From: Sulfuriroseicoccus oceanibius
GTDB taxonomy: Bacteria; Verrucomicrobiota; Verrucomicrobiia; Verrucomicrobiales; SLCJ01
Assembly: GCF_010681825.2 (NCBI RefSeq)
Contig: NZ_CP066776.1
Location: 2,046,001-2,110,000, forward strand
DNA: 64,000 nt
Direction of reading: 5' to 3'
Below the pieces are notes generated by a model, which was given only the letters and a program-made list of their open reading frames with translations, was not told the DNA's origin and made no database searches. The position numbers and the translations under genes are program-made. Shown piece by piece: positions 1 through 64,000 of this stretch (its first letter is position 1; the number at the start of each line of letters is the position of its first letter).

Positions 1-238
1 AGCCCTGCAGGCTCTCGTCACCGAGACTCAGAAGTCCGTCACCGGTGAAGTGCGCGTGAAGCTCTACAAGGGCAACGTGATCTGCGCTGGTCGTCGCTCG
101 CCTAACAGCCTCTACAGCGAAGATATCGCAACCATGGAGGAAGATCCAACACAGGCATACAACCAGGACGACGCTACCGGCTTCATCCACTTGAACGCTC
201 TCCGTCTCAAGCTCCAGGGCTTGTCGAAGAACGTCTAA
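1..238 (+). CDS. argG: Argininosuccinate synthase, C-terminal end (partial)
   Basis: Only the last 78 codons are in the window; the frame enters at base 2. ArgG joins citrulline and aspartate, using ATP, to form argininosuccinate in cytosolic arginine synthesis. The tail has the typical C-terminal features of the family: the [13 protein letters not shown] strand, the [11 protein letters not shown] segment, and the [20 protein letters not shown] ending. The ATP-binding part lies upstream of the window. A strong terminator follows, so this is the end of its transcript. Confidence 0.93.
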
Positions 239-273
239 GTCAGGCGCTCGCTAGACCTGACTAGTTTATCACC

Positions 274-312
274 CGCCCATCGGTCGCATGTCGACCGGTG
301 GGCGTTTTTTTT
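274..312 (+). terminator. Rho-independent terminator of argG
   Basis: A 10-bp stem (CGCCCATCGG pairing with CCGGTGGGCG, one G-T pair) at 274-304 is followed by eight T at 305-312. It lies 36 bases after the argG stop. Confidence 0.88.
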
Positions 313-522
313 GTAGAGAAATCCAACGTGCCACAGCTGATCGGACGGGTGGTAGTTTTCTGGTCTGAAGATAAGACCAGGTGAGGTGGCTGGATCAGTG
401 GAGAGAATCTCTGGTTTCCAACGTAGCTGGGCCGTTATAACTCGGGCGGGTGCGTGTGATTGCAGCTTTGGCAACGGTGCCATTGGCGCTGTCGCGCTAC
501 TTGCTGGATTGATTGATAAGTT

Positions 523-2208
523 ATGAAAGATCGTTCGTTTATTACCAAGTGCCTAACGGGCTGTGCGACCTTGGGTGTGGTTTCGTTGATGGCATTGAGT
601 GCGTCGCCGTTGCAGGCGGAGATTGAAGAAATCGATGTGCGGGAGGTGACCATTCCTGTGATGATCCGCAAAGACTTCAACCCAGTGCTCGGGATGAATG
701 TGAAGCTGGATCAGGCGGAGACGGAGATTTCCTTCGCGATGAAGGTGGGGGGAGTGAATCCCCAGTTCATCGAAGAGATTGCCGTTTACAAAGCGGTGAT
801 CGATGACAAGAGCGGCGCGGTGCGGGACAATGTGGATCCGAAGCCGGAAGCGCTTCTTGGGGCAATCGCTGGCAGTGACGTGCGCAAAGGACGCGCCATG
901 ATCAAGTGTGAGGAGGTTGATCTTCAGGAAGGAGACAACCATTTGTGGGTGAGCGTAAAGCTGAAGCCAGAGGCTCCGATCGAGCGATTTGTCGAGTTAG
1001 AGGTGACCGATGCAAAGACTCCAACAACGAAGCGCTTCCGCCTGGACGATGCGGCGAGCAAGCAGCGGATTGGTGTGGCAATTACCTATCCGAGTTTCCC
1101 TGTGAAGGTGCAGAAGACGGAATCTCGAAAAGTGCTCGAGGAGCGCGTCTCCAAGTTCTCGCGGATTCCAGGGATGGTGGTGACGAAAAAGGGGACGATC
1201 GTCGCGACCTTTGACAACCGCTACCACCACAATGGCGATCTCCCGGCGGACATCGATGTGGCGGTGAGTACGTCGCGCGATGGCGGTCAGACGTGGTCGG
1301 ACGTGATCACCTGCATTAATGCACGCGATCTACCTGGCATCGGTCATGGCGTGGGGGATCCTGCGATTCTGCTCGATGAATCCAACAACCGCATCTGGAT
1401 TGCGGGACTCGCGGCTCCGAAGACCGGTCACCCGATTTGGAAGAGCGAGCTGGGTTCGGCTGATCCGTCGAACTGTGGACAGTTCGTTCTTACCTACAGC
1501 GACGACGAAGGTGTGACGTGGTCGGATCCGATCAACATTACCGCAGATGTGAAGCGTCTCGATGACCCGGACACCAAGGAGTGGGGATGTTTGTTCCAAG
1601 GCCCTGGCAACGGGATCTGCATGCGTGACGGCACCTTGGTGTTTCCTGGCCAGATCTGGGGTGCCAAGCACATGGGCGTGCTGGTTTACTCGAAAGACAA
1701 CGGCAAGACCTGGACGAGCTCCAAAGCGATGGAGTTCGGTGGCTCGGAGTCCACGGTGGCTGAGTTGTCCAATGGCGATCTGATGCTCAACACGCGTGAA
1801 GGCGCTGGGGGACTGCGTCAGGTGGGCGTGACCGACGACCTTGGCGAAACGTGGGAGAAGCACGACAGCGTGAAGTCGAAGAAGGGGCAGCTGCGTCAGC
1901 CGGTGTGTCAGGCGATTATGGTGTCGTTGTTCAACGAAGCTGGAAAGTACAACCTGGGCACGAGTGCCCGTCACGTGATGTTCTTCTCCAACCCGAATGC
2001 GGGCAACCGGAGCAAGATGACGCTCAAGTACTCGCGCGATAATGGCGACTCTTGGTCGGACGGGCTGCTTTATGACCAGAGGGGCTGCATGGGGTATTCG
2101 GCGATCTACCCGATCGATAAAAACTACCTCGGCGTTTTCTACGAAGGGCAGCACGGGTACCTGTACTTTATCAAAGTACCGTACCGCGAGATCATCGAGG
2201 CCAGGTAG
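523..2208 (+). CDS. Exported exo-alpha-sialidase (GH33, BNR repeats)
   Basis: A secreted or periplasmic neuraminidase that should release terminal sialic acids from glycans. Residues 1-32 are a signal peptide ending near LQA. Residues about 35-175 form an N-terminal accessory domain of the BNR-associated kind, and the propeller follows. The RIP motif (R214) holds the first arginine of the substrate triad. Five Asp boxes are visible near residues 251-258, 326-333, 390-397, 437-444 and 504-511. R425 and R483 are good candidates for the other two arginines, E409 or E414 for the glutamate and Y525 for the nucleophile tyrosine; these four are placed by family pattern, not alignment. No sialic-acid catabolism genes are nearby, so release may serve scavenging of the underlying sugars. 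The ATG at 523 has no clear Shine-Dalgarno. Confidence 0.88.
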   Translation: MKDRSFITKCLTGCATLGVVSLMALSASPLQAEIEEIDVREVTIPVMIRKDFNPVLGMNVKLDQAETEISFAMKVGGVNPQFIEEIAVYKAVIDDKSGAVRDNVDPKPEALLGAIAGSDVRKGRAMIKCEEVDLQEGDNHLWVSVKLKPEAPIERFVELEVTDAKTPTTKRFRLDDAASKQRIGVAITYPSFPVKVQKTESRKVLEERVSKFSRIPGMVVTKKGTIVATFDNRYHHNGDLPADIDVAVSTSRDGGQTWSDVITCINARDLPGIGHGVGDPAILLDESNNRIWIAGLAAPKTGHPIWKSELGSADPSNCGQFVLTYSDDEGVTWSDPINITADVKRLDDPDTKEWGCLFQGPGNGICMRDGTLVFPGQIWGAKHMGVLVYSKDNGKTWTSSKAMEFGGSESTVAELSNGDLMLNTREGAGGLRQVGVTDDLGETWEKHDSVKSKKGQLRQPVCQAIMVSLFNEAGKYNLGTSARHVMFFSNPNAGNRSKMTLKYSRDNGDSWSDGLLYDQRGCMGYSAIYPIDKNYLGVFYEGQHGYLYFIKVPYREIIEAR

Positions 2209-2703
2209 GCCGTTGGTTGATGCTCGTATGATTTCAAGGGAGCCATTGCGTGATGCGGTGGCTCCCTTTTTGTGGAGCTCGTGAAATGTCTCGTCGGGAC
2301 AGGGGGGAGGGCACTGATTTAGAGTGCATCGTCGTGTCGGGATCGGCCGGCGGGTGGGTGATGCGCTTCGGCGGTGTCTCAGGCTTGGCCTCGACTGCGT
2401 GGGCGCGGGATATCCCAGGGTGTGGTCGCCGGAGGCTCCCGTCGCCCTGGGCTGGTTTGCGTCTCCCTTGCAGGGAGAAGTTGACGACGATGAGGCTTAA
2501 GTTAGTGCCCTTTAGGGCCGGGGCGAGTGGCACTAATACCATATGACCGTTCAAAAGGTATGAGAGGTGCGTTCCGCACCATGGAGTGTTGCAGAGTGCG
2601 CCAAATCTATTGGAGCGCTCACTGCCTCCCGCAGCGATGGGGCTGGAGTATGTTCCGTATCGAGTGCGGCGGCTCGCTCGCTGGAGGTGGAGCGTGCGTC
2701 GGG
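2209..2703. repeat. Intergenic region with dispersed repeat copy (2343-2480)
   Basis: No gene is supported between the convergent sialidase and sigma-54 activator genes. About 2343-2480 is copy 1 of a repeat found twice more at 13951-14096 and 14168-14311. All copies share a GGCCGGCGGG entry block, a pair of arms around CCCAGGGTG and CCCTGGGCTGGTTTGC with GTCGCCGGAGGCTC between them, and a small terminal hairpin (here CTCCC-TTGCA-GGGAG at 2463-2477). The arms can fold together as a long hairpin. Open reading frames across it have no recognisable product. Confidence 0.7.
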
Positions 2704-4083
2704 CTATTCGCCCAGATGTTTGGCTGCGGATTCCGCGTCCGGCGTGAGGTCGGCTACGGCCGGGGTGATGAGCTTGCGCAGGGTTTCGATCAGCGGGGTA
2801 TCCGGGTTGCTGCTGAGTTGCTCCTCAATGAGCTGGCGCAATGGGGTGTCGAGCGAGGCGGCGGGAGCTGCGGCTGGTGTGGCGTCGCCGTCTTTGATCG
2901 GCAAGTCACGGGGCATGATGATATTGCCCGTGGCGAGCACGGCGGCGCGCTGCACGACGTTTTCGAGTTCGCGCACGTTGCCTGGCCAGTTGTAGTTCTG
3001 CAGCATGTGCATGGCGCCGAGCGAGAAGCGCAATGTGGGACCTTTGCGGGTGGCTGAGATCCGATGGAGGAAGTGCTCGGCCAAGGGCTTGATGTCGTCA
3101 GTCCGCTCACGCAGTGGCGGGATGTGGATGCGCACCACGTTGAGTCGGTAGTAGAGGTCCTCGCGGAATGTACCGGCGGCGATTGCGCCTTCTGGATCCC
3201 TGTTGGTGGCGGCCACCACGCGGACATTCGCCTTCAGGGTCTGATTGCCGCCAACGCGGGAGAACTCGGCTTCCTGGAGGACACGCAGTAGTTTGCTTTG
3301 GACGAGGATGGGCATTTCGCCGATCTCGTCGAGGAAGAGCGTGCCGCCATTGCCTTGTTCGAAGCGGCCGATGCGTTGCTGCATTGCGCCGGTAAAGGCA
3401 CCTTTCTCGTGGCCGAAGAGCTCGCTCTCCAGGAGGGTCTCCGGGATGGCCGCGCAGTTGATGGCAACGAATGGCTTGGCCGCGCGGGTGGAAAACTGAT
3501 GTACCGCTTTGGCGACGACTTCCTTGCCGCAGCCGGATTCCCCGGTGATGAGGACGGGGGCGTCGGATCGCGACACGCGACCGATCATCTTGAGCACGTT
3601 TTGGATCGCCGGAGACTCGCCGATGATCACATTGCCGAGTGCTTCCTGGGGGTCGACGGCTTTTTGCCTCTTTGCTGCCGGCTCCGCTGCCATTTCCTCA
3701 ATGGTTTGCAGGGCCGATTCGACCGTGGGCCGTAGTTCGTATGGGAGGGCGGACTTGCGCAGGAAGTCGTAGCCACCAAGTCGCATCGTCTCGATCACCG
3801 CGGAGTTCGGCGGGATTCCTGTGGTGAGGATGACGAGTGTCTTCGGCGTTTGCAGGCGCAGCTTTTTGAGCAACTCCACTCCGTTGAACGGCTGGAGCGC
3901 ATATTCGGCAATCACCAGCGACGGTGGGTCCTTCTTGCACGAGGCAAGCGCCTCTTCAGTGCGCTGGAACGTGTCGATCCGAAGGTCCGGAGCCTGCAGG
4001 TGTTTGCCCGCCCAGAGGAGAAACTCTTCCTCGGGGTCGATCAGGACGATGCGGTGTTGTGCTGTGTTGGTAGCTGTTGGCAT
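2704..4083 (-). CDS. Sigma-54 activator, NtrC-like, with altered receiver
   Basis: 459 residues from the ATG at 4083; a longer reading would overlap proC. Residues 11-125 are a receiver domain, but the phospho-acceptor position is Glu60 (VIAEYALQPFNG) instead of Asp, and the acidic pair reads D16-P17. The switch Thr (about 87) and the conserved Lys (110) are kept. Residues 150-390 are the AAA+ sigma-54 domain: Walker A GESGCGKE 181-188, GAFTGA 228-233 (the sigma-54 contact loop) and Walker B LFLDE 249-253. The C-terminus stops at AAKHLGE, inside what looks like a Fis-type helix-turn-helix; a good continuation is in another frame just past the stop. It should drive sigma-54 promoters, perhaps without phosphorylation. 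No sensor kinase is adjacent. Confidence 0.88.
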   Translation of the reverse strand: MPTATNTAQHRIVLIDPEEEFLLWAGKHLQAPDLRIDTFQRTEEALASCKKDPPSLVIAEYALQPFNGVELLKKLRLQTPKTLVILTTGIPPNSAVIETMRLGGYDFLRKSALPYELRPTVESALQTIEEMAAEPAAKRQKAVDPQEALGNVIIGESPAIQNVLKMIGRVSRSDAPVLITGESGCGKEVVAKAVHQFSTRAAKPFVAINCAAIPETLLESELFGHEKGAFTGAMQQRIGRFEQGNGGTLFLDEIGEMPILVQSKLLRVLQEAEFSRVGGNQTLKANVRVVAATNRDPEGAIAAGTFREDLYYRLNVVRIHIPPLRERTDDIKPLAEHFLHRISATRKGPTLRFSLGAMHMLQNYNWPGNVRELENVVQRAAVLATGNIIMPRDLPIKDGDATPAAAPAASLDTPLRQLIEEQLSSNPDTPLIETLRKLITPAVADLTPDAESAAKHLGE

Positions 4084-4138
4084 CGGGGGATTGGGCTGGT
4101 GCGGCTCAGGAGCGCGTCGCTGGTGATTTAGTGCGAAC

Positions 4139-4951
4139 TTAATTCGATGGTCGAGACATTTCGCGCGAGCGATTGGCGGCAGCGGCTGCGGCGTCAATCA
4201 CTGCGGCGCGCAGGCCGGATTGCTCGAGGCTGTGGATGGCGGCAATTGTCGTGCCACCCGGGCTTGCGACAGCGTCGCGCAGCACCGCTGGGTGGTCGCC
4301 GGATTCCTGGACCATACGTGCGGCGCCGAGAACGGTTTGGGCGGCGAGCTTGAGAGAGTCAGCACGCGAGAGCCCTTGTACCACACCGCCGTCTGCGAGT
4401 GCCTCGATGAAGGTGTAGACGTAGGCGGGGGCGCTTCCGCTCACGCCAATGACGGCGTGAATCTTGTCTTCTGGGACGGTGACGCAGATGCCGACCGACG
4501 AGAAGAGCTTCTCGACAAAAGCGAGGTCGTCCTCGGTTGCGTTCGGGCCTGCTGTGATGCTTGAGGCTCCCGCTCCGATCAACGATGGCGTGTTAGGCAT
4601 TACGCGGACGATGCGGTGGTTCGCTCCGGCTGACGCGGAAAGTGTGTCACACGTGACGCCGGCAGCGACAGAGATGACGAGTTTTGATTCGGTGACGCCG
4701 TCGAGAGCGGCGCTGAGCGCCTCGTGCATTTGGTATGGCTTGACCGCAGCGAGCAAGGCGGACGAGGAGTTGACCAGCTCGGCCAGTGAGGCCACCGCAG
4801 TGCAGCCGGTGGTGGCGGCGTAGTCTTGCGCTTTCTCTTCGGTACGGGTGAATACAGCGAGTTGTGGCGGGGTGAGCGCTCCATTGGCGAGGAATCCGTC
4901 AGTGAGTGCCCGACCCATGTTGCCGAGTCCAATGAGACCTAGATCATGCAT
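4139..4951 (-). CDS. proC: Pyrroline-5-carboxylate reductase
   Basis: Last step of proline synthesis: NAD(P)H-dependent reduction of pyrroline-5-carboxylate in the cytosol. 270 residues from the ATG at 4951, a normal family length; a 10-codon longer reading is possible but the Rossmann strand begins right at MHDLGLIGLGNMG. The GLGNMG dinucleotide motif, the VAAGVTCDTL segment, the VMPNTPSLIGAGAS motif and the ASPGGTTIAAIHSLE signature near the C-terminus are all present. It lies 55 bases upstream of the sigma-54 activator on the same strand and may be cotranscribed with it. Confidence 0.93.
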   Translation of the reverse strand: MHDLGLIGLGNMGRALTDGFLANGALTPPQLAVFTRTEEKAQDYAATTGCTAVASLAELVNSSSALLAAVKPYQMHEALSAALDGVTESKLVISVAAGVTCDTLSASAGANHRIVRVMPNTPSLIGAGASSITAGPNATEDDLAFVEKLFSSVGICVTVPEDKIHAVIGVSGSAPAYVYTFIEALADGGVVQGLSRADSLKLAAQTVLGAARMVQESGDHPAVLRDAVASPGGTTIAAIHSLEQSGLRAAVIDAAAAAANRSREMSRPSN

Positions 4952-5446
4952 AGAGTCAGTACCATAGCGAGACTGCTGCATTCGACAATGGGGAATCCGG
5001 GTTCGTTGGGGGATGCGTCCGGACGAGCAGATGTGTGCCTTGCTTATGCGCAGTAAGATGCGTTTGATCGGCTGCCGTGCGATTTTTTTTGCAGGGAGCC
5101 CTGTAGCGCACGTTCCCGAGCCGATGCGCTCCCTGTGTGAGCCCGTGGTGTGGGATTGGTACGTGAGTGTGTCAGTGAAGACGGACGGGCGGGGTCCGCC
5201 GGGATCCGCAGATTTTGAACCCGAATAGAGTTGAAGGTCAACGGGTCGTGCGGTGCGCCTCTTGATGAAAACTGCGAGTTTTTCCTGCCATTGTCAGGGC
5301 TCGCTGACGGCGGGCATTGGGGAACAATGTTTGGACTGAATAGGTCAAAGTCAGGTACAGCCTTCCATCATTGCCGAGGAAGAATCGTTGGGACAAGCAA
5401 AAAACTCATCGCCAATTCTCTAGTTTGTGCTAATGTCCAAACACTT
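4952..5446. other. Intergenic region between divergent genes
   Basis: About 495 bases separating proC (leftward) from the gene at 5447 (rightward). The short open frames here have no family resemblance and no start signals. It must hold both promoters, but I could not place -35/-10 boxes with confidence and saw no repeat or riboswitch-like fold. Confidence 0.5.
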
Positions 5447-5755
5447 ATGGCAACCGCAAGAAAGAAGAGATTCTCCCGTCGTGTTCCTGATCATGTTACG
5501 GACGAACTCGTAGTAGTGCTCTCTGAGGAAACCGAATTCCTTCACTTTAACGACCTTTTCCAGAAGGTCTACGACAACTTGAAGAAGAAAAACGCAGTGA
5601 GCGGCGGCGAAGAAATGCTTCGTTTGCGTGCGTATGAGAAGCTCCAGAACCTCGTCTCCCGCGGGATGGTCGAGAAAGAAGGTCGCCAGTATCTTGGTCT
5701 CGATGGCATTGAGCGTGCCTCCTCCAAGTGGCAGGCCGAAGGAGAGAAGGCGTAA
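5447..5755 (+). CDS. Small conserved protein, winged-helix-like
   Basis: 102 residues from the ATG at 5447. The open frame reaches back to 5231, but the upstream part is low quality and the conserved-looking part starts MATARKKRFSRR. It has a basic N-terminus, then helices with the pattern FNDLFQKVYDNLKKKN, RLRAYEKLQNLVSRGMVEKEG and a short hairpin YLGLDG, which resembles a compact winged-helix layout. I do not recognise a named family; DNA binding is inferred only from this shape. It is followed at once by a strong terminator, so it is a single-gene unit. Confidence 0.72.
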   Translation: MATARKKRFSRRVPDHVTDELVVVLSEETEFLHFNDLFQKVYDNLKKKNAVSGGEEMLRLRAYEKLQNLVSRGMVEKEGRQYLGLDGIERASSKWQAEGEKA

Positions 5756-5791
5756 GCCTCAGAGATTCCATTACCTCTAAGTAAAGTTTAT

Positions 5792-5826
5792 CCCCGTCGG
5801 ATCCTGAACCGGCGGGGATTTTTTGT
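5792..5826 (+). terminator. Terminator of the small winged-helix-like gene
   Basis: Stem CCCCGTCGG with CCGGCGGGG (5792-5817, one G-T pair), loop ATCCTGAA, followed by a T-rich run to 5826. Confidence 0.85.
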
Positions 5827-5880
5827 GTCTAGACTACCGCTCCGGCGAAGCGGTGGCGCCTGAAGGGGAGGCGGGTGATA

Positions 5881-5915
5881 AAAAGAACGCCCCGCGGTCA
5901 GGGACCGGCGGGGCG
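5881..5915 (-). terminator. Terminator of the leftward 5966-8366 gene pair
   Basis: On the minus strand, stem CGCCCCGC with GCGGGGCG (5888-5915) is followed by a T-rich tract (the A-rich run at 5881-5887 on the plus strand). It lies 51 bases past the stop at 5966. Confidence 0.82.
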
Positions 5916-5965
5916 ATTGGAAATGAGCTGTGACTCATGGGACCGAATGAACGGTCAGCTTGGTA

Positions 5966-7927
5966 TTAGAACGGATCGACAGGTGCAGACGAATTGTTGT
6001 CCGCTGGGACGTAGGTGTCGGTGTTTGAGCCTTGCTGCATGACTTGATCGATCATGCGCTCCACGCCGTCACGGGCGATCTTGCTGTCGGGATAGGCCTG
6101 GCGGGCTTTCATATAATGAGCAAGAGCAGAGCCACGGCGCCCGCGTTGTTCATGGAACTTGGCCTGGCGCAAGGTGTCTGCGAAGACCGCGACGCGCTGT
6201 GTCAGTTCTTCCGAGCGCAAGGCGAGCTTGCTGTCGGTTGGGAAGCGCTTGCGCAGGATCTGGATCTCCTCCCAGGCGGCGAACTCGGCGAATGGCGACG
6301 AGCTGGACTCGGCGCGCTTTGAAAGTTCGATTGCCTGACGGATCTCGCTGGCGTTGGTGGCGACTTCGTTGATCTCCTTGAGCTTGGCTTCGTCGTTGCG
6401 GAACGCGGCGAGGTATTGGCCGATGTCCTGCACGATCATGTCGTAGTTGCCTTCCGCTTTGAGGCGCTCGTAGTCGTTGCGCAACTTTGCTTCGCCGAGT
6501 TGGTCGCTGGTCTGGTCGATGAACTCGTCGAGGTTCGGATTGCTCGGCCAGATCTCGACCGCGGTTTTGACCTGCTGCTCCGCATCCTCGGTTTTGTTCT
6601 GGAAGAACAAGTTCTGAGCTTTCTTGAGAGCCATGTTGGAAGCCAGCATCTGCGACTTGATCCAGGATTCCTCCTTCGCGCCGTCAAAGTCTGGAGCGGC
6701 CTCGTAGAGCTCTTTCAAAAGCTCCTCGGCGCTGCCGTAGTCTTTTGCGCTCATGGCGTTGAGGAGGCGGTAGCGCTTTTGGGCGAACTTGTGCAGCTTG
6801 CGCTTTTTGCCCAAGTCATAAAGGCGCACGGGCTCGAGGTACTCGCCAATGATGAACGCTTCCTGCAAACGCTTGTAGGCGCTCCACAGTTCGTTTTGCG
6901 AAACGAGGTAGTCCACCGCACGCATCTTCGACTTCACTTCGCCGATCGACTCATTGGCCATGCCGTCGAGCGTGCTGACGGTCGGGCTCCCGCCGAGCGT
7001 GTCGGAGAACAACTTGCCCACATCCGAGTTCTTCTTGAGCTTCAGCGTGGCTTCGCCGTCGTTGAAGATGTGGTTGTAGAAGCGGCCGGCGATCACGCAG
7101 TGCTCGAAGCGACGCTGCAGGAACAGCTGCGCCATGAACACGTGGTACTCCGTCTTGGCTTTGATCTCGGCGGTCTTCTGCTGAGCTTGGAGGAGCTTCT
7201 TGCGCGCCACGTTTTCGCTGCGCTCAAGGATGATGTCCTGGTAGAGCAGTGACTGTGTGCCAACGCCGGCCGGAGGGCCGCCTCCGCCTTGCTTGTCATT
7301 GCCGCTGCCGTTTTGCTGGCCGGTGAGCGGGAGCTCGGTGGCCTTCATGTCGCCGCGCCATTGCAGGTCTTTTTGGGCCTTGTCGATCTGGGCCAGTTCG
7401 CGTTGCATGCTGGAGATGTCGCGGTTGACCAGCCAGATCTGGAAGACGTGGTTGTAGAGAGTCGAGCTGATCCCATTGTCGATCGTCTTGTACTCCGATG
7501 CCTTTTTGAGCAGTGCCAGGGCTTTCGGGTAGTTGGCCTTGCGCTCGCTGATGCCGCCGTGGGTGAGCAGGGCTGGAATGGCGCCCAGCGTTTCGTAGTA
7601 CTCTTTGGCCAGATCGATCTCGACCGGTGGCGTGTTGAGATAGCTTTCGATGCGGGCGGCGAACACGCGCTGGTCGTTTACGTTCCACGTGTTGCCGTTG
7701 AACATGACGTTCTCCGTAGAGGCGTCGAACACAGGAATTTCGTTGCCGAATGGCGTTGCCGGACCGCTCTGGGGCTGTTGTTGGTTGACGATGGTCGTGT
7801 TGCCATTGCCTCCCTGTGGTTGCGAGGCAGGTGCCGTCGGGGCGGGGAAGACCTGGGCGTGAAGAGAGCCGGCAGCCAGAAGGGCGGCGGTGCCCAGAGT
7901 CGCGGAAGTTTTGAGTGGGTTCATCAT
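5966..7927 (-). CDS. Exported helical-repeat protein, unknown function
   Basis: About 653 residues from ATG 7927 (a second ATG follows directly). This start gives a clean signal peptide (NPLKTSATLGTAALLAAGSLHAQ) and leaves 19 bases after the gene upstream; earlier starts would run into that gene. After a Pro/Gln/Gly-rich linker, the protein is almost wholly helical, with repeated A/L/Y-patterned pairs that look like TPR-type solenoids (for example YPKALALLKKA, AQNLFFQNKTEDAEQQVKTAVEIWPSNP, GSALAHYMKARQAYPDSKIARDGVERM). A GGGGPP glycine/proline spacer lies in the middle. This design fits a periplasmic scaffold; the function is unknown. It forms an operon with the anchored protein at 7947. Confidence 0.8.
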   Translation of the reverse strand: MMNPLKTSATLGTAALLAAGSLHAQVFPAPTAPASQPQGGNGNTTIVNQQQPQSGPATPFGNEIPVFDASTENVMFNGNTWNVNDQRVFAARIESYLNTPPVEIDLAKEYYETLGAIPALLTHGGISERKANYPKALALLKKASEYKTIDNGISSTLYNHVFQIWLVNRDISSMQRELAQIDKAQKDLQWRGDMKATELPLTGQQNGSGNDKQGGGGPPAGVGTQSLLYQDIILERSENVARKKLLQAQQKTAEIKAKTEYHVFMAQLFLQRRFEHCVIAGRFYNHIFNDGEATLKLKKNSDVGKLFSDTLGGSPTVSTLDGMANESIGEVKSKMRAVDYLVSQNELWSAYKRLQEAFIIGEYLEPVRLYDLGKKRKLHKFAQKRYRLLNAMSAKDYGSAEELLKELYEAAPDFDGAKEESWIKSQMLASNMALKKAQNLFFQNKTEDAEQQVKTAVEIWPSNPNLDEFIDQTSDQLGEAKLRNDYERLKAEGNYDMIVQDIGQYLAAFRNDEAKLKEINEVATNASEIRQAIELSKRAESSSSPFAEFAAWEEIQILRKRFPTDSKLALRSEELTQRVAVFADTLRQAKFHEQRGRRGSALAHYMKARQAYPDSKIARDGVERMIDQVMQQGSNTDTYVPADNNSSAPVDPF

Positions 7928-7946
7928 GAGGACCTGGGGATGGGAA

Positions 7947-8366
7947 TTAAAGTTCGAGGATCTTGGTCGCCTGAGGGATGCCTTCAGCATTGACCTCGAC
8001 GATCATGTTGAGAACGAAGCCCGGTTCGATGTTGGTGGCACCGATGTCGCCAGGGATGATCACAGGCATTGGGCGCTCTTCTGATGGGGTTTGTACCATC
8101 AGTGTAATCAACTGGGAATCTCCGGTGATGCGGTCGCGGTGCTTCACGGTGCCTTGCAGCGAGTAGACGTTGCCGCGCAGGTTTTCCGAGTTGTTGTAAT
8201 AATCGAGCACCGGCAGTGGTGTCTGGCGGTCCGGGGTGTCGCCACTCAACGAGCGGGATGCAATCATCGCAATTCCGCCGACGAGAATCAATCCGGTTGC
8301 GCCGATGATGAGGCCCTTGGCGGGCGAGGAGTTGGTTTGTCTTTTGCGACGTCGTTGTTGTGCCAT
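7947..8366 (-). CDS. Single-pass membrane protein, unknown function
   Basis: 139 residues. A very basic N-terminus (AQQRRRKRQ) precedes one membrane segment at about residues 18-38 (GLIIGATGLILVGGIAMIA). The periplasmic part of about 100 residues has a beta-rich pattern (RGNVYSLQGTVKHRD, SQLITLMVQTP, MPVIIPGDI, NMIVEVNAEGIPQATKIL) that could be an OB-like small barrel. No named family was recognised. It is the first gene of a pair with the exported solenoid protein (19-base gap), so the two probably act together at the cell envelope. Confidence 0.75.
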   Translation of the reverse strand: MAQQRRRKRQTNSSPAKGLIIGATGLILVGGIAMIASRSLSGDTPDRQTPLPVLDYYNNSENLRGNVYSLQGTVKHRDRITGDSQLITLMVQTPSEERPMPVIIPGDIGATNIEPGFVLNMIVEVNAEGIPQATKILEL

Positions 8367-8435
8367 GAGAGAGGGGGAATATAGAGATTGAAGGGATCGG
8401 AGCGATCGATGGATCGGGGGAAGTCGTGCGAAGGG

Positions 8436-10388
8436 TTAATGCTGCCACAGGTTCTTACGCAACCCCAAAATCCCCATGGTCAAACCGGCGGCAATGTGGA
8501 TGCCAAGGAAAATGAGGCACAATGTGTGCGGCGAGAGCTCGGTCTCCGACACGGTTTGCACTGCCTGACGGTAGCCGTCATTGAGGGACATCACGGATCC
8601 CGACCAGCTCCAGTAGGCGGAAATGAACGGACGCACCAGAGGCTCAAGGAAGCCCGGCAGGGCAAGGATGGCGCCCGAGAGCGGCAACTGGAAGCCCACC
8701 AGGTAGATGCTCAGCAGGTTGGCCTGGTCCGCGGACTTCATCATCGATGAAATGCCCAGGCAGACGGCGGTCATCGCGCCATTGACCATTAGCAACATCA
8801 ACAAGTGCGACAAGAAGTTGCCCGGAATCGGCCAAAAGTATTCTACAAATACTCCCATCCAGGTCGACTGCGCGACGACAAGCAGTGTGAGGAAGACGAG
8901 CTTTGATGCGAGATAGCTGAATGGACGCAGCCCGCCGAGCTTTTCTTTTTCGAAAATGTCCCGTTCTCCGGCTACTTCGCGGGCGGAGTTGTTGGCCCCC
9001 ATCAGACTGAGCAGCACGACTTGGAACATGATCAAGCCTGAGACAAAGCTGCCGGATTGGAGGCTGCTTTCGCGCACCTCGATTTCGGCCTGCATTTGCT
9101 CAAATCCAGTGGCCGCGGTGGACTCGCCGTACTTCTTGATCGGCTCGACGCCCTCAATCGTGAAGAGCGCTACCAGCAACGGGAAGCCGATGAGGATCGC
9201 CGCGTGCAGGATGAGTGTCGTGCGGTCGCGGAAGAAGATCTTGAAGCGCCGCGTCAGAACCAGCAGGAACTGGGCGAGAATGCCGGGCAGTTTGGCAATC
9301 TTCTCCGACTCTTCGTCGCTTTCGGGGGCTTCATCCAAGCAGGTCAGAGCTTGGGTGTCGGACAAGGCTGCCTCGGTGTCGGATTCTTCGGACGGGGCGG
9401 ATTCCTGCTTTTCCTGCGCGAGTTCTTGAGTGTCGGGTTTCTCGGCACCTTCGTCTGTGGCTGTTGGCTTTTGGTCAGTGGCCTCAAGCGCGGTGGTGTC
9501 GTCGCCTTCTTCGAGAAGGGGGGCTGTATCGGTCTGTTCGCCGCTGGCTTCGAGGTGATCGGTGTCGAGCGCAGGGGACAACGGCAGCGGCAGGTCGAGT
9601 TTGTCGTAGTAGAACCGTCGGTGCTTTTTCCACGATGCGTGCCATTGGGCCGGCTCGCGTTTGGCCAGCGCGGGGTAGACGTCTTCCGCGTGATCGACGC
9701 TGAAGTAATGGGGCATCGCCGATGGTGGGCCGTGGTAGGCCAGGCATCCGGCGTAAAGCACGATGATGGAATCGTAGAGCTGCAGGTTGGCCAGGCTGTG
9801 GGTCACGCTAATGACCGTACGGTTTTGCTCGTGGGCCAGATCGGCGAGCCGGTGGACAATTTCGTCCTCGGAGCGAGGGTCGAGCCCCGAGGTGACTTCG
9901 TCCGCGAGAAGCAATGGCGGGTTGGCGACCAACTCCATCGCCAGTCCCAGTCTGCGCTTTTGGCCGCCGGAAAGCACCGAGACACGGCGGTCCGCGATGT
10001 CGGTCATGCCGGTTTGTTCGAGAGCTCGGTCGATGATCTCGTCGCGTGCATCGCGTCCCCACGCCCGAACGCGCAGGCGGCTGGCGCATTCGATGCTTTC
10101 TTCCACGGTCAGCTGGTCGTAGGCGATCGAGAACTGGGGAACATAGCCGAACTCGTTGGGCATCAGGTCGCCGTGCTCGAACGAATTGCGGCCCATCCAG
10201 TGGATTTCGCCTGCTGATTCAATGTTGAGTCCGGCGATTGTCTTGAGCAGCGTCGTCTTGCCGCAGCCTGAGGGACCGACGATGGCGGTGAAGTGCCCGC
10301 GTGGCAGGTTGAGGCAGATGTCGTGGACGAGATCGATGAGGTCGCCATCTTTTTCGATGGTGAACGAAAGGTTGCGGAGCTCGAGCAT
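8436..10388 (-). CDS. ABC transporter, ABCG-type fused ATPase-permease
   Basis: 650 residues from the ATG at 10388; longer readings overlap the divergent gene at 10573. The ATPase half comes first: Walker A GPSGCGKTT (38-46), Q-loop Q85, signature LSGGQKRR (139-146), Walker B LLLADE (159-164) and the H-loop in SVTHS. A highly acidic, low-complexity linker of about 90 residues follows (274-364). The ABC-2 type permease half has about six membrane segments from residue 395 onward. The ATPase-then-permease order on one chain is that of ABCG/White-type half transporters, which work as dimers. The substrate cannot be told from the sequence. It sits 69 bases upstream of the envelope gene pair 8366-5966 and may be transcribed with it. 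Confidence 0.9.
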   Translation of the reverse strand: MLELRNLSFTIEKDGDLIDLVHDICLNLPRGHFTAIVGPSGCGKTTLLKTIAGLNIESAGEIHWMGRNSFEHGDLMPNEFGYVPQFSIAYDQLTVEESIECASRLRVRAWGRDARDEIIDRALEQTGMTDIADRRVSVLSGGQKRRLGLAMELVANPPLLLADEVTSGLDPRSEDEIVHRLADLAHEQNRTVISVTHSLANLQLYDSIIVLYAGCLAYHGPPSAMPHYFSVDHAEDVYPALAKREPAQWHASWKKHRRFYYDKLDLPLPLSPALDTDHLEASGEQTDTAPLLEEGDDTTALEATDQKPTATDEGAEKPDTQELAQEKQESAPSEESDTEAALSDTQALTCLDEAPESDEESEKIAKLPGILAQFLLVLTRRFKIFFRDRTTLILHAAILIGFPLLVALFTIEGVEPIKKYGESTAATGFEQMQAEIEVRESSLQSGSFVSGLIMFQVVLLSLMGANNSAREVAGERDIFEKEKLGGLRPFSYLASKLVFLTLLVVAQSTWMGVFVEYFWPIPGNFLSHLLMLLMVNGAMTAVCLGISSMMKSADQANLLSIYLVGFQLPLSGAILALPGFLEPLVRPFISAYWSWSGSVMSLNDGYRQAVQTVSETELSPHTLCLIFLGIHIAAGLTMGILGLRKNLWQH

Positions 10389-10572
10389 AGGGGGATGGGC
10401 GGACGGAATGAAATGAATGTGAGACTTGTTGACCAGTGATGGGTTCTGTCCTTGGCTAACGTGGGCAGATTGTGGTCTGCTCAGCGCGCCAAGTTTGTAG
10501 TGGCCTGTCCACAAACGCACGAGTGGACTGGTTTCCCTCGCAAATTTGAAGACGAAAATCGAAAAATCACCG

Positions 10573-12444
10573 ATGAGCGAACCAATCCGACGGCCTGCGA
10601 CTTCTGCCTCAACCCGAAAACGAGCGAATCGTCGCGGGAAATCTTCACAATCTTCCCGCCGACCGAGAAAGTCCGGAGTGGATACGGTGGACCCAACGCA
10701 GGCCCGTGGGGGGCGGCGGCGGCGCAGAGACCGTGGCTTGAGCATGCGCCAGTGGCTATGGCTCGGCCTGACGGTGCTCTTCCTGCTTTTGGTCGGTGGG
10801 TCAGTGATTGGTTATGTCGCTGTACGCAAGTACCTGCACAGTGACGACTTCCGCCACTTGGTGGAGGGGCAATTGGCCACCGTGCTGAAGGCGGAGAGTG
10901 TGGAGATGGACGCGTTCGCTTGGTCCGGGTTGTCGATGACCAGTGACGGTATGTTGGCCGACGGGGGGAGTGCCGGAAAGTTTGACGGGATCGAACTGAA
11001 GACATTGGAAACGGAAGTGACGCTCGACGGCTTGGACCGTGGGGTGTGGGAAATTCCCCAGGTGACCGTCGCATATGCCAAACTCGATTTGATGCCACCA
11101 ACAGCTTCCTCGCCAAGTGACGTCGTGGCTGCCGGAGATCCACCTACAGTGGCGCAAGACGGCATGGCTGCCACAGAACCTGGCAAGCCCGGTTGGCTGG
11201 AGTCACGGGTTCCGCGCAAGGTGGAAGTCGGGCGCGTGCAGGTGCGCGATGGCAATGTGCGCTTTCCTCTGGGAGCCGGCCGCGAGGCGCGCGTGCTCGG
11301 CGCCGCACTCGATGCCACCCGTTTGCCGGATGGCGAGGGCTATAAGGTCGAGCTCCAGGGCGGGCGGGTTTCGTTTCTTCCGTTTTTCGGCCAATCCGGG
11401 AACGCCGGGGCGATGGCGGTCGATCGGGGTGCCATCGAGATGCGGGGCAAGAACTTTGCCGTTCAGCAGATTATGTTGAGCGGCATCGGCCACACGGCAC
11501 GAGCCACGGTCGATGGACAAGTTGCTCTGGACGACGGTGTGAGCGAGATGCGGATCGATACCACGGTGAACGACCTTCCGGTTGCCGAGTTGCTTGGAGT
11601 CAAATGGGCGGATCGATTGGTCGGGCGGTTCAATGGAGAGATTGTGACTGAAAAACGACCGGGCGATAGTGCGGTGATGACCCATGGTCGCGTCTGGTTG
11701 AAAGAGGCGCGGCTCAACACACCAAGCGATCAGGAAAATCAGGGAGTCATCGCCCAGGTCGATCGACTGGCGGCTGCTACTGGGCTGTCGGATTTGTTTG
11801 GCGGTGTCGTGCCTATGTTGGGGGCTTACACGGAAAGCCGTGAGCGCTTTAGTAGTATCTTCTTTAACAAAGCTGAGTTTCGTTTTGTGCGGCGTGGCGA
11901 GGATTTGCAATTGCGTGAAATCGAACTGCGCAGCAATCGGTTCATCGCAGTGGAAGGCGATGTGAACATCTACGGAGAGACGATTGATGGACTGCTTGAT
12001 GTCGGCGTGGATCCGTCGGTACTGACAAAAATCCCAGGAGCCGAGACCAAGGTGTTTACCCGAAGCGAAGGTGGCATGCGTTGGACCCGTGTGCGCCTGA
12101 GCGGCACGCTGAACGAGCCGAAAGAAGATCTGACAGATCGACTGATCGCAGCAGCAGGCGCGCGCGTGCTGGAAATCATTCCCGAATCCGGGCAGGCCGT
12201 GATCAAAGGCACCCGACGCGTGATCGAGGATGTGACACCCCAGGTGCTTGAGTCCGGTGCCGGATTGTTGCGCGAAGGTGCCGGGCTTTTGGAAGAAGGG
12301 CAGTCCTCGTTGTTCCAATTCCTCGATCGCGAGGAAAAGCGCCCCGAGCCTGAAGAGGAGGCTGAAGAGCAAGACTCCTCCGGTGACACCCCATTCGGCA
12401 AAGAGAAACCAGGCCGTGGATCGCTGCTGCCATTTCGATTGTAG
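10573..12444 (+). CDS. AsmA-like envelope protein
   Basis: 623 residues from the ATG at 10573 (a TTG at 10546 in frame is less likely). A basic, disordered cytosolic N-terminus rich in Arg and Ser (residues 1-57) leads into one membrane segment (about 60-84, WLWLGLTVLFLLLVGGSVIGYVAV). The large periplasmic part has long beta-strand repeats. The late segment IYGETIDGLLDVGVDPSVLTKIPG and the TRVRLSGTLNEPKEDL pattern match the C-terminal region of AsmA-type proteins, a family linked to phospholipid transport or outer-membrane homeostasis. The tail is acidic. Family membership is by pattern only. The start regions of this gene and the ABC transporter are 184 bases apart and divergent. Confidence 0.72.
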   Translation: MSEPIRRPATSASTRKRANRRGKSSQSSRRPRKSGVDTVDPTQARGGRRRRRDRGLSMRQWLWLGLTVLFLLLVGGSVIGYVAVRKYLHSDDFRHLVEGQLATVLKAESVEMDAFAWSGLSMTSDGMLADGGSAGKFDGIELKTLETEVTLDGLDRGVWEIPQVTVAYAKLDLMPPTASSPSDVVAAGDPPTVAQDGMAATEPGKPGWLESRVPRKVEVGRVQVRDGNVRFPLGAGREARVLGAALDATRLPDGEGYKVELQGGRVSFLPFFGQSGNAGAMAVDRGAIEMRGKNFAVQQIMLSGIGHTARATVDGQVALDDGVSEMRIDTTVNDLPVAELLGVKWADRLVGRFNGEIVTEKRPGDSAVMTHGRVWLKEARLNTPSDQENQGVIAQVDRLAAATGLSDLFGGVVPMLGAYTESRERFSSIFFNKAEFRFVRRGEDLQLREIELRSNRFIAVEGDVNIYGETIDGLLDVGVDPSVLTKIPGAETKVFTRSEGGMRWTRVRLSGTLNEPKEDLTDRLIAAAGARVLEIIPESGQAVIKGTRRVIEDVTPQVLESGAGLLREGAGLLEEGQSSLFQFLDREEKRPEPEEEAEEQDSSGDTPFGKEKPGRGSLLPFRL

Positions 12445-12852
12445 AGGCTGGGTGTGTTAATTTTTAGGTTGTTACGTTTTAGGGAGAGTTGTCGCTGCGC
12501 TCCTTTGGTTTGGTTGCCGGGTACAATCCGGCGGTCCGCTGCGCTCCGTGTGGTGGATGTCGACAGGAATGTCGACCGCCCAGCGGTCGGCGGTATGCGG
12601 AGACGGTGGAGATGGGCGCGAATATCACGAAAAGCCACGACCTCTTGTGCGGGATGCTTTCGGTCTCCTATAAACAAAAACAAACATCTGCGGAAATCGG
12701 CGTTATCTGCGGTTTCTTAAAACGGACCTAGGTTGATCGTGTTTCATGGGGGGAGAGTCGTTGCTGCGATTTGGAAGGTTGATTTGGTCGGTGGGTTTTG
12801 TCATCCCTTTGGTTAGTGACGGCGTATGTGAGAGCGACGGATTCGATTGATT
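12445..12852. other. Intergenic region with hairpin and repeat remnants
   Basis: About 410 bases with no convincing gene. It holds a perfect hairpin at 12559-12576 (GTCGACA, loop GGAA, TGTCGAC) and, at 12685-12724, a segment with paired ATCTGCGG words that recurs in diverged form at 53005-53044. No terminator with a T-run was found after the AsmA-like gene. Confidence 0.6.
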
Positions 12853-13221
12853 ATGAGAGTTTTTTCAATGTTAGTGGCATTTCTGGCGGCGCTGGTGGGG
12901 GCGTGGTGTGTGACGATGGTGTCGCGGTTTCGGGGGATCTACGGTGAGATGTTTGCGGATGGGGCGGATGTGTTGCCAGCTGCGACGGTTTGGCTTATGG
13001 GGACGAATGGATGGGTGCCTGGTGGGGTGTTTTTGTTTTGTACGTTGGCGTTAGTGGTTTTGTTGATTGGGAAGCGGGACCAGCTGGCGGTCGTGGTGTC
13101 GCTCTTGACGCTTTTGGTAATGCTTGCCACTGCGGTGGTCTTGCCTGCATTGTTGTTGGAACCGATGGGCGAGATCATGGCGGGATTGGAGGTGTCGCCG
13201 GTGACGCCGAAGAAATTGTAG
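12853..13221 (+). CDS. Small membrane protein, three to four predicted spans
   Basis: 122 residues from the ATG at 12853 (a TTG two codons earlier is also in frame). Hydrophobic stretches lie at about residues 5-25 (SMLVAFLAALVGAWCVTMV), 55-73 (VFLFCTLALVVLLIG) and 78-101 (LAVVVSLLTLLVMLATAVVLPALLL), with a weaker one around residue 45. No family is recognised. It lies 22 bases upstream of the zinc-ribbon gene and is probably cotranscribed with it. Confidence 0.65.
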   Translation: MRVFSMLVAFLAALVGAWCVTMVSRFRGIYGEMFADGADVLPAATVWLMGTNGWVPGGVFLFCTLALVVLLIGKRDQLAVVVSLLTLLVMLATAVVLPALLLEPMGEIMAGLEVSPVTPKKL

Positions 13222-13243
13222 CAATTTGACGGGATAGTTAGAG

Positions 13244-13633
13244 ATGGCGAGTGCACGTAAGAAGCGGGAGAAGGCCGAGCGTAGGGAGGAGAAGCGTCGG
13301 CGTGAGGTAGAGGGGCTGTTGCGCGAGGGGAAATTACTTCCTGTGGATGATCGCAAGGTGGTGTCCCGCAGTGTGCTGCCGCGGATCCCCGAGTATTATC
13401 GGGACGTGGAGTTTGTGTGTCGCGATTGTGGCAAAGACGAGGTGTGGACGGCCCGGCGTCAGAAAGTCTATTACGAGGAGCTGGGCGGGGAGATCGAAGG
13501 ACGGCCGGTTCGATGTGCGCTGTGTCGGAAGCTAGAACGTGAGCGCAAGGCGGAAGTCACCCGGTCTATGCGCGAGGGGATGCGGCAAATGAGGGGCGAA
13601 GCGGGCGGCGATGGCGTTGGCGGGACGCTGTGA
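13244..13633 (+). CDS. Zinc-ribbon protein of the zf-trcl type
   Basis: 129 residues. A strongly charged helical N-terminus (RKKREKAERREEKRRREVE) is followed at residues 59-93 by CRDCG, VWTARRQKVYYEELGGEI and CALC. This CxxC...CxxC layout with the conserved WTA-x-Q-x-YY core is the treble-clef probable zinc-ribbon domain. The four cysteines should bind one zinc ion. The exact role of the family is not established; the basic arms suggest nucleic acid or ribosome contact, which is inference. Confidence 0.8.
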   Translation: MASARKKREKAERREEKRRREVEGLLREGKLLPVDDRKVVSRSVLPRIPEYYRDVEFVCRDCGKDEVWTARRQKVYYEELGGEIEGRPVRCALCRKLERERKAEVTRSMREGMRQMRGEAGGDGVGGTL

Positions 13634-13720
13634 TTTGGGATGCTCCCGCTGATTAGTACAGAAGTGCCGCAGTGCTGGGATTTGTGATTTTCATTGGTTG
13701 ATGACGCGCTATGGTGCGGC

Positions 13721-13912
13721 GTGAAAAATCGACAAATGCTAGGTTTAGCCGCAGGCGGGGCTGCGATTGTGCTGATGGTGGCCGGCTGCCGAACGGTGGA
13801 TGAGAAGTATTCGATCAACGGTGAGCGGCACCGCGAGGGGAAGACGCGGACGTCGTGGATGGACGAGTATTGGGCGGAGGACCGTAGTGCCGGGTATGGC
13901 GGTGGTCGTTGA
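13721..13912 (+). CDS. Small lipoprotein
   Basis: 63 residues if the GTG at 13721 is used; an ATG at 13736 would still leave most of the signal. The N-terminus KNRQMLGLAAGGAAIVLMVAGC is a lipoprotein signal with VAGC as the lipobox. The mature part is only about 41 residues, hydrophilic and charged, ending in an aromatic/glycine-rich tail (WAEDRSAGYGGGR). No family is recognised. The lipobox is the main evidence that the frame is coding. Confidence 0.5.
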   Translation: MKNRQMLGLAAGGAAIVLMVAGCRTVDEKYSINGERHREGKTRTSWMDEYWAEDRSAGYGGGR

Positions 13913-13950
13913 TTTTGCGGTTGGCGAATTTTGGTGTGGCGGCGCGTGAC

Positions 13951-14311
13951 GTGCGGCCGGCGGGTACGCGTTGAGGTTTGGTCAAACCGTCCGCTTGGCC
14001 AGGTTGGGTTCGGGGGCGTTTCCCAGGGTGAGGTCGCCGGAGGCTCTCTTCACCCTGGGCTGGTTTGCCATTCCCCTGCGGGGAAGAGAGGCGCTGTGAG
14101 TCGGGCGCTCGTCGATGTGGCTGTCTCAATCGGTGTCGAGCACGAGAAGGTTGTGCTGCACTTGTGCCGTGCGGCCGGCGGGCGGGCGATGGGGTCTGGC
14201 CAAATCGCCCGCTTGGCCGGTTTGGTTCCGGGGGCGTTTCCCAGGGTGAGGTCGCCGGAGGCTCCCTTCACCCTGGGCTGGTTTGCATATCCCCTTCGGG
14301 GAACAGAGGTT
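13951..14311. repeat. Two tandem copies of a 138-146 bp dispersed repeat
   Basis: Copies 2 (about 13951-14096) and 3 (about 14168-14311) of the repeat also seen at 2343-2480. Each has a GCGGCCGGCGGG entry, an AGGTTGGG or GGTTTGGT-type block, arms around CCCAGGGTGAGGTCGCC and TTCACCCTGGGCTGGTTTGC, and a last small hairpin (CCCC-TGC-GGGG or TCCCC-TTC-GGGGA). The arms CCCAGGGTGA and TCACCCTGGG are perfectly complementary, so each unit folds. Confidence 0.75.
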
Positions 14312-14351
14312 TGTTGTTAGAGGGGGGGGGCTCGGTCCTGCAGCCCGTATC

Positions 14352-14406
14352 GTCGATCGCTATCGCTATCTCTATCTCTATCTCTATCGCCATAGGTATC
14401 GCTATC
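14352..14406. repeat. Hexanucleotide microsatellite (TATCGC/TATCTC)n
   Basis: About eight 6-base units of the form TATCGC or TATCTC run through this stretch, with one imperfect unit (CATAGG). It lies between the dispersed repeats and the end of the PPC-domain gene. No coding frame is supported. Confidence 0.8.
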
Positions 14407-14436
14407 GATTCCTGCCTGCTTCGGGAGGAGGGGCTG

Positions 14437-14844
14437 TTAGTCAGCAGGGTCGATAATCAGTTCGCGGAAGCCGGTTGATTCGTCGAGTTGGCGGCGGAAC
14501 CTTGTTCCGGCGACTTCGATGATGACGATCTCGGCGGTGGTGTGAACGAGTGATTCGTTGAGCAGGTGGCCGCCGATGGTTTTGCCGTCGCCGTCGGCCA
14601 TGGTGATGTGTGCGTGGCAGCCGTCGTTGGAGAGTGTGCCGGAGAGGGCGAGGATCTCCATCTTTTGCTCAAAGCAGGTGCCGGTTTTGCGTCCTGCGAG
14701 GCGGATGCTGGTGCGTTGGAGTGAGCCGACGCAGGTGAGGATGGCAGCGGCGGCGATATTGCGTTCGCGGGTGAACGAATCGAGAGCTTTGTAGAGGTCG
14801 TCGCCTGGGTTGAGTCTGAGAGCGTGCAGTGGTGACGTGTTCAT
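14437..14844 (-). CDS. PPC-domain (DUF296) protein
   Basis: 135 residues, one full PPC/DUF296 domain. It has the family core: LRLNPGDDLYKALDSF at the start, the central TCVGSLQRTSIRL strand, HAHITMADGDGKTIGGHLL with the histidines and the GGHLL turn, and VHTTAEIVIIEVAGTRFRR. The domain forms trimers and in plants is part of AT-hook DNA-binding proteins; in bacteria it usually stands alone, with an unclear role and sometimes a DNA-binding label. It starts 11 bases after the S10 peptidase stop, so both genes share a transcript. Confidence 0.87.
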   Translation of the reverse strand: MNTSPLHALRLNPGDDLYKALDSFTRERNIAAAAILTCVGSLQRTSIRLAGRKTGTCFEQKMEILALSGTLSNDGCHAHITMADGDGKTIGGHLLNESLVHTTAEIVIIEVAGTRFRRQLDESTGFRELIIDPAD

Positions 14845-14855
14845 GATGGAGTCGG

Positions 14856-16418
14856 TTACGGCTGGGCGAGGGATTCGGTGACGAATTTGCGCAACGATTT
14901 GCCGAGTTTTTCCAACGCTTGTGGGTTGGAGTACATCATGTGTCCGCCTTCGTAGAGGGCGTGGGTGATGGTTGAGTCGTTCGGGGCGCGGAGCCGACGC
15001 AGTGAGTGTTCGATGCCTTCGTATGGGGTGGCGAGGTCATAATTGCCGGCGGCGACGAAGATGCGCATTTTCGGGTTGGTCTGGAGGGTCGAGTTGAGTG
15101 AGTCGATCACCTCGGTGAAGCGGTTTTCGTAGGGGGCGTAGCTCCACGGGTGAACTTTTGAGGTGAGCGTGCGGTAGTGCTGGTGGTCATTCGGCTCGAA
15201 GCCGAGGGTGACGGTGAGGTACTGGTGGATGAGTGTGGAGTAGGCGTCGCTGAGCACATCGAACGAGGGGTCGCCGGAGGCGTAGGGGCTGATCGGATCC
15301 GGTGACGGTGCGGTGACCCTGCCGTCGAAGCGGCCGATCTGCTGGCGCTTTTCGCGGAGAAGAAGGCCGCGGAAGACCGATGGATCGATGCGCAGGTCGG
15401 CGCGATCGATCCAGTCGACAGGGAGACCGGTGAAGCGAGCTAGTTCGGCAGTGATGTGTTGGCGGGTGGCTGGATCGATGGATCGTCCGGCATGCAGCGC
15501 CTGAACGTACTCGGATTCGGCGAATCGGCGGGCCTGTTCGACGAGGGTTTCCGGGTTTTCAGGTTTGAGCACACCGTGGTAGATGGCAGTGCGGGCGTAG
15601 GTGGGGAGGAAGGTGGCGTATGGCAGGTCGTTGGTAGCAGTGGAGCGCAGCGTTTGGAAGTCGAGCAGGCCGGAAACCAGGATCAGTCCGTTGGTACGCA
15701 GGCCGTACTCATTGCTGAGTTTTCCGGCCAGAGCGCTGACGCGGATGACGCCGTAGCTTTCGCCGAGGAGGAAGATGGGGCGGTTCCAGAGTTTGTGGTG
15801 GGCGATGAAGCGGCGGATGAAGGCGGCGTTGCCCGAGATGTCTTGTCTAAACCCGTGGAAACCTGCAGCGGATTTTTTGTCGGTTCCACGGCTGAAGCCG
15901 GTGGAGACTGGGTCGACGAAGACGAGGTCGGCGGTGCGCAGGAGGGTGTGTGGGTTGGCGACTAGTTCAAATGGCGCAGCGGACGTGCCGGTGCCGAGGT
16001 CGGGTGTGTTGGCTCGGAATGGGCCGATGCCTCCGAGGTGGAGCCAGACTGATGACGCGCCGGGGCCGCCATTGAAGCAAAAGACGAGTGGACGGGCGGC
16101 GTTGTCCTCTGTCTTGGCGTGGTAGTAGGTGTGGAAGATACGTGCGAGCTCCTTTCCGGTGTCGTCGGTCATGGGCATCATCGCAGACTCGACCGTGTAG
16201 CTGAGTGGTGGCGAGCCGGCTGCGAGTTGGATGGTGTTCTGGGATGTGGCTCGTTGTTCGATTTCTGCGGCAACTGGAGTGATTTCGTCAATTTTGGCAG
16301 AGTCCTTTTCCGCAGGGCGGGTGGGGGCATCGGCAGGACGAGCAGAATCCGCTTCTTGTGCCGTGGCAAATGGGGAAAGACAGAGTGAGAAACCCAGGAT
16401 GAGGAGAGATCGGAGCAT
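14856..16418 (-). CDS. Exported serine carboxypeptidase-like protein (S10)
   Basis: 520 residues with a signal peptide (1-20, ending ATA). It has the alpha/beta-hydrolase features of the S10 family: the oxyanion-side NGGPGASS (116-123), the nucleophile elbow GESYG with Ser221, Asp461 in NYDLATPYEG and His493 in GGHMMY. All three catalytic residues are present, so it should be active, removing C-terminal residues from peptides in the periplasm or outside. A proline/alanine/charged linker lies at 22-45. It is divergent from the YlbF-like gene with only 57 bases between starts. Confidence 0.9.
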   Translation of the reverse strand: MLRSLLILGFSLCLSPFATAQEADSARPADAPTRPAEKDSAKIDEITPVAAEIEQRATSQNTIQLAAGSPPLSYTVESAMMPMTDDTGKELARIFHTYYHAKTEDNAARPLVFCFNGGPGASSVWLHLGGIGPFRANTPDLGTGTSAAPFELVANPHTLLRTADLVFVDPVSTGFSRGTDKKSAAGFHGFRQDISGNAAFIRRFIAHHKLWNRPIFLLGESYGVIRVSALAGKLSNEYGLRTNGLILVSGLLDFQTLRSTATNDLPYATFLPTYARTAIYHGVLKPENPETLVEQARRFAESEYVQALHAGRSIDPATRQHITAELARFTGLPVDWIDRADLRIDPSVFRGLLLREKRQQIGRFDGRVTAPSPDPISPYASGDPSFDVLSDAYSTLIHQYLTVTLGFEPNDHQHYRTLTSKVHPWSYAPYENRFTEVIDSLNSTLQTNPKMRIFVAAGNYDLATPYEGIEHSLRRLRAPNDSTITHALYEGGHMMYSNPQALEKLGKSLRKFVTESLAQP

Positions 16419-16475
16419 GGTATGGAAATTCTGAGGTGAGCTTGCGTTGTCGGAGAACCGTGGTTAACTACGGGC

Positions 16476-16910
16476 ATGAATACAACGACGGATTCCCCCG
16501 CTATCATCTCGAAAATCAAAGAGCTTTGCCGTGAGCTGGTCAACGACGACGCCGTGCAGAAGCACAGCTCGCAGATCGACGCGTTCCTCGGTAACGACGA
16601 AGCCAAGGCTGCTTACGAAGAAGTGAGCGCACTCGGTGGTCAGCTTCAGGCGCTTCAGCAGAGCGGTCAGGAGCTCAAGGAAGAAGAGATCAAGTCCTTC
16701 GAGGAGAAGCGCGAGGCGTTGTTCCAGAACGAGGTCGTGACCGCGTTCCTTGAGAGCCAGAAGGCATTGCAGGACATCCACGCTACCGTTGGCACCTGGG
16801 TTGGCAAGACCCTCGAGCTCGGTGAAGTTCCATCCGAAGCTGACATCGCTGAAGCACAGGGCGGTGGTTGCTGCGGTGGCAACGACGGTGGTGGCTGCGG
16901 CTGCGCCTAA
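16476..16910 (+). CDS. YlbF-family protein with cysteine-rich tail
   Basis: 144 residues, helical over 1-125 with the YlbF/YmcA pattern (IISKIKELCRELVNDDAVQ, AKAAYEEVSALGGQLQALQQSG, VVTAFLESQKALQDIHATV). In Bacillus, YlbF-type proteins form complexes that act on RNase Y and hold iron-sulfur clusters. Here the last 16 residues (GGGCCGGNDGGGCGCA) are glycine- and cysteine-rich and could bind a metal or cluster. The role in this organism is inferred, not shown. A strong terminator follows. Confidence 0.78.
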   Translation: MNTTTDSPAIISKIKELCRELVNDDAVQKHSSQIDAFLGNDEAKAAYEEVSALGGQLQALQQSGQELKEEEIKSFEEKREALFQNEVVTAFLESQKALQDIHATVGTWVGKTLELGEVPSEADIAEAQGGGCCGGNDGGGCGCA

Positions 16911-16954
16911 CGAACTCTGACCGGAGCCTTGGCATCCGGTAGATACAATTTCAG

Positions 16955-16999
16955 CGGCACCTCGTGACGGGAGACTCTCGTCCGGGGTGCCGTTTTTTT
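16955..16999 (+). terminator. Terminator of the YlbF-like gene
   Basis: CGGCACC (from 16955) pairs with GGTGCCG (to 16992), with an inner ACGGGAGACTCTCGT hairpin, followed by seven T at 16993-16999. Confidence 0.87.
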
Positions 17000-17041
17000 G
17001 TGCGCGGATCGGAGGTGCGTGGGCGCTTTTGGGGCGCATAG

Positions 17042-17094
17042 GAGGACAATTTGTGTCCTCTTTTCTAAAACAGAGTTTATTTTTGTTGAACAAA
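17042..17094. promoter_or_regulatory. Candidate TetR operator region (two palindromes)
   Basis: Two perfect inverted repeats lie upstream of the efflux operon: GAGGACA-ATTTG-TGTCCTC (17042-17060) and TTTGTT-G-AACAAA (17082-17094). TetR regulators usually bind such sites in front of their own operon. The choice between them, and the promoter boxes, cannot be fixed by eye. Confidence 0.5.
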
Positions 17095-17136
17095 CGTTTT
17101 AATAGGGTTCGTTGAAAGGAACCTGACTATCAAGAT

Positions 17137-17808
17137 ATGAGCCCGACCGCCCCATCTGAAAGCCCTGATGCACGTAACCGCATTCTGCAAGTTGCCGAGG
17201 AAGCCTTTGCCGCTCACGGATTCGACCGTCCGTCGCTGCGTGACATCACTTCGAAGGCGAAGGTGAATCTGGCATCGGTGAGTTATTACTTTGGTTCGCG
17301 CGATGGTTTGGTGGACGCGGTGATTCTGCGTGCGATCCGCCGCTGGAACGAGCGCCGGGTGGAGTTGTTGGAAGACGCTGAAAAGGCAGCCGAGAAGGAG
17401 CAGCGCAAATTGACGTTGCACGAGATTGTTGCGGCGTTGGTTGATCCGTTGTTGGAGACTGGTAATGATCGGGAGCCGAGTACGGAGTTTCTGGGGAGTG
17501 TGTTGAGTCGTTCGTTTGGTAGTGGGGACCGGGATTTTCCGGCTGAGATGCGTCCGGCGTACGACGAAGTGTCCGAGCGGTTTGCCAAGGCGCTGGGTGA
17601 GACGGTGCCGCATCTGGCGGAGCGCGAGATTTTCTGGCGTGTGTTTTTTGGCATTGGCGGTTTGTTTCGAATTTTCTCTCACGGTCAGTTGTTCACCGAT
17701 GCGTTCGGTGATCGCAGTGGTGGGATGGAGAAAGATCTGGTACGCAGGCAGTTGATCGCGTTCATTGTCGGGGGGATGCAGGCCCCAAGCGTTGAAGCTC
17801 AAGATTGA
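17137..17808 (+). CDS. TetR-family regulator of the efflux operon
   Basis: 223 residues. The N-terminal helix-turn-helix spans about 14-58 (RILQVAEEAFAAHGFDRPSL, then ITSKAKVNLASVSYYFGSRDGL), the classic TetR form with SYYFGS at the recognition helix end. The C-terminal ligand-binding half (about 80-210) looks like the CerR-type/DUF1956 class. As first gene of an RND efflux operon it is most likely a local repressor released by a pump substrate. Its likely operators are the palindromes just upstream. Confidence 0.88.
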   Translation: MSPTAPSESPDARNRILQVAEEAFAAHGFDRPSLRDITSKAKVNLASVSYYFGSRDGLVDAVILRAIRRWNERRVELLEDAEKAAEKEQRKLTLHEIVAALVDPLLETGNDREPSTEFLGSVLSRSFGSGDRDFPAEMRPAYDEVSERFAKALGETVPHLAEREIFWRVFFGIGGLFRIFSHGQLFTDAFGDRSGGMEKDLVRRQLIAFIVGGMQAPSVEAQD

Positions 17809-17862
17809 GGCAAGGCGGTGTGAGCGGCACCGGAATCCACGACCCAGCGATCCGAGGAGGCA

Positions 17863-19299
17863 ATGAACGTACGTTTGTATAATAGCAATGCACTGCGGGT
17901 GATCGCGCTGGTGGTGGCAGGTTGGAGTCTCACCGGCTGTGTGGGGACGGCTCCGGATTCGCGGATGGACGAAGTGGCCGTCGATGTGCCCAAGGCGTGG
18001 AGTGAGTCGCGTGAGGCGCAGCGCGGGGTGGATCAAGATTGGATCGCCCGGTTCGGGGACAAGCAGCTTCAGGCGCTGGTCAAAGATGCGGAGAGAGCCA
18101 ACCCCGACCTACGAGCGGCTGCGGCACGTGTGATGGTGGCTGAGAAGCAGGCGGTAGCCGCGGGAGCGGGACGTCGGCCCTTGGCTAACTTGACTGTGGA
18201 TGGCAACCGGGCGAAGCGGAACTTTATTGGCTTTCCAATTGGTGGCCCGGGGGCAGGAGTGGCGACTCAGACAAGCAATGTGTTTGGATTGTCATTTGAT
18301 GTGCAGTGGGAATTGGATGTGTGGGGGCGGATCCGCGCCGGAGAGAGTGCGGCCGTAGCGCGCGCTGAAGCGGCGGCGGCGGATTACCAGGCGGCGCGTG
18401 TGTCGTTGGCGGCGCAGGTGGCCAAGACGTATTTCGGGATTTTGGAGGCGCGGATGCAAGTGCGTACGTCGCGCGAGGCGCTGGAGATATTGAAAGACAC
18501 CGAGGAGGTGGTGCGCCAGCGGTTCCGCTCGGGTCAGGGGGATCCGGGCAACGTGGGCGGGCAGTTGCGCCTGGCGATGTCTGATGTGGAGGCTGCGAAG
18601 GCGGATCTAGCGGAGAGCGAGCAGCGGTTGGAAGTGCTGTCGCGCCAGCTTGAGTCGTTGTTGGGGAACTATCCGAACAAGCGGGTGCTGGGAGACCGGG
18701 ATCTGCCCGAGTTGAAAGCCGTGCCCCCAGCAGGTTTGCCGTCGGAGTTGTTGCAGCGGCGGCCGGATGTGTTGGCGGCCGAGCGACGGTTTGCGGCATC
18801 GGGGAAGTCGGTGAGCGAGGCGAAGCGCGCCATTTTCCCACAGATCCGGCTGACAGGTGCAGGCGGAACCTCGACGGATGTTTTGAATCAGTTGCTCAAC
18901 AGCGACTTTGGCGTGTGGAACCTGGCGGGGGGGATTGTTCAGCCGATTTTGGCCGGTGGGCAGATCCGTGCGGCGTACGACGAACGTTTGGCTCGCGAGC
19001 AGGAGGCGTTGGCCGGGTTGCAGCGGACGGTGCTGGATGCCTTTTTGGAGGTGGAGAATGCGCTGGCTAACGAGCGCTGGTTGAGGCGACGGGAAGAGGC
19101 GACGACGCGTGCCTTTGAGTTGGCTTACGAGGCTGATCAGGAAGCGCGGCGTGCGTTTCGTGACGGGGTCGGAAGTATTTTGGCTGTGTTTGAGAGTCAG
19201 CGTCGGATGATCGGCGAACGACGGAGGCAGACAGCCGTGCGGTTGTTACGACTGCAGAACCGGATCGACCTGCATTTGGCGCTGGGCGGGGATTACTAA
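17863..19299 (+). CDS. Outer-membrane efflux lipoprotein (NodT/TolC-like)
   Basis: 478 residues with a lipoprotein signal and lipobox LTGC (Cys26). The body has the two repeated helical-hairpin halves of the TolC-like outer-membrane efflux family: DLRAAAARVMVAEKQAVAAGAGRRP, SFDVQWELDVWGRIRAGESAAVARAEAA and, in the second half, RRPDVLAAERRFAASGKSVSEAKRAIFPQIRLTGAGG. These are NodT-family signatures. It forms the outer-membrane channel for the MFP adaptor and RND pump encoded just downstream. It starts 54 bases after the TetR gene. Confidence 0.93.
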   Translation: MNVRLYNSNALRVIALVVAGWSLTGCVGTAPDSRMDEVAVDVPKAWSESREAQRGVDQDWIARFGDKQLQALVKDAERANPDLRAAAARVMVAEKQAVAAGAGRRPLANLTVDGNRAKRNFIGFPIGGPGAGVATQTSNVFGLSFDVQWELDVWGRIRAGESAAVARAEAAAADYQAARVSLAAQVAKTYFGILEARMQVRTSREALEILKDTEEVVRQRFRSGQGDPGNVGGQLRLAMSDVEAAKADLAESEQRLEVLSRQLESLLGNYPNKRVLGDRDLPELKAVPPAGLPSELLQRRPDVLAAERRFAASGKSVSEAKRAIFPQIRLTGAGGTSTDVLNQLLNSDFGVWNLAGGIVQPILAGGQIRAAYDERLAREQEALAGLQRTVLDAFLEVENALANERWLRRREEATTRAFELAYEADQEARRAFRDGVGSILAVFESQRRMIGERRRQTAVRLLRLQNRIDLHLALGGDY

Positions 19300-19345
19300 C
19301 TGGTTCTGTAAAATCATATATTCACATTATCAGGCGGAGAAATTT

Positions 19346-20509
19346 ATGAATAGGAATGCGAAGTACGCTTTGATTGCGGTCTTGATTCTAGGTTTGGGTT
19401 TTGGGGGCTCAGAGTTGCTGGTATTACTCAAGCGGGAGCCGAAAAAAGAGGAAGCGGCCGAGCACAAGCGGTCGGTGGTGGTTCAGGTAGCGAAGCCGGA
19501 GATGGTGAAGTTGTCGGTTCCTAGCCAGGGAATGGTGCAGCCTGTGACGCGGACGCGTTTGACCTCCGAGGTGGCGGGGCGCGTGATTGAAGTTTCGCCG
19601 AAGTTGAAAGCGGGCGTGGAGGTGACTGAGGGGGAGGTTTTGATGGTGGTGGATCCGATCAATTACCAATCGGCGTTGGCTCAGGCGAAGGCTGCCTTGG
19701 CGGATGCTCGGATGGCATTGGTCAACGAGGAAGCGCGTGCCGAACAGTCTCTGCGCGATTGGGAGCGGTTGGGGGAAGGGGGCGAGCCCAATCCGTTGGT
19801 TCTGCGCCAGCCTCAACTTGCGAGCGCCGAGGCGCGTGTGGCCTCAGCGGCGGCGGCAGTCGATAAGGCGGAGGCGGATCTTGAGCGGACACGCGTGGTG
19901 GCTCCATACGACGGGGTGATTGAGGCGCGGATGGTGGATGTCGGTGCATTTGTGACGATGGGCACGCCGATTGCGGATTTGTATGCCTCTGGAACGTTTG
20001 AGGTACGGTTGCCGTTGTCGGTTAGGGAGGCGCGCTTTGTGGCGCCGATTGGGAAGGGTAAGCCTGTGATGGCAGCGTTGCGTCCGGCACGTGCGGAGGG
20101 CGCGGCGGAATGGCAGGCAGAGGTGGTGCGCACCGAAGGGCAGGTGGATCCGGTGACGCGCTCGATTTTTCTGGTAGCGGAGATTTCCGGATCGCAGGCG
20201 TCGGCAGAGGGTGTGCGGGTTTTGCCTAATTTGTTTGTTTCTGCGGAGATCGAAGGGCGGGAGTTTACCAATGTGTTTCGCGTGCCGCGGCGGTCGATCT
20301 ACGGTGACAACGAGGTGCTGTTGGTGAATAGCGACGGTCAGCTTGAGTTGCGCGAGGTGAATGTGCTGTGGGAGGATCCGATGGATGTGGTGGTGGATAG
20401 TGGGCTGCAGGCCGGCGAGCAAATTTGTGTGACGACGTTTAGTGACGTGATTGAAGGGACACCGGTGCGGGTGGTTGCAGATTCCCCGGCCGCTGTAGAT
20501 GCCGAGTAA
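19346..20509 (+). CDS. RND periplasmic adaptor (MFP/HlyD family)
   Basis: 387 residues. One N-terminal membrane anchor or uncleaved signal (about 6-28) is followed by the split barrel-sandwich domain (VAGRVIEVSPKLKAGVEVTEGEVLMVVDP and RVVAPYDGVIEARMVDVGAFV), between them a short alpha-hairpin (about 100-175), then beta-barrel and membrane-proximal domains. It links the inner-membrane RND pump to the NodT-type channel. GGAG lies upstream of the ATG. The order regulator, channel, adaptor, pump on one strand indicates one operon. Confidence 0.93.
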   Translation: MNRNAKYALIAVLILGLGFGGSELLVLLKREPKKEEAAEHKRSVVVQVAKPEMVKLSVPSQGMVQPVTRTRLTSEVAGRVIEVSPKLKAGVEVTEGEVLMVVDPINYQSALAQAKAALADARMALVNEEARAEQSLRDWERLGEGGEPNPLVLRQPQLASAEARVASAAAAVDKAEADLERTRVVAPYDGVIEARMVDVGAFVTMGTPIADLYASGTFEVRLPLSVREARFVAPIGKGKPVMAALRPARAEGAAEWQAEVVRTEGQVDPVTRSIFLVAEISGSQASAEGVRVLPNLFVSAEIEGREFTNVFRVPRRSIYGDNEVLLVNSDGQLELREVNVLWEDPMDVVVDSGLQAGEQICVTTFSDVIEGTPVRVVADSPAAVDAE

Positions 20510-20565
20510 CAACCGCTGACCGGCACCTCGGTGCGATCGGCATAGAACCCAAGCAGAAGGAGATT

Positions 20566-23500
20566 ATGGAGAAGACGATCCGCTGGTTTTCCAAGAACCA
20601 CGTCGCTGCGAACCTATTGATGGTGATCGTGTTGATTGCCGGGTTCTCGACCTGGTTCACGTTGCGCAAAGAGATCTTTCCAGAGACCTCCGTCGACATC
20701 GTGTTGGTGACGGTCCCGTATCCGAACGCGACGCCTGAGGAGGTTGAGAATGGCGTGGTGGTGCCGATCGAGGAGGCGATTGCGGACATTCAGGGGATCA
20801 AAGAGATCAATTCGACGGCCGCGCAGAGTCAGGCCGCAATTCGGATCGAAGTCGCCAACGGCTACAAAGTGCGTGAGGTGATGGCGGATGTGAAGTCCCG
20901 CGTGGACAGCGTGCAGAACCTGGCGGAGGAGGCCGAGGAGCCCATCATCGACGAGCTATTGTTGAAGACGCAGGTGCTGAGCATCGCGGTATCCGCCAAT
21001 AGTAGCGAGAAAGTGCTGCGACGGATCGCAGAAGAGGTGCGCGAGGATTTGCTCGTGCACGAGGCATTTCAACCCGAGGGGGCGGGCGATCAGGTCTCAC
21101 GCGCGATGCGTGGTGAGCCGACGATCACGCAAGTGGAGTTGGCAGCGGTGCGTCCGCATGAGATCTCGATCGAGGTTTCCGAGGTGGCATTGCGTCGTTA
21201 TGGCTTGAGTCTCGGTCAGGTGGCGGACGCCGTCGGGCGATCGTCGCTGGACCTGCCGGGTGGATCGGTGCGTACCGAGGGCGGCGAGGTGTTGATCCGC
21301 GCGGTGGGCAAGGGTTATACCGCGGACGCATTTCGGGCGATTGAGGTGGTGAGCCTGGCCGACGGGCGGCGGTTGACGGTTGGGGACATCGCCACGGTGA
21401 TTGATGGGTTTGAGGACATCGACATCAGCAGCCGATTCGATGGTGAGCAGGCGATTATGATCAATGTGTTCCGCGTGGGGGAAGAGGATACGCTCGACCT
21501 CGTGCGGATGGTTGAGGATTACCTCGAGCAAAAGCGGGCGGAGCTGCCGCCGGGCGTGAAATTACAGATTTGGAATGACCAGTCGGTTTACTTGGAAGGG
21601 CGACTCAACTTGTTGGCAAAGAATGGTCTGACCGGTTTGATTCTCGTGTTCATCGCGCTGGCGTTGTTCCTGCGTCCGAGCCTGGCGTTCCTGGTGGCGT
21701 TGGGTATTCCGGTGTCCTTTGCCGGTGCGATTTGGATGATGCCGAACTTCGATGTCTCCATCAACATGATCTCGCTGTTCGGGTTCATCCTGGTGCTGGG
21801 GATTGTGGTGGACGACGCGATTGTGGTCGGGGAGAACGTGTACACGCGCATGAAGCGTGGCGAGCACCCGCGTACGGCGTCTTGGAAGGGAACGCACGAA
21901 GTGGGAGTGGTGGTGACCTTCGGGGTGCTGACGACGATGGTGGCGTTCACGCCGATGCTCGGGCTGAGTGGGGTGAGCGGGAAGATTTGGCCGAACATTC
22001 CATTGATCGTGATCCCGACATTGGCGTTTTCGTTGATTCAGTCGAAGCTGGTTTTGCCGTCGCATTTGGCATTGCTCAAGCCGTCGTCGCCGCAGCGCAA
22101 AGTGGGGCCGCTGGGGAGGCTGCAACATCGGATCTCCGATGGGCTCGAGCGGTTTGTGGAAGCTGTGTACCATCCGGTGCTGCGGCGTGCGCTGCACGGG
22201 CGCTATGTCGTGCTGTGTTTGTTTGTGTCGGTGCTGGCGTTGATCGGTGGGGCTCTCAAGGGCGGGTGGATCAAAACCACGTTCTTCCCGGATGTGGAGG
22301 CGGATGTGTTGAATGCGCAGATCACGATGCCGAGTGGCACCGCATTTGAGGAGACGGCGGCGGCGATCCGGAAGATGGAAGCGGCCGCGGCGCAGTTGAA
22401 TGATGAGTTTGCCTCAGAGCTGGGCGGCAAGGTGGTAAAGCACATTCTGGCGAGTGCCGGGGTGCAGCCCTTGCCGACGGGCTTTCCTGTGGGTGGGCCT
22501 CCTACGGCGAGCAATATTGGCGAGGTGACGCTGGAGCTGTTGCCGGCGGCGGAGCGCGGTGCGGTGACGTCTGATCAGTTGATCTCGCGTTGGCGTGAAC
22601 TGACCGGTCCGATTGCCGGTGCGGAGGAGTTGACGTTTTCGACGATCGGCGCGACATCGGCCCCAGCGATTGAGCTGGAAATCGCCGGCGATGATTTGGA
22701 CGAATTGCGGGCGGCTGCGGAGTATATCAAGCAGGAGCTTGCCGGGTACAGCGGTGTGATCGATATCGCCGACAACAACCGACTCGGAAAACGTGAGCTC
22801 AAGCTTGCCGAACTGACTCCGGTGGGGAAAGGGCTGGGCCTTACGCTGCAGGACGTGATTTTCCAGATGCGCGGTGCGTTCTACGGTCATGAGGTTCAGC
22901 GCCTGCAGCGAGGGCGCGACGAGGTGAAGGTGATGGTGCGTTACCCTGAGGATGAGCGCCGCTCGCTCTACAACGTGCGCTCGATGAAGATCCGCACGCC
23001 AAGTGGTGCCGAGGTGCCGTATGAGGAAGTGGTGGAGCCCGAGTTTGGGCGCGGATGGGCGAGCATCATGCGCACCGACCGCCGCCGCGCGATCAAGATC
23101 ACCGCGGATGTGGACAAGCAGGCCGAGGATGCCAACGCCAACGAGATCGTGGCGAAGCTGGAAGAGCAGGTGCTGAACGGGCTGCAGGAGAAGTTTCCCG
23201 GTGTGGATTGGGCGTTCAAGGGCGAGCAGAAGGACCAGCGTCAGAGCGTGAAAGAGATTGGTACCAAGTTCCTCTTTGCCTTGCTGTTGATGTACGTGTT
23301 GATGGCCATCCCTCTGAAATCGTATCTGCAGCCATTGGTGGTGATGTCGGCGATCCCGTTTGGGATGGTGGGCGCGGTGGTTGGTCACGTGCTGCTCGGG
23401 CTCGAGCTGAGTATTATGTCGATGGTTGGTATCGTGGCGTTGGCGGGCGTGGTTGTGAACGATTCGTTGGTGTTGGTTGATTATGTGAACCGTCACCGAT

Positions 23501-23808
23501 CTGACGGGCACGGGGTGCGCGAGGCGGCCGAGCGCTCAGGTGTTGCGCGATTCCGTGCCGTGTTGTTGACGTCGTTGACGACTTTCCTCGGACTGACGCC
23601 AATGTTGCTGGAGACGGATATTCAGGCGCGTTTCCTGATTCCGATGGCGGTGTCGCTGGGGTTTGGGATACTTTTCGCCACGGTGATTACCCTGTTCCTC
23701 GTGCCGAGCATTTATTTGATCATCGAGGACCTGAAGGGGCTGGTGATGAAGAAAGAATGGATCGAAGCGTGGGAGCGTCGGGAGGCGGAGTTGCACGCGG
23801 AGGATTGA
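20566..23808 (+). CDS. RND efflux pump, AcrB-like inner-membrane subunit
   Basis: 1080 residues, the full length of an AcrB-type pump, with a good AAGGAG ribosome site before the ATG. There are twelve membrane segments in two matching halves, each followed by a large periplasmic porter loop. TM4 carries the proton-relay pair in LGIVVDDAIVVGENVYTRM, and the second-half GVVVNDSLVLVDYVNRHR is the matching helix. The start IRWFSKNHVAANLLMVIVLIAG and the PNATPEEVENGVVVPIEEAI loop are typical. Substrate not predictable; the sequence is closer to the broad HAE-type pumps than to metal exporters, which is a judgement by eye. Confidence 0.95.
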   Translation: MEKTIRWFSKNHVAANLLMVIVLIAGFSTWFTLRKEIFPETSVDIVLVTVPYPNATPEEVENGVVVPIEEAIADIQGIKEINSTAAQSQAAIRIEVANGYKVREVMADVKSRVDSVQNLAEEAEEPIIDELLLKTQVLSIAVSANSSEKVLRRIAEEVREDLLVHEAFQPEGAGDQVSRAMRGEPTITQVELAAVRPHEISIEVSEVALRRYGLSLGQVADAVGRSSLDLPGGSVRTEGGEVLIRAVGKGYTADAFRAIEVVSLADGRRLTVGDIATVIDGFEDIDISSRFDGEQAIMINVFRVGEEDTLDLVRMVEDYLEQKRAELPPGVKLQIWNDQSVYLEGRLNLLAKNGLTGLILVFIALALFLRPSLAFLVALGIPVSFAGAIWMMPNFDVSINMISLFGFILVLGIVVDDAIVVGENVYTRMKRGEHPRTASWKGTHEVGVVVTFGVLTTMVAFTPMLGLSGVSGKIWPNIPLIVIPTLAFSLIQSKLVLPSHLALLKPSSPQRKVGPLGRLQHRISDGLERFVEAVYHPVLRRALHGRYVVLCLFVSVLALIGGALKGGWIKTTFFPDVEADVLNAQITMPSGTAFEETAAAIRKMEAAAAQLNDEFASELGGKVVKHILASAGVQPLPTGFPVGGPPTASNIGEVTLELLPAAERGAVTSDQLISRWRELTGPIAGAEELTFSTIGATSAPAIELEIAGDDLDELRAAAEYIKQELAGYSGVIDIADNNRLGKRELKLAELTPVGKGLGLTLQDVIFQMRGAFYGHEVQRLQRGRDEVKVMVRYPEDERRSLYNVRSMKIRTPSGAEVPYEEVVEPEFGRGWASIMRTDRRRAIKITADVDKQAEDANANEIVAKLEEQVLNGLQEKFPGVDWAFKGEQKDQRQSVKEIGTKFLFALLLMYVLMAIPLKSYLQPLVVMSAIPFGMVGAVVGHVLLGLELSIMSMVGIVALAGVVVNDSLVLVDYVNRHRSDGHGVREAAERSGVARFRAVLLTSLTTFLGLTPMLLETDIQARFLIPMAVSLGFGILFATVITLFLVPSIYLIIEDLKGLVMKKEWIEAWERREAELHAED

Positions 23809-24530
23809 GCGTTGTCCTTAAGATGTCGCATTTCAGCCCACTTTCAGCGGGCGGATTGTGGGGATGACCATGGGCCACAGGGCTGAAGCCCTGTGCTTTG
23901 TTCCAGGCTCCTTTCAGGAGCGGGTGGAGCGCTGCGTGAGAAACCGCACCTTCGGAGCGACTGTTGGTGGTGCCCACGACCTGCGGATGAATCCGCAGGC
24001 TAACCGGTAAATGATCGCTTTGCGATCGGGTGGAGCGGGGAGTTCGGGCCAACGCACCCGCCTGTGAGTCTGGCCGGAGAGCCTATTCGATGCGGAGGTC
24101 AAGCTTGCCCTCGGGAGTGGGCCTTTCAGGAGCGGGATGAGGTGGATTGGAGGGGGGGCGTGATAGGCCGTACCTTCGGCGCGAGTGTTGATGGTGACTA
24201 TGACCTGCGGATGAATCCGCAGGCTAACCGGTAAATGATCGCTTCGCGATCGGGAGGGGGGACAGGCTTCCGGCCTGTGAATCCGCCCGGAGCGCTGTTT
24301 GAAGCGGAGGTTGAACTTGTCCTGGCGAGTGGGCCACTCCTTGTGAGTGAATGGCCTCGCGGTGCGTCGCGGAGCGACGGGGTACTGGTTAGCCGGAGGT
24401 TTTAACCTCCGGTGGGGATGTTGAATGAGAGTCGTCCAGAAGGGACGGTTTACCAGATCGCTTAGCTGTCGGACTTCGAGGCTGCGGTACTTCGCGTCGC
24501 AACTGGCGGTGGCTCGTTGGGAATGAGGCG
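23809..24530. repeat. Intergenic region with a 212-bp tandem duplication
   Basis: Two diverged direct copies with a 212-base period occupy 23911-24122 and 24123-24335. Each holds a CTTTCAGGAGCGGG start, a perfect hairpin CCTGCGGA-TGAA-TCCGCAGG, a second hairpin ATCGC-TTY-GCGAT, and a GCGGAGGT-to-GTGGGCC end. The stems are kept while the loop base differs. Downstream lies another perfect palindrome, CCGGAGGTTTTAACCTCCGG (24394-24413). No gene is supported in this 720-base stretch. Confidence 0.75.
23876..23895 (+). terminator. Perfect hairpin after the RND pump gene
   Basis: CACAGGGC, loop TGAA, GCCCTGTG, 68 bases after the stop. Only a weak T-run (CTTTG) follows, so it may end the transcript or may just be one of the many repeat-family hairpins. 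Confidence 0.4.
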
Positions 24531-24564
24531 AAAAACTGGGGAGCAGCCGGTGTGGCTGCTCCCC
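24531..24564 (-). terminator. Terminator of the exported protein at 24584
   Basis: A perfect 11-bp stem, GGGGAGCAGCC (24538-24548) with GGCTGCTCCCC (24554-24564), with the A-run at 24531-24535 giving a U-run on the minus transcript. It lies 19 bases past the stop. Confidence 0.9.
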
Positions 24565-24583
24565 TGGGAAATGATTCGTCTGC

Positions 24584-25426
24584 TTAGCTGTCGCTGCGGA
24601 GGACTGGCTTTTCGCTGGCCCAGGCATCGGTGCTGCCGTTGCGGAAGCGGGCGACGCGCTTGGACATCTCCTTGGCTTCCATTTCGCGAAGCTTTACGAA
24701 GTGGTTGTTGCGGCCCCAGCGGCGCCACGGTCCGTTAGGAACTTCGGAAACCTCGACGAAGCGCCAGTCGACGTAGTCATTGCCATCGAGCTTGAGGTAG
24801 TCGCGGCAGGCTGGCGAGAGGTCGATACCGGCGCCACCGTTGCCCTTGGTTTTCGGGCGGGCGTTGCCGAAGACGTACTGCCAGTCATCGGTGGTGAATG
24901 GTCCGCAGTCTTCCCACTGGGCGTAGACGGTCTTGGTCTTGTAGCGGATGGCTACCCAGCGGCCCTTCAAGACGCTGCGTCCTTGGCCGCGGAACTCGCG
25001 GTGATACCATGGGATCACGCGGCGGGCCTCCGGCTTGTGGGAGTACCAGGTCTTGATGTCGTTGTAGGGAAGGGCGATGTAAAATGGATTGAGCTGTGGG
25101 GTGAAGCCCTTTGGGAGATAGCCGTTGCGGGCTTTTGGGTCCGGGTTGTCGTATCCACCGTAGTTGCGGGCCCAGTTCATGTCCCACGAGCTGGCGCAGT
25201 TTGGGGTCGGGTTGTTAGGGGTTGGCTTTTCGCCGACCCAGAAGACCGTCGCCATGATATTGCGCTTCCATGGGTAGATTGGGGTTTCCGACATGCTGCG
25301 GGTTGGAGTGAACACACGCGGCATATTCTTGTCCGGGATCTTGTGGGGATCCTTGCCTGCATCAGCAAAAGTCGCCAGACCCGCGAGGGTGGCAATTACG
25401 AGGAGGGGGAAACGAAGAGTGGACAT
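24584..25426 (-). CDS. Exported protein, possible double-psi beta-barrel
   Basis: 280 residues from the ATG at 25426 (a start six codons earlier is possible). It has a signal peptide (1-23, ending ADA). The mature part contains VYAQWEDCGPFTTDDW followed about 30 residues on by GGAGIDLSPACRDYLKL and VDWRFVEV. The pairing of a DxGPF-like turn with an IDLS helix start is that of RlpA/barwin-type double-psi barrels, which bind or cleave cell-wall glycans; this assignment is by pattern only. Four cysteines or so could form disulfides. It stands alone with its own terminator. Confidence 0.65.
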   Translation of the reverse strand: MSTLRFPLLVIATLAGLATFADAGKDPHKIPDKNMPRVFTPTRSMSETPIYPWKRNIMATVFWVGEKPTPNNPTPNCASSWDMNWARNYGGYDNPDPKARNGYLPKGFTPQLNPFYIALPYNDIKTWYSHKPEARRVIPWYHREFRGQGRSVLKGRWVAIRYKTKTVYAQWEDCGPFTTDDWQYVFGNARPKTKGNGGAGIDLSPACRDYLKLDGNDYVDWRFVEVSEVPNGPWRRWGRNNHFVKLREMEAKEMSKRVARFRNGSTDAWASEKPVLRSDS

Positions 25427-25699
25427 AATAAATTCTCGCTCCACACCATGGGAGCGAGTCGAGGGCTACTCTAGGGGGATGGGCTGAGAATGCAAGCTAG
25501 ATTCGGCTTTCTGCAGTTGGAACTCTCAAATCCTCAGTCACTTGTGCGTTAGGACACTGTGAGTCCTTCAGGTTAATCTAATCCGGTAATCACGGGGGCG
25601 GCGGGCTGTCTGTAGGCGCTGGGCTGGGGCGGTTTGCTGTGATTTGCGGGATCCGGACGTCGGATTGCCGGGTGGCGAATCGGAGCGGCCGGTGGGCAC

Positions 25700-25742
25700 A
25701 AAATTGCCCCGGCTCCTGCGTGATCGCGGTGCAGGCCGGGGC
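25700..25742 (-). terminator. Terminator of the glcD-type gene
   Basis: On the minus strand GCCCCGGCCTGC pairs with GCAGGAGCCGGGGC (25706-25742, small bulge), followed by AATTTTG. It lies 22 bases past the stop at 25765. Confidence 0.8.
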
Positions 25743-25764
25743 GATTCGAAGATTGGAGGGACGG

Positions 25765-27129
25765 CTAGAGCACTTTGTCCGGATTGAGGATGCCGTTGGG
25801 GTCGAGCGCGGCCTTGAGTTGCTTGTGCACGGCGTAGGAGGTCTCTCCGACCGCATCGGCAAACCATTGGCGTTTGGCGATCCCGACGCCGTGCTCACCG
25901 GTGATTGCACCGCCGTTGGCGATCACCCAGCGGAACAGTTGATCGACCGCAGCATCGGCTTTCACCTTTTCCTCGGGATCGTCATAGTTGTCGACCATCA
26001 GGTTGGTGTGAATGTTGCCATCTCCGGCGTGGCCGAAGCAGGCGACGGCGATGCCGGTGTCGGCTTCGATTTCGCGGGCGAAAGCGACGAGTTCGACGAG
26101 CTTCGAGCGAGGGACGACGATGTCTTCGTTGAGCTTGGTCAGCCCGGTGGCGCGCAGCGAGTATGAGAAGCCGCGGCGCAACTGCCAGACTGCTTCACAT
26201 TCTTCATCGCTCTGGGCGATATTGAGTCCGACGGCACCGAGCTCGCGGACGCGGTCGGCGAGTTGCTGGATCTCGCGGGCGACGGATTCGACCTGGCCGT
26301 CGAGTTCGACGATGAGGTGGGCGTCTCCGGCTGGTAGGGCGTCGCGTCCGAGATAGTTGCGTGCGGCTTCCAGAGTGAAGCCGTCGGTGATTTCCAATGC
26401 GCTTGGAAGGATGCCTCCGCCGAGGATTTCCTGCACGGCGCGTGCGGCATCGGCGAACGTGTCAAAGGTTGCGCTCACCATCGAACGGGTGGGTGGGTGC
26501 GGGATAATGCGCAGAGTAGCCTCGGTGACTACGCCGAGCAGGCCTTCGCTGCCGGTCATCAATCCAACCAGATCGAAGCCGGTTTTGTTTTTGTGGTTAC
26601 GGCCACCGGTGCGCATGACGCGGCCGTCGGCGAGCACGACTTCGAGTCCGAGCACGTAGCTGCGGGTGACGCCGTATTTGAGGCAACGCGGACCTCCCGC
26701 ATTGGTGGCGATATTGCCGCCGATGCTGCATTCCTTGAGGCTGGCCGGATCCGGTGGGTAATACCAGCCGATCTCGCGCGCGGCGGCTTGGAGTTCTCCG
26801 GTGATCACGCCTGGCTGCACAACGGCGACACCGTCCATTGGAGCCAGGTCGAGGATTTTGTTCATCCGCATGACGCTCAGCGCGATCCCACCACGGGTAG
26901 GAACGCATCCGCCCACATATCCGACACCGGCACCACGGGTGGTGACTGGGATATTGTGTTCGTTCGCGTATTGGAGCGTCTTGGCGACGTCCTCCGTCGA
27001 TTCTGCAAAAACCACCGCCTCAGGAAGGTTGGAGGCGTGCCATTTGTCGATCGAGTGGGTTTCCAGAATGTCCTGAGCGGTGGAGACCTTTTCAGGACCG
27101 AGTAGTGAGATAAGGGCGTCGGCGAGCAT
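25765..27129 (-). CDS. glcD: FAD-linked oxidase, glycolate oxidase GlcD type
   Basis: 454 residues, full length for the GlcD/D-lactate dehydrogenase group. The FAD-binding (PCMH) domain comes first: VTTRGAGVGYVGGCVP, then DPASLKECSIGGNIATNAGGPRCLKYGVTR. The C-terminal FAD-oxidase domain ends with CFGHAGDGNIHTNL and GEHGVGIAKRQWF, which carry the conserved metal/substrate histidines. It should oxidise a 2-hydroxy acid such as glycolate or D-lactate. No glcE/glcF partners are adjacent, so it may act as a single-subunit enzyme; substrate is uncertain. It is 30 bases downstream of the moxR gene. Confidence 0.88.
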   Translation of the reverse strand: MLADALISLLGPEKVSTAQDILETHSIDKWHASNLPEAVVFAESTEDVAKTLQYANEHNIPVTTRGAGVGYVGGCVPTRGGIALSVMRMNKILDLAPMDGVAVVQPGVITGELQAAAREIGWYYPPDPASLKECSIGGNIATNAGGPRCLKYGVTRSYVLGLEVVLADGRVMRTGGRNHKNKTGFDLVGLMTGSEGLLGVVTEATLRIIPHPPTRSMVSATFDTFADAARAVQEILGGGILPSALEITDGFTLEAARNYLGRDALPAGDAHLIVELDGQVESVAREIQQLADRVRELGAVGLNIAQSDEECEAVWQLRRGFSYSLRATGLTKLNEDIVVPRSKLVELVAFAREIEADTGIAVACFGHAGDGNIHTNLMVDNYDDPEEKVKADAAVDQLFRWVIANGGAITGEHGVGIAKRQWFADAVGETSYAVHKQLKAALDPNGILNPDKVL

Positions 27130-27159
27130 GATGAGGTGAGAATCTGAAATCGGGGTGCG

Positions 27160-28143
27160 CTACTGCGGTGCGGCCACGCTGTCAAGGATGCGGTCGATCA
27201 CGGATGTGCCGGTGGTGCCGCTGAAGGTGGCGGCGGGATCGAGGACCAGGCGGTGGGCGATGGCATCGACAGCGATGTCTTTAATGTCTTCCGGGACGAC
27301 GTAGTCGCGGTGGTCGAGCAGAGCGAGCGCCGAGGCGAGGCGGATCACCGCCAGCGAGGCACGTGGACTGGCGGCGAGTTGGACGTCGGGTTGTTTGCGG
27401 GTTTCCGCCACGATAGTGACGGCGTAGCGCTTGATTGCTTCCGAGACGTGGATGTGATGGGTGAGGAAATAGTGAACGTCCTCGAGATCGCCGAGTGAGA
27501 TGCACGGGGCGACGGCGTTGGCTGGGTTGCCGTTGTGGTTGAGGTTGAGAATGTTGATCTCGTCCTCAATCGGCACGTAGCCGAGGCGCGTGAGGATGGC
27601 AAAGCGGTCCATCTGGGCTTCGGGAAGCGGGTAGGTGCCGCGGAACTCGACCGGGTTCTGGGTGGCGATCACGAAGAAACTGTCGGCAAGTGGGTGGCGC
27701 GTGCCGTCGATGGTTGCCTGGGACTCGGCCATTGCTTCGAGCAGTGAGCTCTGGGTGCGCGGGGAGGCGCGGTTGATCTCGTCGGCTAGCAGCAGATTGG
27801 TAAAGATCGGGCCGCGGTGGAATTGGAACTCGTTGGACTTCGGGTTGAAAACCGTGGTGCCCAACACATCGGAAGGAAGGAGGTCCGGAGTGAACTGTAC
27901 GCGCTGGTAGGTCGCGTCCTTGATCGAGCGTGCCAGGGCTTTGGCGAGCGTGGTTTTGCCGGTGCCGGGGTAATCTTCGAGCAACACGTGGCCCCGCGTG
28001 GCAAAGGCGGCGACGATCTTGCGCACCGGCTCGTGTTGGCCGACCAGCACCGAGTTCAAGTTGTCGCTGAGCCTTTCAAGCGTGGTTGCCGCTTGATCGA
28101 GCGAGATGGCCGGACGTTGGGTCGGGGATGCTGAGGTGGACAT
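27160..28143 (-). CDS. MoxR-family AAA+ ATPase
   Basis: 327 residues. Walker A is EDYPGTGKTT (about 56-65), Walker B LLLADEINRA with the next segment SPRTQSSLLEAM, and sensor region FFVIATQNPVEFRGTYPLPEAQMDRF. All are hallmark MoxR motifs. MoxR proteins are chaperone-like ATPases that usually work with DUF58 and von Willebrand A domain partners encoded next door. Here neither partner is present; the neighbours are a large exported protein (51 bases upstream) and the GlcD-type oxidase (30 bases downstream), suggesting a three-gene unit. Confidence 0.92.
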   Translation of the reverse strand: MSTSASPTQRPAISLDQAATTLERLSDNLNSVLVGQHEPVRKIVAAFATRGHVLLEDYPGTGKTTLAKALARSIKDATYQRVQFTPDLLPSDVLGTTVFNPKSNEFQFHRGPIFTNLLLADEINRASPRTQSSLLEAMAESQATIDGTRHPLADSFFVIATQNPVEFRGTYPLPEAQMDRFAILTRLGYVPIEDEINILNLNHNGNPANAVAPCISLGDLEDVHYFLTHHIHVSEAIKRYAVTIVAETRKQPDVQLAASPRASLAVIRLASALALLDHRDYVVPEDIKDIAVDAIAHRLVLDPAATFSGTTGTSVIDRILDSVAAPQ

Positions 28144-28194
28144 AGGTGCCGGGGATTTCGGGGATTGGGAGTGGGGATGTGCAGGCTGATGCGG

Positions 28195-30519
28195 TTAGTC
28201 GATCGTTGTATCCACAGCGGTGTCCACATCGGTGTCGTTGAGTTGCTTGATGAAGGCATCGAAAACCGCAGCCTCGTCACGCCCGATCGCCAAGCTGGCG
28301 GCCTTGACGGCCTGTTTGTTGATCCACTTCATGCCCACGTTTTCTTCCTTGATGAAGCTGGCACCCAGCACGGGAACCCATTGGTCATCGATGGATACGA
28401 AGAGGCGCAGGGAGAGCGTGTCCTTGGTCGACGGGCTTTCCAGTTCTTCCTTGCGCTCGAGGATGGAGGCGTCGCGGATGATTGCGCCAAGCCAGCGGCC
28501 CTCGTGGAGGACGCGGACGAGCTCCAACTGCTCGCCCATGTTCTTGAACAACTGGCGGTCGTTACCGATGTCGGTGAGGAAGCGGAAGCGTACTTTGTTG
28601 CTCTGGGTTTCGAACACCGCACCCGATTCAAGGATATCGAAAAGCGGTGCGGCGCTGGTGCGGCGTGCGGTGTCCCCGACCAGTGACTGTGCGGTGGCGA
28701 AATCCGGAGCGGCGGGCTCTGGTGCGCCATCGGCGAGTTTGCCAATGATCCGCGGTGTGTTCATCAACAAATCAAAGTACTCGTTGATCTTGTCTTCGCG
28801 TTCGGCGGTGCGGTGCTTGTCGATCTTTGCCAGAGCCGCGTTGTGTTCCGCGTCGATCTGAACCACACGCTTGGGCATACCCGGGAAATTGTCCTCATTC
28901 AGAGGGGCTACCGAGTGGATGTCGGGAAGCACGCCCCAGCGGTCGTTATGCAACTCGGTGATCACCGGCGACATGCTGAGGTTTTCCGGATTTTTGGTCT
29001 CGATCGTAGCCAGCCAAGTGATGGCTACGCGGTCATCGATGACATCGGTCGGTGAGTCTGGTGTTGAGAAGAGCTCGAAGTTTTCAGGATCAAGCGAGTC
29101 GAAGCTGTCCTTCATCGCCTTAGTGGCGCGGGTCATGCTTGTGCCGTATTCGCCGATGTAGTCGGAGAAGAACGAAAGGGCGAGCATCACGTCGTGCTTG
29201 ATGGCAGCGTCCAGATACTTGCGGGCGACGTCTGTGTTGGTCCACTCGGGATCCACCGGGTGGGCTTCCTGGACGCGCTTCCATATGCTTGCAGCAAATG
29301 TATCAAGTGTCTCACCAGCGCGAGTCATCGCCCAGCGAGTCAGTTGGCGGTCGGGTTGTGTGAATGCGGTGGCGGCGTGCGGTTGGCGGTGGATGGCGCT
29401 ACCGCTGAGGAATTGCAGGTGCCAGCCGTCCTCCTTTTTGACCATGTAGACCGGCGTCGAAGTGAAGCGCCCCGCGTACTCCGAGTCGAACATTCCGACG
29501 GCGAAAGCGATTTCGTCTCCGGAATCGGTGGCCTTTTCGGCGACAATCTCGACAATTGGATCGAGCGTGGACCCCATGGCTCGGCGGACGTCCTGCGGAG
29601 CGAGGAAGTAGGTCGATCCGTAGGCTTGGTGCGGGCGCTCGTTGAGCAGTTCCGGCATCCATGGGACGATGGTAGGTGGTTCGGCTTCATCCTCCTGCGC
29701 CTGGTTGATCCGTTCGATCGGACGGGCATTCTGGCTGCAGAGAATATTAACTCGCCTTGCCGCTTCGAGGCTTGCCCGTAGTTCAACAATCGTAGCCTCG
29801 TCATCCAGAGCAAAGAGTGCCAGCCGCTCGTAGTCGGTGAGTTCTTTCTTTGGGTAGAGCGCGGTCATCAGGACTTCGCGGGCGCTGCTCTTGTCTAGCT
29901 CGAGTGCTTTGCGCGCCTCGCGGATCTTGGTGAGGATTGTGTCGAGTTCCTGGGCGTCCTGGTTTGCCCGCACCTCGCGCTCGGTGGTCATCATGGCGGT
30001 CAGCACCTTGCGTGAGTTTTCAAGTGCTTCGGGGCTGAGAGTGGTGCCGGTGTTGTTGAAGTGACGCACGCCGATAGCGACCTTCCAAGGTTGGTCGGCA
30101 GTGGTTCGGGCCAAGGCGAATCCAGTGATGATGACGTCGTCGATCGAGTCCTCCGGGGTGAGGGTGAGCACGACGTAAGCGAAGTTGCCGATGGTTTGGC
30201 TTTTGGTAAGGGCTGGTTCGACCTTGGCGCCTTTGAGTTGCGAGCGCATTTCATTGATGCTCGTACGGTAGCGTACTTGTTTCTCTGCGGGGCAGAACTC
30301 GGAAACCAGGATCAGCCCGCTCTCGACCATTTGTTTGGCGGTCGATTGTTCCTGGGCCAAGCTGGTGACAAACCGGGTGGCAACATCAACCGGTGAGCCA
30401 GCGGTCTGTGCGGCTGCCGGAGGAGCCGGCTGGGCCTCAGGTTCTGCTGCAATTGCGGTGTGGAAACCAAGCGCACAGACGAGTGGCGCGACAGAGATGA
30501 GTGATCGAAGGGGGAGCAT
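28195..30519 (-). CDS. Large exported protein, unknown function
   Basis: 774 residues with a signal peptide (1-24, ending IAA) followed by a Pro/Ala-rich linker (26-40). The rest is mixed alpha/beta without membrane spans. Repeated stretches of the form FAYVVLTLTPEDS, IAFAVGMFDSEYAGRF and VRVLHEGRWLGAIIRDASI resemble NTF2-like or DUF-type sensor folds, but no family can be named. An acidic tail ends the protein. It is probably periplasmic and is the first gene of the unit with moxR and glcD, so it may be a target of the MoxR ATPase only if that acts across the membrane indirectly. Confidence 0.75.
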   Translation of the reverse strand: MLPLRSLISVAPLVCALGFHTAIAAEPEAQPAPPAAAQTAGSPVDVATRFVTSLAQEQSTAKQMVESGLILVSEFCPAEKQVRYRTSINEMRSQLKGAKVEPALTKSQTIGNFAYVVLTLTPEDSIDDVIITGFALARTTADQPWKVAIGVRHFNNTGTTLSPEALENSRKVLTAMMTTEREVRANQDAQELDTILTKIREARKALELDKSSAREVLMTALYPKKELTDYERLALFALDDEATIVELRASLEAARRVNILCSQNARPIERINQAQEDEAEPPTIVPWMPELLNERPHQAYGSTYFLAPQDVRRAMGSTLDPIVEIVAEKATDSGDEIAFAVGMFDSEYAGRFTSTPVYMVKKEDGWHLQFLSGSAIHRQPHAATAFTQPDRQLTRWAMTRAGETLDTFAASIWKRVQEAHPVDPEWTNTDVARKYLDAAIKHDVMLALSFFSDYIGEYGTSMTRATKAMKDSFDSLDPENFELFSTPDSPTDVIDDRVAITWLATIETKNPENLSMSPVITELHNDRWGVLPDIHSVAPLNEDNFPGMPKRVVQIDAEHNAALAKIDKHRTAEREDKINEYFDLLMNTPRIIGKLADGAPEPAAPDFATAQSLVGDTARRTSAAPLFDILESGAVFETQSNKVRFRFLTDIGNDRQLFKNMGEQLELVRVLHEGRWLGAIIRDASILERKEELESPSTKDTLSLRLFVSIDDQWVPVLGASFIKEENVGMKWINKQAVKAASLAIGRDEAAVFDAFIKQLNDTDVDTAVDTTID

Positions 30520-30595
30520 GCGGCATTAGATGACCACGATGTCTCCGACGATGCAAGCCACGAGCCAGTGCCTGCGGCTGAATTCCCAGTAGTCT

Positions 30596-30973
30596 CTAAG
30601 GGCGGGGATTCACCGGTTGTCCGTCCTTTTTGAACACAGCAATCGCTTCGCAGTCGTTGCGCCAGCCGATATAATTCCACGTGTTGGGGAAGCCAGCGCA
30701 TTGGATCGGCTTCACCGGGTTGATCACGCAGCCACCGTCTTCGAAGAAGATGCATTCGTCGTTGGGCTTCTCGATCAACGACAAGCCTTGGCGGTCGCTG
30801 CGCAGGCGGACGTACTCGTTCATGAAGTCGTTGACGTCCATGTCGAGGAATGCGGCGATTTTGGCAATCTCTTCATCGTCAACGCGCACGTCACCCGGCC
30901 ACTTGCAGCAATTGCCGCAGCGTTGGCATTGCCATCGTTGGTCATTGGGAAGGATAGTGGATGGGTCGAGCAT
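30596..30973 (-). CDS. YkgJ-family cysteine-cluster protein
   Basis: 125 residues from the ATG at 30973 (open upstream, but the domain begins here). Early CQRCGNCCKWPG (about 16-27), then CIFFEDGGCVINPVKPIQCAGFP in the middle are the CxxCxxCC-type cluster of the YkgJ/UPF0153 family, thought to bind zinc or an iron-sulfur cluster; the biochemical role is not settled. It lies 76 bases upstream of the large exported protein on the same strand and is divergent from mdh, 179 bases away. Confidence 0.87.
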   Translation of the reverse strand: MLDPSTILPNDQRWQCQRCGNCCKWPGDVRVDDEEIAKIAAFLDMDVNDFMNEYVRLRSDRQGLSLIEKPNDECIFFEDGGCVINPVKPIQCAGFPNTWNYIGWRNDCEAIAVFKKDGQPVNPRP

Positions 30974-31152
30974 CTGGGAAAGCGTGATTGGCGAAGTGAT
31001 GCGGCGGATTTCGGGCCGCGTCAAGCGGATCGATTTCGAGCTGGTGGCAGCCACTAGTTGGGATTCTGCCTTGGGTGTGGGAAATTGGTCAGTTCTCCAA
31101 GCATTGGCGGTTTTGGGTTGCTGGATACCTAATGTTCTCTTAATTGGTCGGC

Positions 31153-32139
31153 ATGAAGAAACCAATTCGTGTTGCAGTGACCGGTGCCGCCGGTCAAATC
31201 GGTTATTCGCTTCTTTTCCGTATCGCTAACGGCGATCTGTTCGGGCCTGACCAGCCGGTTGCGCTCAACCTGATCGAGATCGAGCCAGGTCTCGAGCCGC
31301 TCAAGGGAGTGGTGATGGAGCTTGAAGATTGCGCCTTCCCATTGCTCAAGGACATCGTCCAGACCTCGGACCTCGATGTCGGGTTCAAGGATGTCGACTG
31401 GGCATTGCTCGTCGGTTCCGTGCCACGCAAAGCGGGCATGGAGCGCAAAGACCTGCTCGATATCAACGGTAAGATTTTCACCGGCCAGGGCCAGGCAATC
31501 GACCGCAACGCATCGCCTAACTGCCGTACGCTCGTCGTCGGCAACCCATGCAACACCAACTGCCTCATCGCTATGAGCCAGGCCAAGCGCATCCCGAAAG
31601 AGAACTGGTTCGCTATGACCCGTCTCGACGAAAACCGCGCCAAGAGCCAGCTCGCCGACAAGGCAGGTGTGCATAACAGCGATGTGACCAACCTCGCAAT
31701 CTGGGGCAACCACTCGGCCACCCAGTACCCTGACTTCACCAACGCCAAGATCAACGGCGCTGCCGTCACTGACAAGATCGCGGATCAAGAGTGGCTCCAG
31801 GGTGAGTTCATCTCGACCGTCCAGCAGCGTGGTGCCGCCATCATCAAGGCACGTGGCGCATCGTCGGCCGCATCGGCAGCCAACGCGGCGATCGACACAG
31901 TGCGCTCGCTGGTGACCCCAACCGCAGAAGGCGACTGGCACAGCGTGGGCGTTTGCTCCGACGGATCGTACGGTATTCCAGAGGGTCTCATCTACTCGTT
32001 CCCAATCCGCACCGTTGAAGACGGCAAGTGGGAAGTGGTGCAGGGCCTCGAGATCGATGCTTTCTCGAAAGGTAAGATCGACGCCACCACCGCCGAGCTC
32101 GAAGAAGAGCGCGACGCAGTGAGCGGCCTGCTCGGATAA
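31153..32139 (+). CDS. mdh: Malate dehydrogenase
   Basis: 328 residues from the ATG at 31153. A TCA-cycle enzyme interconverting malate and oxaloacetate with NAD. It has the cytosolic/MDH-type-2 features: [22 protein letters not shown], the [13 protein letters not shown] segment, the [11 protein letters not shown] motif with catalytic Asp and substrate Arg, and the catalytic His in [13 protein letters not shown] very strong terminator follows 30 bases after the stop. Codon use looks like that of a highly expressed gene (mostly C-ending codons). Confidence 0.96.
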
Positions 32140-32169
32140 TTCCGAACCAAGTAACTGTCTGAATCAAAG

Positions 32170-32203
32170 GCGGCGCGGGAGCTTCTCCCGCGCCGCTTTT
32201 TTT
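32170..32203 (+). terminator. Terminator of mdh
   Basis: GCGGCGCGGGAG pairs perfectly with CTCCCGCGCCGC (32170-32196), followed by seven T. Confidence 0.95.
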
Positions 32204-32227
32204 GGTGGGACATGGAGCAAGGCGGGG

Positions 32228-32625
32228 CATGTGGTCGTGGTCAGGGACAGGAGTGTCCCTGCTCCATCGGTCAAGGTGCGGTGGATGGGGAATGGTGGAT
32301 GCGGGAATCGATGGAGCTACGACAGTCTTGTCGTTGGCGGGGTGGGGATTGTTTTTGGCGATTAAGCTCGCGGCGGTGGCATGCGGTCGTGGTCAGGGAC
32401 AGGAGTGTCCCTGCTCCATCGGTCAAGGTGCGGTGGATGGGGAATGGTGGATGTGGGAATCGATGGAGCTACGACAATCTTGTCGTTGGCGGGGTGGGGA
32501 TTGTTTTTGGCGATCAAGATCGCGGTGGTGGCATGCGGTCGTGGTCAGGGACAGGAGTGTCCCTGCTCCATCGGTCAAGGTGCGGTGGATGGGGAATCGA
32601 TGGAGCTACGACAGTCTTGTCGTAG
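32228..32625. repeat. Triple 152-bp tandem repeat
   Basis: Three direct units start at 32228, 32380 and 32532, exactly 152 bases apart. Units 1 and 2 are nearly identical; unit 3 is cut short by a loss of about 15 bases and then ends. Each unit has two hairpins: CAGGGACA with TGTCCCTG around loop GGAG (32242-32261, 32394-32413, 32546-32565) and ACGACAGTCTTGTCGT. All six reading frames give only repeat peptides, so it is not treated as coding. It lies between the mdh terminator and the IS256 element. Confidence 0.9.
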
Positions 32626-32661
32626 AGATGGTAGGGGGAGGTGAAGTGGCGAAGTGAGGTT

Positions 32662-32692
32662 GGTTATGTACGTCAAGTTCTGCAAAAAGGGT
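32662..32692 (+). repeat. IS256 left terminal inverted repeat
   Basis: Begins GGTTATGTACG and contains the core TTCTGCAAAAAGGGT shared with the right end. Confidence 0.85.
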
Positions 32693-32706
32693 TTGATGGA
32701 TGATGA

Positions 32707-33915
32707 TCAGGCTGCGGACGTTTGATTTGAAGTAAGGCTGAGCTTTTGGGCTTCTTTGAGGTGATCCATGTTCAGGTAGCGGTGTTGATCGATCCACTGC
32801 TCATGGACTTGATGCGTGACAGCCCGGATTAAACGTTGGGCTGCAGCCTGGTTGGGGAAGGTTCGGATAATGTGCGTACGACGCTTAATCTCCTCATTGA
32901 GTCGCTCGAGCATATTCGTGCTTTTGAGATGCTTGTGATGCTCTCTGGGAAGTCGATAAAAGGTGAGCGTTTCTTCGATCTCACTTTCGACCCAGTCACA
33001 GAGCTTGTGGTATTTGCCTCCCCACTTCGCCAACCATGCCCGCAGATCCTGACGCGCTTCATTGATGTCTCGACGGTCATAGATCCAGCGCAGCTCGGTG
33101 CAGCAGTCGTCGTCATGCTTGCGAGGTAGATGATCAAGAGCGTTGCGAAGGAAGTGGACGTAGCAGCGTTGCCACAGCGCCTCGGGAAGCACTTCGCTGA
33201 TAGCTCGTCGCAGGCCGGCATGGTTATCAGTCACGCAGAACTCAACACCCGTCAGTCCGCGTTGCTTGAGTTGAAGTAGGAAGTTCTTCCAGCTGCTTCC
33301 GCTTTCCCTTTGATCGAGCTCGGTAGCAAGGACCTCCCGTCGGCCATCCCAACTGATGCCAATGGCGATCAACACAGCCTGGCTGCGCACCACGCCGTTC
33401 TCTCGAACCTTTTCGTAGCGGGCATCCAGGATGAGGTAAGGATAAGCGTGGTTGAGCTTGCGTCGGGCAAAGTTCTCAAGCTCTTCGTCCAACGTTTTGT
33501 TCAGCCTGCTTACCACACTGGCGCTGACCCGGTGACCGCAGAGCTCCTCGGTGATCTGCGCGACTTTACGTGTCGAGACGCCCTGCACGTACATTTCGAT
33601 CAGGGTGCTTACCAAAGCCTTCTCGCTGCGTTGATAGCGATCGAAGATCTCGGTGCTGAAGAGTCCGTCGCGATCTTGAGGGACGCGCAGCTCGATCCTT
33701 CCTACCCGTGTCAGGAGACTGCGTTGATAACTGCCGCTGCGATAACCTCGGCGTCTGTCGCTGCGTTCTGATTTTACCGCCTGGAGTGTCTCGTTCATTT
33801 CTTCTTCGAGCATCTCCTGCATCAATTTCTGAACCAAGGGCCTCAGAAAATCTTCCTGCTCGGCAAGAATACTTTTCAACTGCGGCGTTGTGGTCTTATC
33901 TGGTCGTGGGGTCAT
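32707..33915 (-). CDS. IS256-family transposase
   Basis: 402 residues, intact. DDE-type transposase (mutator-like). The first catalytic Asp lies in YLILDARYEKVR, the second in FCVTDNHAGLRRAI, and the Glu in STNMLERLNEEIKRR, followed by the typical RTFPNQAAAQRLI. The C/H signature CYVHFLRNALDHLP is also present. The N-terminal DNA-binding part carries YRSGSYQRSLLTRVGRIELRVPQDR. Length and motifs are complete, so the element may still be mobile. Confidence 0.96.
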   Translation of the reverse strand: MTPRPDKTTTPQLKSILAEQEDFLRPLVQKLMQEMLEEEMNETLQAVKSERSDRRRGYRSGSYQRSLLTRVGRIELRVPQDRDGLFSTEIFDRYQRSEKALVSTLIEMYVQGVSTRKVAQITEELCGHRVSASVVSRLNKTLDEELENFARRKLNHAYPYLILDARYEKVRENGVVRSQAVLIAIGISWDGRREVLATELDQRESGSSWKNFLLQLKQRGLTGVEFCVTDNHAGLRRAISEVLPEALWQRCYVHFLRNALDHLPRKHDDDCCTELRWIYDRRDINEARQDLRAWLAKWGGKYHKLCDWVESEIEETLTFYRLPREHHKHLKSTNMLERLNEEIKRRTHIIRTFPNQAAAQRLIRAVTHQVHEQWIDQHRYLNMDHLKEAQKLSLTSNQTSAA

Positions 33916-33967
33916 GGTGTGACGATTAGGGGTTCTTGTTTTGTTAAAAACCTAATCAATCATCATG

Positions 33968-33998
33968 ACCCTTTTTGCAGAAGCTTTGGCACACTACC
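33968..33998 (-). repeat. IS256 right terminal inverted repeat
   Basis: Read on the minus strand it begins GGTAGTGTGCC and contains the same core TTCTGCAAAAAGGGT. Confidence 0.85.
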
Positions 33999-34119
33999 GT
34001 GAGGTTTCATTGGGCAAGGTGTTGAGGTGGGTGATTGATTATCTGGCGGGGCGTACTCTCTTCTAAGATGAAGAGCGATTGGGCTGTTAGTCTGCTGCCT
34101 GTTCGATAAGTTGATTGCT

Positions 34120-35649
34120 ATGAAATTGGTAACCGTCATCGCTGCTGCGGCCGGATTGCTTTCCTCGGTAGTGGCAAACGATCATCCTAATATTGTCTTA
34201 ATCCTTGCCGACGATATGGGAGTCGGTGATGTCTCTCATGATGGCGGGGTGGCTCCCACTCCGCATCTCGATCGTTTGGCAGATGAAGGGATGCGCTTTA
34301 CCGATGCGCACACCACGTCGTCGGTCTGCACCCCATCGCGATACGGACTGCTCACCGGGCGCTACAACTGGCGCACCCGCTTGCAGCGATCAGTTTTCTT
34401 CGACGTCAGGGACAAGCCGTTGATCAAAGATGATGAGTCCACGATCGGCAGCTTGCTGAAGGAGGCGGGATACAGCACGGCGATCATCGGGAAATGGCAT
34501 CTCGGGTTTGAGTGGCAGTTTAAAAAGAGCTTATGGCGTGAGCATCATCTGACGGGAAAGGGCTGGGATGTCGATTATAGCAAGCCCTTGATCACTGCGC
34601 CGACCGCCAATGGATTCGATTACTTCTACGGAATCATGGCATCTCTCGACATGGCGCCATATGTTTACGTTGAAAATAACCAGGCGGTGGGTGTTCCGGA
34701 CGTGACCAAGGCGTTCCATCGTCCGGGCGCCGCGACCTCGGATTTCGAAGCAAACGAATGTCTGCAGGTGTTTGCAGAGAAATCGGTCGAGTTCATCAAC
34801 GCCAAAGCAAAGGAGGGGCAGCCCTTCTTTCTGTATCTGCCGTTGACCTCACCTCACACGCCGATTGTTCCAAGCGAGCGGTGGTTGGGGAAATCGGGGA
34901 TTGGAAAATACGGAGACTTCCTGATGGAGACCGATTGGGTGGTGGGGCAGGTGCTGGCAGCTCTTGAGAAAAATGGAGTCGGGGAGAATACGCTGGTGCT
35001 TTTTACCGCCGACAACGGATGCTCGCCTGCTGCGGGGATCGACGAGCTGGTAGCTCACGGACATCTGCCAAATGGCAAGCTGCGTGGAGCGAAAGCGGAT
35101 TTGTATGAAGGTGGGCATCGCGTTCCAACCGTGGTGCGTTGGCCCGGTGTGGTGCCTGCGGGATCCGTAACCGACCGATTGACTTCACTGGTCGATGTGT
35201 ACGCAACATTTGCCGACATCGTGGGGGCGACGCCTGATGCCAGCGATGGGGTGGATTCCATCTCCTTTTACGAGACTTTGCGGAACCCTGAGAAAGGTGA
35301 ACGTGGCGTGGCGATCGTGATGCATTCGTTCTTCGGTAAGTTCGCGATCCGGCATGAAAACTGGAAGCTGCTCTTCAGCGCTGGGTCCGGAGGGTGGAGT
35401 CGTCCGCAACATGGCAATGAGGGCGATCCCATGTGGCAGCTCTACGACTTGGATGCGGATTTGCAGGAGAGCACGAACCTCTTACACGAGCATCCTAATA
35501 AGGTTAAAGAGCTGCATGCCATGATGATTGAGTTCATCAGAAGGGGGCGGAGCACTCCCGGTGCAAAGCAAGCGAACGACGTGGAGGTCGCGGTTCCGAA
35601 AGTTGATGACGACTCCAAGAAGCTGCCTCCGGTGAGGATGGGGATCTAG
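34120..35649 (+). CDS. Exported type I sulfatase
   Basis: 509 residues from the ATG at 34120, with a signal peptide (1-19, ending VVA). The alkaline-phosphatase-superfamily sulfatase fold is clear: metal-binding DD at 31-32 (ILADDMGVGD), and the signature CTPSR with Cys70, the residue oxidised to formylglycine by a maturase. IIGKWHLGF and the later LFTADNGCSP carry further active-site residues. It should hydrolyse sulfate esters, probably on sulfated sugars; the exact substrate is unknown. No maturase is in the window. The IS256 element ends 121 bases upstream of the start and could affect its promoter. Confidence 0.93.
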   Translation: MKLVTVIAAAAGLLSSVVANDHPNIVLILADDMGVGDVSHDGGVAPTPHLDRLADEGMRFTDAHTTSSVCTPSRYGLLTGRYNWRTRLQRSVFFDVRDKPLIKDDESTIGSLLKEAGYSTAIIGKWHLGFEWQFKKSLWREHHLTGKGWDVDYSKPLITAPTANGFDYFYGIMASLDMAPYVYVENNQAVGVPDVTKAFHRPGAATSDFEANECLQVFAEKSVEFINAKAKEGQPFFLYLPLTSPHTPIVPSERWLGKSGIGKYGDFLMETDWVVGQVLAALEKNGVGENTLVLFTADNGCSPAAGIDELVAHGHLPNGKLRGAKADLYEGGHRVPTVVRWPGVVPAGSVTDRLTSLVDVYATFADIVGATPDASDGVDSISFYETLRNPEKGERGVAIVMHSFFGKFAIRHENWKLLFSAGSGGWSRPQHGNEGDPMWQLYDLDADLQESTNLLHEHPNKVKELHAMMIEFIRRGRSTPGAKQANDVEVAVPKVDDDSKKLPPVRMGI

Positions 35650-35736
35650 TGTTCGTGCCCTTGCTGGAGTGGTCGCGTTTGAGGTGAGGAAATTCCGCGC
35701 TGGTGACCATCTCGTCACTTGCGGAGTGCTCTATTC

Positions 35737-35751
35737 TTTGATAATTCCAAA
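35737..35751. promoter_or_regulatory. Candidate ArsR operator
   Basis: TTTGATAATTCCAAA, an imperfect palindrome with TTTG/CAAA arms, just before the arsR start. It resembles ArsR/SmtB operators in form. No Shine-Dalgarno is visible here. Assignment by position and shape only. Confidence 0.35.
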
Positions 35752-35754
35752 ACC

Positions 35755-36075
35755 ATGGAAATGAATGCAGCAGTCGACGCGCTTTCCGCGCTGGCCCAAC
35801 CATCGAGGTTGGAGGTGTTTCGGCTGCTTGCACGGCACGGCGAGGACGGCCTGTGTGCCGGTGATATCTCGGACCAGCTGCGTATTCCCAAAGCCACGTT
35901 GTCGTTTCATTTGAAGGAACTCAGCGGGGCGGGGCTGGTCAGTTCGGAGCGAAATGGGCGGTCGATTATCTATCGACTTCACGTCAAGGGGATGCAGCAA
36001 CTCATGAGCTTCTTGTCAGAGGATTGCTGTCAGGGGCGGCCCGAGCTTTGCCAGCCTGGTGCTTGCGACTGCTAG
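35755..36075 (+). CDS. arsR: ArsR-family arsenic-responsive repressor
   Basis: 106 residues from the ATG at 35755. The winged helix is clear: [17 protein letters not shown], then [25 protein letters not shown] and the wing [13 protein letters not shown]. Cysteines are at 34 (GLCAGD) and clustered in the tail: C91, C92, C99, C104 and C106 ([17 protein letters not shown]). The classic helix-alpha3 CVC arsenic site of E. coli ArsR is missing, so the sensor is likely the C-terminal cysteine group, as in some other ArsR subgroups. Position ahead of GAPDH and arsJ supports arsenic sensing. Confidence 0.9.
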
Positions 36076-36110
36076 TTTATCAATTTCAATCAACTCACAC
36101 CTACATCACT

Positions 36111-37106
36111 ATGAATATCGCAATTAATGGATTCGGCCGTATGGGCCGCCTTGGGTTCCGTGCCGGCTGGGATTGTCCGGATTATCAGATCACCCGCGTC
36201 AATGAACTGCATGGCACCGCGGAAACTGCTGCGCACTTGTTGGAGTTCGATACCGTTCACGGGCGCTGGGACCGCGGCATTGGCCACACAACTGACAGTC
36301 TGATTGTGGAGGGCAAGAGCATTGCCTTTAGCAATGCGCCGACACCTGCGGAGATGGATCTCACCGACGTCGACATCGTGATCGACGCTACCGGTGCCTA
36401 CCGCACGCCGGAGTTGCTTCAGCCTTACTTCGACGCCGGCGTGAAGAAGGTGATTGTCGCCTGCCCGGTCAAAGAGGGAGCTCTCAACGTCGTGATGGGC
36501 TGTAACGACCACTTGTACGATCCTGCTGAACACCATCTGCTCACTGCGGCGTCCTGCACGACCAACTGCATCGCGCCTGTGATCAAGGTGATCTTTGAAA
36601 AGCTGGGCATCGTCCACGGCATGATCACGACCATGCACGATGTGACCAACACACAGACCGTGGTGGACGCGCCGCACAAGGACCTGCGCCGCGCCCGTTC
36701 GTGCCTGAACTCGTTGATCCCAACCTCGACCGGATCAGCGACGGCGATCACGATGATTTACCCGGAGCTCAAAGGGAAGCTCGACGGCGTGGCGGTGCGT
36801 ATCCCATTGCTCAACGCATCGCTCACCGACATCGTGCTTGAGTTGCCAAACCCTACGACGGTGGAAGAAGTCAACGGTTTGCTCAAGGAAGCTGCCGATG
36901 GGGAGCTCAAGGGAATCCTGGGCTTTGAAGAGAAGCCGCTGGTCTCGACTGACTTCACCAACGACGTGCGATCGGGGATTGTCGATGGTCCGTCGACGAT
37001 GGTGACCGACGGCACCCAGCTCAAGTTGCTTGTCTGGTACGACAACGAAGTCGGCTACGCCACACGCATGATGGAATTGGCGGCGAAGGTGGCTCGCTCG
37101 ATCTAG
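36111..37106 (+). CDS. ArsJ-associated glyceraldehyde-3-phosphate dehydrogenase
   Basis: 331 residues from the ATG at 36111. NAD-binding INGFGRMGR comes first; the catalytic Cys149 lies in [11 protein letters not shown] and the assisting His176 in TTMHDVTN, the classic GAPDH numbering, with the [12 protein letters not shown] ending. When arsenate replaces phosphate, GAPDH makes 1-arseno-3-phosphoglycerate. Sitting between arsR and arsJ, this copy is most likely dedicated to arsenate detoxification rather than central glycolysis. The gap to arsR is 35 bases, to arsJ 143 bases. Confidence 0.93.
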
Positions 37107-37167
37107 CACGCCTGTGCAGCTGCCTTTTTTGGACAGGATTCACATGATTGGAATGATCGCGCGATGC

Positions 37168-37189
37168 GCGGGAAGGGCGACCTTCCCGC
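37168..37189. repeat. Hairpin between GAPDH and arsJ
   Basis: A perfect 9-bp stem GCGGGAAGG with CCTTCCCGC around loop GCGA (GNRA type), without a following T-run. It could tune arsJ expression or mRNA stability, or be a member of the intergenic hairpin family. Confidence 0.6.
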
Positions 37190-37249
37190 CGTCTGTCGGC
37201 CAAGTCAGAGCAATGCGACTTCGTTCCTAACCATTCAAGAACCTACCGA

Positions 37250-38431
37250 ATGAACCTCCGTAGTTACGGCATTGTTACTGCATCGTACTGGGGCTTTACG
37301 CTGACTGACGGAGCGTTGCGCATGTTGGTGCTGTTGCACTTTCATGCGCTGGGCTACTCGCCGGTGCAGTTGGCGTTTTTGTTTCTGCTGTACGAGTTCT
37401 GCGGCGTGCTTACCAACTTGCTGGGTGGGTGGATCGGGTCGCGCACCGGGCTCAACGCAACGCTTTACGCCGGGCTTGCGTTGCAGGTGGTGGCGCTGGT
37501 GATGCTGTCGTTGGTCGACCCGAACTGGGCGGCGTTGTTGTCGGTGAGCTACGTGATGACGTCGCAGGCGCTGTCCGGGATTGCCAAGGACCTCACCAAG
37601 ATGAGCTCCAAGAGCGCGGTGAAATTGCTCACTCCGGACACGGATGGGGCGTTGTTCAAATGGGTCGCCATCCTGACTGGCTCGAAGAATGCCCTGAAAG
37701 GCGTGGGCTTCTTCCTCGGCGGAGTGCTGCTCACCTGGCTGGGGTTTGTGCATGCCTTGTGGTTCATGGCCGGGGCCTTGGCGCTCGTGTTGATAGGTGC
37801 GTTGGCATTCCTGCGTGAGGACATGGGCAAGAGCAAACGCAAGGTGAAGTTCACCCAGTTGTTCTCCAAGAGCCGTGAGATCAACTGGCTCTCCGCCGCG
37901 CGGATGTTTTTGTTCGCTTCGCGCGACGTGTGGTTTGTCGTGGCGCTGCCCGTGTTCTTGAAATCGACTCTCGGCTGGAGCTTCAACCAAGTCGGGGCGT
38001 TCATGGCAGCGTGGGTGATTGGCTATGGCTTCATCCAGGCGGCGGCGCCCAAGCTGGTGCGTCGCGGCGACGTGCGCAGTGCGGCTGCGGTTTGGGTTGG
38101 ATTGCTGACTCTGGTCACCGCGGGGCTGGCGCTTGGGGTGCAGTTCGAGTTCCATCCTGTGGCGTCGATTCTGGTGGGGCTTGGGTTGTTTGGTTTGGTG
38201 TTCGCGGTGAACTCATCGGTCCACTCGTATTTGATCCTCGCGTTCACCGATCACGATCAGGTAGCGGTGAATGTCGGGTTTTACTACATGGCAAACGCGT
38301 GCGGCCGGTTGTTGGGAACCTTGCTCTCCGGCGTGATGTTTTTGGTCGGCGGGCTACCGGCGTGCCTCTGGACCAGCGCGGGATTGTTGGTCACCGCGTT
38401 GATCTTCACGCTGCCGTTGAGGAGAGGCTGA
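37250..38431 (+). CDS. arsJ: Organoarsenical efflux MFS transporter ArsJ
   Basis: 393 residues with about eleven to twelve membrane segments. The N-terminus SYGIVTASYWGFTLTDGALRMLVLLHFHALGYSP and the segment SGIAKDLTKMSSKSAVK with the following LFKWVAILTGSKNALKG are ArsJ-type signatures. In known systems ArsJ exports 1-arseno-3-phosphoglycerate, which then breaks down outside to arsenate, giving net arsenate export with the partner GAPDH. The gene order arsR, GAPDH, arsJ supports the assignment. Confidence 0.92.
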   Translation: MNLRSYGIVTASYWGFTLTDGALRMLVLLHFHALGYSPVQLAFLFLLYEFCGVLTNLLGGWIGSRTGLNATLYAGLALQVVALVMLSLVDPNWAALLSVSYVMTSQALSGIAKDLTKMSSKSAVKLLTPDTDGALFKWVAILTGSKNALKGVGFFLGGVLLTWLGFVHALWFMAGALALVLIGALAFLREDMGKSKRKVKFTQLFSKSREINWLSAARMFLFASRDVWFVVALPVFLKSTLGWSFNQVGAFMAAWVIGYGFIQAAAPKLVRRGDVRSAAAVWVGLLTLVTAGLALGVQFEFHPVASILVGLGLFGLVFAVNSSVHSYLILAFTDHDQVAVNVGFYYMANACGRLLGTLLSGVMFLVGGLPACLWTSAGLLVTALIFTLPLRRG

Positions 38432-38520
38432 GCGGTACGTAGGGAAGGGCAGGCTGGCTGACGGTCGGCTACTCTCACATAAAGCTGGCCTTCAGCCAGC
38501 GGTGTGGTTTTGGCGTTCTA

Positions 38521-38615
38521 CCTAGGGACTGCGTCCCTAGGCTATTATGAGTGTCGCTTTCAGCGACGGATGGTTGGTCTGGGCTCAGACGACGGATGGT
38601 TGGTCTGGGCTGAGG
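38521..38615. repeat. Hairpins and a 26-bp tandem repeat before purD
   Basis: Perfect hairpins CCTAGGGAC-TGC-GTCCCTAGG (38521-38541) and GTCGCT-TTC-AGCGAC (38553-38567) are followed by two copies of a 26-base unit beginning CGACGGATGGTTGGTCTG (38564 and 38590). The 38537-38570 stretch matches 41451-41484. The 298-base gap 38432-38729 holds nothing else but the purD start region. Confidence 0.7.
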
Positions 38616-38729
38616 CAAGGGATGAACGGTCGGATCCGAGAGGCCGAGTTGCCACCGACGACGTGTCGTCATCCTCAAGGCCCTATCCTGTTGCGGTCAC
38701 GGCTGGCTGCTGCTAGGGGTAATACATCT

Positions 38730-39986
38730 ATGAGCAAGGTTCTTGTTGTTGGAAAAGGCGGGCGCGAACACGCGCTGATTCGTGCATGTGTTGAGTCGAC
38801 GAGCGAGACGGAGGTTTTCGCGTGGCCGGGCAGCGATGCGATTTTTGATCTGGCGAAGCCAACGCCTGTGACCGATTTCGACAGCTTGGTCGAATGGATC
38901 GGCGGCGGAAATGTTGATTTGGTGGTTGCCGGCGAGGAAGCTTGGCTCGTTTACGGTGAAGGTCTCGCCAATGCCTGCGAGCGCCTTGGGGTTCCTTGCT
39001 GGGGGCCGAAGAAGGAAGCCGCTCAGCTCGAGGCGAGCAAAGAGTTCGCCAAAGAGTTCATGGTGCGTCACAACATTCCAACCGGTGGCTACGTGACCGT
39101 CGATAACATCGCCGACGCCCGTGCTGCGATTGGTGACAGCTATCCGTGTGTACTCAAGTTCGACGGACTCGCCGCAGGCAAGGGGGTGGCAGTCTGCCCT
39201 GACTCGGTGGCTGCCGAAGAGTTCCTCGATGAAGTGTTTACCACACGTCGTTTCGGTGAAGGTCGCCTAGTGGTCGAGGAATTCCTGACCGGACCTGAGG
39301 TTTCGATCTTCGTTTCCGTGGTCGATGGCGAATACCAGATCCTGACACCAGCACGCGACTACAAGCGCCTGGCCGACGGCGATCTCGGGCCAAACACAGG
39401 TGGCATGGGCGCGGTTGCCGGACGCTCGTTGCTCGACGCGGAGACCTTGGCGATCATCGAAGAAACCGCTGTGAAGCGTACGGTTGAGGGATTGCAAAAG
39501 GACGGTCTTCAGTACCGCGGCTTCCTCTACTTCGGCTTCATGCTCACGCCGGAAGGGCCAAAGCTTCTCGAATACAACTGCCGCTTCGGCGATCCTGAAT
39601 GCCAGGCGGTGATGCCTCTGGTGAGCGGTGATTTCACTAGCTACGTGATGTCGGGAGCCAAGGGCAAGCTCGACACCTCGCTGATCGACTTCTCGTCCGA
39701 TTGGAGTGTCTGTCTTGTGGCAGCGTCCGCTGGTTATCCTGCCTCGTCGCGCAATGGGGATGTGATCCGTGGTCTCGATGAGGTCACCGGCGCACGCGTC
39801 TACCATGCGGGTACCAAGAAGAACGAAGCGGGTGAGTTCGCGACCAATGGAGGTCGTGTGCTGGCCGTGGTCGCGCAGGGCGCAACTCGTCAGGACGCCG
39901 TGGCTGCAGCTTACGAGCAGTTCAACAAAGTCGACTTCGACGGATCCCAGCGCCGCACCGATATCGGTACGGCTAACTTCGACTAA
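38730..39986 (+). CDS. purD: Phosphoribosylamine-glycine ligase
   Basis: 418 residues from the ATG at 38730, where the fold begins MSKVLVVGKGGREHAL; the open frame upstream comes from repeats. Second step of purine synthesis: ATP-dependent joining of glycine to phosphoribosylamine. ATP-grasp features are clear: LKFDGLAAGKGVAV, GRLVVEEFLTGPEVSIFV, DYKRLADGDLGPNTGGMGAV and LLEYNCRFGDPECQ with the magnesium ligands. It has its own terminator and no other pur genes nearby. Confidence 0.95.
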   Translation: MSKVLVVGKGGREHALIRACVESTSETEVFAWPGSDAIFDLAKPTPVTDFDSLVEWIGGGNVDLVVAGEEAWLVYGEGLANACERLGVPCWGPKKEAAQLEASKEFAKEFMVRHNIPTGGYVTVDNIADARAAIGDSYPCVLKFDGLAAGKGVAVCPDSVAAEEFLDEVFTTRRFGEGRLVVEEFLTGPEVSIFVSVVDGEYQILTPARDYKRLADGDLGPNTGGMGAVAGRSLLDAETLAIIEETAVKRTVEGLQKDGLQYRGFLYFGFMLTPEGPKLLEYNCRFGDPECQAVMPLVSGDFTSYVMSGAKGKLDTSLIDFSSDWSVCLVAASAGYPASSRNGDVIRGLDEVTGARVYHAGTKKNEAGEFATNGGRVLAVVAQGATRQDAVAAAYEQFNKVDFDGSQRRTDIGTANFD

Positions 39987-40009
39987 CGAAGCGATTAGCT
40001 GATTTTACA

Positions 40010-40041
40010 AAGGCGCGCGGCTTCTTGGTCGCGCGCCTTTT
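40010..40041 (+). terminator. Terminator of purD
   Basis: AAGGCGCGCG pairs with CGCGCGCCTT, followed by a short T-run. Confidence 0.85.
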
Positions 40042-40167
40042 GTGCTGTCGGGGGCGCTGCAAAATAGGTTTCATGGGGCCTATAGGGCTTATGAGGCCAG
40101 CTCCGTACTTCGTTCCGCTTCCCGTTGACTCGCGGCTCAATCGCAGGTTTGCTGGGCTCTGCTGCCC

Positions 40168-41187
40168 ATGATGATCAAACACTTTATCTTCGACTGGTCG
40201 GGAACCCTCGCCGACGACTTGCCTCCGGTGCTCGATGCGACCAATAAGTTGCTGGAGAACCACGGCAAGCCGACCTTTTCTCGTGATGCTTTCCGCGAGG
40301 CGTTCCAGCTTCCGTTCAAGGGGTTTTATGATCGCGTGCTGCCCGGGGTCTCGCTCGACGACCTGGAGGTGGAGTTCGGCGAGTATTTCTCCAACTCTGA
40401 TGAACCTGTGACGCTGCTGCCGTATGCGGCGGAGTTTCTCGACTTCTGTAAAAAGCGTGGCGGCAAGATTTTCATCCTTTCGAGTGCTCGCGATGAGTTC
40501 CTCCGCCAACAGGCGACCGAACTCGGCGTGATCGATCGCTTCGACCACATCTACGCCAGTGTTTTGGACAAGCGCGAGATGATCTGGAAGATCCTCGAAA
40601 CCCATGGACTGAATGCCGACGAGACGGCTTTCCTAGGGGATATGATCCACGACGTGGAAACCGCGCAGCACGCCGGGGTGCATTCGATTGCACTGCTCAC
40701 CGGGTACGACAGCGTGGCCAAGCTCAGTGCGGTGAATCCGGACCTGATCGCCACGAATCTGCGCCAGCTTAGTCGGATGATGGCAATGCCCGTCGACGGA
40801 CGGAGCGAGGGGATTCAGCTTTCCGGCGGCGTGGTGCGGGTCGAGCGCTTGGAGATTCCTTGCTTCATCGGCGTGCCGGACGAGGAACGCGCCGACGAAC
40901 AGATGCTGTGGGTGGACATTGATGCGCACGTTTCCACCGCCTGCTTTGCTGGCGATGACGCGATCGACGCGACGGTGGACTACCATGCGCTGTGTCTGGC
41001 GGTGCGTGAGCTGGCGGCGGCGCGTCCGCGGCAGTTGGTCGAGACGCTGGCACGCGAGATCATTGAATGCGTGCTCACTGGTTTTGCGGTGGACAAAGTA
41101 GACGTCCGGATCCGCAAGAAGATCCTCGATTTCACCGATACGGTGGGTGTCTCGCTGAGTGGTGAGCGCAGCGGGATGGTGCGCTGA
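40168..41187 (+). CDS. HAD-family phosphatase fused to dihydroneopterin aldolase
   Basis: 339 residues; two complete domains on one chain. Residues 1-205 are a HAD hydrolase: nucleophile Asp9 in DWSGTL, motif II SS at 105-106, Lys135, and GDMIHD (157-162) for magnesium. The usual second Asp of the DxD motif is Ser11. Residues 220-335 are FolB: VERLEIPCFIGVPDEERADEQ, DYHALC and the lysine segment RIRKKILDFTDTVGVSL. FolB cleaves dihydroneopterin to hydroxymethyl-dihydropterin plus glycolaldehyde in folate synthesis. The step just before needs a phosphatase for dihydroneopterin phosphate, so the fusion suggests the HAD half does this; that is inference. Confidence 0.88.
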   Translation: MMIKHFIFDWSGTLADDLPPVLDATNKLLENHGKPTFSRDAFREAFQLPFKGFYDRVLPGVSLDDLEVEFGEYFSNSDEPVTLLPYAAEFLDFCKKRGGKIFILSSARDEFLRQQATELGVIDRFDHIYASVLDKREMIWKILETHGLNADETAFLGDMIHDVETAQHAGVHSIALLTGYDSVAKLSAVNPDLIATNLRQLSRMMAMPVDGRSEGIQLSGGVVRVERLEIPCFIGVPDEERADEQMLWVDIDAHVSTACFAGDDAIDATVDYHALCLAVRELAAARPRQLVETLAREIIECVLTGFAVDKVDVRIRKKILDFTDTVGVSLSGERSGMVR

Positions 41188-41807
41188 GTGGGATGGTGCT
41201 TGAAGGAGGATTCTCACGCAAAGACCCGAAGAACCCAAAGTTTCTTTAGTAGAAAGAGTGGGCGGTGCCGTGGCTGCGGAGCCGTGCTTGCTTGCTTGCT
41301 TGCGTTGGCCTGAATGAGAGTGGGTGAGGGTGTCGTGTTGAGTCGAGAACGGCCATCGGGAGGGAGCAGCGCTTTGGCGGAGTCGAACGCTCGGCCGGGA
41401 ATGGGATTGCGGAGTGACCTGGGGTGGCGCTCGCCTGAGGCTCGCTAACCCCAGGCTGTTATGAGTCTCGCTTTCAGCGAGGGATCAGCAGGGACTGCGC
41501 TGATGATGCGGAGTTATTGTTGGGGCTTTGGGATCTTTGGGTCTTTGCGTGAGTCTACCTCGATGGGGGGGGCATGTTGGTGGTTCGCCCGATCTTTGTT
41601 CTTCGGGCGATGCGGGGTTTGATCGGTGTTCTTGTTGAGACTTAGGGGGTTGTCTCGCGGTGGCGTGGGGTGTCGGATGCGGATGGCTCAGTTTGTTGAA
41701 TTGTCCGTTGGATGCCACCCGATGTGGTGTGCTATAGTGCGCGATTCCAGCCGGCGCATGTGCGCCGGTTCTCGTTTGTCACGTTTGTTCTGATTGATCG
41801 ACCTACT
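41188..41807. repeat. Intergenic region with inverted and short repeats
   Basis: About 620 bases without a gene. An inverted pair lies at 41213-41240 and 41526-41553 (word CTTTGGGTCTTCGGGTCTTTGCG and variants; each arm over 20 bases); a third copy is at 53094-53120. Also present: a (CTTG)4 run near 41289, a CCTGGGGT/ACCCCAGG stem (41418-41455) and a hairpin CTCGCT-TTC-AGCGAG (41467-41481). The SNF2 promoter should lie near 41700-41800. Confidence 0.65.
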
Positions 41808-44800
41808 ATGACTCCAGACCGCACCATCATTAACTTCCTGAACTCGTTCCGCGATGAAGATAGAAAGGAGGGGGAGTTGGTCTTCAAGGACCAGGCGGTG
41901 ACTCAAATTTTTGGCACTGAGCGCTTTGTTCAGGCTCGTGTTGAGATCGACCGCGCGTACCGCGTGGCGCTTACCAAGCAGGAAGACGGCAAGTGGGAAG
42001 GCGAGTGCGTGCCGTGGGATCACCACAGCAAGTCGGCAATGGTGGCCGCGATGCTTGCCCGCATCGAGCGCGGGGACAAATTGCCGGCATCACCTAATGA
42101 GCTGGGTCAGAAATCGTTCGGTGAGATCCTGGAGGAGAAACTGGAGCGTCCGCTCAAGCGCTTCGAGGAGGCTTACATCGAAAAGCTCGAGAAACGCTAC
42201 CAGCGCTACGAGACCAAGCAGGAGATTCTCGATACCGACCTGATCCGCCTCAACCCGAAATGGGAAGTCACCAGCTACGATCCGCTGGAACTGTGGTCGA
42301 CCCCTCCGACTAACATTAACGAGTTTTGGAACTACATCGCCTATGCCTTCGAGAAGAAGGGCGTGGGCTACCCTCCATTCATGAAGGTGGTCACCAACAC
42401 GGACCAGACCGCCGACGACATGGAGCAATTTGAAACCGCCAAGGAACGAGAGATCTGGCAGAACCGCTTGAGCAATGCATTGCAAGGAGCGGGGCGTCGT
42501 CGTCGCGAGCCGGCCACGCTGAGCGTGCGTCTGGTGGTGAGCTATTCGGATGCGCGTCTTTTTGCCTCGGTGACCGAGCCGGGCGGTGAGGCGGCTGAGT
42601 TTGCCGAATGGCCGACGGTTGCCGAGTTCCGCACGGCGTTGGAGAAGCTGGACAAAAACGAGTGGGCTGCCTCTGCGGACGTGGCATTGCTGGTACGTTA
42701 TTTGTACGATTTCCTGAATGCTGAGGACACGGATCTGATCGACCTCGAATCCGAGGCCGCTTGCCGATTGCTCAACAAATTGTTCAGCGACGAGGCAATG
42801 CGCCAGCATCTCTACACGCTGGACGACCATTTGTTCCGTCTGTCCGATGTGCGCTTTGGCTGGGAAGCCCGCGACCGCGACGAGGATCCCGACCACTACG
42901 CCATTCAGTTGGTCACTGACGAGGGCAAGGACGTGCCGCACACGGTGCGTGTGTTGCCAGGCACCGAGGACCTCTATCTCTCCGACGAGACGCTTTTCCG
43001 CGGGCCGGACTGGTGGCTGGAGAGCACGTCGATCGAGCCTGAATACGTGATCGAGAAATCGTTCATCGAGAACCCTGAAGGGGTCGAGTTTCTGGCTCGT
43101 ATTGGCGCCAAGTTGCCAAAATCGCTGCAGGACCGCGTGGTCGAGCAAGATCTCCACGTCGCGTTGAACTTGCGCATGGTTTCCGCACTGACCACCGCCG
43201 ACAGCGAGCACCTGGTGGCGGAGATCACCGCGAGCTCGGATGATGAATCACGCATCGAGCGCCTCATCCGCGACGGCTGGGTGATCGAGAAGCCGAAGGA
43301 CGGTGAGACCAGCGCCGATGGCAAGAGCAACATCATCCGCTACCGCCGTGACGACCTGATGCTGATGGAAGAGAGCCTCGAAGATGTCGGGCTTTCCTAC
43401 GACGCCGCATTGGGCGCGCACCGGGCCCGGGTGACCAAGGTTTTCCCTGAGCGTTTTGCCGAGTGGGCGGAGTCGCTTCCGGAGTCGATCAAAGTGACCG
43501 GCGATGATGTGGTCAACAGCTTGCTCTCCGATCCGGTGAGCGCGACGGTTCAGTTCGAAGTGAACCAGACGTCGATCGATTGGTTCGACCTCAAGATTGT
43601 CGTCAACGTCGATGGCGTGGATCTTTCGCAAGAGCAGATCCGCCAGCTGGTGGCGGCGCGCGGTGGCTTCGTGCGCATGCGCAATGGTCACTGGATGCGC
43701 ATTGAGATCGAAATGGACGAAGAGCAGAAAGCTGCGGTGACGCGTCTTGGTTTGGATCCATTCGACCTTTCGGGTGAAGAGCATCGCATGCACGTGTTGC
43801 AGCTCGCCGACCCTGGCGTTGCCGAGGTGTTCGACAAGAAGGTGTGGCAGAAGATTGAAAACCGCGCCGAAGAGCTCAACACCGAAGTGAAGCCGGACGT
43901 ACCGGAGAGCTTGCAGGCAACATTGCGTCCATATCAGCTCGAGGGCTTCCAGTTCCTCAGCTACCTGAGCAGCAACCGCTTCGGTGGTGTGTTGGCGGAT
44001 GACATGGGTCTCGGTAAAACGATCCAAAGTTTGACCTGGTTGTTGTGGGTTTACGAGAACACACCGGAAAAGGACCGCGTGCCTGCGCTGGTCGTGTGTC
44101 CGAAGTCGGTCTTGGACGTCTGGTCGTCTGAGATTGAGAAGTTCGCTCCGAAGTTGCGGGTGAAAGTGATCCGTGCGGGCGACGACCTCGACATGCCGTG
44201 GATTCAGGAGAACGTCGATGTGCTGGTGCTCAACTACTCTCAGCTGCGCTTGAGCGAGAAGCTCCTCGACATCGAATGGCAAGCCGTGGTGCTCGACGAG
44301 GGCCAACAGATCAAGAACCCGGACAGCAAAGCAGCCAAGGCTGCGCGCAAACTCAATGCACGCAACCGTCTGGTGCTCACCGGTACGCCGATTGAAAACC
44401 GCTTGCTCGACCTGTGGAGCTTGATGGCATTCGCGATGCCGGGCGTGCTCGGCAACCGTGCCTACTTCCGTTCTCGCTTCGACCGCCGCAAGGACACCAA
44501 AGCCCAGGAGCGTCTGTCGGCGCGTCTGCGTCCGTTCCTGCTGCGCCGAACCAAGAGCCAGGTCGCGATCGACCTGCCGCCACGTACCGAAGAAGATTAC
44601 TTCTGCGAAATGGAAGGCGTGCAGAAGCGCCTCTACGAAGACGAGCTCAAGCGCATCCAGCGACTGCTGCTCGGCATGGAGACCGATGCGGACTTGAAGA
44701 AGAACTCGTTCGCCGTGCTGCAGGGGCTGACGCGATTGCGCCAGATTTGCTGTCACCCTGGCCTGATCGACGAGGAGTACCTCGAGGAAGAGAGCGCCAA

Positions 44801-45383
44801 GATGAACTCGCTCTTCTACCTGCTCGACCAGCTGCGTGAGGAAGGGCACAAGGTGCTCGTGTTCTCGCAGTTCGTCAGCATGCTCGACATCATCAAGTCG
44901 CGCCTCGAGAAGGAGAAGCGTCCGTACTCGTACCTGACCGGCCAGACCAAGGACCGCCGTGAGGTGATCGATCAGTTCCAGAAGACCGACGATCCGAACG
45001 TCTTCCTGCTCTCGCTCAAAGCGGGTGGTAGTGGTCTGAACCTGACCTCGGCGTCGTACGTCATTCTGTACGATCCATGGTGGAACCCGGCAGTGGAAGC
45101 GCAGGCAATTGACCGAACCCACCGTATCGGTCAGACCCAGAAGGTGATTGCCTATCGTCTGTTGATGCGTGATTCGGTCGAACAAAAGATCCGCGTGCTG
45201 CAGCAGCAGAAGTCGCAGTTGTTCACCGACGTGCTCGGCACCGAGAGCTTCACCAAGACGCTCGATGTGGACGATCTCCACTACATCTTCTCGTCGGTCG
45301 CTGCGGATGACCGCGAGGAAGAAGAGAAAGAGCGACTCAAGGAAGAGAAGCGCAAGCGCCGCAGCCGTCGCTCGGACGACTAA
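41808..45383 (+). CDS. SNF2-family helicase-like ATPase
   Basis: 1191 residues from the ATG at 41808. The first 650 residues or so are a long, mostly alpha/beta N-terminal region typical of bacterial SNF2 proteins. The motor follows: motif I DMGLGKT (from residue 732), motif II DEGQ (830), LVLTGTPIENRLLDLWSLM, and in the second lobe VFSQFVSMLDIIKSRL, LKAGGSGLNLTSASYVI and DRTHRIGQ (about 1105). It should move along or remodel protein-DNA complexes using ATP; a link to transcription, as for RapA, is possible. A highly charged Lys/Arg/Glu tail ends it. The Minf_1886 gene follows 87 bases downstream. Confidence 0.93.
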   Translation: MTPDRTIINFLNSFRDEDRKEGELVFKDQAVTQIFGTERFVQARVEIDRAYRVALTKQEDGKWEGECVPWDHHSKSAMVAAMLARIERGDKLPASPNELGQKSFGEILEEKLERPLKRFEEAYIEKLEKRYQRYETKQEILDTDLIRLNPKWEVTSYDPLELWSTPPTNINEFWNYIAYAFEKKGVGYPPFMKVVTNTDQTADDMEQFETAKEREIWQNRLSNALQGAGRRRREPATLSVRLVVSYSDARLFASVTEPGGEAAEFAEWPTVAEFRTALEKLDKNEWAASADVALLVRYLYDFLNAEDTDLIDLESEAACRLLNKLFSDEAMRQHLYTLDDHLFRLSDVRFGWEARDRDEDPDHYAIQLVTDEGKDVPHTVRVLPGTEDLYLSDETLFRGPDWWLESTSIEPEYVIEKSFIENPEGVEFLARIGAKLPKSLQDRVVEQDLHVALNLRMVSALTTADSEHLVAEITASSDDESRIERLIRDGWVIEKPKDGETSADGKSNIIRYRRDDLMLMEESLEDVGLSYDAALGAHRARVTKVFPERFAEWAESLPESIKVTGDDVVNSLLSDPVSATVQFEVNQTSIDWFDLKIVVNVDGVDLSQEQIRQLVAARGGFVRMRNGHWMRIEIEMDEEQKAAVTRLGLDPFDLSGEEHRMHVLQLADPGVAEVFDKKVWQKIENRAEELNTEVKPDVPESLQATLRPYQLEGFQFLSYLSSNRFGGVLADDMGLGKTIQSLTWLLWVYENTPEKDRVPALVVCPKSVLDVWSSEIEKFAPKLRVKVIRAGDDLDMPWIQENVDVLVLNYSQLRLSEKLLDIEWQAVVLDEGQQIKNPDSKAAKAARKLNARNRLVLTGTPIENRLLDLWSLMAFAMPGVLGNRAYFRSRFDRRKDTKAQERLSARLRPFLLRRTKSQVAIDLPPRTEEDYFCEMEGVQKRLYEDELKRIQRLLLGMETDADLKKNSFAVLQGLTRLRQICCHPGLIDEEYLEEESAKMNSLFYLLDQLREEGHKVLVFSQFVSMLDIIKSRLEKEKRPYSYLTGQTKDRREVIDQFQKTDDPNVFLLSLKAGGSGLNLTSASYVILYDPWWNPAVEAQAIDRTHRIGQTQKVIAYRLLMRDSVEQKIRVLQQQKSQLFTDVLGTESFTKTLDVDDLHYIFSSVAADDREEEEKERLKEEKRKRRSRRSDD

Positions 45384-45470
45384 TTCGGCGATCGATTGGC
45401 GCGGCTGTGGCCACAGTGCTTGCAGCCGCGCGCGATTTGCTTCTTAGTGAGCCGAACGTAATCTCCCATC

Positions 45471-45869
45471 ATGCAACGACGAGGATTTGAAGAGGCGGTG
45501 GATCTCGTGGTGTCCAAGGACCCACGCTACGACCGCGATGCATACACCTTTTTGCGCGAGTCACTTGAGTTCACTTTGAAGAATTCGAGCTCGCGCAGTG
45601 GTAGCGACGACCGTCATGTCTCCGGTCAGGAGTTGATGGAAGGGTTCCGCGATTTTGCGCTGCAGGAGTTCGGTCCGATGGCGGTGACCGTTTTCGACGA
45701 GTGGGGGATCCGCACCACCCAGGATATCGGGTCGATGGTTTTTAATCTGGTTGAGGTCGGTGCCTTCGGCAAGACCGAGGACGACAAGCTTGAAGACTTC
45801 CAAGCCGGCTACGACTTCCACGAGACCTTCGAGAAGCCGTTCCTGCCCAAGTCCTGGGCGACCAAGTAG
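45471..45869 (+). CDS. Minf_1886-family conserved protein
   Basis: 132 residues. The sequence FEEAVDLVVSKDPRYDRDAYTFLRESLEFT, HVSGQELMEGFRDFALQEFGPMAVTVFDEWGIRTTQDIG and MVFNLVEVG matches the Minf_1886 family, a protein of unknown function widespread in the Planctomycetota-Verrucomicrobiota-Chlamydiota group. This is one of the better lineage markers in the window. Probably cytosolic and helical; no catalytic motif seen. Confidence 0.87.
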   Translation: MQRRGFEEAVDLVVSKDPRYDRDAYTFLRESLEFTLKNSSSRSGSDDRHVSGQELMEGFRDFALQEFGPMAVTVFDEWGIRTTQDIGSMVFNLVEVGAFGKTEDDKLEDFQAGYDFHETFEKPFLPKSWATK

Positions 45870-45876
45870 GGGATTT

Positions 45877-45940
45877 GTATGGGAGTGCGGTGAGCATCAC
45901 CGCTTTCGATGGAAGGCGCAGCCGTCTAGCGGAGTCCGTT
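45877..45940. repeat. Short dispersed hairpin element
   Basis: One copy of an element also present at 50834-50905, 51179-51250 and about 52769-52824. Shared words: TGGGAGTGC, then a hairpin (here GCGGTGA-GCA-TCACCGC), GCTTTCGAT, AAGGCG and AGCCGTCTAGCG. No coding capacity. Confidence 0.75.
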
Positions 45941-45966
45941 CTCATCACCAATCACTCGCGAGACAT

Positions 45967-46001
45967 AAAAAATCGGTCCTATGAGACTCATAGGACCGAT
46001 T
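45967..46001 (-). terminator. Terminator of pheA
   Basis: ATCGGTCCTATGAG pairs perfectly with CTCATAGGACCGAT (45972-46000), with the A-run at 45967-45971 forming the U-run on the minus transcript. Confidence 0.9.
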
Positions 46002-46027
46002 GAATGTTCTCAGATGTAACCTTGCGC

Positions 46028-47107
46028 TTATTCAGGCCGCATCGTATCCGGGTAGGATCCCAGAATCTTGATGAACGAGCAGTGCTCCGAGAGCTCTTCA
46101 AGCGCGGTGACGAGCTTTGGATCGGTGCAGTGGCCTTTGATGTCGACGAAGAAGAAGTACTCCCAGTTGCGCTTTTTCGACGGCCGCGATTCAATCTTCG
46201 ACATGTTGATGTTGAACTCGTTGAAAGGCTTGAGCGCGTCGTAGAGCGAGCCTGGACGGTCCTTCACCGCGAACATGATCGACGTGCGGTCGTTGCCGGT
46301 GGCCGGGCAGGTCTTGCGGCCGAGCACCAGGAAGCGCGTCGTGTTGGTGGTAGAATCCTGGATCGACGACTCGACGATGCTGAGGCCGTAGAGTTCCGCT
46401 GCCAGTGCGCCAGCCAGTGCGGCACCGTGTGGGTCGGCTGCGGCGAGCTCGGCGGCGCGGGTGGTCGATGACACTTCGACCAGGTCTGCTGCCGGGAAGT
46501 TGCGGTGGATCCACTCGCGGCACTGGCCGAAGACCTGTGGGTGCGAGTAGAGCTTGGTGATCTGGTCGCGCTCGATGTTGGCGATCAGGTTGTTCTCAAT
46601 GGTGAGCATCACCTGGGCGCAGATCTTGAGCGGGCTGTCGGCAAACAAATCGAGCGTGTGCGAAACCGCGCCTTCAGTGGAGTTCTCGATTGGCACTACA
46701 CCGTAGAGCGCCTTGCCGCGGGCAACCGCGTCGAACACATCGGCGAAGTTGGTCTGTGGCAGGTAATCCACCGAGTTACCGAACTTACTGATGGCTGCCT
46801 GATGGGTCCACGTTCCGGCTGGCCCGAGGTAGGCGATTTTGAAATCGGTCTCCAGCGCCAGAGCGGCGGACATGATTTCGCGGTAAATGGCACGCACCGA
46901 CTGCTCGGGCAGCTTGCCGCCCATTTGTTCGTTGCGCTCGGCGAGCTTGGTCAAAAGCGACTCTTCGCGCTCCGGAGCGTAAAACTCCAATCCGTTGGCT
47001 TTTTTGATTTCGCCAACTTCGTGAACCATTTCCGCGCGCTCGTTGAGCAGGCGGAGTAGTTCGGTGTCGATGGTGTCGATGCGGTTACGGACGTCGTCGA
47101 GTGCCAT
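46028..47107 (-). CDS. pheA: Chorismate mutase / prephenate dehydratase
   Basis: 359 residues, a P-protein with three domains. The AroQ-type chorismate mutase is at 1-85 (DDVRNRIDTIDTELLRLLNERAEMVHEVGEIKK). Prephenate dehydratase is at about 92-270, beginning IAYLGPAGTWTHQAA with the VPIENSTEGAVSHTLDLF motif and the conserved TRFLVLGR. An ACT domain at 275-355 (TSIMFAVKDRPGSLYDALKPFNEFNINMSKIESRPSK) should bind phenylalanine for feedback control. It converts chorismate to phenylpyruvate. It is the last gene of an scpA-scpB-pheA transcript (60-base gap). Confidence 0.95.
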   Translation of the reverse strand: MALDDVRNRIDTIDTELLRLLNERAEMVHEVGEIKKANGLEFYAPEREESLLTKLAERNEQMGGKLPEQSVRAIYREIMSAALALETDFKIAYLGPAGTWTHQAAISKFGNSVDYLPQTNFADVFDAVARGKALYGVVPIENSTEGAVSHTLDLFADSPLKICAQVMLTIENNLIANIERDQITKLYSHPQVFGQCREWIHRNFPAADLVEVSSTTRAAELAAADPHGAALAGALAAELYGLSIVESSIQDSTTNTTRFLVLGRKTCPATGNDRTSIMFAVKDRPGSLYDALKPFNEFNINMSKIESRPSKKRNWEYFFFVDIKGHCTDPKLVTALEELSEHCSFIKILGSYPDTMRPE

Positions 47108-47167
47108 GGGATGCGTTGAGAGTGAGTCTGATGATGGAGTGAGAATGGTCTGGCGGCGGTGAGGCCG

Positions 47168-47896
47168 TCATGGCTTGCTGCCCTGGGAGGCATCCGCTGG
47201 AGTATCGGATGCCGATCCCCCGGCCGGGTCCTGTTTTGGAGCGTGGACCTCTTCGGCAGAAGGGAAGGGAGCTCGGCGAAGTTCGGCGGCATTGGGCAGC
47301 TCGTCCACCGATTTTACGTTGAAGTGTTCGAGGAATTTCTCGGTGCTGATGTAAAGCAGTGGTCGGCCGGGAAGTTCTGCACGACCTCCGATCTTGATCA
47401 ACTCCAAATCGAGCAGCTTTTGCACCATGCCGTCGACCGACACCCCGCGCACCGCTTCGATCTCCGCCTTGGTCACCGGCTGGCGGTAGGCAATGATCGC
47501 CATCGTCTCCAGCGCCGGCCCGCTGAGCCGCGACGGCTTGTGCTCGGGGAAGAGTCCGTGGACGAATTCGGCAAACTCAGGCCGCGTCATCACCTGCCAG
47601 CCCCGTGGGCGCTCGCGGATCACCATCGACCGCCCGGCTTCCTGGTATTCCTTGTTCAGGGTGTCCACGGCATCGATCACTTGTACGATGGTCAGTTTCT
47701 GCAGCTGCTGGAATAGCTCAGGCAACGCGGCGGGCTCCGCATTGTCATCACCGCTCTGGTCGGCGAGCGCCTCGAGGTGCGACTGCTTCAGCGCCACGGC
47801 ATGTTGCGCCGCATCGATCAGCGCCTCACTGCTCAGCGGCGATTCGCTGGCGAGGATCAGAGCCTCGATCACATGGTGGAGAGATGGTTCAGTCAT
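47168..47896 (-). CDS. scpB: Segregation and condensation protein B
   Basis: 242 residues. Two winged-helix domains: the first begins LHHVIEALILASESPLSSEALIDA and the second carries ALETMAIIAYRQPVTKAEIEAVRGVSVDGMVQKLLDLELIKIGGRAELPGRPLLYISTEKFLEHF in outline, the family signature. ScpB with ScpA forms the kleisin/kite part of bacterial SMC condensin. The C-terminal tail is disordered and rich in Pro, Ala, Asp and Ser. It follows scpA by 54 bases. Confidence 0.94.
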   Translation of the reverse strand: MTEPSLHHVIEALILASESPLSSEALIDAAQHAVALKQSHLEALADQSGDDNAEPAALPELFQQLQKLTIVQVIDAVDTLNKEYQEAGRSMVIRERPRGWQVMTRPEFAEFVHGLFPEHKPSRLSGPALETMAIIAYRQPVTKAEIEAVRGVSVDGMVQKLLDLELIKIGGRAELPGRPLLYISTEKFLEHFNVKSVDELPNAAELRRAPFPSAEEVHAPKQDPAGGSASDTPADASQGSKP

Positions 47897-47950
47897 TGGG
47901 AAATTCGGGGGAACGGCAGCGGGCTGGTGCGCGGGGCTTGTGGGCTCTGC

Positions 47951-48691
47951 TTAGTCGATCTTGCGGCGGGTGACCACAATGTCACCGAGCAACTCGGGCT
48001 GGCTGATGCGGAATTGGTTCATCTTCATCAGCTCAAGCACCGCGAGAAAGGTAACGATCACCTCGCTGCGACTGGCGGCTTGGGAGAACAGCTCGACGAA
48101 CGGGGTCGACTCACCCTCGGCCATGATGTCTAGCAGGTAGTCGATTTTGTCACCGACGGTGAAGGGTTCGTCGTGGATCTCGCCGAGCGTGTGTTCTTCT
48201 TCGAAGCGCCTCAGTACCTTTTTGAACGCACGGATGAGGTCGAAAATATTCACCTCGACCTGCTGGTCGTGCGGGTCTGCGGGTGTCGGGTTCTTGGCGG
48301 GCTCGGGGTAGGCGGCGAAGTACTGGGACTGCTCGAGTTCCTTGATCGAGAGGAAGCCCGCGGCGTCTTTGAACTTCTTGTACTCCACCAATTGGCGGAT
48401 GAGCTCCCAGCGTGGGTCTTCCTCTTCGCCATCTTCCTCCGGCGGCTGCACCGCCTTGGGCAAAAGCGTGCGGCTTTTGATATACATCAAGTTGGCAGCC
48501 ATCAGCATGAACTCCGAGGCCAGATCGATGTCGAGCATCTTGAACGCCTGCATGTAGTCGAGGTACTGGTGCGTGATGTGCTCGATGGGGATGTCGTAGA
48601 TGTCCACTTCGTCCCGCTTGATCAGATAGAGCAGCAGATCAAGCGGGCCTTCGAAGATGTCGAGTTTGACTTTGTAGGACGGTTCTTCCAC
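47951..48691 (-). CDS. scpA: Segregation and condensation protein A
   Basis: 246 residues from the GTG at 48691; the open frame runs on upstream, but the family starts at EEPSYKVKLDIFEGPLDLLLYLIKRDEVDIYDIPI. ScpA is the kleisin that bridges SMC heads. The N-terminal domain is followed by an acidic linker (QPPEEDGEEEDPRW), and the C-terminal winged helix has FVELFSQAASRSEVIVTFLAVLELMKMNQFRISQ, the typical end. It is the first gene of the scpA-scpB-pheA set. Confidence 0.93.
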   Translation of the reverse strand: MEEPSYKVKLDIFEGPLDLLLYLIKRDEVDIYDIPIEHITHQYLDYMQAFKMLDIDLASEFMLMAANLMYIKSRTLLPKAVQPPEEDGEEEDPRWELIRQLVEYKKFKDAAGFLSIKELEQSQYFAAYPEPAKNPTPADPHDQQVEVNIFDLIRAFKKVLRRFEEEHTLGEIHDEPFTVGDKIDYLLDIMAEGESTPFVELFSQAASRSEVIVTFLAVLELMKMNQFRISQPELLGDIVVTRRKID

Positions 48692-48796
48692 GTGGGCAGA
48701 GAGTATGCGTCCGGCGGGCCATCGTGCCAGAGCTTTTTTGCCGTAGCGGTCATCAGGCTTCGTTGCGGGTGGGGTGGGTGATATCCTGCGGCGGCT

Positions 48797-49726
48797 ATGA
48801 TGAATTTTCGATCCAAGGTTGTGCGGCTGCTGGCGTGTCTCGCTGTTTTGGTGTGCCCGGTTGCCGTGGCGCGGGCAATTGGCGACGACGCGCGCCGCTA
48901 CGACGATTGGTGCTGGTTGTGCACGCACAATGCGATGTCGGTGGAAAAGGAGGGCTGGAAGCTGGCGAACCAAAGCGAGCCCGTCCGCCAGCAACTCGAC
49001 GATGGGGTCCGTGCTTTGATGTTGGATTTGTGGCTGCAAGACGGGAAGGTCGTCGTGCGCCATGGCTCCGGTGTGGGGCGCATGCTGGGAGAAAAACCGG
49101 TCGCCCACGTGCTCGATCCGGTAGCCGCGTTCCTCAAAGACGAGCCTGACGCGGTGGTAACGCTGATCTTCGAGTGCTACGTACCGTCCCGCGATGTGGT
49201 AACTGCAATCCGTGACGCAGGGCTGGAGCCGTATTGCGTAGCGTTGGAGGAAAACGGGCAATGGCCGACGCTCGGTGCGATGCGCAAGTCGGGGAAACGC
49301 TTGGTGGTGATGTCCGATCGCGTTGATCCGGATCCGGAGCTTCCCGCGTGGTTGATGAAGGTGTGGGATCATGCCTGGGAGACGGACTGGCAGGCGTCGT
49401 CGGTGGATGCGTTGCGCACGCGGATGCCAAGGCGGGGTGATCAGGAGAACGAGCTTTTTATCCTAAACCACTTCGTCACCACGGTGCTCGGGGCGTCGAA
49501 GGCTGCGGCGAAGCGGGCCAACGATGCAGTGTTCGTCCGGCAACGCGCTGCGGCAGCATGGCAGAGCTTCGGTCAGCGCCCGAACTTTCTGGTGGTCGAC
49601 TTCTATGATGCCGGCGATCCGGGACGAGCGGTTGCGGCGATCAACCGGGCCAAGGATGCACAGCAGTTCGCTGCGGCGGCTTTAGACGGGGCGGGGGAGG
49701 ATCGTCAAACGAAAGACGGGAATTGA
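48797..49726 (+). CDS. Exported PLC-like phosphodiesterase (PI-PLC X domain)
   Basis: 309 residues with a signal peptide (1-27, ending ARA). The PI-PLC X-type barrel is shown by THNAMS with His44, the first catalytic histidine, and by MLDLWLQDGKVVVRHG with the second, His89. LIFECYV is the next barrel strand, and NFLVVDFYDAGD near the end is a late strand of the family. It should cleave a phosphodiester, in a lipid or similar, outside the cytoplasm; the substrate is unknown. It is divergent from scpA, with 105 bases between starts. Confidence 0.83.
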   Translation: MMNFRSKVVRLLACLAVLVCPVAVARAIGDDARRYDDWCWLCTHNAMSVEKEGWKLANQSEPVRQQLDDGVRALMLDLWLQDGKVVVRHGSGVGRMLGEKPVAHVLDPVAAFLKDEPDAVVTLIFECYVPSRDVVTAIRDAGLEPYCVALEENGQWPTLGAMRKSGKRLVVMSDRVDPDPELPAWLMKVWDHAWETDWQASSVDALRTRMPRRGDQENELFILNHFVTTVLGASKAAAKRANDAVFVRQRAAAAWQSFGQRPNFLVVDFYDAGDPGRAVAAINRAKDAQQFAAAALDGAGEDRQTKDGN

Positions 49727-49790
49727 GCGCATTTTCCCAGCGGCTTCTGCGTTGACGATCAGATCGACCGACCGTATCCATTGAACACTC

Positions 49791-50681
49791 ATGAGTGCAC
49801 CCACATTGATCGACGGAAAAAAGACGGCGGAATCAGTTCTCGCCGAATGCGAAGCAGAAATTGCAGACCTTAAATCCAAGGGCGTGACCCCTGGCTTGGC
49901 GGTCGTCTTGGTGGGTGCCGATCCGGCATCGACATTCTACGTCCGCTCGAAGAGCAAAATGTGCGAAAAGCTCGGCATCCACTCGGTGAAGCTCGAGCTC
50001 CCGGCCGAGACCACTCAGGATGAGTTGCTCAAGGTCATCGACGACCTCAATAACGACCCAGCGGTGCATGGAATCCTTGTCCAGTCGCCTCCACCGGCAC
50101 ACATCGATGAAGCGGCAATCATCGCGGAAATCGATCCAGCCAAGGACGTCGATGGCTTCCACCCGGTGAACGTGGCCAAGCTCGCGTTGGAAGATGCGTC
50201 TGGCTTTGTGCCGTGCACGCCTGCTGGATGCCAGCGCTTGCTCACCGAATACGGGATCGAGACCGAAGGTGCGAATGTGGTCGTGCTCGGCCGCAGCATG
50301 ATCGTCGGCAAGCCTATGGCATTGTTGATGATGGCGAAAGGCAAGGGCGCGAACTCGACGGTGACCGTCGCTCACTCGCGCACCAAGGACCTCGAGGCCG
50401 TGACCCGTGAAGCAGACATTTTGATCGCCGCGATCGGTAAGCCTGAGTTCGTCAAAGCTGGCGGTGTGAAGGACGGCGCGGTCGTCATCGACGTCGGCAT
50501 CAACCGCGTCGACGATGCATCGCAGAAGAAGGGCTACCGCATCGTCGGTGATGTCGCGTTCGACGAGGTCGCGCCGAAGTGCAAAGCGATCACCCCAGTG
50601 CCAGGCGGCGTCGGCCCGATGACGATCGCCATGCTCATGGCCAACACGGTCAAAGCCTGCAAGCAGATCACCGGCAACTAA
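49791..50681 (+). CDS. folD: Methylenetetrahydrofolate dehydrogenase / cyclohydrolase
   Basis: 296 residues. Bifunctional enzyme that interconverts methylene- and 10-formyl-tetrahydrofolate in the cytosol. The catalytic Tyr50 and Lys54 lie in YVRSKSK, at the same numbers as in E. coli. [22 protein letters not shown] and the NADP-binding [14 protein letters not shown] are present, and the end [20 protein letters not shown] is the family signature. It has its own terminator. It shares folate metabolism with the HAD-FolB fusion 9 kb away. Confidence 0.96.
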
Positions 50682-50709
50682 CCGCCAATAGATCCGCAGA
50701 ATTTTTCAA

Positions 50710-50752
50710 CGCGGCGTGATGGGGCATCCCCCGTCACGTCGCGTTTCGTTTT
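50710..50752 (+). terminator. Terminator of folD
   Basis: CGCGGCGTGA pairs with TCACGTCGCG (one G-T), with an inner GGGG/CCCC extension, followed by TTTCGTTTT. Confidence 0.82.
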
Positions 50753-50755
50753 GAG

Positions 50756-51605
50756 CCGGGGGAGGTGAGTCCGCAGATAGGCAGAATGAGCAAAGATAGA
50801 AGAGTCCGCAGATGTTCATGATGCGGAGGATTTGTATGGGAGTGCTGCGAGAACCGCTGCTTTCGATCTAAGGCGCAGCCGTCTAGCGCGTCCCGCTCCA
50901 CCTCCACACCGTCTGCACACCGAACACCGCTGGTGCGACGGCATTCCTGCCGTCAGAGCGGCTCCGTCCCACCTCACCGCGCCCGCCATCCCTTCAGCGC
51001 TGGAGCAACCTCACTCCTGAGGTTGGCGCAGCGCCCCGCAGCGCTCACCGATGGAAGCTAAAGTCGTCGAGCGGTGCTCATCAGCATCCCAGCACCGCCG
51101 GTAGGAAGAACTAGAGACCGCTGATGGACAGAATGAGCAAGGATACAAGAGTCCGCAGATGCTCATGATGGGGAGGATTCATTTGGGAGTGCTGCGAGAA
51201 TCGCTGCTTTCGATCGAAGGCGCACCCGTCCAGCGCGTCCCGCTCCACCTCCTCACCATAGCCGCAAACCACGCACCGCTGGTGCGACCGCATTCCTGCC
51301 GTCAGTGCGACTCCGTAACACCTCACCGCGCCCGCCATCCCTTCACCGATGGAGCAACCTCACTCTTGAGGTTGTCGCAGCGCCCCGCAGCGCTCACCAA
51401 TCCCGCCTCAACTGGAACACCGATCACTAGGTCGGCAATCCGTCCCACCCGGCGCAGCCGCACTCTCCCACGCCCCCGTAAAACTTAACCACGTAAATCC
51501 TAAAACCACACCTCCCATCCGCTCCCCAATCCCAGTCGCATTTCCCCCAGCACCCCCACATATAATCAGTGGAACCGCCGCGAATGCGCGTTACTATGAG
51601 CGACC
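50756..51605. repeat. Intergenic region with a duplicated block of about 285 bp
   Basis: Two diverged direct copies lie at about 50767-51050 and 51113-51399, offset by 347-349 bases. Each holds a GTCCGCAGAT word, the short dispersed hairpin element (50834-50905 and 51179-51250), GCGTCCCGCTCCACCTCC, a hairpin near GCATTCCTGC (50938-50953) and AACCTCA-CTYY-TGAGGTT (51007-51024 and 51356-51373), ending CCCCGCAGCGCTCACC. No gene is supported. The obgE promoter should lie within 51500-51605. Confidence 0.75.
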
Positions 51606-52658
51606 ATGTTTGTCGACCACATCAGAGTTCACGCGCGCGCCGGAAACGGCGGCAATGGCAGCGTCCACTTCTTCCGCGGAAAGTTCAACCCAAAGGGTGG
51701 ACCAGACGGCGGTGACGGCGGCGATGGCGGTGACGTCATCCTCGAAGTGAGCCCGCACGTCGACAACTTGAAGACGTTTTTCTACGACCCGAAATGCTTC
51801 GCCGCCGACGGCAAGCCGGGCGAAGGCTACCAGCGCAGCGGCAAGGCCGGCGAGGACAAGACCTTCCGCGTGCCACCGGGTACGCTTGTGTTCAAATGCA
51901 ATGCCGAGACCCTGGCCGACGCGCACCGTATGTTCAAAGAGGAGGATCCGGACCTCGTGCTTGAGCAGATCGCCGACCTTCGCGAGATCGGCGAAACTTT
52001 CGTCTTGGCTAAAGGCGGACGCGGCGGCAAGGGCAACTACCGCTACAAGTCGGCCACCAACCAGGCTCCCGAAGAAGCCCAGGACGGCACGCCGGGAGAG
52101 GAGGGGATCTTCTTCCTCGAGATGCGCATGATCGCGGACATCGGTCTCGTAGGGTTCCCGAATGCCGGGAAGTCGACCCTCGTCTCGCAGGTCTCCGCCG
52201 CCCAGCCGAAGATCGGTGCCTACCCATTCACCACACTACAGCCGATGATCGGCGTGATCGAATACCCAGGCTATGCCCGCGCCACCATCGCGGATATTCC
52301 GGGGCTGATCGAAGGCGCCCACGAGAACATCGGCCTCGGTCACGAGTTCCTGCGCCACATCACCCGTTGTGGCATCCTTTTGTTCGTCGTCGATGCCGCA
52401 GCCACCGAAGGTCGCGATCCAATCGAAGATCTGCAGAAGTTGCGCACCGAGGTGAAACTCTACAGCGAAGACCTGGCCGAGCGCCCATGGATGATCGTCG
52501 CCAACAAAGTCGACCTCGAAGAGTCGGAAGAGCACATCGCCAACATCCGCGCCCGCTTCCCGAAAAAGGAAGTCTTCGCCATCTCAGCCAGAGACAACGA
52601 AGGCATCGACGCCCTGAAAAAGCGCCTCGGTGAACTCGTCGCCCACCACGCGAAGTAG
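51606..52658 (+). CDS. obgE: Obg-family GTPase
   Basis: 350 residues. The glycine-rich Obg fold comes first (residues 1-158: HARAGNGGNGSVHFFRGKF, GGPDGGDGGDGGDVILEV, AKGGRGGKGN). The G domain follows: G1 GFPNAGKST, the KIGAYPFTT switch, IADIPGLIEGAHENIGLGHEFL (G3 DIPG), NKVD (G4) and the SAR segment (G5). Obg acts in ribosome large-subunit assembly and stress control. The variable C-terminal domain found in some members is missing. In many bacteria obg follows rplU-rpmA; here it does not. Confidence 0.96.
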   Translation: MFVDHIRVHARAGNGGNGSVHFFRGKFNPKGGPDGGDGGDGGDVILEVSPHVDNLKTFFYDPKCFAADGKPGEGYQRSGKAGEDKTFRVPPGTLVFKCNAETLADAHRMFKEEDPDLVLEQIADLREIGETFVLAKGGRGGKGNYRYKSATNQAPEEAQDGTPGEEGIFFLEMRMIADIGLVGFPNAGKSTLVSQVSAAQPKIGAYPFTTLQPMIGVIEYPGYARATIADIPGLIEGAHENIGLGHEFLRHITRCGILLFVVDAAATEGRDPIEDLQKLRTEVKLYSEDLAERPWMIVANKVDLEESEEHIANIRARFPKKEVFAISARDNEGIDALKKRLGELVAHHAK

Positions 52659-53179
52659 GCTCGCCCGCTCGCCGCGCTAGGGGGACGTGAATAGCGTGCC
52701 TCGGGGAAGGTGTTTTTTTCCGCAGATGTGCAGGATGGAAAGGATTCTGCGCAAGCGTGCTTCGGTGGCATTTGGGAGTGCAGTGAGAATCACTGCTTTC
52801 GATTCCAGGCGGAGCCGTTAGTGATGGCCACAAAGAGGACAAAAACCCACGAAAAGGGAGACGGCTCGCTGCGCTCGGGGGACGTGAATGGCGTGCCTCG
52901 GTGAAGGAGTTTTTTTCCACAGATGTACAGAATGGAAATGATTTGAGCGCAAGCGGCTGCGGCGCTCGATCTTCTAACCTCCGCCTCTTCCAGCCTCTCG
53001 CCCTCCATCCGCGAAAATCAGCGTCATCTGCGGTTCCCAAAAAAGCGAACACGAGCGGCGATAGAACCGACTACAGCTCCGCATAGAAGTTACTTTGGGA
53101 TCTTCGGGTCTTTGCGTGAGACATGAGAACTCCCCGCGTCGTGGCGTGAGCGCTCATCCCAGTAAATGGCCGACCGTGA
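52659..53179. repeat. Repeat-rich boundary between obgE and the defence island
   Basis: About 520 bases without a gene. A direct pair offset by about 195 bases covers roughly 52670-52760 and 52862-52955 (words GGGGGACGTGAAT, GCGTGCCTCGG, TTTTTTTCC, CAGATGT). It also has one copy of the short hairpin element (about 52769-52824, AGTGA-GAA-TCACT), a word-pair segment matched at 12685-12724 (53005-53044), and the third copy of the GGGTCTTTGCGTGAG repeat (53094-53120). Confidence 0.65.
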
Positions 53180-53884
53180 TCAATTCACAAAGCACAGCGG
53201 CCCGACGTGGCCGTTGTGATCACTGAGCCTTGTTTCTTCGAAGGTCATCGGCAGCAGGCGGTCAATGGCATAGCTCAGGTGCCCGGACGTGGCGACGTGG
53301 TCGATTAAGAGCTTGTCCTCAGGGCAGCGGTGGTGGGCGGTGTGGATGGTGAGCGGCGAGAAAACATCGAGCAAGCGATCGAGTACCTGCTGCGGCTGGC
53401 GGCCCTTCGGCACACGTTGGTTGAAATCGCCAACCACGCACAGAGGCTCGGATTGGTATTGTTGGATCATCCGCTCCAGCCCATTGAGGTAGCGCATGTG
53501 TTCTTCCCAACGCTTGGCATCCTTGCGACCGGTGCTCACATGTGCGTCTGCCCAAGGAATACAGACTCCCAGCACTCTGACCCCATGGGTGATGCCAGAA
53601 ACAAAACGCCCTGGCGGCATTCCTTCAGGACCTTCGTTTGCCACGTCCTCCCACGGGTCGCTACTGGTGAGTACCACCTTGCGGCGTTGCGGATATTTGT
53701 CCCCGTAACCGTAATCTGCACCAGATGAAATTACGTGAGCCTCCACCGGCAGGCAGTCGAGGTTGGCCTCGGTAAAACAAACAATGTCCGGTGCGGTTTC
53801 GGACACCATTTGATGGATGATAGGAGACCTCTTTTGACGTGCGGTCGCCCATTCGAGATTCCATGTGGCAAGGGTGAGAGGCAT
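53180..53884 (-). CDS. EEP-family nuclease/phosphatase
   Basis: 234 residues, one endonuclease/exonuclease/phosphatase domain. It has TWNLEWA (Asn9), FTEAN (Glu39) for the metal, CVVGDFNQ with catalytic Asp and Asn, DKLLIDHVATSG and the final SDHNGHVG with the catalytic Asp-His pair. All key positions of a DNase I/ExoIII-like enzyme are present. It lies 25 bases after the hsdR stop on the same strand, so it is probably transcribed with the restriction operon. Whether it acts on DNA, RNA or another phosphoester is not visible. Confidence 0.85.
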   Translation of the reverse strand: MPLTLATWNLEWATARQKRSPIIHQMVSETAPDIVCFTEANLDCLPVEAHVISSGADYGYGDKYPQRRKVVLTSSDPWEDVANEGPEGMPPGRFVSGITHGVRVLGVCIPWADAHVSTGRKDAKRWEEHMRYLNGLERMIQQYQSEPLCVVGDFNQRVPKGRQPQQVLDRLLDVFSPLTIHTAHHRCPEDKLLIDHVATSGHLSYAIDRLLPMTFEETRLSDHNGHVGPLCFVN

Positions 53885-53909
53885 GAGGAGATGGCTGTAG
53901 TGAGTGACT

Positions 53910-56870
53910 TTACGCCGCGATCCCTTTGATGAACGTGGTGACGTAGTCGATCACCTTGGACAGCACGCGTTCGCGGGTGGGTTTGCGGTCCTTCAGCTTG
54001 GGCTTGACGGTGAGCAGCTCGACGATGTCCGGGTCGGGGAGGGGCGCCTTGCCGGTGTAGACGTACTTCTGGATGACCTTCTCCAGCCCCTCGGGGTCGA
54101 GGTGTTCTTCTTTGACCAGTTGGTCGAAGGCCTTGCGGCGTTGTTGCTCCCAGAACTCCTCAAAGCAATCCGGGATCGCGGCGGACTCCGTGATCTCCGG
54201 CAGGTTTTGATCGATGAACTGTTGGATCAACTGCGCCTTGCTGCGTAGTTCCGGTGTGCCTGATACCGAATCGAGCAGCCGCTTTCTGAGCTTGGGGTGC
54301 TCGGCTTCCCCGGCATCGTAGAGCTGGGCCAGCAGCTGCAGGATGTACTGCACGTTGATGATGTCGCGATGGATGAGCTCGAGCTCAAAGTCCACATCAT
54401 CGAGGATCGATACCTTCTCCTTCTGCGTGTCCGACTTCACCTTGTCGTAGAGGTCCAGATAGGCGCTGCGGAAGTCGGCAAAGCGTTGCTCGCTGAGGGA
54501 GAGATCGTCGTGATCAAACTCGGCGTAGGTTTCCAGGACGTTGAGCAAGCGCATCAGCTCACGGAAGATTTTGATAAACAGCAGCTCGGCCTCTTCGTCT
54601 GGCAGATCCTTCACCGCGGACGGCTTCGGACACAGCTGCCGCAGCTTCTCCGCCATCTCATTGAATGCATCGACATATTGGTCGTAGGGCTGGATGAAGA
54701 CCGTCTCTTTCGCATCGGTGTTGGAGAAAAGTGCCAACGCCTCATCCGTGCGCTTCTTCAGATTGCGGAAAACCACCACGTTGCCCTGCGACTTCACCTC
54801 ATTGAGGATGCGGTTGGTGCGCGAGTACGCTTGGATCAGTCCGTGGTAGCGCAGGTTCTTGTCGACGTAGAGTGTGTTCAGTGTCTTCGAGTCGAAGCCG
54901 GTGAGGAACATATTGACCACCAGCAGGATGTCGACTTTGCGCTCTTTGACCTTCTTGGCGATGTCTTGATAGTAGCCGTAGAACGATTTGGTGTCCTTCG
55001 TGGAGAAGTTGGTGCCGAACATCGCATTGTAGTCGGCAATGAAGGCATCGAGATGCTCCCGGCTGTGTTTGTTCCCCACGTCGCCGCCCACGATCTCGCC
55101 CGCTTCATCGAGCAATCCGTCGGCGTCCTTGTCGTCTTCGTTGGCGGTGTAGCTGAAAATGGTGGCCACCTTCAGCTTGTGCTCACCCGCTTCCTTCTTC
55201 TTGGCAAAGAGCTGGTAGTACTGGATCAGCGTGTCGATCGAGCTCACGCAGAACATGGCAGTGAACTGCGGGTGCTTGGTCTTCGCCTTGTGGTGGGCCA
55301 AAATGTAGTCGGTGATCTTTTCCAGCCGCGTCGGCGACTCCATCAACTCCTTGGTGTCGATCCCTTCCACCTCGATGTCGATCTCATTGGGCGAGCTCGA
55401 TTTGCGTTTGTAACGGCCGACGTACTCCACTGCGAACTTCAACACGTTCTCGTCTTTGATCGCATCGGTGATGACGTAGGAGTGGAGCTTCTTGTGGAAG
55501 AGATCCTTGGTCGTGCGCTTCGGACCGCTGACTGGTGTGCTGGTCCCGTAGGAGCCCGGGTACTCGGCGGCGAGACTGGTTTCTCCGGCCCCGGCTTCGT
55601 TCACCACGGCCGTTGCCCGCAGGGCCTGTGACGAGCCGTTCGCCTTGGCGGCATTCTCGGCAAAGATCGGCGTGCCGGTGAAGCCGAACATCTGGTGGTC
55701 GTGGAAGAACGCGCAGATCCGCTGGTGCGTGTCGCCAAACTGTGAGCGGTGGCACTCGTCGAAGATGAAAATGATCTTCTCCTTCCGCAGTGGCTCCATC
55801 TTGCTCAGGAAGTGCGCTTTGCTGATCGCCGTGTTGAGCTTCTGCAGCGTGGTGACGATCAACTTGGTGTCGTCGGTGAACTGCTCGACCAACTTCTTCG
55901 TGTTGTCGGTGCTGTCGACACTGCCTTTGGAGAACCCGTTGAACTCTCTGATCGTGTGGTAGTCGAGATCCTTGCGGTCGACGCAGAACACGACCTTATG
56001 CACCTCCGGCAGACCGGTGAGGATCTGCGATGCCTTGAACGACGTCAGTGTTTTACCCGAGCCGGTGGTGTGCCAGATGTAACCATTGCGCTCGGTGGCG
56101 GGTGGGTTCTGCACCCGGTCGATCACCGCCTCAGTGGCGTAGACCTGGTAGGGGCGCATCACCATCAGGATCTTATCCGTCTCATTGAGCACAATGTAGT
56201 GGCTCAGCATCTTGGCGAGATGCAAGGGCTGGAGGAAGCTGTCGGCGAACGCATCGAGCTCGCGGATGCTTTGGTTGTTCTCGTGCGCCCAGTAGAACGT
56301 CTGCTTGAAGCTCTGCTTGCGGTTGTTGGCGTAGTACTTCGTGTTCACCCCATTCGAGATCACAAAGACCTGGATGAAGTTGAACAATCCGGACCCCGCC
56401 CAATAGCTGTGGCGCTGGTAGCGGTTGGTTTGGTTGAATGCTTCTTTCAACTCCAGCCCGCGACGCTTGAGCTCGATCTGCACCAACGGCAAGCCATTGA
56501 CCAGAATCGTCACGTCGTAGCGGTTCTTGTAGCTACCCTCAATCGTGACCTGTTGAGTGACTTGGAAGCGGTTGCGGGCCAAGTCGCTGGCGTCGAGAAA
56601 GTCGATGTAATCAGTGCTCCCGTCCTCTCGCTCCAGCGGAAACTTGTCGCGCAGCACCTTCGCCTTCTCAAAGACCGAACTCGATCGGGTCAGGTGGTTG
56701 AGCACCTGGGTGAACTCGGCGTCGGTGAAGGTCGTGCTGTTGAACGCTTCAAGCTGCTCCTTGAGGTTGGCGAGCAAGGCTTGCTCGTCAGGGATCTCAG
56801 CATACGCGTACCCAAGCCCGCCCAACTGGGCAACGAGCAGGTCTTCGAGTTGTTGTTCGGACTGGGACAT
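53910..56870 (-). CDS. hsdR: Type I restriction enzyme, R subunit
   Basis: 986 residues. The PD-(D/E)xK nuclease is at the N-terminus with Asp119 in YDVTILVNG and Glu133/Lys135 in VQIELKRRG. The SF2 translocase follows: TTGSGKT (268-274), IFIFDECHRSQFGD (motif II), MFGFTGTPIF (motif III), and in lobe two VDILLVVNMFLTGFDSKTLNTLYVDK and GLIQAYSRTNR. The C-terminal helical region should bind the methylase. The ATP-driven enzyme cuts DNA far from unmethylated sites. It resembles the EcoR124-type subfamily. It begins 13 bases after the KAP gene. Confidence 0.96.
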   Translation of the reverse strand: MSQSEQQLEDLLVAQLGGLGYAYAEIPDEQALLANLKEQLEAFNSTTFTDAEFTQVLNHLTRSSSVFEKAKVLRDKFPLEREDGSTDYIDFLDASDLARNRFQVTQQVTIEGSYKNRYDVTILVNGLPLVQIELKRRGLELKEAFNQTNRYQRHSYWAGSGLFNFIQVFVISNGVNTKYYANNRKQSFKQTFYWAHENNQSIRELDAFADSFLQPLHLAKMLSHYIVLNETDKILMVMRPYQVYATEAVIDRVQNPPATERNGYIWHTTGSGKTLTSFKASQILTGLPEVHKVVFCVDRKDLDYHTIREFNGFSKGSVDSTDNTKKLVEQFTDDTKLIVTTLQKLNTAISKAHFLSKMEPLRKEKIIFIFDECHRSQFGDTHQRICAFFHDHQMFGFTGTPIFAENAAKANGSSQALRATAVVNEAGAGETSLAAEYPGSYGTSTPVSGPKRTTKDLFHKKLHSYVITDAIKDENVLKFAVEYVGRYKRKSSSPNEIDIEVEGIDTKELMESPTRLEKITDYILAHHKAKTKHPQFTAMFCVSSIDTLIQYYQLFAKKKEAGEHKLKVATIFSYTANEDDKDADGLLDEAGEIVGGDVGNKHSREHLDAFIADYNAMFGTNFSTKDTKSFYGYYQDIAKKVKERKVDILLVVNMFLTGFDSKTLNTLYVDKNLRYHGLIQAYSRTNRILNEVKSQGNVVVFRNLKKRTDEALALFSNTDAKETVFIQPYDQYVDAFNEMAEKLRQLCPKPSAVKDLPDEEAELLFIKIFRELMRLLNVLETYAEFDHDDLSLSEQRFADFRSAYLDLYDKVKSDTQKEKVSILDDVDFELELIHRDIINVQYILQLLAQLYDAGEAEHPKLRKRLLDSVSGTPELRSKAQLIQQFIDQNLPEITESAAIPDCFEEFWEQQRRKAFDQLVKEEHLDPEGLEKVIQKYVYTGKAPLPDPDIVELLTVKPKLKDRKPTRERVLSKVIDYVTTFIKGIAA

Positions 56871-56883
56871 TTTGGGGGCGTGG

Positions 56884-59535
56884 TTACGTTAGCTTTAAGA
56901 TTTTCGAAACTTTGTTGCCGAGGAGATTCTCACGGACCCATTGCCGGAGATCGTCATCTTTAATAAGCTTGTAGCTCTCTTTGATCTTCTTTTGATGGCG
57001 ATTAACGATTTCGATTGGAATGCTTTCAGCCGCCGACATTGCTAGGAATGAAAAATAGCCTTCTCTATTTTTCCTTAGTCGAATATTTCCTTCAAAATCA
57101 CTATGGAGTATTTCCGGGTCAAACAAGGCGTATAGGCAAGTGTCAAGGAAGCTATTTGAGAAAGAACCATCGCCTATGTGCTCTGCAATAGCGTCTCTCG
57201 AAGCTAGTAGAGGAGCGTCATTAGAAAAAAACATGTAAAAATCACGGTTCGCGTAGACTTGTCGGTACGCTCTTGGGAAATCCTCTTCCAAACTGAGCTC
57301 TGCTATCTGGGCTGAAAAACTGTTACGTAGGGTATGCTCGATCTTTTGTTTCCAAGGTGGGGTGTCAGCTTCAGCGATGCCAGCGCGTATCCCGTATTGG
57401 AACTCCCACCCCTCCGTTGTTGTTCGGATTAGCAAACCCCGAAGTTCGGGGAGAGGAAACTTGAGTGACCAGGCTTCGAGCAATCTGATCATCGCTGCCT
57501 GAACCTGATGTTTAATGTCCTTATCGGTGAGGGTTTGTAATACTCCGAAGTTCTCCAAGAAACTCTGATGGCGATTCTCAAGGTACTGAGGTAGGTGATC
57601 CTGATGATCAATATGGCTAGCAAGTGCCTCGAGGTTTCTTGATATCGTGCTGGCTTGGGATGGAGTGGTGCGGACGGACTTGATTCGGTCTGCTACTTGC
57701 TCGCTTAGGAAATACGAGAAGAACTGATCTGCCGTAGCCTCAGGGTCAGCCTGTGAGCTGTCTTTGTGAGCTGCTTCTATAATTTTTTCAATGGGTGATG
57801 ACGGATTTTCGAGGAGCTGAGCTTGGATTTCAGATCTATATTTCAGTGTCAGTCCGGCGATCATAGTGTACTCGGAGCACGCCCATGCAAATGAGAATCG
57901 GGCGTTGCCTGGGTCGGTTTCTATTAACTTGATGAGTGTTTCATATAACATTCCTAACCTTCTTTTTCTGCCGTCTATTGAATACTCAAAAAATAGATCT
58001 TCAGGGGATGGCTGGCTATCCTTACTGTCGTTAGACGGGGAGGAGGGTTCTCCCCTGAAGTAGTTCATCACCCAGGCGTCATAGGCGTTTCTCTTATTCT
58101 TTTCCGTGAGAGAGTCTAGCTCTTCGCTGCGCAGAAAGAACTCAAAGCCAGGGAATTCGTACTCGATGAGTTCCTTAAGGAAAAAGGCGGGGAAGTTCTT
58201 CTCGTCGTACTCGTAGTTTCCCTTGAAGAACATTTCTTCTTTTGCCTGGCAGATTGCGAGCCATTGTTTCAGCGCTCTTGGTGTCCTAGGGAACACAAGT
58301 TCAAGATTTTGAATCGATCGATGCAGGAACGGATGTTGAGCGGATCGTACTTCGGACCGAGCTAGCTTGATGATCTCCCTTTTCTCTGGAGCAGGTAGAG
58401 ATAGGTGGTAGTCAAAAGTCTTGTTGATGTATCCTTTTGCTTCTTCGTTTGAGGTGAACGCGTTTTGAAGGCGGTCTGTATCAATCGCGAAAACAAAGCA
58501 ACAGTACTCGAGCTTTTTGATTTGATTGAGGGCGGGAAAAATTTTTTTGATCTGCTCTTCGTTGACGCGCTCCATGTCGTCGATGAACACGATGACTCGT
58601 TTGCGCGAGTGTTTGAGAAGGTGATCGATCTGCCTTAGCTTAAGGTCGTTTAACAGCACATTAGAGCTCTTTAGAATGTCTGATATCCTGGATGCTGGCG
58701 ATTTTATCCCCACTAGGCCGAGAAGAGTGTGAACAAGTTTGGCGATGTGGGGGCGGCTCGGAGATCGGATGCCGAGCGCTTTGTCTATCCCTCTGATGAT
58801 CTCTTCATGCGCTTCAGTATGTGTCTTCGCCTGCCAGGGACAGAGTACATGTGTGCAGTAACGGAGTCGCGAGCTTTGTGAAGAATTGAGTTCGTTGAGT
58901 TTGCTGACAACTCGTAAAATGAAGTCGGTCTTTCCAGTGCCCCATGTTGCACTAATAGCGATTCTGCTGAATTGGATAGATGAGTTGGACAGGTTCTGTG
59001 CTAAAAAATCAGCGAACTTATCTACGTACATTTGCCGCTCCAATTTGTCGCTCTGTACCTTAGGTTCATTCTGTTGGAGTTTCTCCGATATTGGACCAAT
59101 CAGAGAGAGGGGCCACGCGGTAATCAGTATTGCCGCTAGTGCTCCAATGCTGTTGACGTGCTCATGAGATTCGAAGATCCGATATGCGATGAATGGTAGG
59201 AGAAGTACGAATAGTATATTCCAGACCCAATGCCAATAAACTACAAGGTAGCTAAGAGCTCTGGATCGGATCTCGGTGCAGAATCCAAAAAATGAAAGGC
59301 TCGCAATCACGGTCGACCAGATAATGGCATGAGCATTTTGGGTAATGGAGTTCCAAGCGATGTTGAATACTTGGATGTCAAGGTGCGAGCAGCACACCCC
59401 AATCAAAATGAGTGCGATGCATAAGGATAGATGCCTAAAATGGTGCGTTCTAATTGATTCCGAAAATGCGGTTTGAAGTTCGACGGGAATGCGACTGAGG
59501 AAACGGGGAGGAGATTCTGCTTTTTCAGTGGTCAT
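56884..59535 (-). CDS. Membrane-anchored KAP-type P-loop NTPase
   Basis: 883 residues. About four hydrophobic segments at 35-150 (for example LSLCIALILIGVCC, IIWSTVIASLSFFGFC, NILFVLLLPFIAYRIF, ALAAILITAWPLSLIG) form an N-terminal membrane part. The KAP P-loop domain follows: Walker A ATWGTGKT (196-203) and Walker B RVIVFIDDMERV (313-324), with DDMER for the usual DDLDR; FAIDTDRLQ comes after. The long C-terminal half (about 480-883) is helical and unknown. The start codon overlaps the hsdS stop by 4 bases, and hsdR begins 13 bases later. KAP NTPases occur in several anti-phage contexts; a role with the type I system is inferred from this linkage. The gene is visibly richer in A/T than its neighbours. 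Confidence 0.88.
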   Translation of the reverse strand: MTTEKAESPPRFLSRIPVELQTAFSESIRTHHFRHLSLCIALILIGVCCSHLDIQVFNIAWNSITQNAHAIIWSTVIASLSFFGFCTEIRSRALSYLVVYWHWVWNILFVLLLPFIAYRIFESHEHVNSIGALAAILITAWPLSLIGPISEKLQQNEPKVQSDKLERQMYVDKFADFLAQNLSNSSIQFSRIAISATWGTGKTDFILRVVSKLNELNSSQSSRLRYCTHVLCPWQAKTHTEAHEEIIRGIDKALGIRSPSRPHIAKLVHTLLGLVGIKSPASRISDILKSSNVLLNDLKLRQIDHLLKHSRKRVIVFIDDMERVNEEQIKKIFPALNQIKKLEYCCFVFAIDTDRLQNAFTSNEEAKGYINKTFDYHLSLPAPEKREIIKLARSEVRSAQHPFLHRSIQNLELVFPRTPRALKQWLAICQAKEEMFFKGNYEYDEKNFPAFFLKELIEYEFPGFEFFLRSEELDSLTEKNKRNAYDAWVMNYFRGEPSSPSNDSKDSQPSPEDLFFEYSIDGRKRRLGMLYETLIKLIETDPGNARFSFAWACSEYTMIAGLTLKYRSEIQAQLLENPSSPIEKIIEAAHKDSSQADPEATADQFFSYFLSEQVADRIKSVRTTPSQASTISRNLEALASHIDHQDHLPQYLENRHQSFLENFGVLQTLTDKDIKHQVQAAMIRLLEAWSLKFPLPELRGLLIRTTTEGWEFQYGIRAGIAEADTPPWKQKIEHTLRNSFSAQIAELSLEEDFPRAYRQVYANRDFYMFFSNDAPLLASRDAIAEHIGDGSFSNSFLDTCLYALFDPEILHSDFEGNIRLRKNREGYFSFLAMSAAESIPIEIVNRHQKKIKESYKLIKDDDLRQWVRENLLGNKVSKILKLT

Positions 59536-60770
59536 ACAAACATCTGCTGAAGGAGGCCTTTTTTGAAAGTGTGGGTGTGAGTGATCTGAGCGTCGGCTTG
59601 TTCGATTTTGCGGTCGAGCTCCGTGAGGAAGCTGGCGATTTTGATTTGCTCGGAAATCGATGGGAGTTGAATGGGCATGTGTTTCATTTCATCGGTATCG
59701 AGTTTTCCAGCGCCGATCCCAGTTCCCACGACTTTGTGAAGCAAGATGTTCTCCGACGCGATGAACCACTGGAGAAGAAAGGCGGGCGACAGGTCGCTGG
59801 CCGGAGTGAGTGCCTTGACGTCTTGGTTGTATGCCACCTCCCTCATGGTGATGCCGACGGGAATCCGGTTCCAAAGCATGCTGCCACGAACGAGCAGGAG
59901 TAGAGATCCTTTGGAGGCTATCTTAGACCCTGATTTCACTCCTTCTGCGGTTAGTCTTAGCTTGGAGTCAGAATAATATCTGCCATGCATCGAGATGGCA
60001 CTCATCCAAGGGATTTCTCCATTCCAATAGGAATCGTTGTCTTTTGATGGGGTTCCGCCAGATGACCATTTTGTAACTTCCCCCAGCTTCTTCTCCTCCC
60101 AATCAGGGAATGGGTTTCCTTGGTCGTCTTTGAAGCGGAGTTCTTGGGAGAAGAGTTTCTGCATGACGCCCTTTTTGTAGTCCAGGAGGAGGGACTTCTT
60201 GCGCTTGAGCTGGTCGATGCGGGCGTCCACCGCGCTCAAGAAGGCGGCGATCTTCTTTTGCTCGGGAAGGGAGGGAAGGTGGATGGCTATGCGAGCGATA
60301 TCTTCAATGTTGATTCTCTTTACTGTGGAGCCAATCTCGTAACGGTAAATCTGACGCTCGCCTGCTGGGGACAGGATGTAGTATAGCAAGTACCCGTGAT
60401 CGAGTTGATTGTCGTGACTTCTCAAGAGAACCATGCGTTGCCCCATGCAGAGTTTGAAGTCTTTTGGTACTAAGCATGTTTCGCCAGCCGGAGCTTCCCT
60501 TGTGAACAGCAAGTCTCCAGGGATTGGTATAGTTCGTCTAGTCCACTCTCGGTACCCTTCCTTTGAGGTGAACTTCATGTCGTCGTGAACAATCGTTCCG
60601 TTTCGGATGTTGCTCGTTCGAACGACGGCGTACTCAGAATGACTAACGTAAGGAGCTGTCTTGTGCTCACAGTCGACGATTTTGCACAGCTGAGATATCG
60701 TGCCTGTCTGCGAAGAGGGAGGGAATTCTTGAAACCTAAGATTCGGCACCAATGTCGTTTCCTCGCTCAT
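59532..60770 (-). CDS. hsdS: Type I restriction-modification, S (specificity) subunit
   Basis: 412 residues with the usual two halves. The first target-recognition domain (about 20-165) ends at the spacer helix LPSLPEQKKIAAFLSAVDARIDQLKRKKSLLLDYKKGVMQ in outline, and the second domain (about 222-370, starting DWEEKKLGEVTKWSSGGTPS) ends at the matching LPSISEQIKIASFLTELDRKIEQ. It gives the enzyme its bipartite DNA target. It begins 1 base after hsdM ends. The stop overlaps the start of the KAP gene (ATGA). Confidence 0.95.
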   Translation of the reverse strand: MSEETTLVPNLRFQEFPPSSQTGTISQLCKIVDCEHKTAPYVSHSEYAVVRTSNIRNGTIVHDDMKFTSKEGYREWTRRTIPIPGDLLFTREAPAGETCLVPKDFKLCMGQRMVLLRSHDNQLDHGYLLYYILSPAGERQIYRYEIGSTVKRINIEDIARIAIHLPSLPEQKKIAAFLSAVDARIDQLKRKKSLLLDYKKGVMQKLFSQELRFKDDQGNPFPDWEEKKLGEVTKWSSGGTPSKDNDSYWNGEIPWMSAISMHGRYYSDSKLRLTAEGVKSGSKIASKGSLLLLVRGSMLWNRIPVGITMREVAYNQDVKALTPASDLSPAFLLQWFIASENILLHKVVGTGIGAGKLDTDEMKHMPIQLPSISEQIKIASFLTELDRKIEQADAQITHTHTFKKGLLQQMFV

Positions 60771-60771
60771 C

Positions 60772-62337
60772 TCAGAATGGTGTCTTGAGGTTGAGTTCCT
60801 TGCAGAATGCGGCGATTTCCTCGTTGGTCGCCCTCATCTCGCTTTCCAGCGCGACGAGTTCGTCGCTCACCGCATCGAGGTCGACCGGTTCTTCCTCTTC
60901 GAAGGTATCGACGTAGCGGGGGATGTTGAGGTTGAAGTCGTTCTCGGTGATCTCGCTGAGCGGGGCGACGTAGGAGAACTTGTCGCTGGTTTCGCGCTTC
61001 TGGTAGGTGGCGACGATGCGGTCGATGTCCTCGGCGCGCAGTTGGTTTTGGTTGCCGACTTTCTCGAAGTGAGCCGACGCGTCGACGAACAAAATGTCGT
61101 CGGCATGTTGGCGGTTCTTTTTGAAGACGAGGATGGCGGTGGGGATGCCGGTGCCGAAGAAGATGTTGGCGGGTAGGCCGATGACGGTATCGAGGCAGTT
61201 GAGTTCGTCGATGAGGTGTTTGCGGATGACGCCTTCGGCCGCGCCACGGAAGAGCACCCCGTGGGGGAGCACGACCGCCATCGTGCCGTCCTCATCCAGA
61301 TGGTGGATCATGTGTTGGACGAAGGCGAAGTCGGCCTTGGTCTTGGGGGCGAGCTTGCCGTAAGCGGAGAAGCGTTCGTCGATTTCGAGCACGGTGCTGG
61401 CCGACCACTTGGCCGAGAAGGGCGGGTTGGCGACAATGGCATCGAAGCGTAAGTCGGCGTGCTGTGGTGCCGGGTGTTCGAGTGTGTCCTCGTTGCGCAG
61501 GTCGAAGCGCGAGTAGTGCACCCCGTGCAGGATCATGTTCATCCGCGCCAGGTTGTAGGTGGTCGGGTTCATCTCCTGGCCGTAGAACATGGCCACGTCA
61601 TCGACCTCTTTGGCCACGCGCAACAGGAGCGAGCCGGACCCGCAGGTGGGGTCGTAGACGCTGCGCAGCACCGACTTGTCCGCCGTGACGATGCGCGCGA
61701 GGATGGTCGAGACCTGCTGTGGCGTGTAGAACTCGCCGGCCTTCTTGCCCGCGCCGCTGGCGAACTGACCGATGAGATATTCGTAGGCATCACCGAGGAC
61801 GTCGGAGTCGGCTTCTTCGAGCTTGAAGTCGATCGCATCGAGGTGGGTGAGCACTTTCGCAATCAGCTCGTTGCGTGCTTTCACCGTCTTGCCCAGCTTC
61901 GACGAGTCGAGCTGGATCTCATCGAAGAGCGACTCGAAGTCCTCCTCCGAGTCGGTTCCCTGGGTGGAGTTTTCGATGTGTTTGAGCACCAGGTTGAGTT
62001 CCTCCAGGATGAACCCACCCGAGCGCCCCTTGGCGGCGATAGCGGAAAAGAGCTCGGTCGGTGCGAGGTAGTAGCCCAGCCCTTCGAGTGCCTCGTCGTG
62101 GATGGCATCGAGCAGGTCACGCCCCAGCTCGGAGTCGGCATTGAGTTCGGTGAACTCAGTGATGTCCTCGCGGACGAGCAGCCCGTTGGCGTAGAGGTGC
62201 ATCTTCTCCGACAGATACTTGTAGAAGATGAAGCCGAGGATGTAGTCGCGGAACTCATCGGCCCCCATTTTCCCTCTGAGGGTATTGGCGATATTCCAGA
62301 GCTGGGATTCGAGCTGTTTCTTTTGGTCTTCGGACAT
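60772..62337 (-). CDS. hsdM: Type I restriction-modification, M (methylase) subunit
   Basis: 521 residues from the ATG at 62337 (MSEDQKKQLESQLWNIANTLRG in outline is the normal family start; the frame is open further upstream but not conserved in style). The helical N-terminal domain has YILGFIFYKYLSEK. The SAM site is DPTCGSGSLLLRV and the catalytic motif IV is NPPF, as in N6-adenine methylases; FYTPQQVSTILARI precedes them. With HsdS it forms the methylase, and with HsdR the restriction enzyme. Confidence 0.96.
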   Translation of the reverse strand: MSEDQKKQLESQLWNIANTLRGKMGADEFRDYILGFIFYKYLSEKMHLYANGLLVREDITEFTELNADSELGRDLLDAIHDEALEGLGYYLAPTELFSAIAAKGRSGGFILEELNLVLKHIENSTQGTDSEEDFESLFDEIQLDSSKLGKTVKARNELIAKVLTHLDAIDFKLEEADSDVLGDAYEYLIGQFASGAGKKAGEFYTPQQVSTILARIVTADKSVLRSVYDPTCGSGSLLLRVAKEVDDVAMFYGQEMNPTTYNLARMNMILHGVHYSRFDLRNEDTLEHPAPQHADLRFDAIVANPPFSAKWSASTVLEIDERFSAYGKLAPKTKADFAFVQHMIHHLDEDGTMAVVLPHGVLFRGAAEGVIRKHLIDELNCLDTVIGLPANIFFGTGIPTAILVFKKNRQHADDILFVDASAHFEKVGNQNQLRAEDIDRIVATYQKRETSDKFSYVAPLSEITENDFNLNIPRYVDTFEEEEPVDLDAVSDELVALESEMRATNEEIAAFCKELNLKTPF

Positions 62338-62461
62338 GGGGCGGGGCTGGGTAGCGGAAAAGGGGTAGGAGACGAATAAAGAACCGGAACTGGCTATGGA
62401 TGCAAGTCTTGGTAGCAATGGATTTGCACCGTTTGGCGGGATTAGGATGTCGGCGCTTGCT

Positions 62462-63808
62462 TCATACAGGTGTTGCCGACAATACAATCCCGTCACCGAC
62501 CCTATGCGCTTGAACCGTCCACAGGCGGTTCAAGTCGCCCCCGAGAAACTCGTCCGGTTGAAAGCCGTAGAGGTTATGTTCGAACTTGAATGGTGTGAGG
62601 ACCCTCTTTTCGATGGTATTCTCGAGGGAAGATAAAGCCTTGATGGTCCACTTGAAATACAGGCAGTCTTCTGGGTCGGAGCTGGCATCCTTGGTCCTTT
62701 CCAGTTCGACCATAGAAAGCTCCTCGAATGTGTACAGAAACCGAGCAACAGCGACCGTAGTCTTTGTGTCGCTGAATCGACGTTGCGCCTGGATTTTTAC
62801 TGTGCCAGTGCGGGAAAGCAGAGCGTCGGCATCCTGATCGAACGTCATTGTTAACTGGTACTCTCTGTGGTCGATTAGCAATCTGTCGGCGAGAACCACG
62901 CCTGGGGCGAAGTAACTGATACGAGTGCCAGCCAAGCGGGCGAATGCGAAGTTGCCTCGCTCTATGTTGACCATGGGGTAGCGGAACAGGTGCTGGGGGG
63001 CGATGCCTATGGACTCAATCAGTCCGATGAAGCTGTCGCGTCTATCTGCAGGGGTGAGCGAGCAACTAAGAGCGCCGTTGGAGTGAAATTTCAGACGAGC
63101 CGTGATCTGCTTTGAGGCTTGCCACGTCTTCTCATTGAGCGCCTTTTTTAGTCTGGTTCTCCATTGTTCTCTGCGGCGGCGCTCGCGAGCCTGGTTGACG
63201 CGCTCTTGGAGTGCTTTCTTACGTTGCGCTCGCGCGGCCTCACGCTGGCGCTTGAGCTCCTCTAGCTGTTGGTCGATGGCCAAGGATTCCTGCTTCAGTT
63301 GTTCGAAATCCTGTTGAAGGGGCGCGACCAGAGCTTCCATTTTCAGAATCTCATCAAGGTCCACCTTCGTTGACTTCGCCTGGATTTCCTCGACGTATTC
63401 AACGACGCGAGCTGTCGGAGTGCTAAATCCTGAGATCACATTCGCCTCAATGTTCTTCCGGCCTCGGTGGGTGAGGTTCTGACTCCCGATAGCAAACGAT
63501 GTGTCATCGATGAGGATTATTTTGGCGTGTAGATCCTCGCAGTGAAAAACTTGCACGCCAGACTGCACCAACATTTTCAGCGCTGCGATGTCTGAGGCTT
63601 TGGTGATGAAGTTGATTGCCTTGAACTGAGTGATGAGAATGCGGCTGGTCGCATCCGAAGTCAGAAGTACTCGCGGGTCGGTGACATAGGGTGAGCAGAT
63701 CTTGAGCTCGTTTGCTGATTCGGCAAGATCTCTGACGCTCTTGGGCAGGATGTTTCTGGCAGCAAATCGTGCACTCCCTTTTGAGGTAGGTGGCGCTGAG
63801 AGGGGCAT
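62462..63808 (-). CDS. PLD-like nuclease-fold protein with coiled coil
   Basis: 448 residues from the ATG at 63808 (a TTG at 63928 would add 40 poorly patterned residues). Residues about 15-140 are a single phospholipase-D-like domain: HAKIILID gives the HxKx4D motif (His94, Lys96, Asp101), followed by GSQN (108-111). One motif per chain means the active site would form in a dimer, as in Nuc/BfiI nucleases. A long charged coiled coil (about 160-225) follows, then a C-terminal domain of about 220 residues that I cannot name. It lies 124 bases upstream of hsdM on the same strand, at the entrance of the restriction operon. Confidence 0.82.
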   Translation of the reverse strand: MPLSAPPTSKGSARFAARNILPKSVRDLAESANELKICSPYVTDPRVLLTSDATSRILITQFKAINFITKASDIAALKMLVQSGVQVFHCEDLHAKIILIDDTSFAIGSQNLTHRGRKNIEANVISGFSTPTARVVEYVEEIQAKSTKVDLDEILKMEALVAPLQQDFEQLKQESLAIDQQLEELKRQREAARAQRKKALQERVNQARERRRREQWRTRLKKALNEKTWQASKQITARLKFHSNGALSCSLTPADRRDSFIGLIESIGIAPQHLFRYPMVNIERGNFAFARLAGTRISYFAPGVVLADRLLIDHREYQLTMTFDQDADALLSRTGTVKIQAQRRFSDTKTTVAVARFLYTFEELSMVELERTKDASSDPEDCLYFKWTIKALSSLENTIEKRVLTPFKFEHNLYGFQPDEFLGGDLNRLWTVQAHRVGDGIVLSATPV

Positions 63809-64000
63809 TTCTACGGTTTCTGGTTGAGAGTGTGTTCGGGGGGGGAGTTTGGCAAACTTGCTACACCTGATATGCAGCTCTCTGAATCTTTGTTCGCGCT
63901 TTTCGCCTGCTTGGCTTTCTATTAACAAACATTGATTCTGGCAATAGGTTTCGCGAGGCCGCCAGCTGTTCGTGGGCTTGTTTATCGCTAGTGAATGCGG

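Follow-up and report, generated by a model that had tools for sequence, protein, structure and literature searches.

A HAD domain fused to FolB as a candidate dihydroneopterin monophosphate phosphatase of Verrucomicrobia

The window (the whole stretch of 64,000 nucleotides of Sulfuriroseicoccus oceanibius DNA that was analysed) carries a gene that joins a HAD domain to FolB, the dihydroneopterin aldolase of folate synthesis. Across Verrucomicrobia, HADs of the same kind, which share the motif DWSGT, are welded to FolB or lie beside it, often together with the enzyme of the preceding step, and this makes them strong candidates for a step that has no assigned gene. These observations strongly support a link of the DWSGT HAD to folate synthesis at the point where FolB acts. 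Earlier work ascribed the dephosphorylation that precedes FolB to an unspecified, non-specific phosphatase (PMC1971073), and in the open-access literature we found neither a named gene for the dephosphorylation of dihydroneopterin monophosphate nor a report of a HAD–FolB fusion. We infer, with a probability of roughly two in three, that the HAD half acts as a dedicated phosphatase of 7,8-dihydroneopterin monophosphate, possibly with Asp17 as its general acid/base.

The HAD–FolB gene (40168–41187, plus strand) is open over 339 codons from ATG to TGA in a reading-frame check, and encodes a protein of 339 amino acids. The HAD domain occupies residues 1–207 (40168–40788, plus strand), and the FolB domain (40834–41184, plus strand) follows a flexible linker of about residues 208–222 (40789–40833, plus strand). 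In Pfam, HAD_2 (PF13419) matches residues 7–175 above its cut-off (E 1.5e-21, 77.8 bits), and FolB (PF02152) matches residues 223–330 (E 1.3e-21; 77.7 bits against a gathering score of 31.8). An AlphaFold2 model, made from an alignment of 25 relatives, predicts, at a mean pLDDT of 90.2 and a pTM of 0.62, two domains that are well folded and a disordered linker joining them, where pLDDT is below 50 at residues 210–219. In a Foldseek comparison with solved structures, the N-terminal part had its neighbours among putative phosphatases and phosphoglycolate phosphatases, 2AH5 and 2HSZ among them, and the C-terminal part matched Vibrio FolB (3O1K). The claim of the first-pass annotation that a HAD and a FolB share one chain is thus borne out by the reading frame, the Pfam domains and the two-domain model.

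The same annotation had called the FolB half intact, and it is. Alignment with the S. aureus and E. coli enzymes places the S. aureus active-site residues E22, Y54, E74 and K100 at E240, Y272, E292 and K317, all of which are present in a domain that scores above the PF02152 gathering threshold. The FolB half lies above the broader FolB-domain model TIGR00526 (55.7 against 45.05) and below the cut-off of the equivalog TIGR00525 (62.0 against 72.15). It differs from the usual FolB in carrying the N-terminal HAD and in lacking the PIP-type loop that normally comes after the catalytic Lys.

Within the window, the fusion is flanked by a purD-type gene (38730–39986) and an SNF2-type helicase gene (41712–45383). 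Just upstream, at 35719–38431 on the plus strand, lies a complete arsenate-resistance ArsR–GAPDH–ArsJ set that includes the arsR-type regulator; the ArsJ-associated GAPDH matches NF033735 with 533 bits (cut-off 450) and MFS_ArsJ matches NF033734 with 580 bits (cut-off 400). A transposase of the IS256 family, with a full-length match, is found at 32707–33915 on the minus strand and adjoins a sulfatase-like gene at 34111–35649.

HAD–FolB fusions are also found in another genome of the genus (71% identity), within the family (45% identity) and in genomes labelled Akkermansia-like by inference (37–47%). This recurrence rules out a chance fusion or an accident of assembly. A survey of 142 genomes of the order showed fusions in two families, that of the window (f1) and another (f2) that holds the Akkermansia-like genomes and others; in other members the HAD adjoins a separate folB. 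Further fusions, and free-standing homologues beside folB, were what the first-pass annotation had proposed to search for, and both proved common. Among the 124 distinct DWSGT HADs from the loci collected, 37 are fused to FolB (35 as HAD–FolB and 2 as HAD–Nudix–FolB), and 65 immediately precede folB on its own strand with a gap of at most 71 bp, about 20 of them with a 4-bp overlap of start and stop. Four more are near folB in another arrangement, two sit at the end of a contig, and for 16 the stretch examined contains no folB; some HADs, such as those of family f8, lie away from folB.

In a genome-collection scan, the named relatives among the best 80 of 490 were almost all Verrucomicrobia, which places the window in that phylum. 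On a quick tree of the HAD domain, which gives no direction of change, the HAD–FolB state takes 9 changes, of which well-supported branches force at least 4, and therefore the joining (or splitting) of HAD and FolB has recurred; the Nudix label takes 13 changes on the same tree. One contig with HAD–Nudix and FolB (L103) belongs to a MAG labelled Candidatus Poseidoniaceae, an archaeon; it sits inside a Verrucomicrobial clade of the tree and is thus probably misbinned.

The Nudix domain is a third partner of this HAD. It is present at the C-terminus of 56 of the 124 distinct HADs, with its Nudix box intact, and in five genomes (G040, G044, G093, G096 and G110) a single unbroken HAD–Nudix–FolB chain of about 500 codons is encoded. 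FolK was considered as the identity of the additional domain that separates HAD from FolB in relatives and was rejected: the E. coli FolK query gave no match, and the domain is Nudix. Like the FolQ/NudB pyrophosphatases of dihydroneopterin triphosphate, the Nudix of the relatives keeps its Nudix box intact and would act one step ahead of the HAD; unlike them, it is no match to the NudB equivalog (29.7 bits, where the cut-off is 103, with NudI scoring higher), and it is absent from the window gene. A close copy of this folate-linked domain was found neither in the window genome, which has generic Nudix matches only, nor in G010 and G014. In one of the genomes of the order that have FolB and not the DWSGT HAD (L227:2212–3044), a Nudix of the folate-linked type is followed by folB and the HAD is missing. 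Taken in order, the domain set of Nudix, HAD and FolB matches three consecutive reactions, leading from dihydroneopterin triphosphate through dihydroneopterin monophosphate and dihydroneopterin to 6-hydroxymethyldihydropterin.

The HAD is also tied to FolB by its distribution. A HAD profile applied to 388 genomes of the phylum yielded 54 strong members, none with an E-value above 6e-69, separated by a clean gap from weaker paralogues (E 1e-31 or worse) and all belonging to the window's class; every one of these 54 genomes has FolB. FolB itself is present in 346 of the 388 genomes, so that most FolB genomes of other classes do without a DWSGT HAD. HAD and FolB are both missing from two Akkermansia-like genomes, G072 and G056 (the latter a single contig, 100% complete), which have kept FolE2 and FolK; a stand-alone FolP is kept in G056 and absent from G072. 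A PTPS-III bypass behind the missing pair received no support, since the PTPS of both genomes retains the Cys of the QueD-type motif. A search for a transaldolase-type FolB substitute found nothing in G056, and the one present in G072 is shared by the window genome. Within the order, several genomes or lineages carry FolB and no DWSGT HAD, indicating that this HAD is not a universal solution; inspection by eye of the ORFs nearest to folB in the FolB-only genomes recognised no replacement phosphatase.

In the window genome, the fusion is the sole FolB. This genome further encodes FolE2 (at 3055938) and no FolE, a single FolK (at 2258780), stand-alone pterin-binding genes of the FolP family besides a MetH-sized one, and a single PTPS of the Cys-bearing, QueD-like type. 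FolE was rejected as the entry enzyme, as 26 of 27 genomes lack it and use FolE2; G129 uses FolE.

The HAD half matches PF13419 and has D9, S106, K135 and D158/D162 all in place. Across 30 aligned diverse homologues, the nucleophile D9, K135 and the motif IV residues D158 and D162 are invariant, and S106 of motif II is nearly so. The first-pass annotation had described the catalytic residues as intact, which is right for D9, K135 and D158/D162; in the usual sense of the word it does not extend to motif I, which reads DWSGT in 121 of 121 distinct sequences and puts Ser11 at the +2 position, where canonical HAD phosphatases have the acid/base Asp of the DxD motif. Asp17 is invariant (30 of 30 aligned homologues, 121 of 121 distinct DWSGT sequences), and so is H161 of the GDMxHD motif. 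In canonical DxD relatives, position 17 is Ser or Thr and once Pro, for example in a paralogue from the window genome (FDFDGTIADT) and in PDB relatives (DLDGTLVDS and similar).

A possible role for Asp17 is suggested by beta-phosphoglucomutase. In the open form of that enzyme T16 contacts D10. D10 is its general acid/base, D8 its nucleophile and D15–T16 its hinge (PMC6713671), and Asp17 (codon at 40216–40218, plus strand) corresponds to T16 when the two are matched by counting along the motif. Since Ser11 stands in place of the usual acid/base Asp, the carboxylate probably comes from the invariant Asp17 at the cap hinge. Judged by conservation, a move of this carboxylate from +2 to the hinge is plausible, and H161 is an alternative candidate for the acid/base.

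Compared with HAD phosphatases of the PGP/HAD_2 type (PF13419; PDB 2AH5, 2GO7, 3MC1), the HAD half has the common fold, the C1-type cap, the nucleophile Asp, the Lys and the motif IV aspartates; it differs in having DWSGT rather than DxDGT, an Asp at hinge position 17, an identity of about 20–25%, and FolB or Nudix attached. Its best score against a curated phosphoglycolate phosphatase equivalog is 52.8 bits, below the cut-off of 225. A paralogous family with the motif DWNGTLLDD, found in other Verrucomicrobiota lineages, is also without the +2 Asp, also has Asp at 17 and has a GDxxHD motif IV; it differs from the DWSGT HAD in having Asn and not Ser at +2, and it does not adjoin folB where compared. 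The loci L242–L259, from other lineages of the phylum, contain HADs with DWNGTLLDD and GDTxHD motifs.

Estimates of dN/dS (Nei–Gojobori, eight pairs) were 0.03–0.12 for the HAD half and 0.06–0.24 for the FolB half, the HAD half being more constrained in every one of the eight pairs; for the pair of the window and L004 the values are approximate, because synonymous sites are near saturation. Together with the invariant residues, these estimates rule out a decayed HAD. On the evidence of sequence, the HAD half is functional and under purifying selection.

We propose that FolE2 would make dihydroneopterin triphosphate, from which a Nudix enzyme, in many relatives part of the same chain as the HAD, would remove pyrophosphate to leave dihydroneopterin monophosphate. 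Asp9 of the HAD would then attack the remaining phosphate through a Mg-dependent aspartyl-phosphate, with Asp158/Asp162 and Lys135 taking part and Asp17 as the probable acid/base, and dihydroneopterin would be released. The attached FolB would cleave this product to 6-hydroxymethyldihydropterin. This order of steps on the protein is part of the proposal. A wider proposal, which we put forward only tentatively, is that the DWSGT HADs form a family of dedicated dihydroneopterin monophosphate phosphatases with the carboxylate shifted from +2 to the cap-hinge Asp17, and that in some Verrucomicrobia the single-chain HAD–Nudix–FolB may hand intermediates on along three consecutive steps.

The first-pass annotation had argued from the fusion to a dedicated phosphatase, and that argument succeeds in part. 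Repeated fusions, operon adjacency, the Nudix on the chain, co-occurrence with FolB and purifying selection all speak for the pathway link and put it on much firmer ground than the fusion by itself could. Dihydroneopterin monophosphate is a putative substrate, the canonical DxD acid/base is missing, with Asp17 as a plausible replacement, and the HAD is not universal. Counting against the proposal are also the nearest solved structures, which are unspecific HADs and putative phosphoglycolate phosphatases, a Ser at +2 that is atypical for a phosphatase, the FolB-only lineages, the 16 of 124 HADs without FolB, and the want of a close folate Nudix copy in the window genome. This last point bears on whether the HAD, while serving the same pathway, is not specific for the monophosphate and also dephosphorylates the triphosphate or handles pyrophosphate. 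HAD–FolB fusions such as that of the window come without a cognate Nudix in the same protein, G010, G014 and the genome of the window lack a close folate-linked copy, and the structural neighbours of the HAD include a pyrophosphatase (BT2127, of the PDB 3QU2 group). We nevertheless consider such activity unlikely, as the most complete relatives retain a Nudix beside the HAD that would then be redundant, and HADs usually act on monoesters. It is more doubtful still that FolB accepts dihydroneopterin phosphate and that the HAD clears the released glycolaldehyde phosphate. This would fit the resemblance to phosphoglycolate phosphatases, to which the best named HAD models and many of the structural neighbours belong, all far below curated cut-offs; against it, phosphoglycolate phosphatases just make up the largest of the neighbouring families, the catalytic residues of this FolB are standard, and known FolB works on unphosphorylated dihydroneopterin (PMC1971073).

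The substrate of the HAD might also be unrelated or housekeeping, its joining to FolB reflecting co-expression only, and there are indeed FolB-only lineages that manage without the HAD and HADs that lie away from folB, as in f8. This is improbable given that the HAD has repeatedly been joined to and split from FolB and Nudix, when no other partner recurs as widely, and given the joint absence of HAD and FolB from G056 and G072. The missing second Asp of motif I could finally be taken to mean that the HAD half is catalytically dead and has a scaffold role. That is hardly credible, because all other catalytic residues are invariant and the HAD half is under stronger selection than FolB; moreover, P-type ATPases and phosphonatases are working HADs that have no Asp at +2.

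With a dedicated dihydroneopterin monophosphate phosphatase, the dephosphorylation that precedes FolB would have a concrete gene candidate in many Verrucomicrobia, Akkermansia among them. An acid/base role for Asp17, should it hold, would represent an unusual route by which HAD enzymes stay active without the second Asp of motif I.
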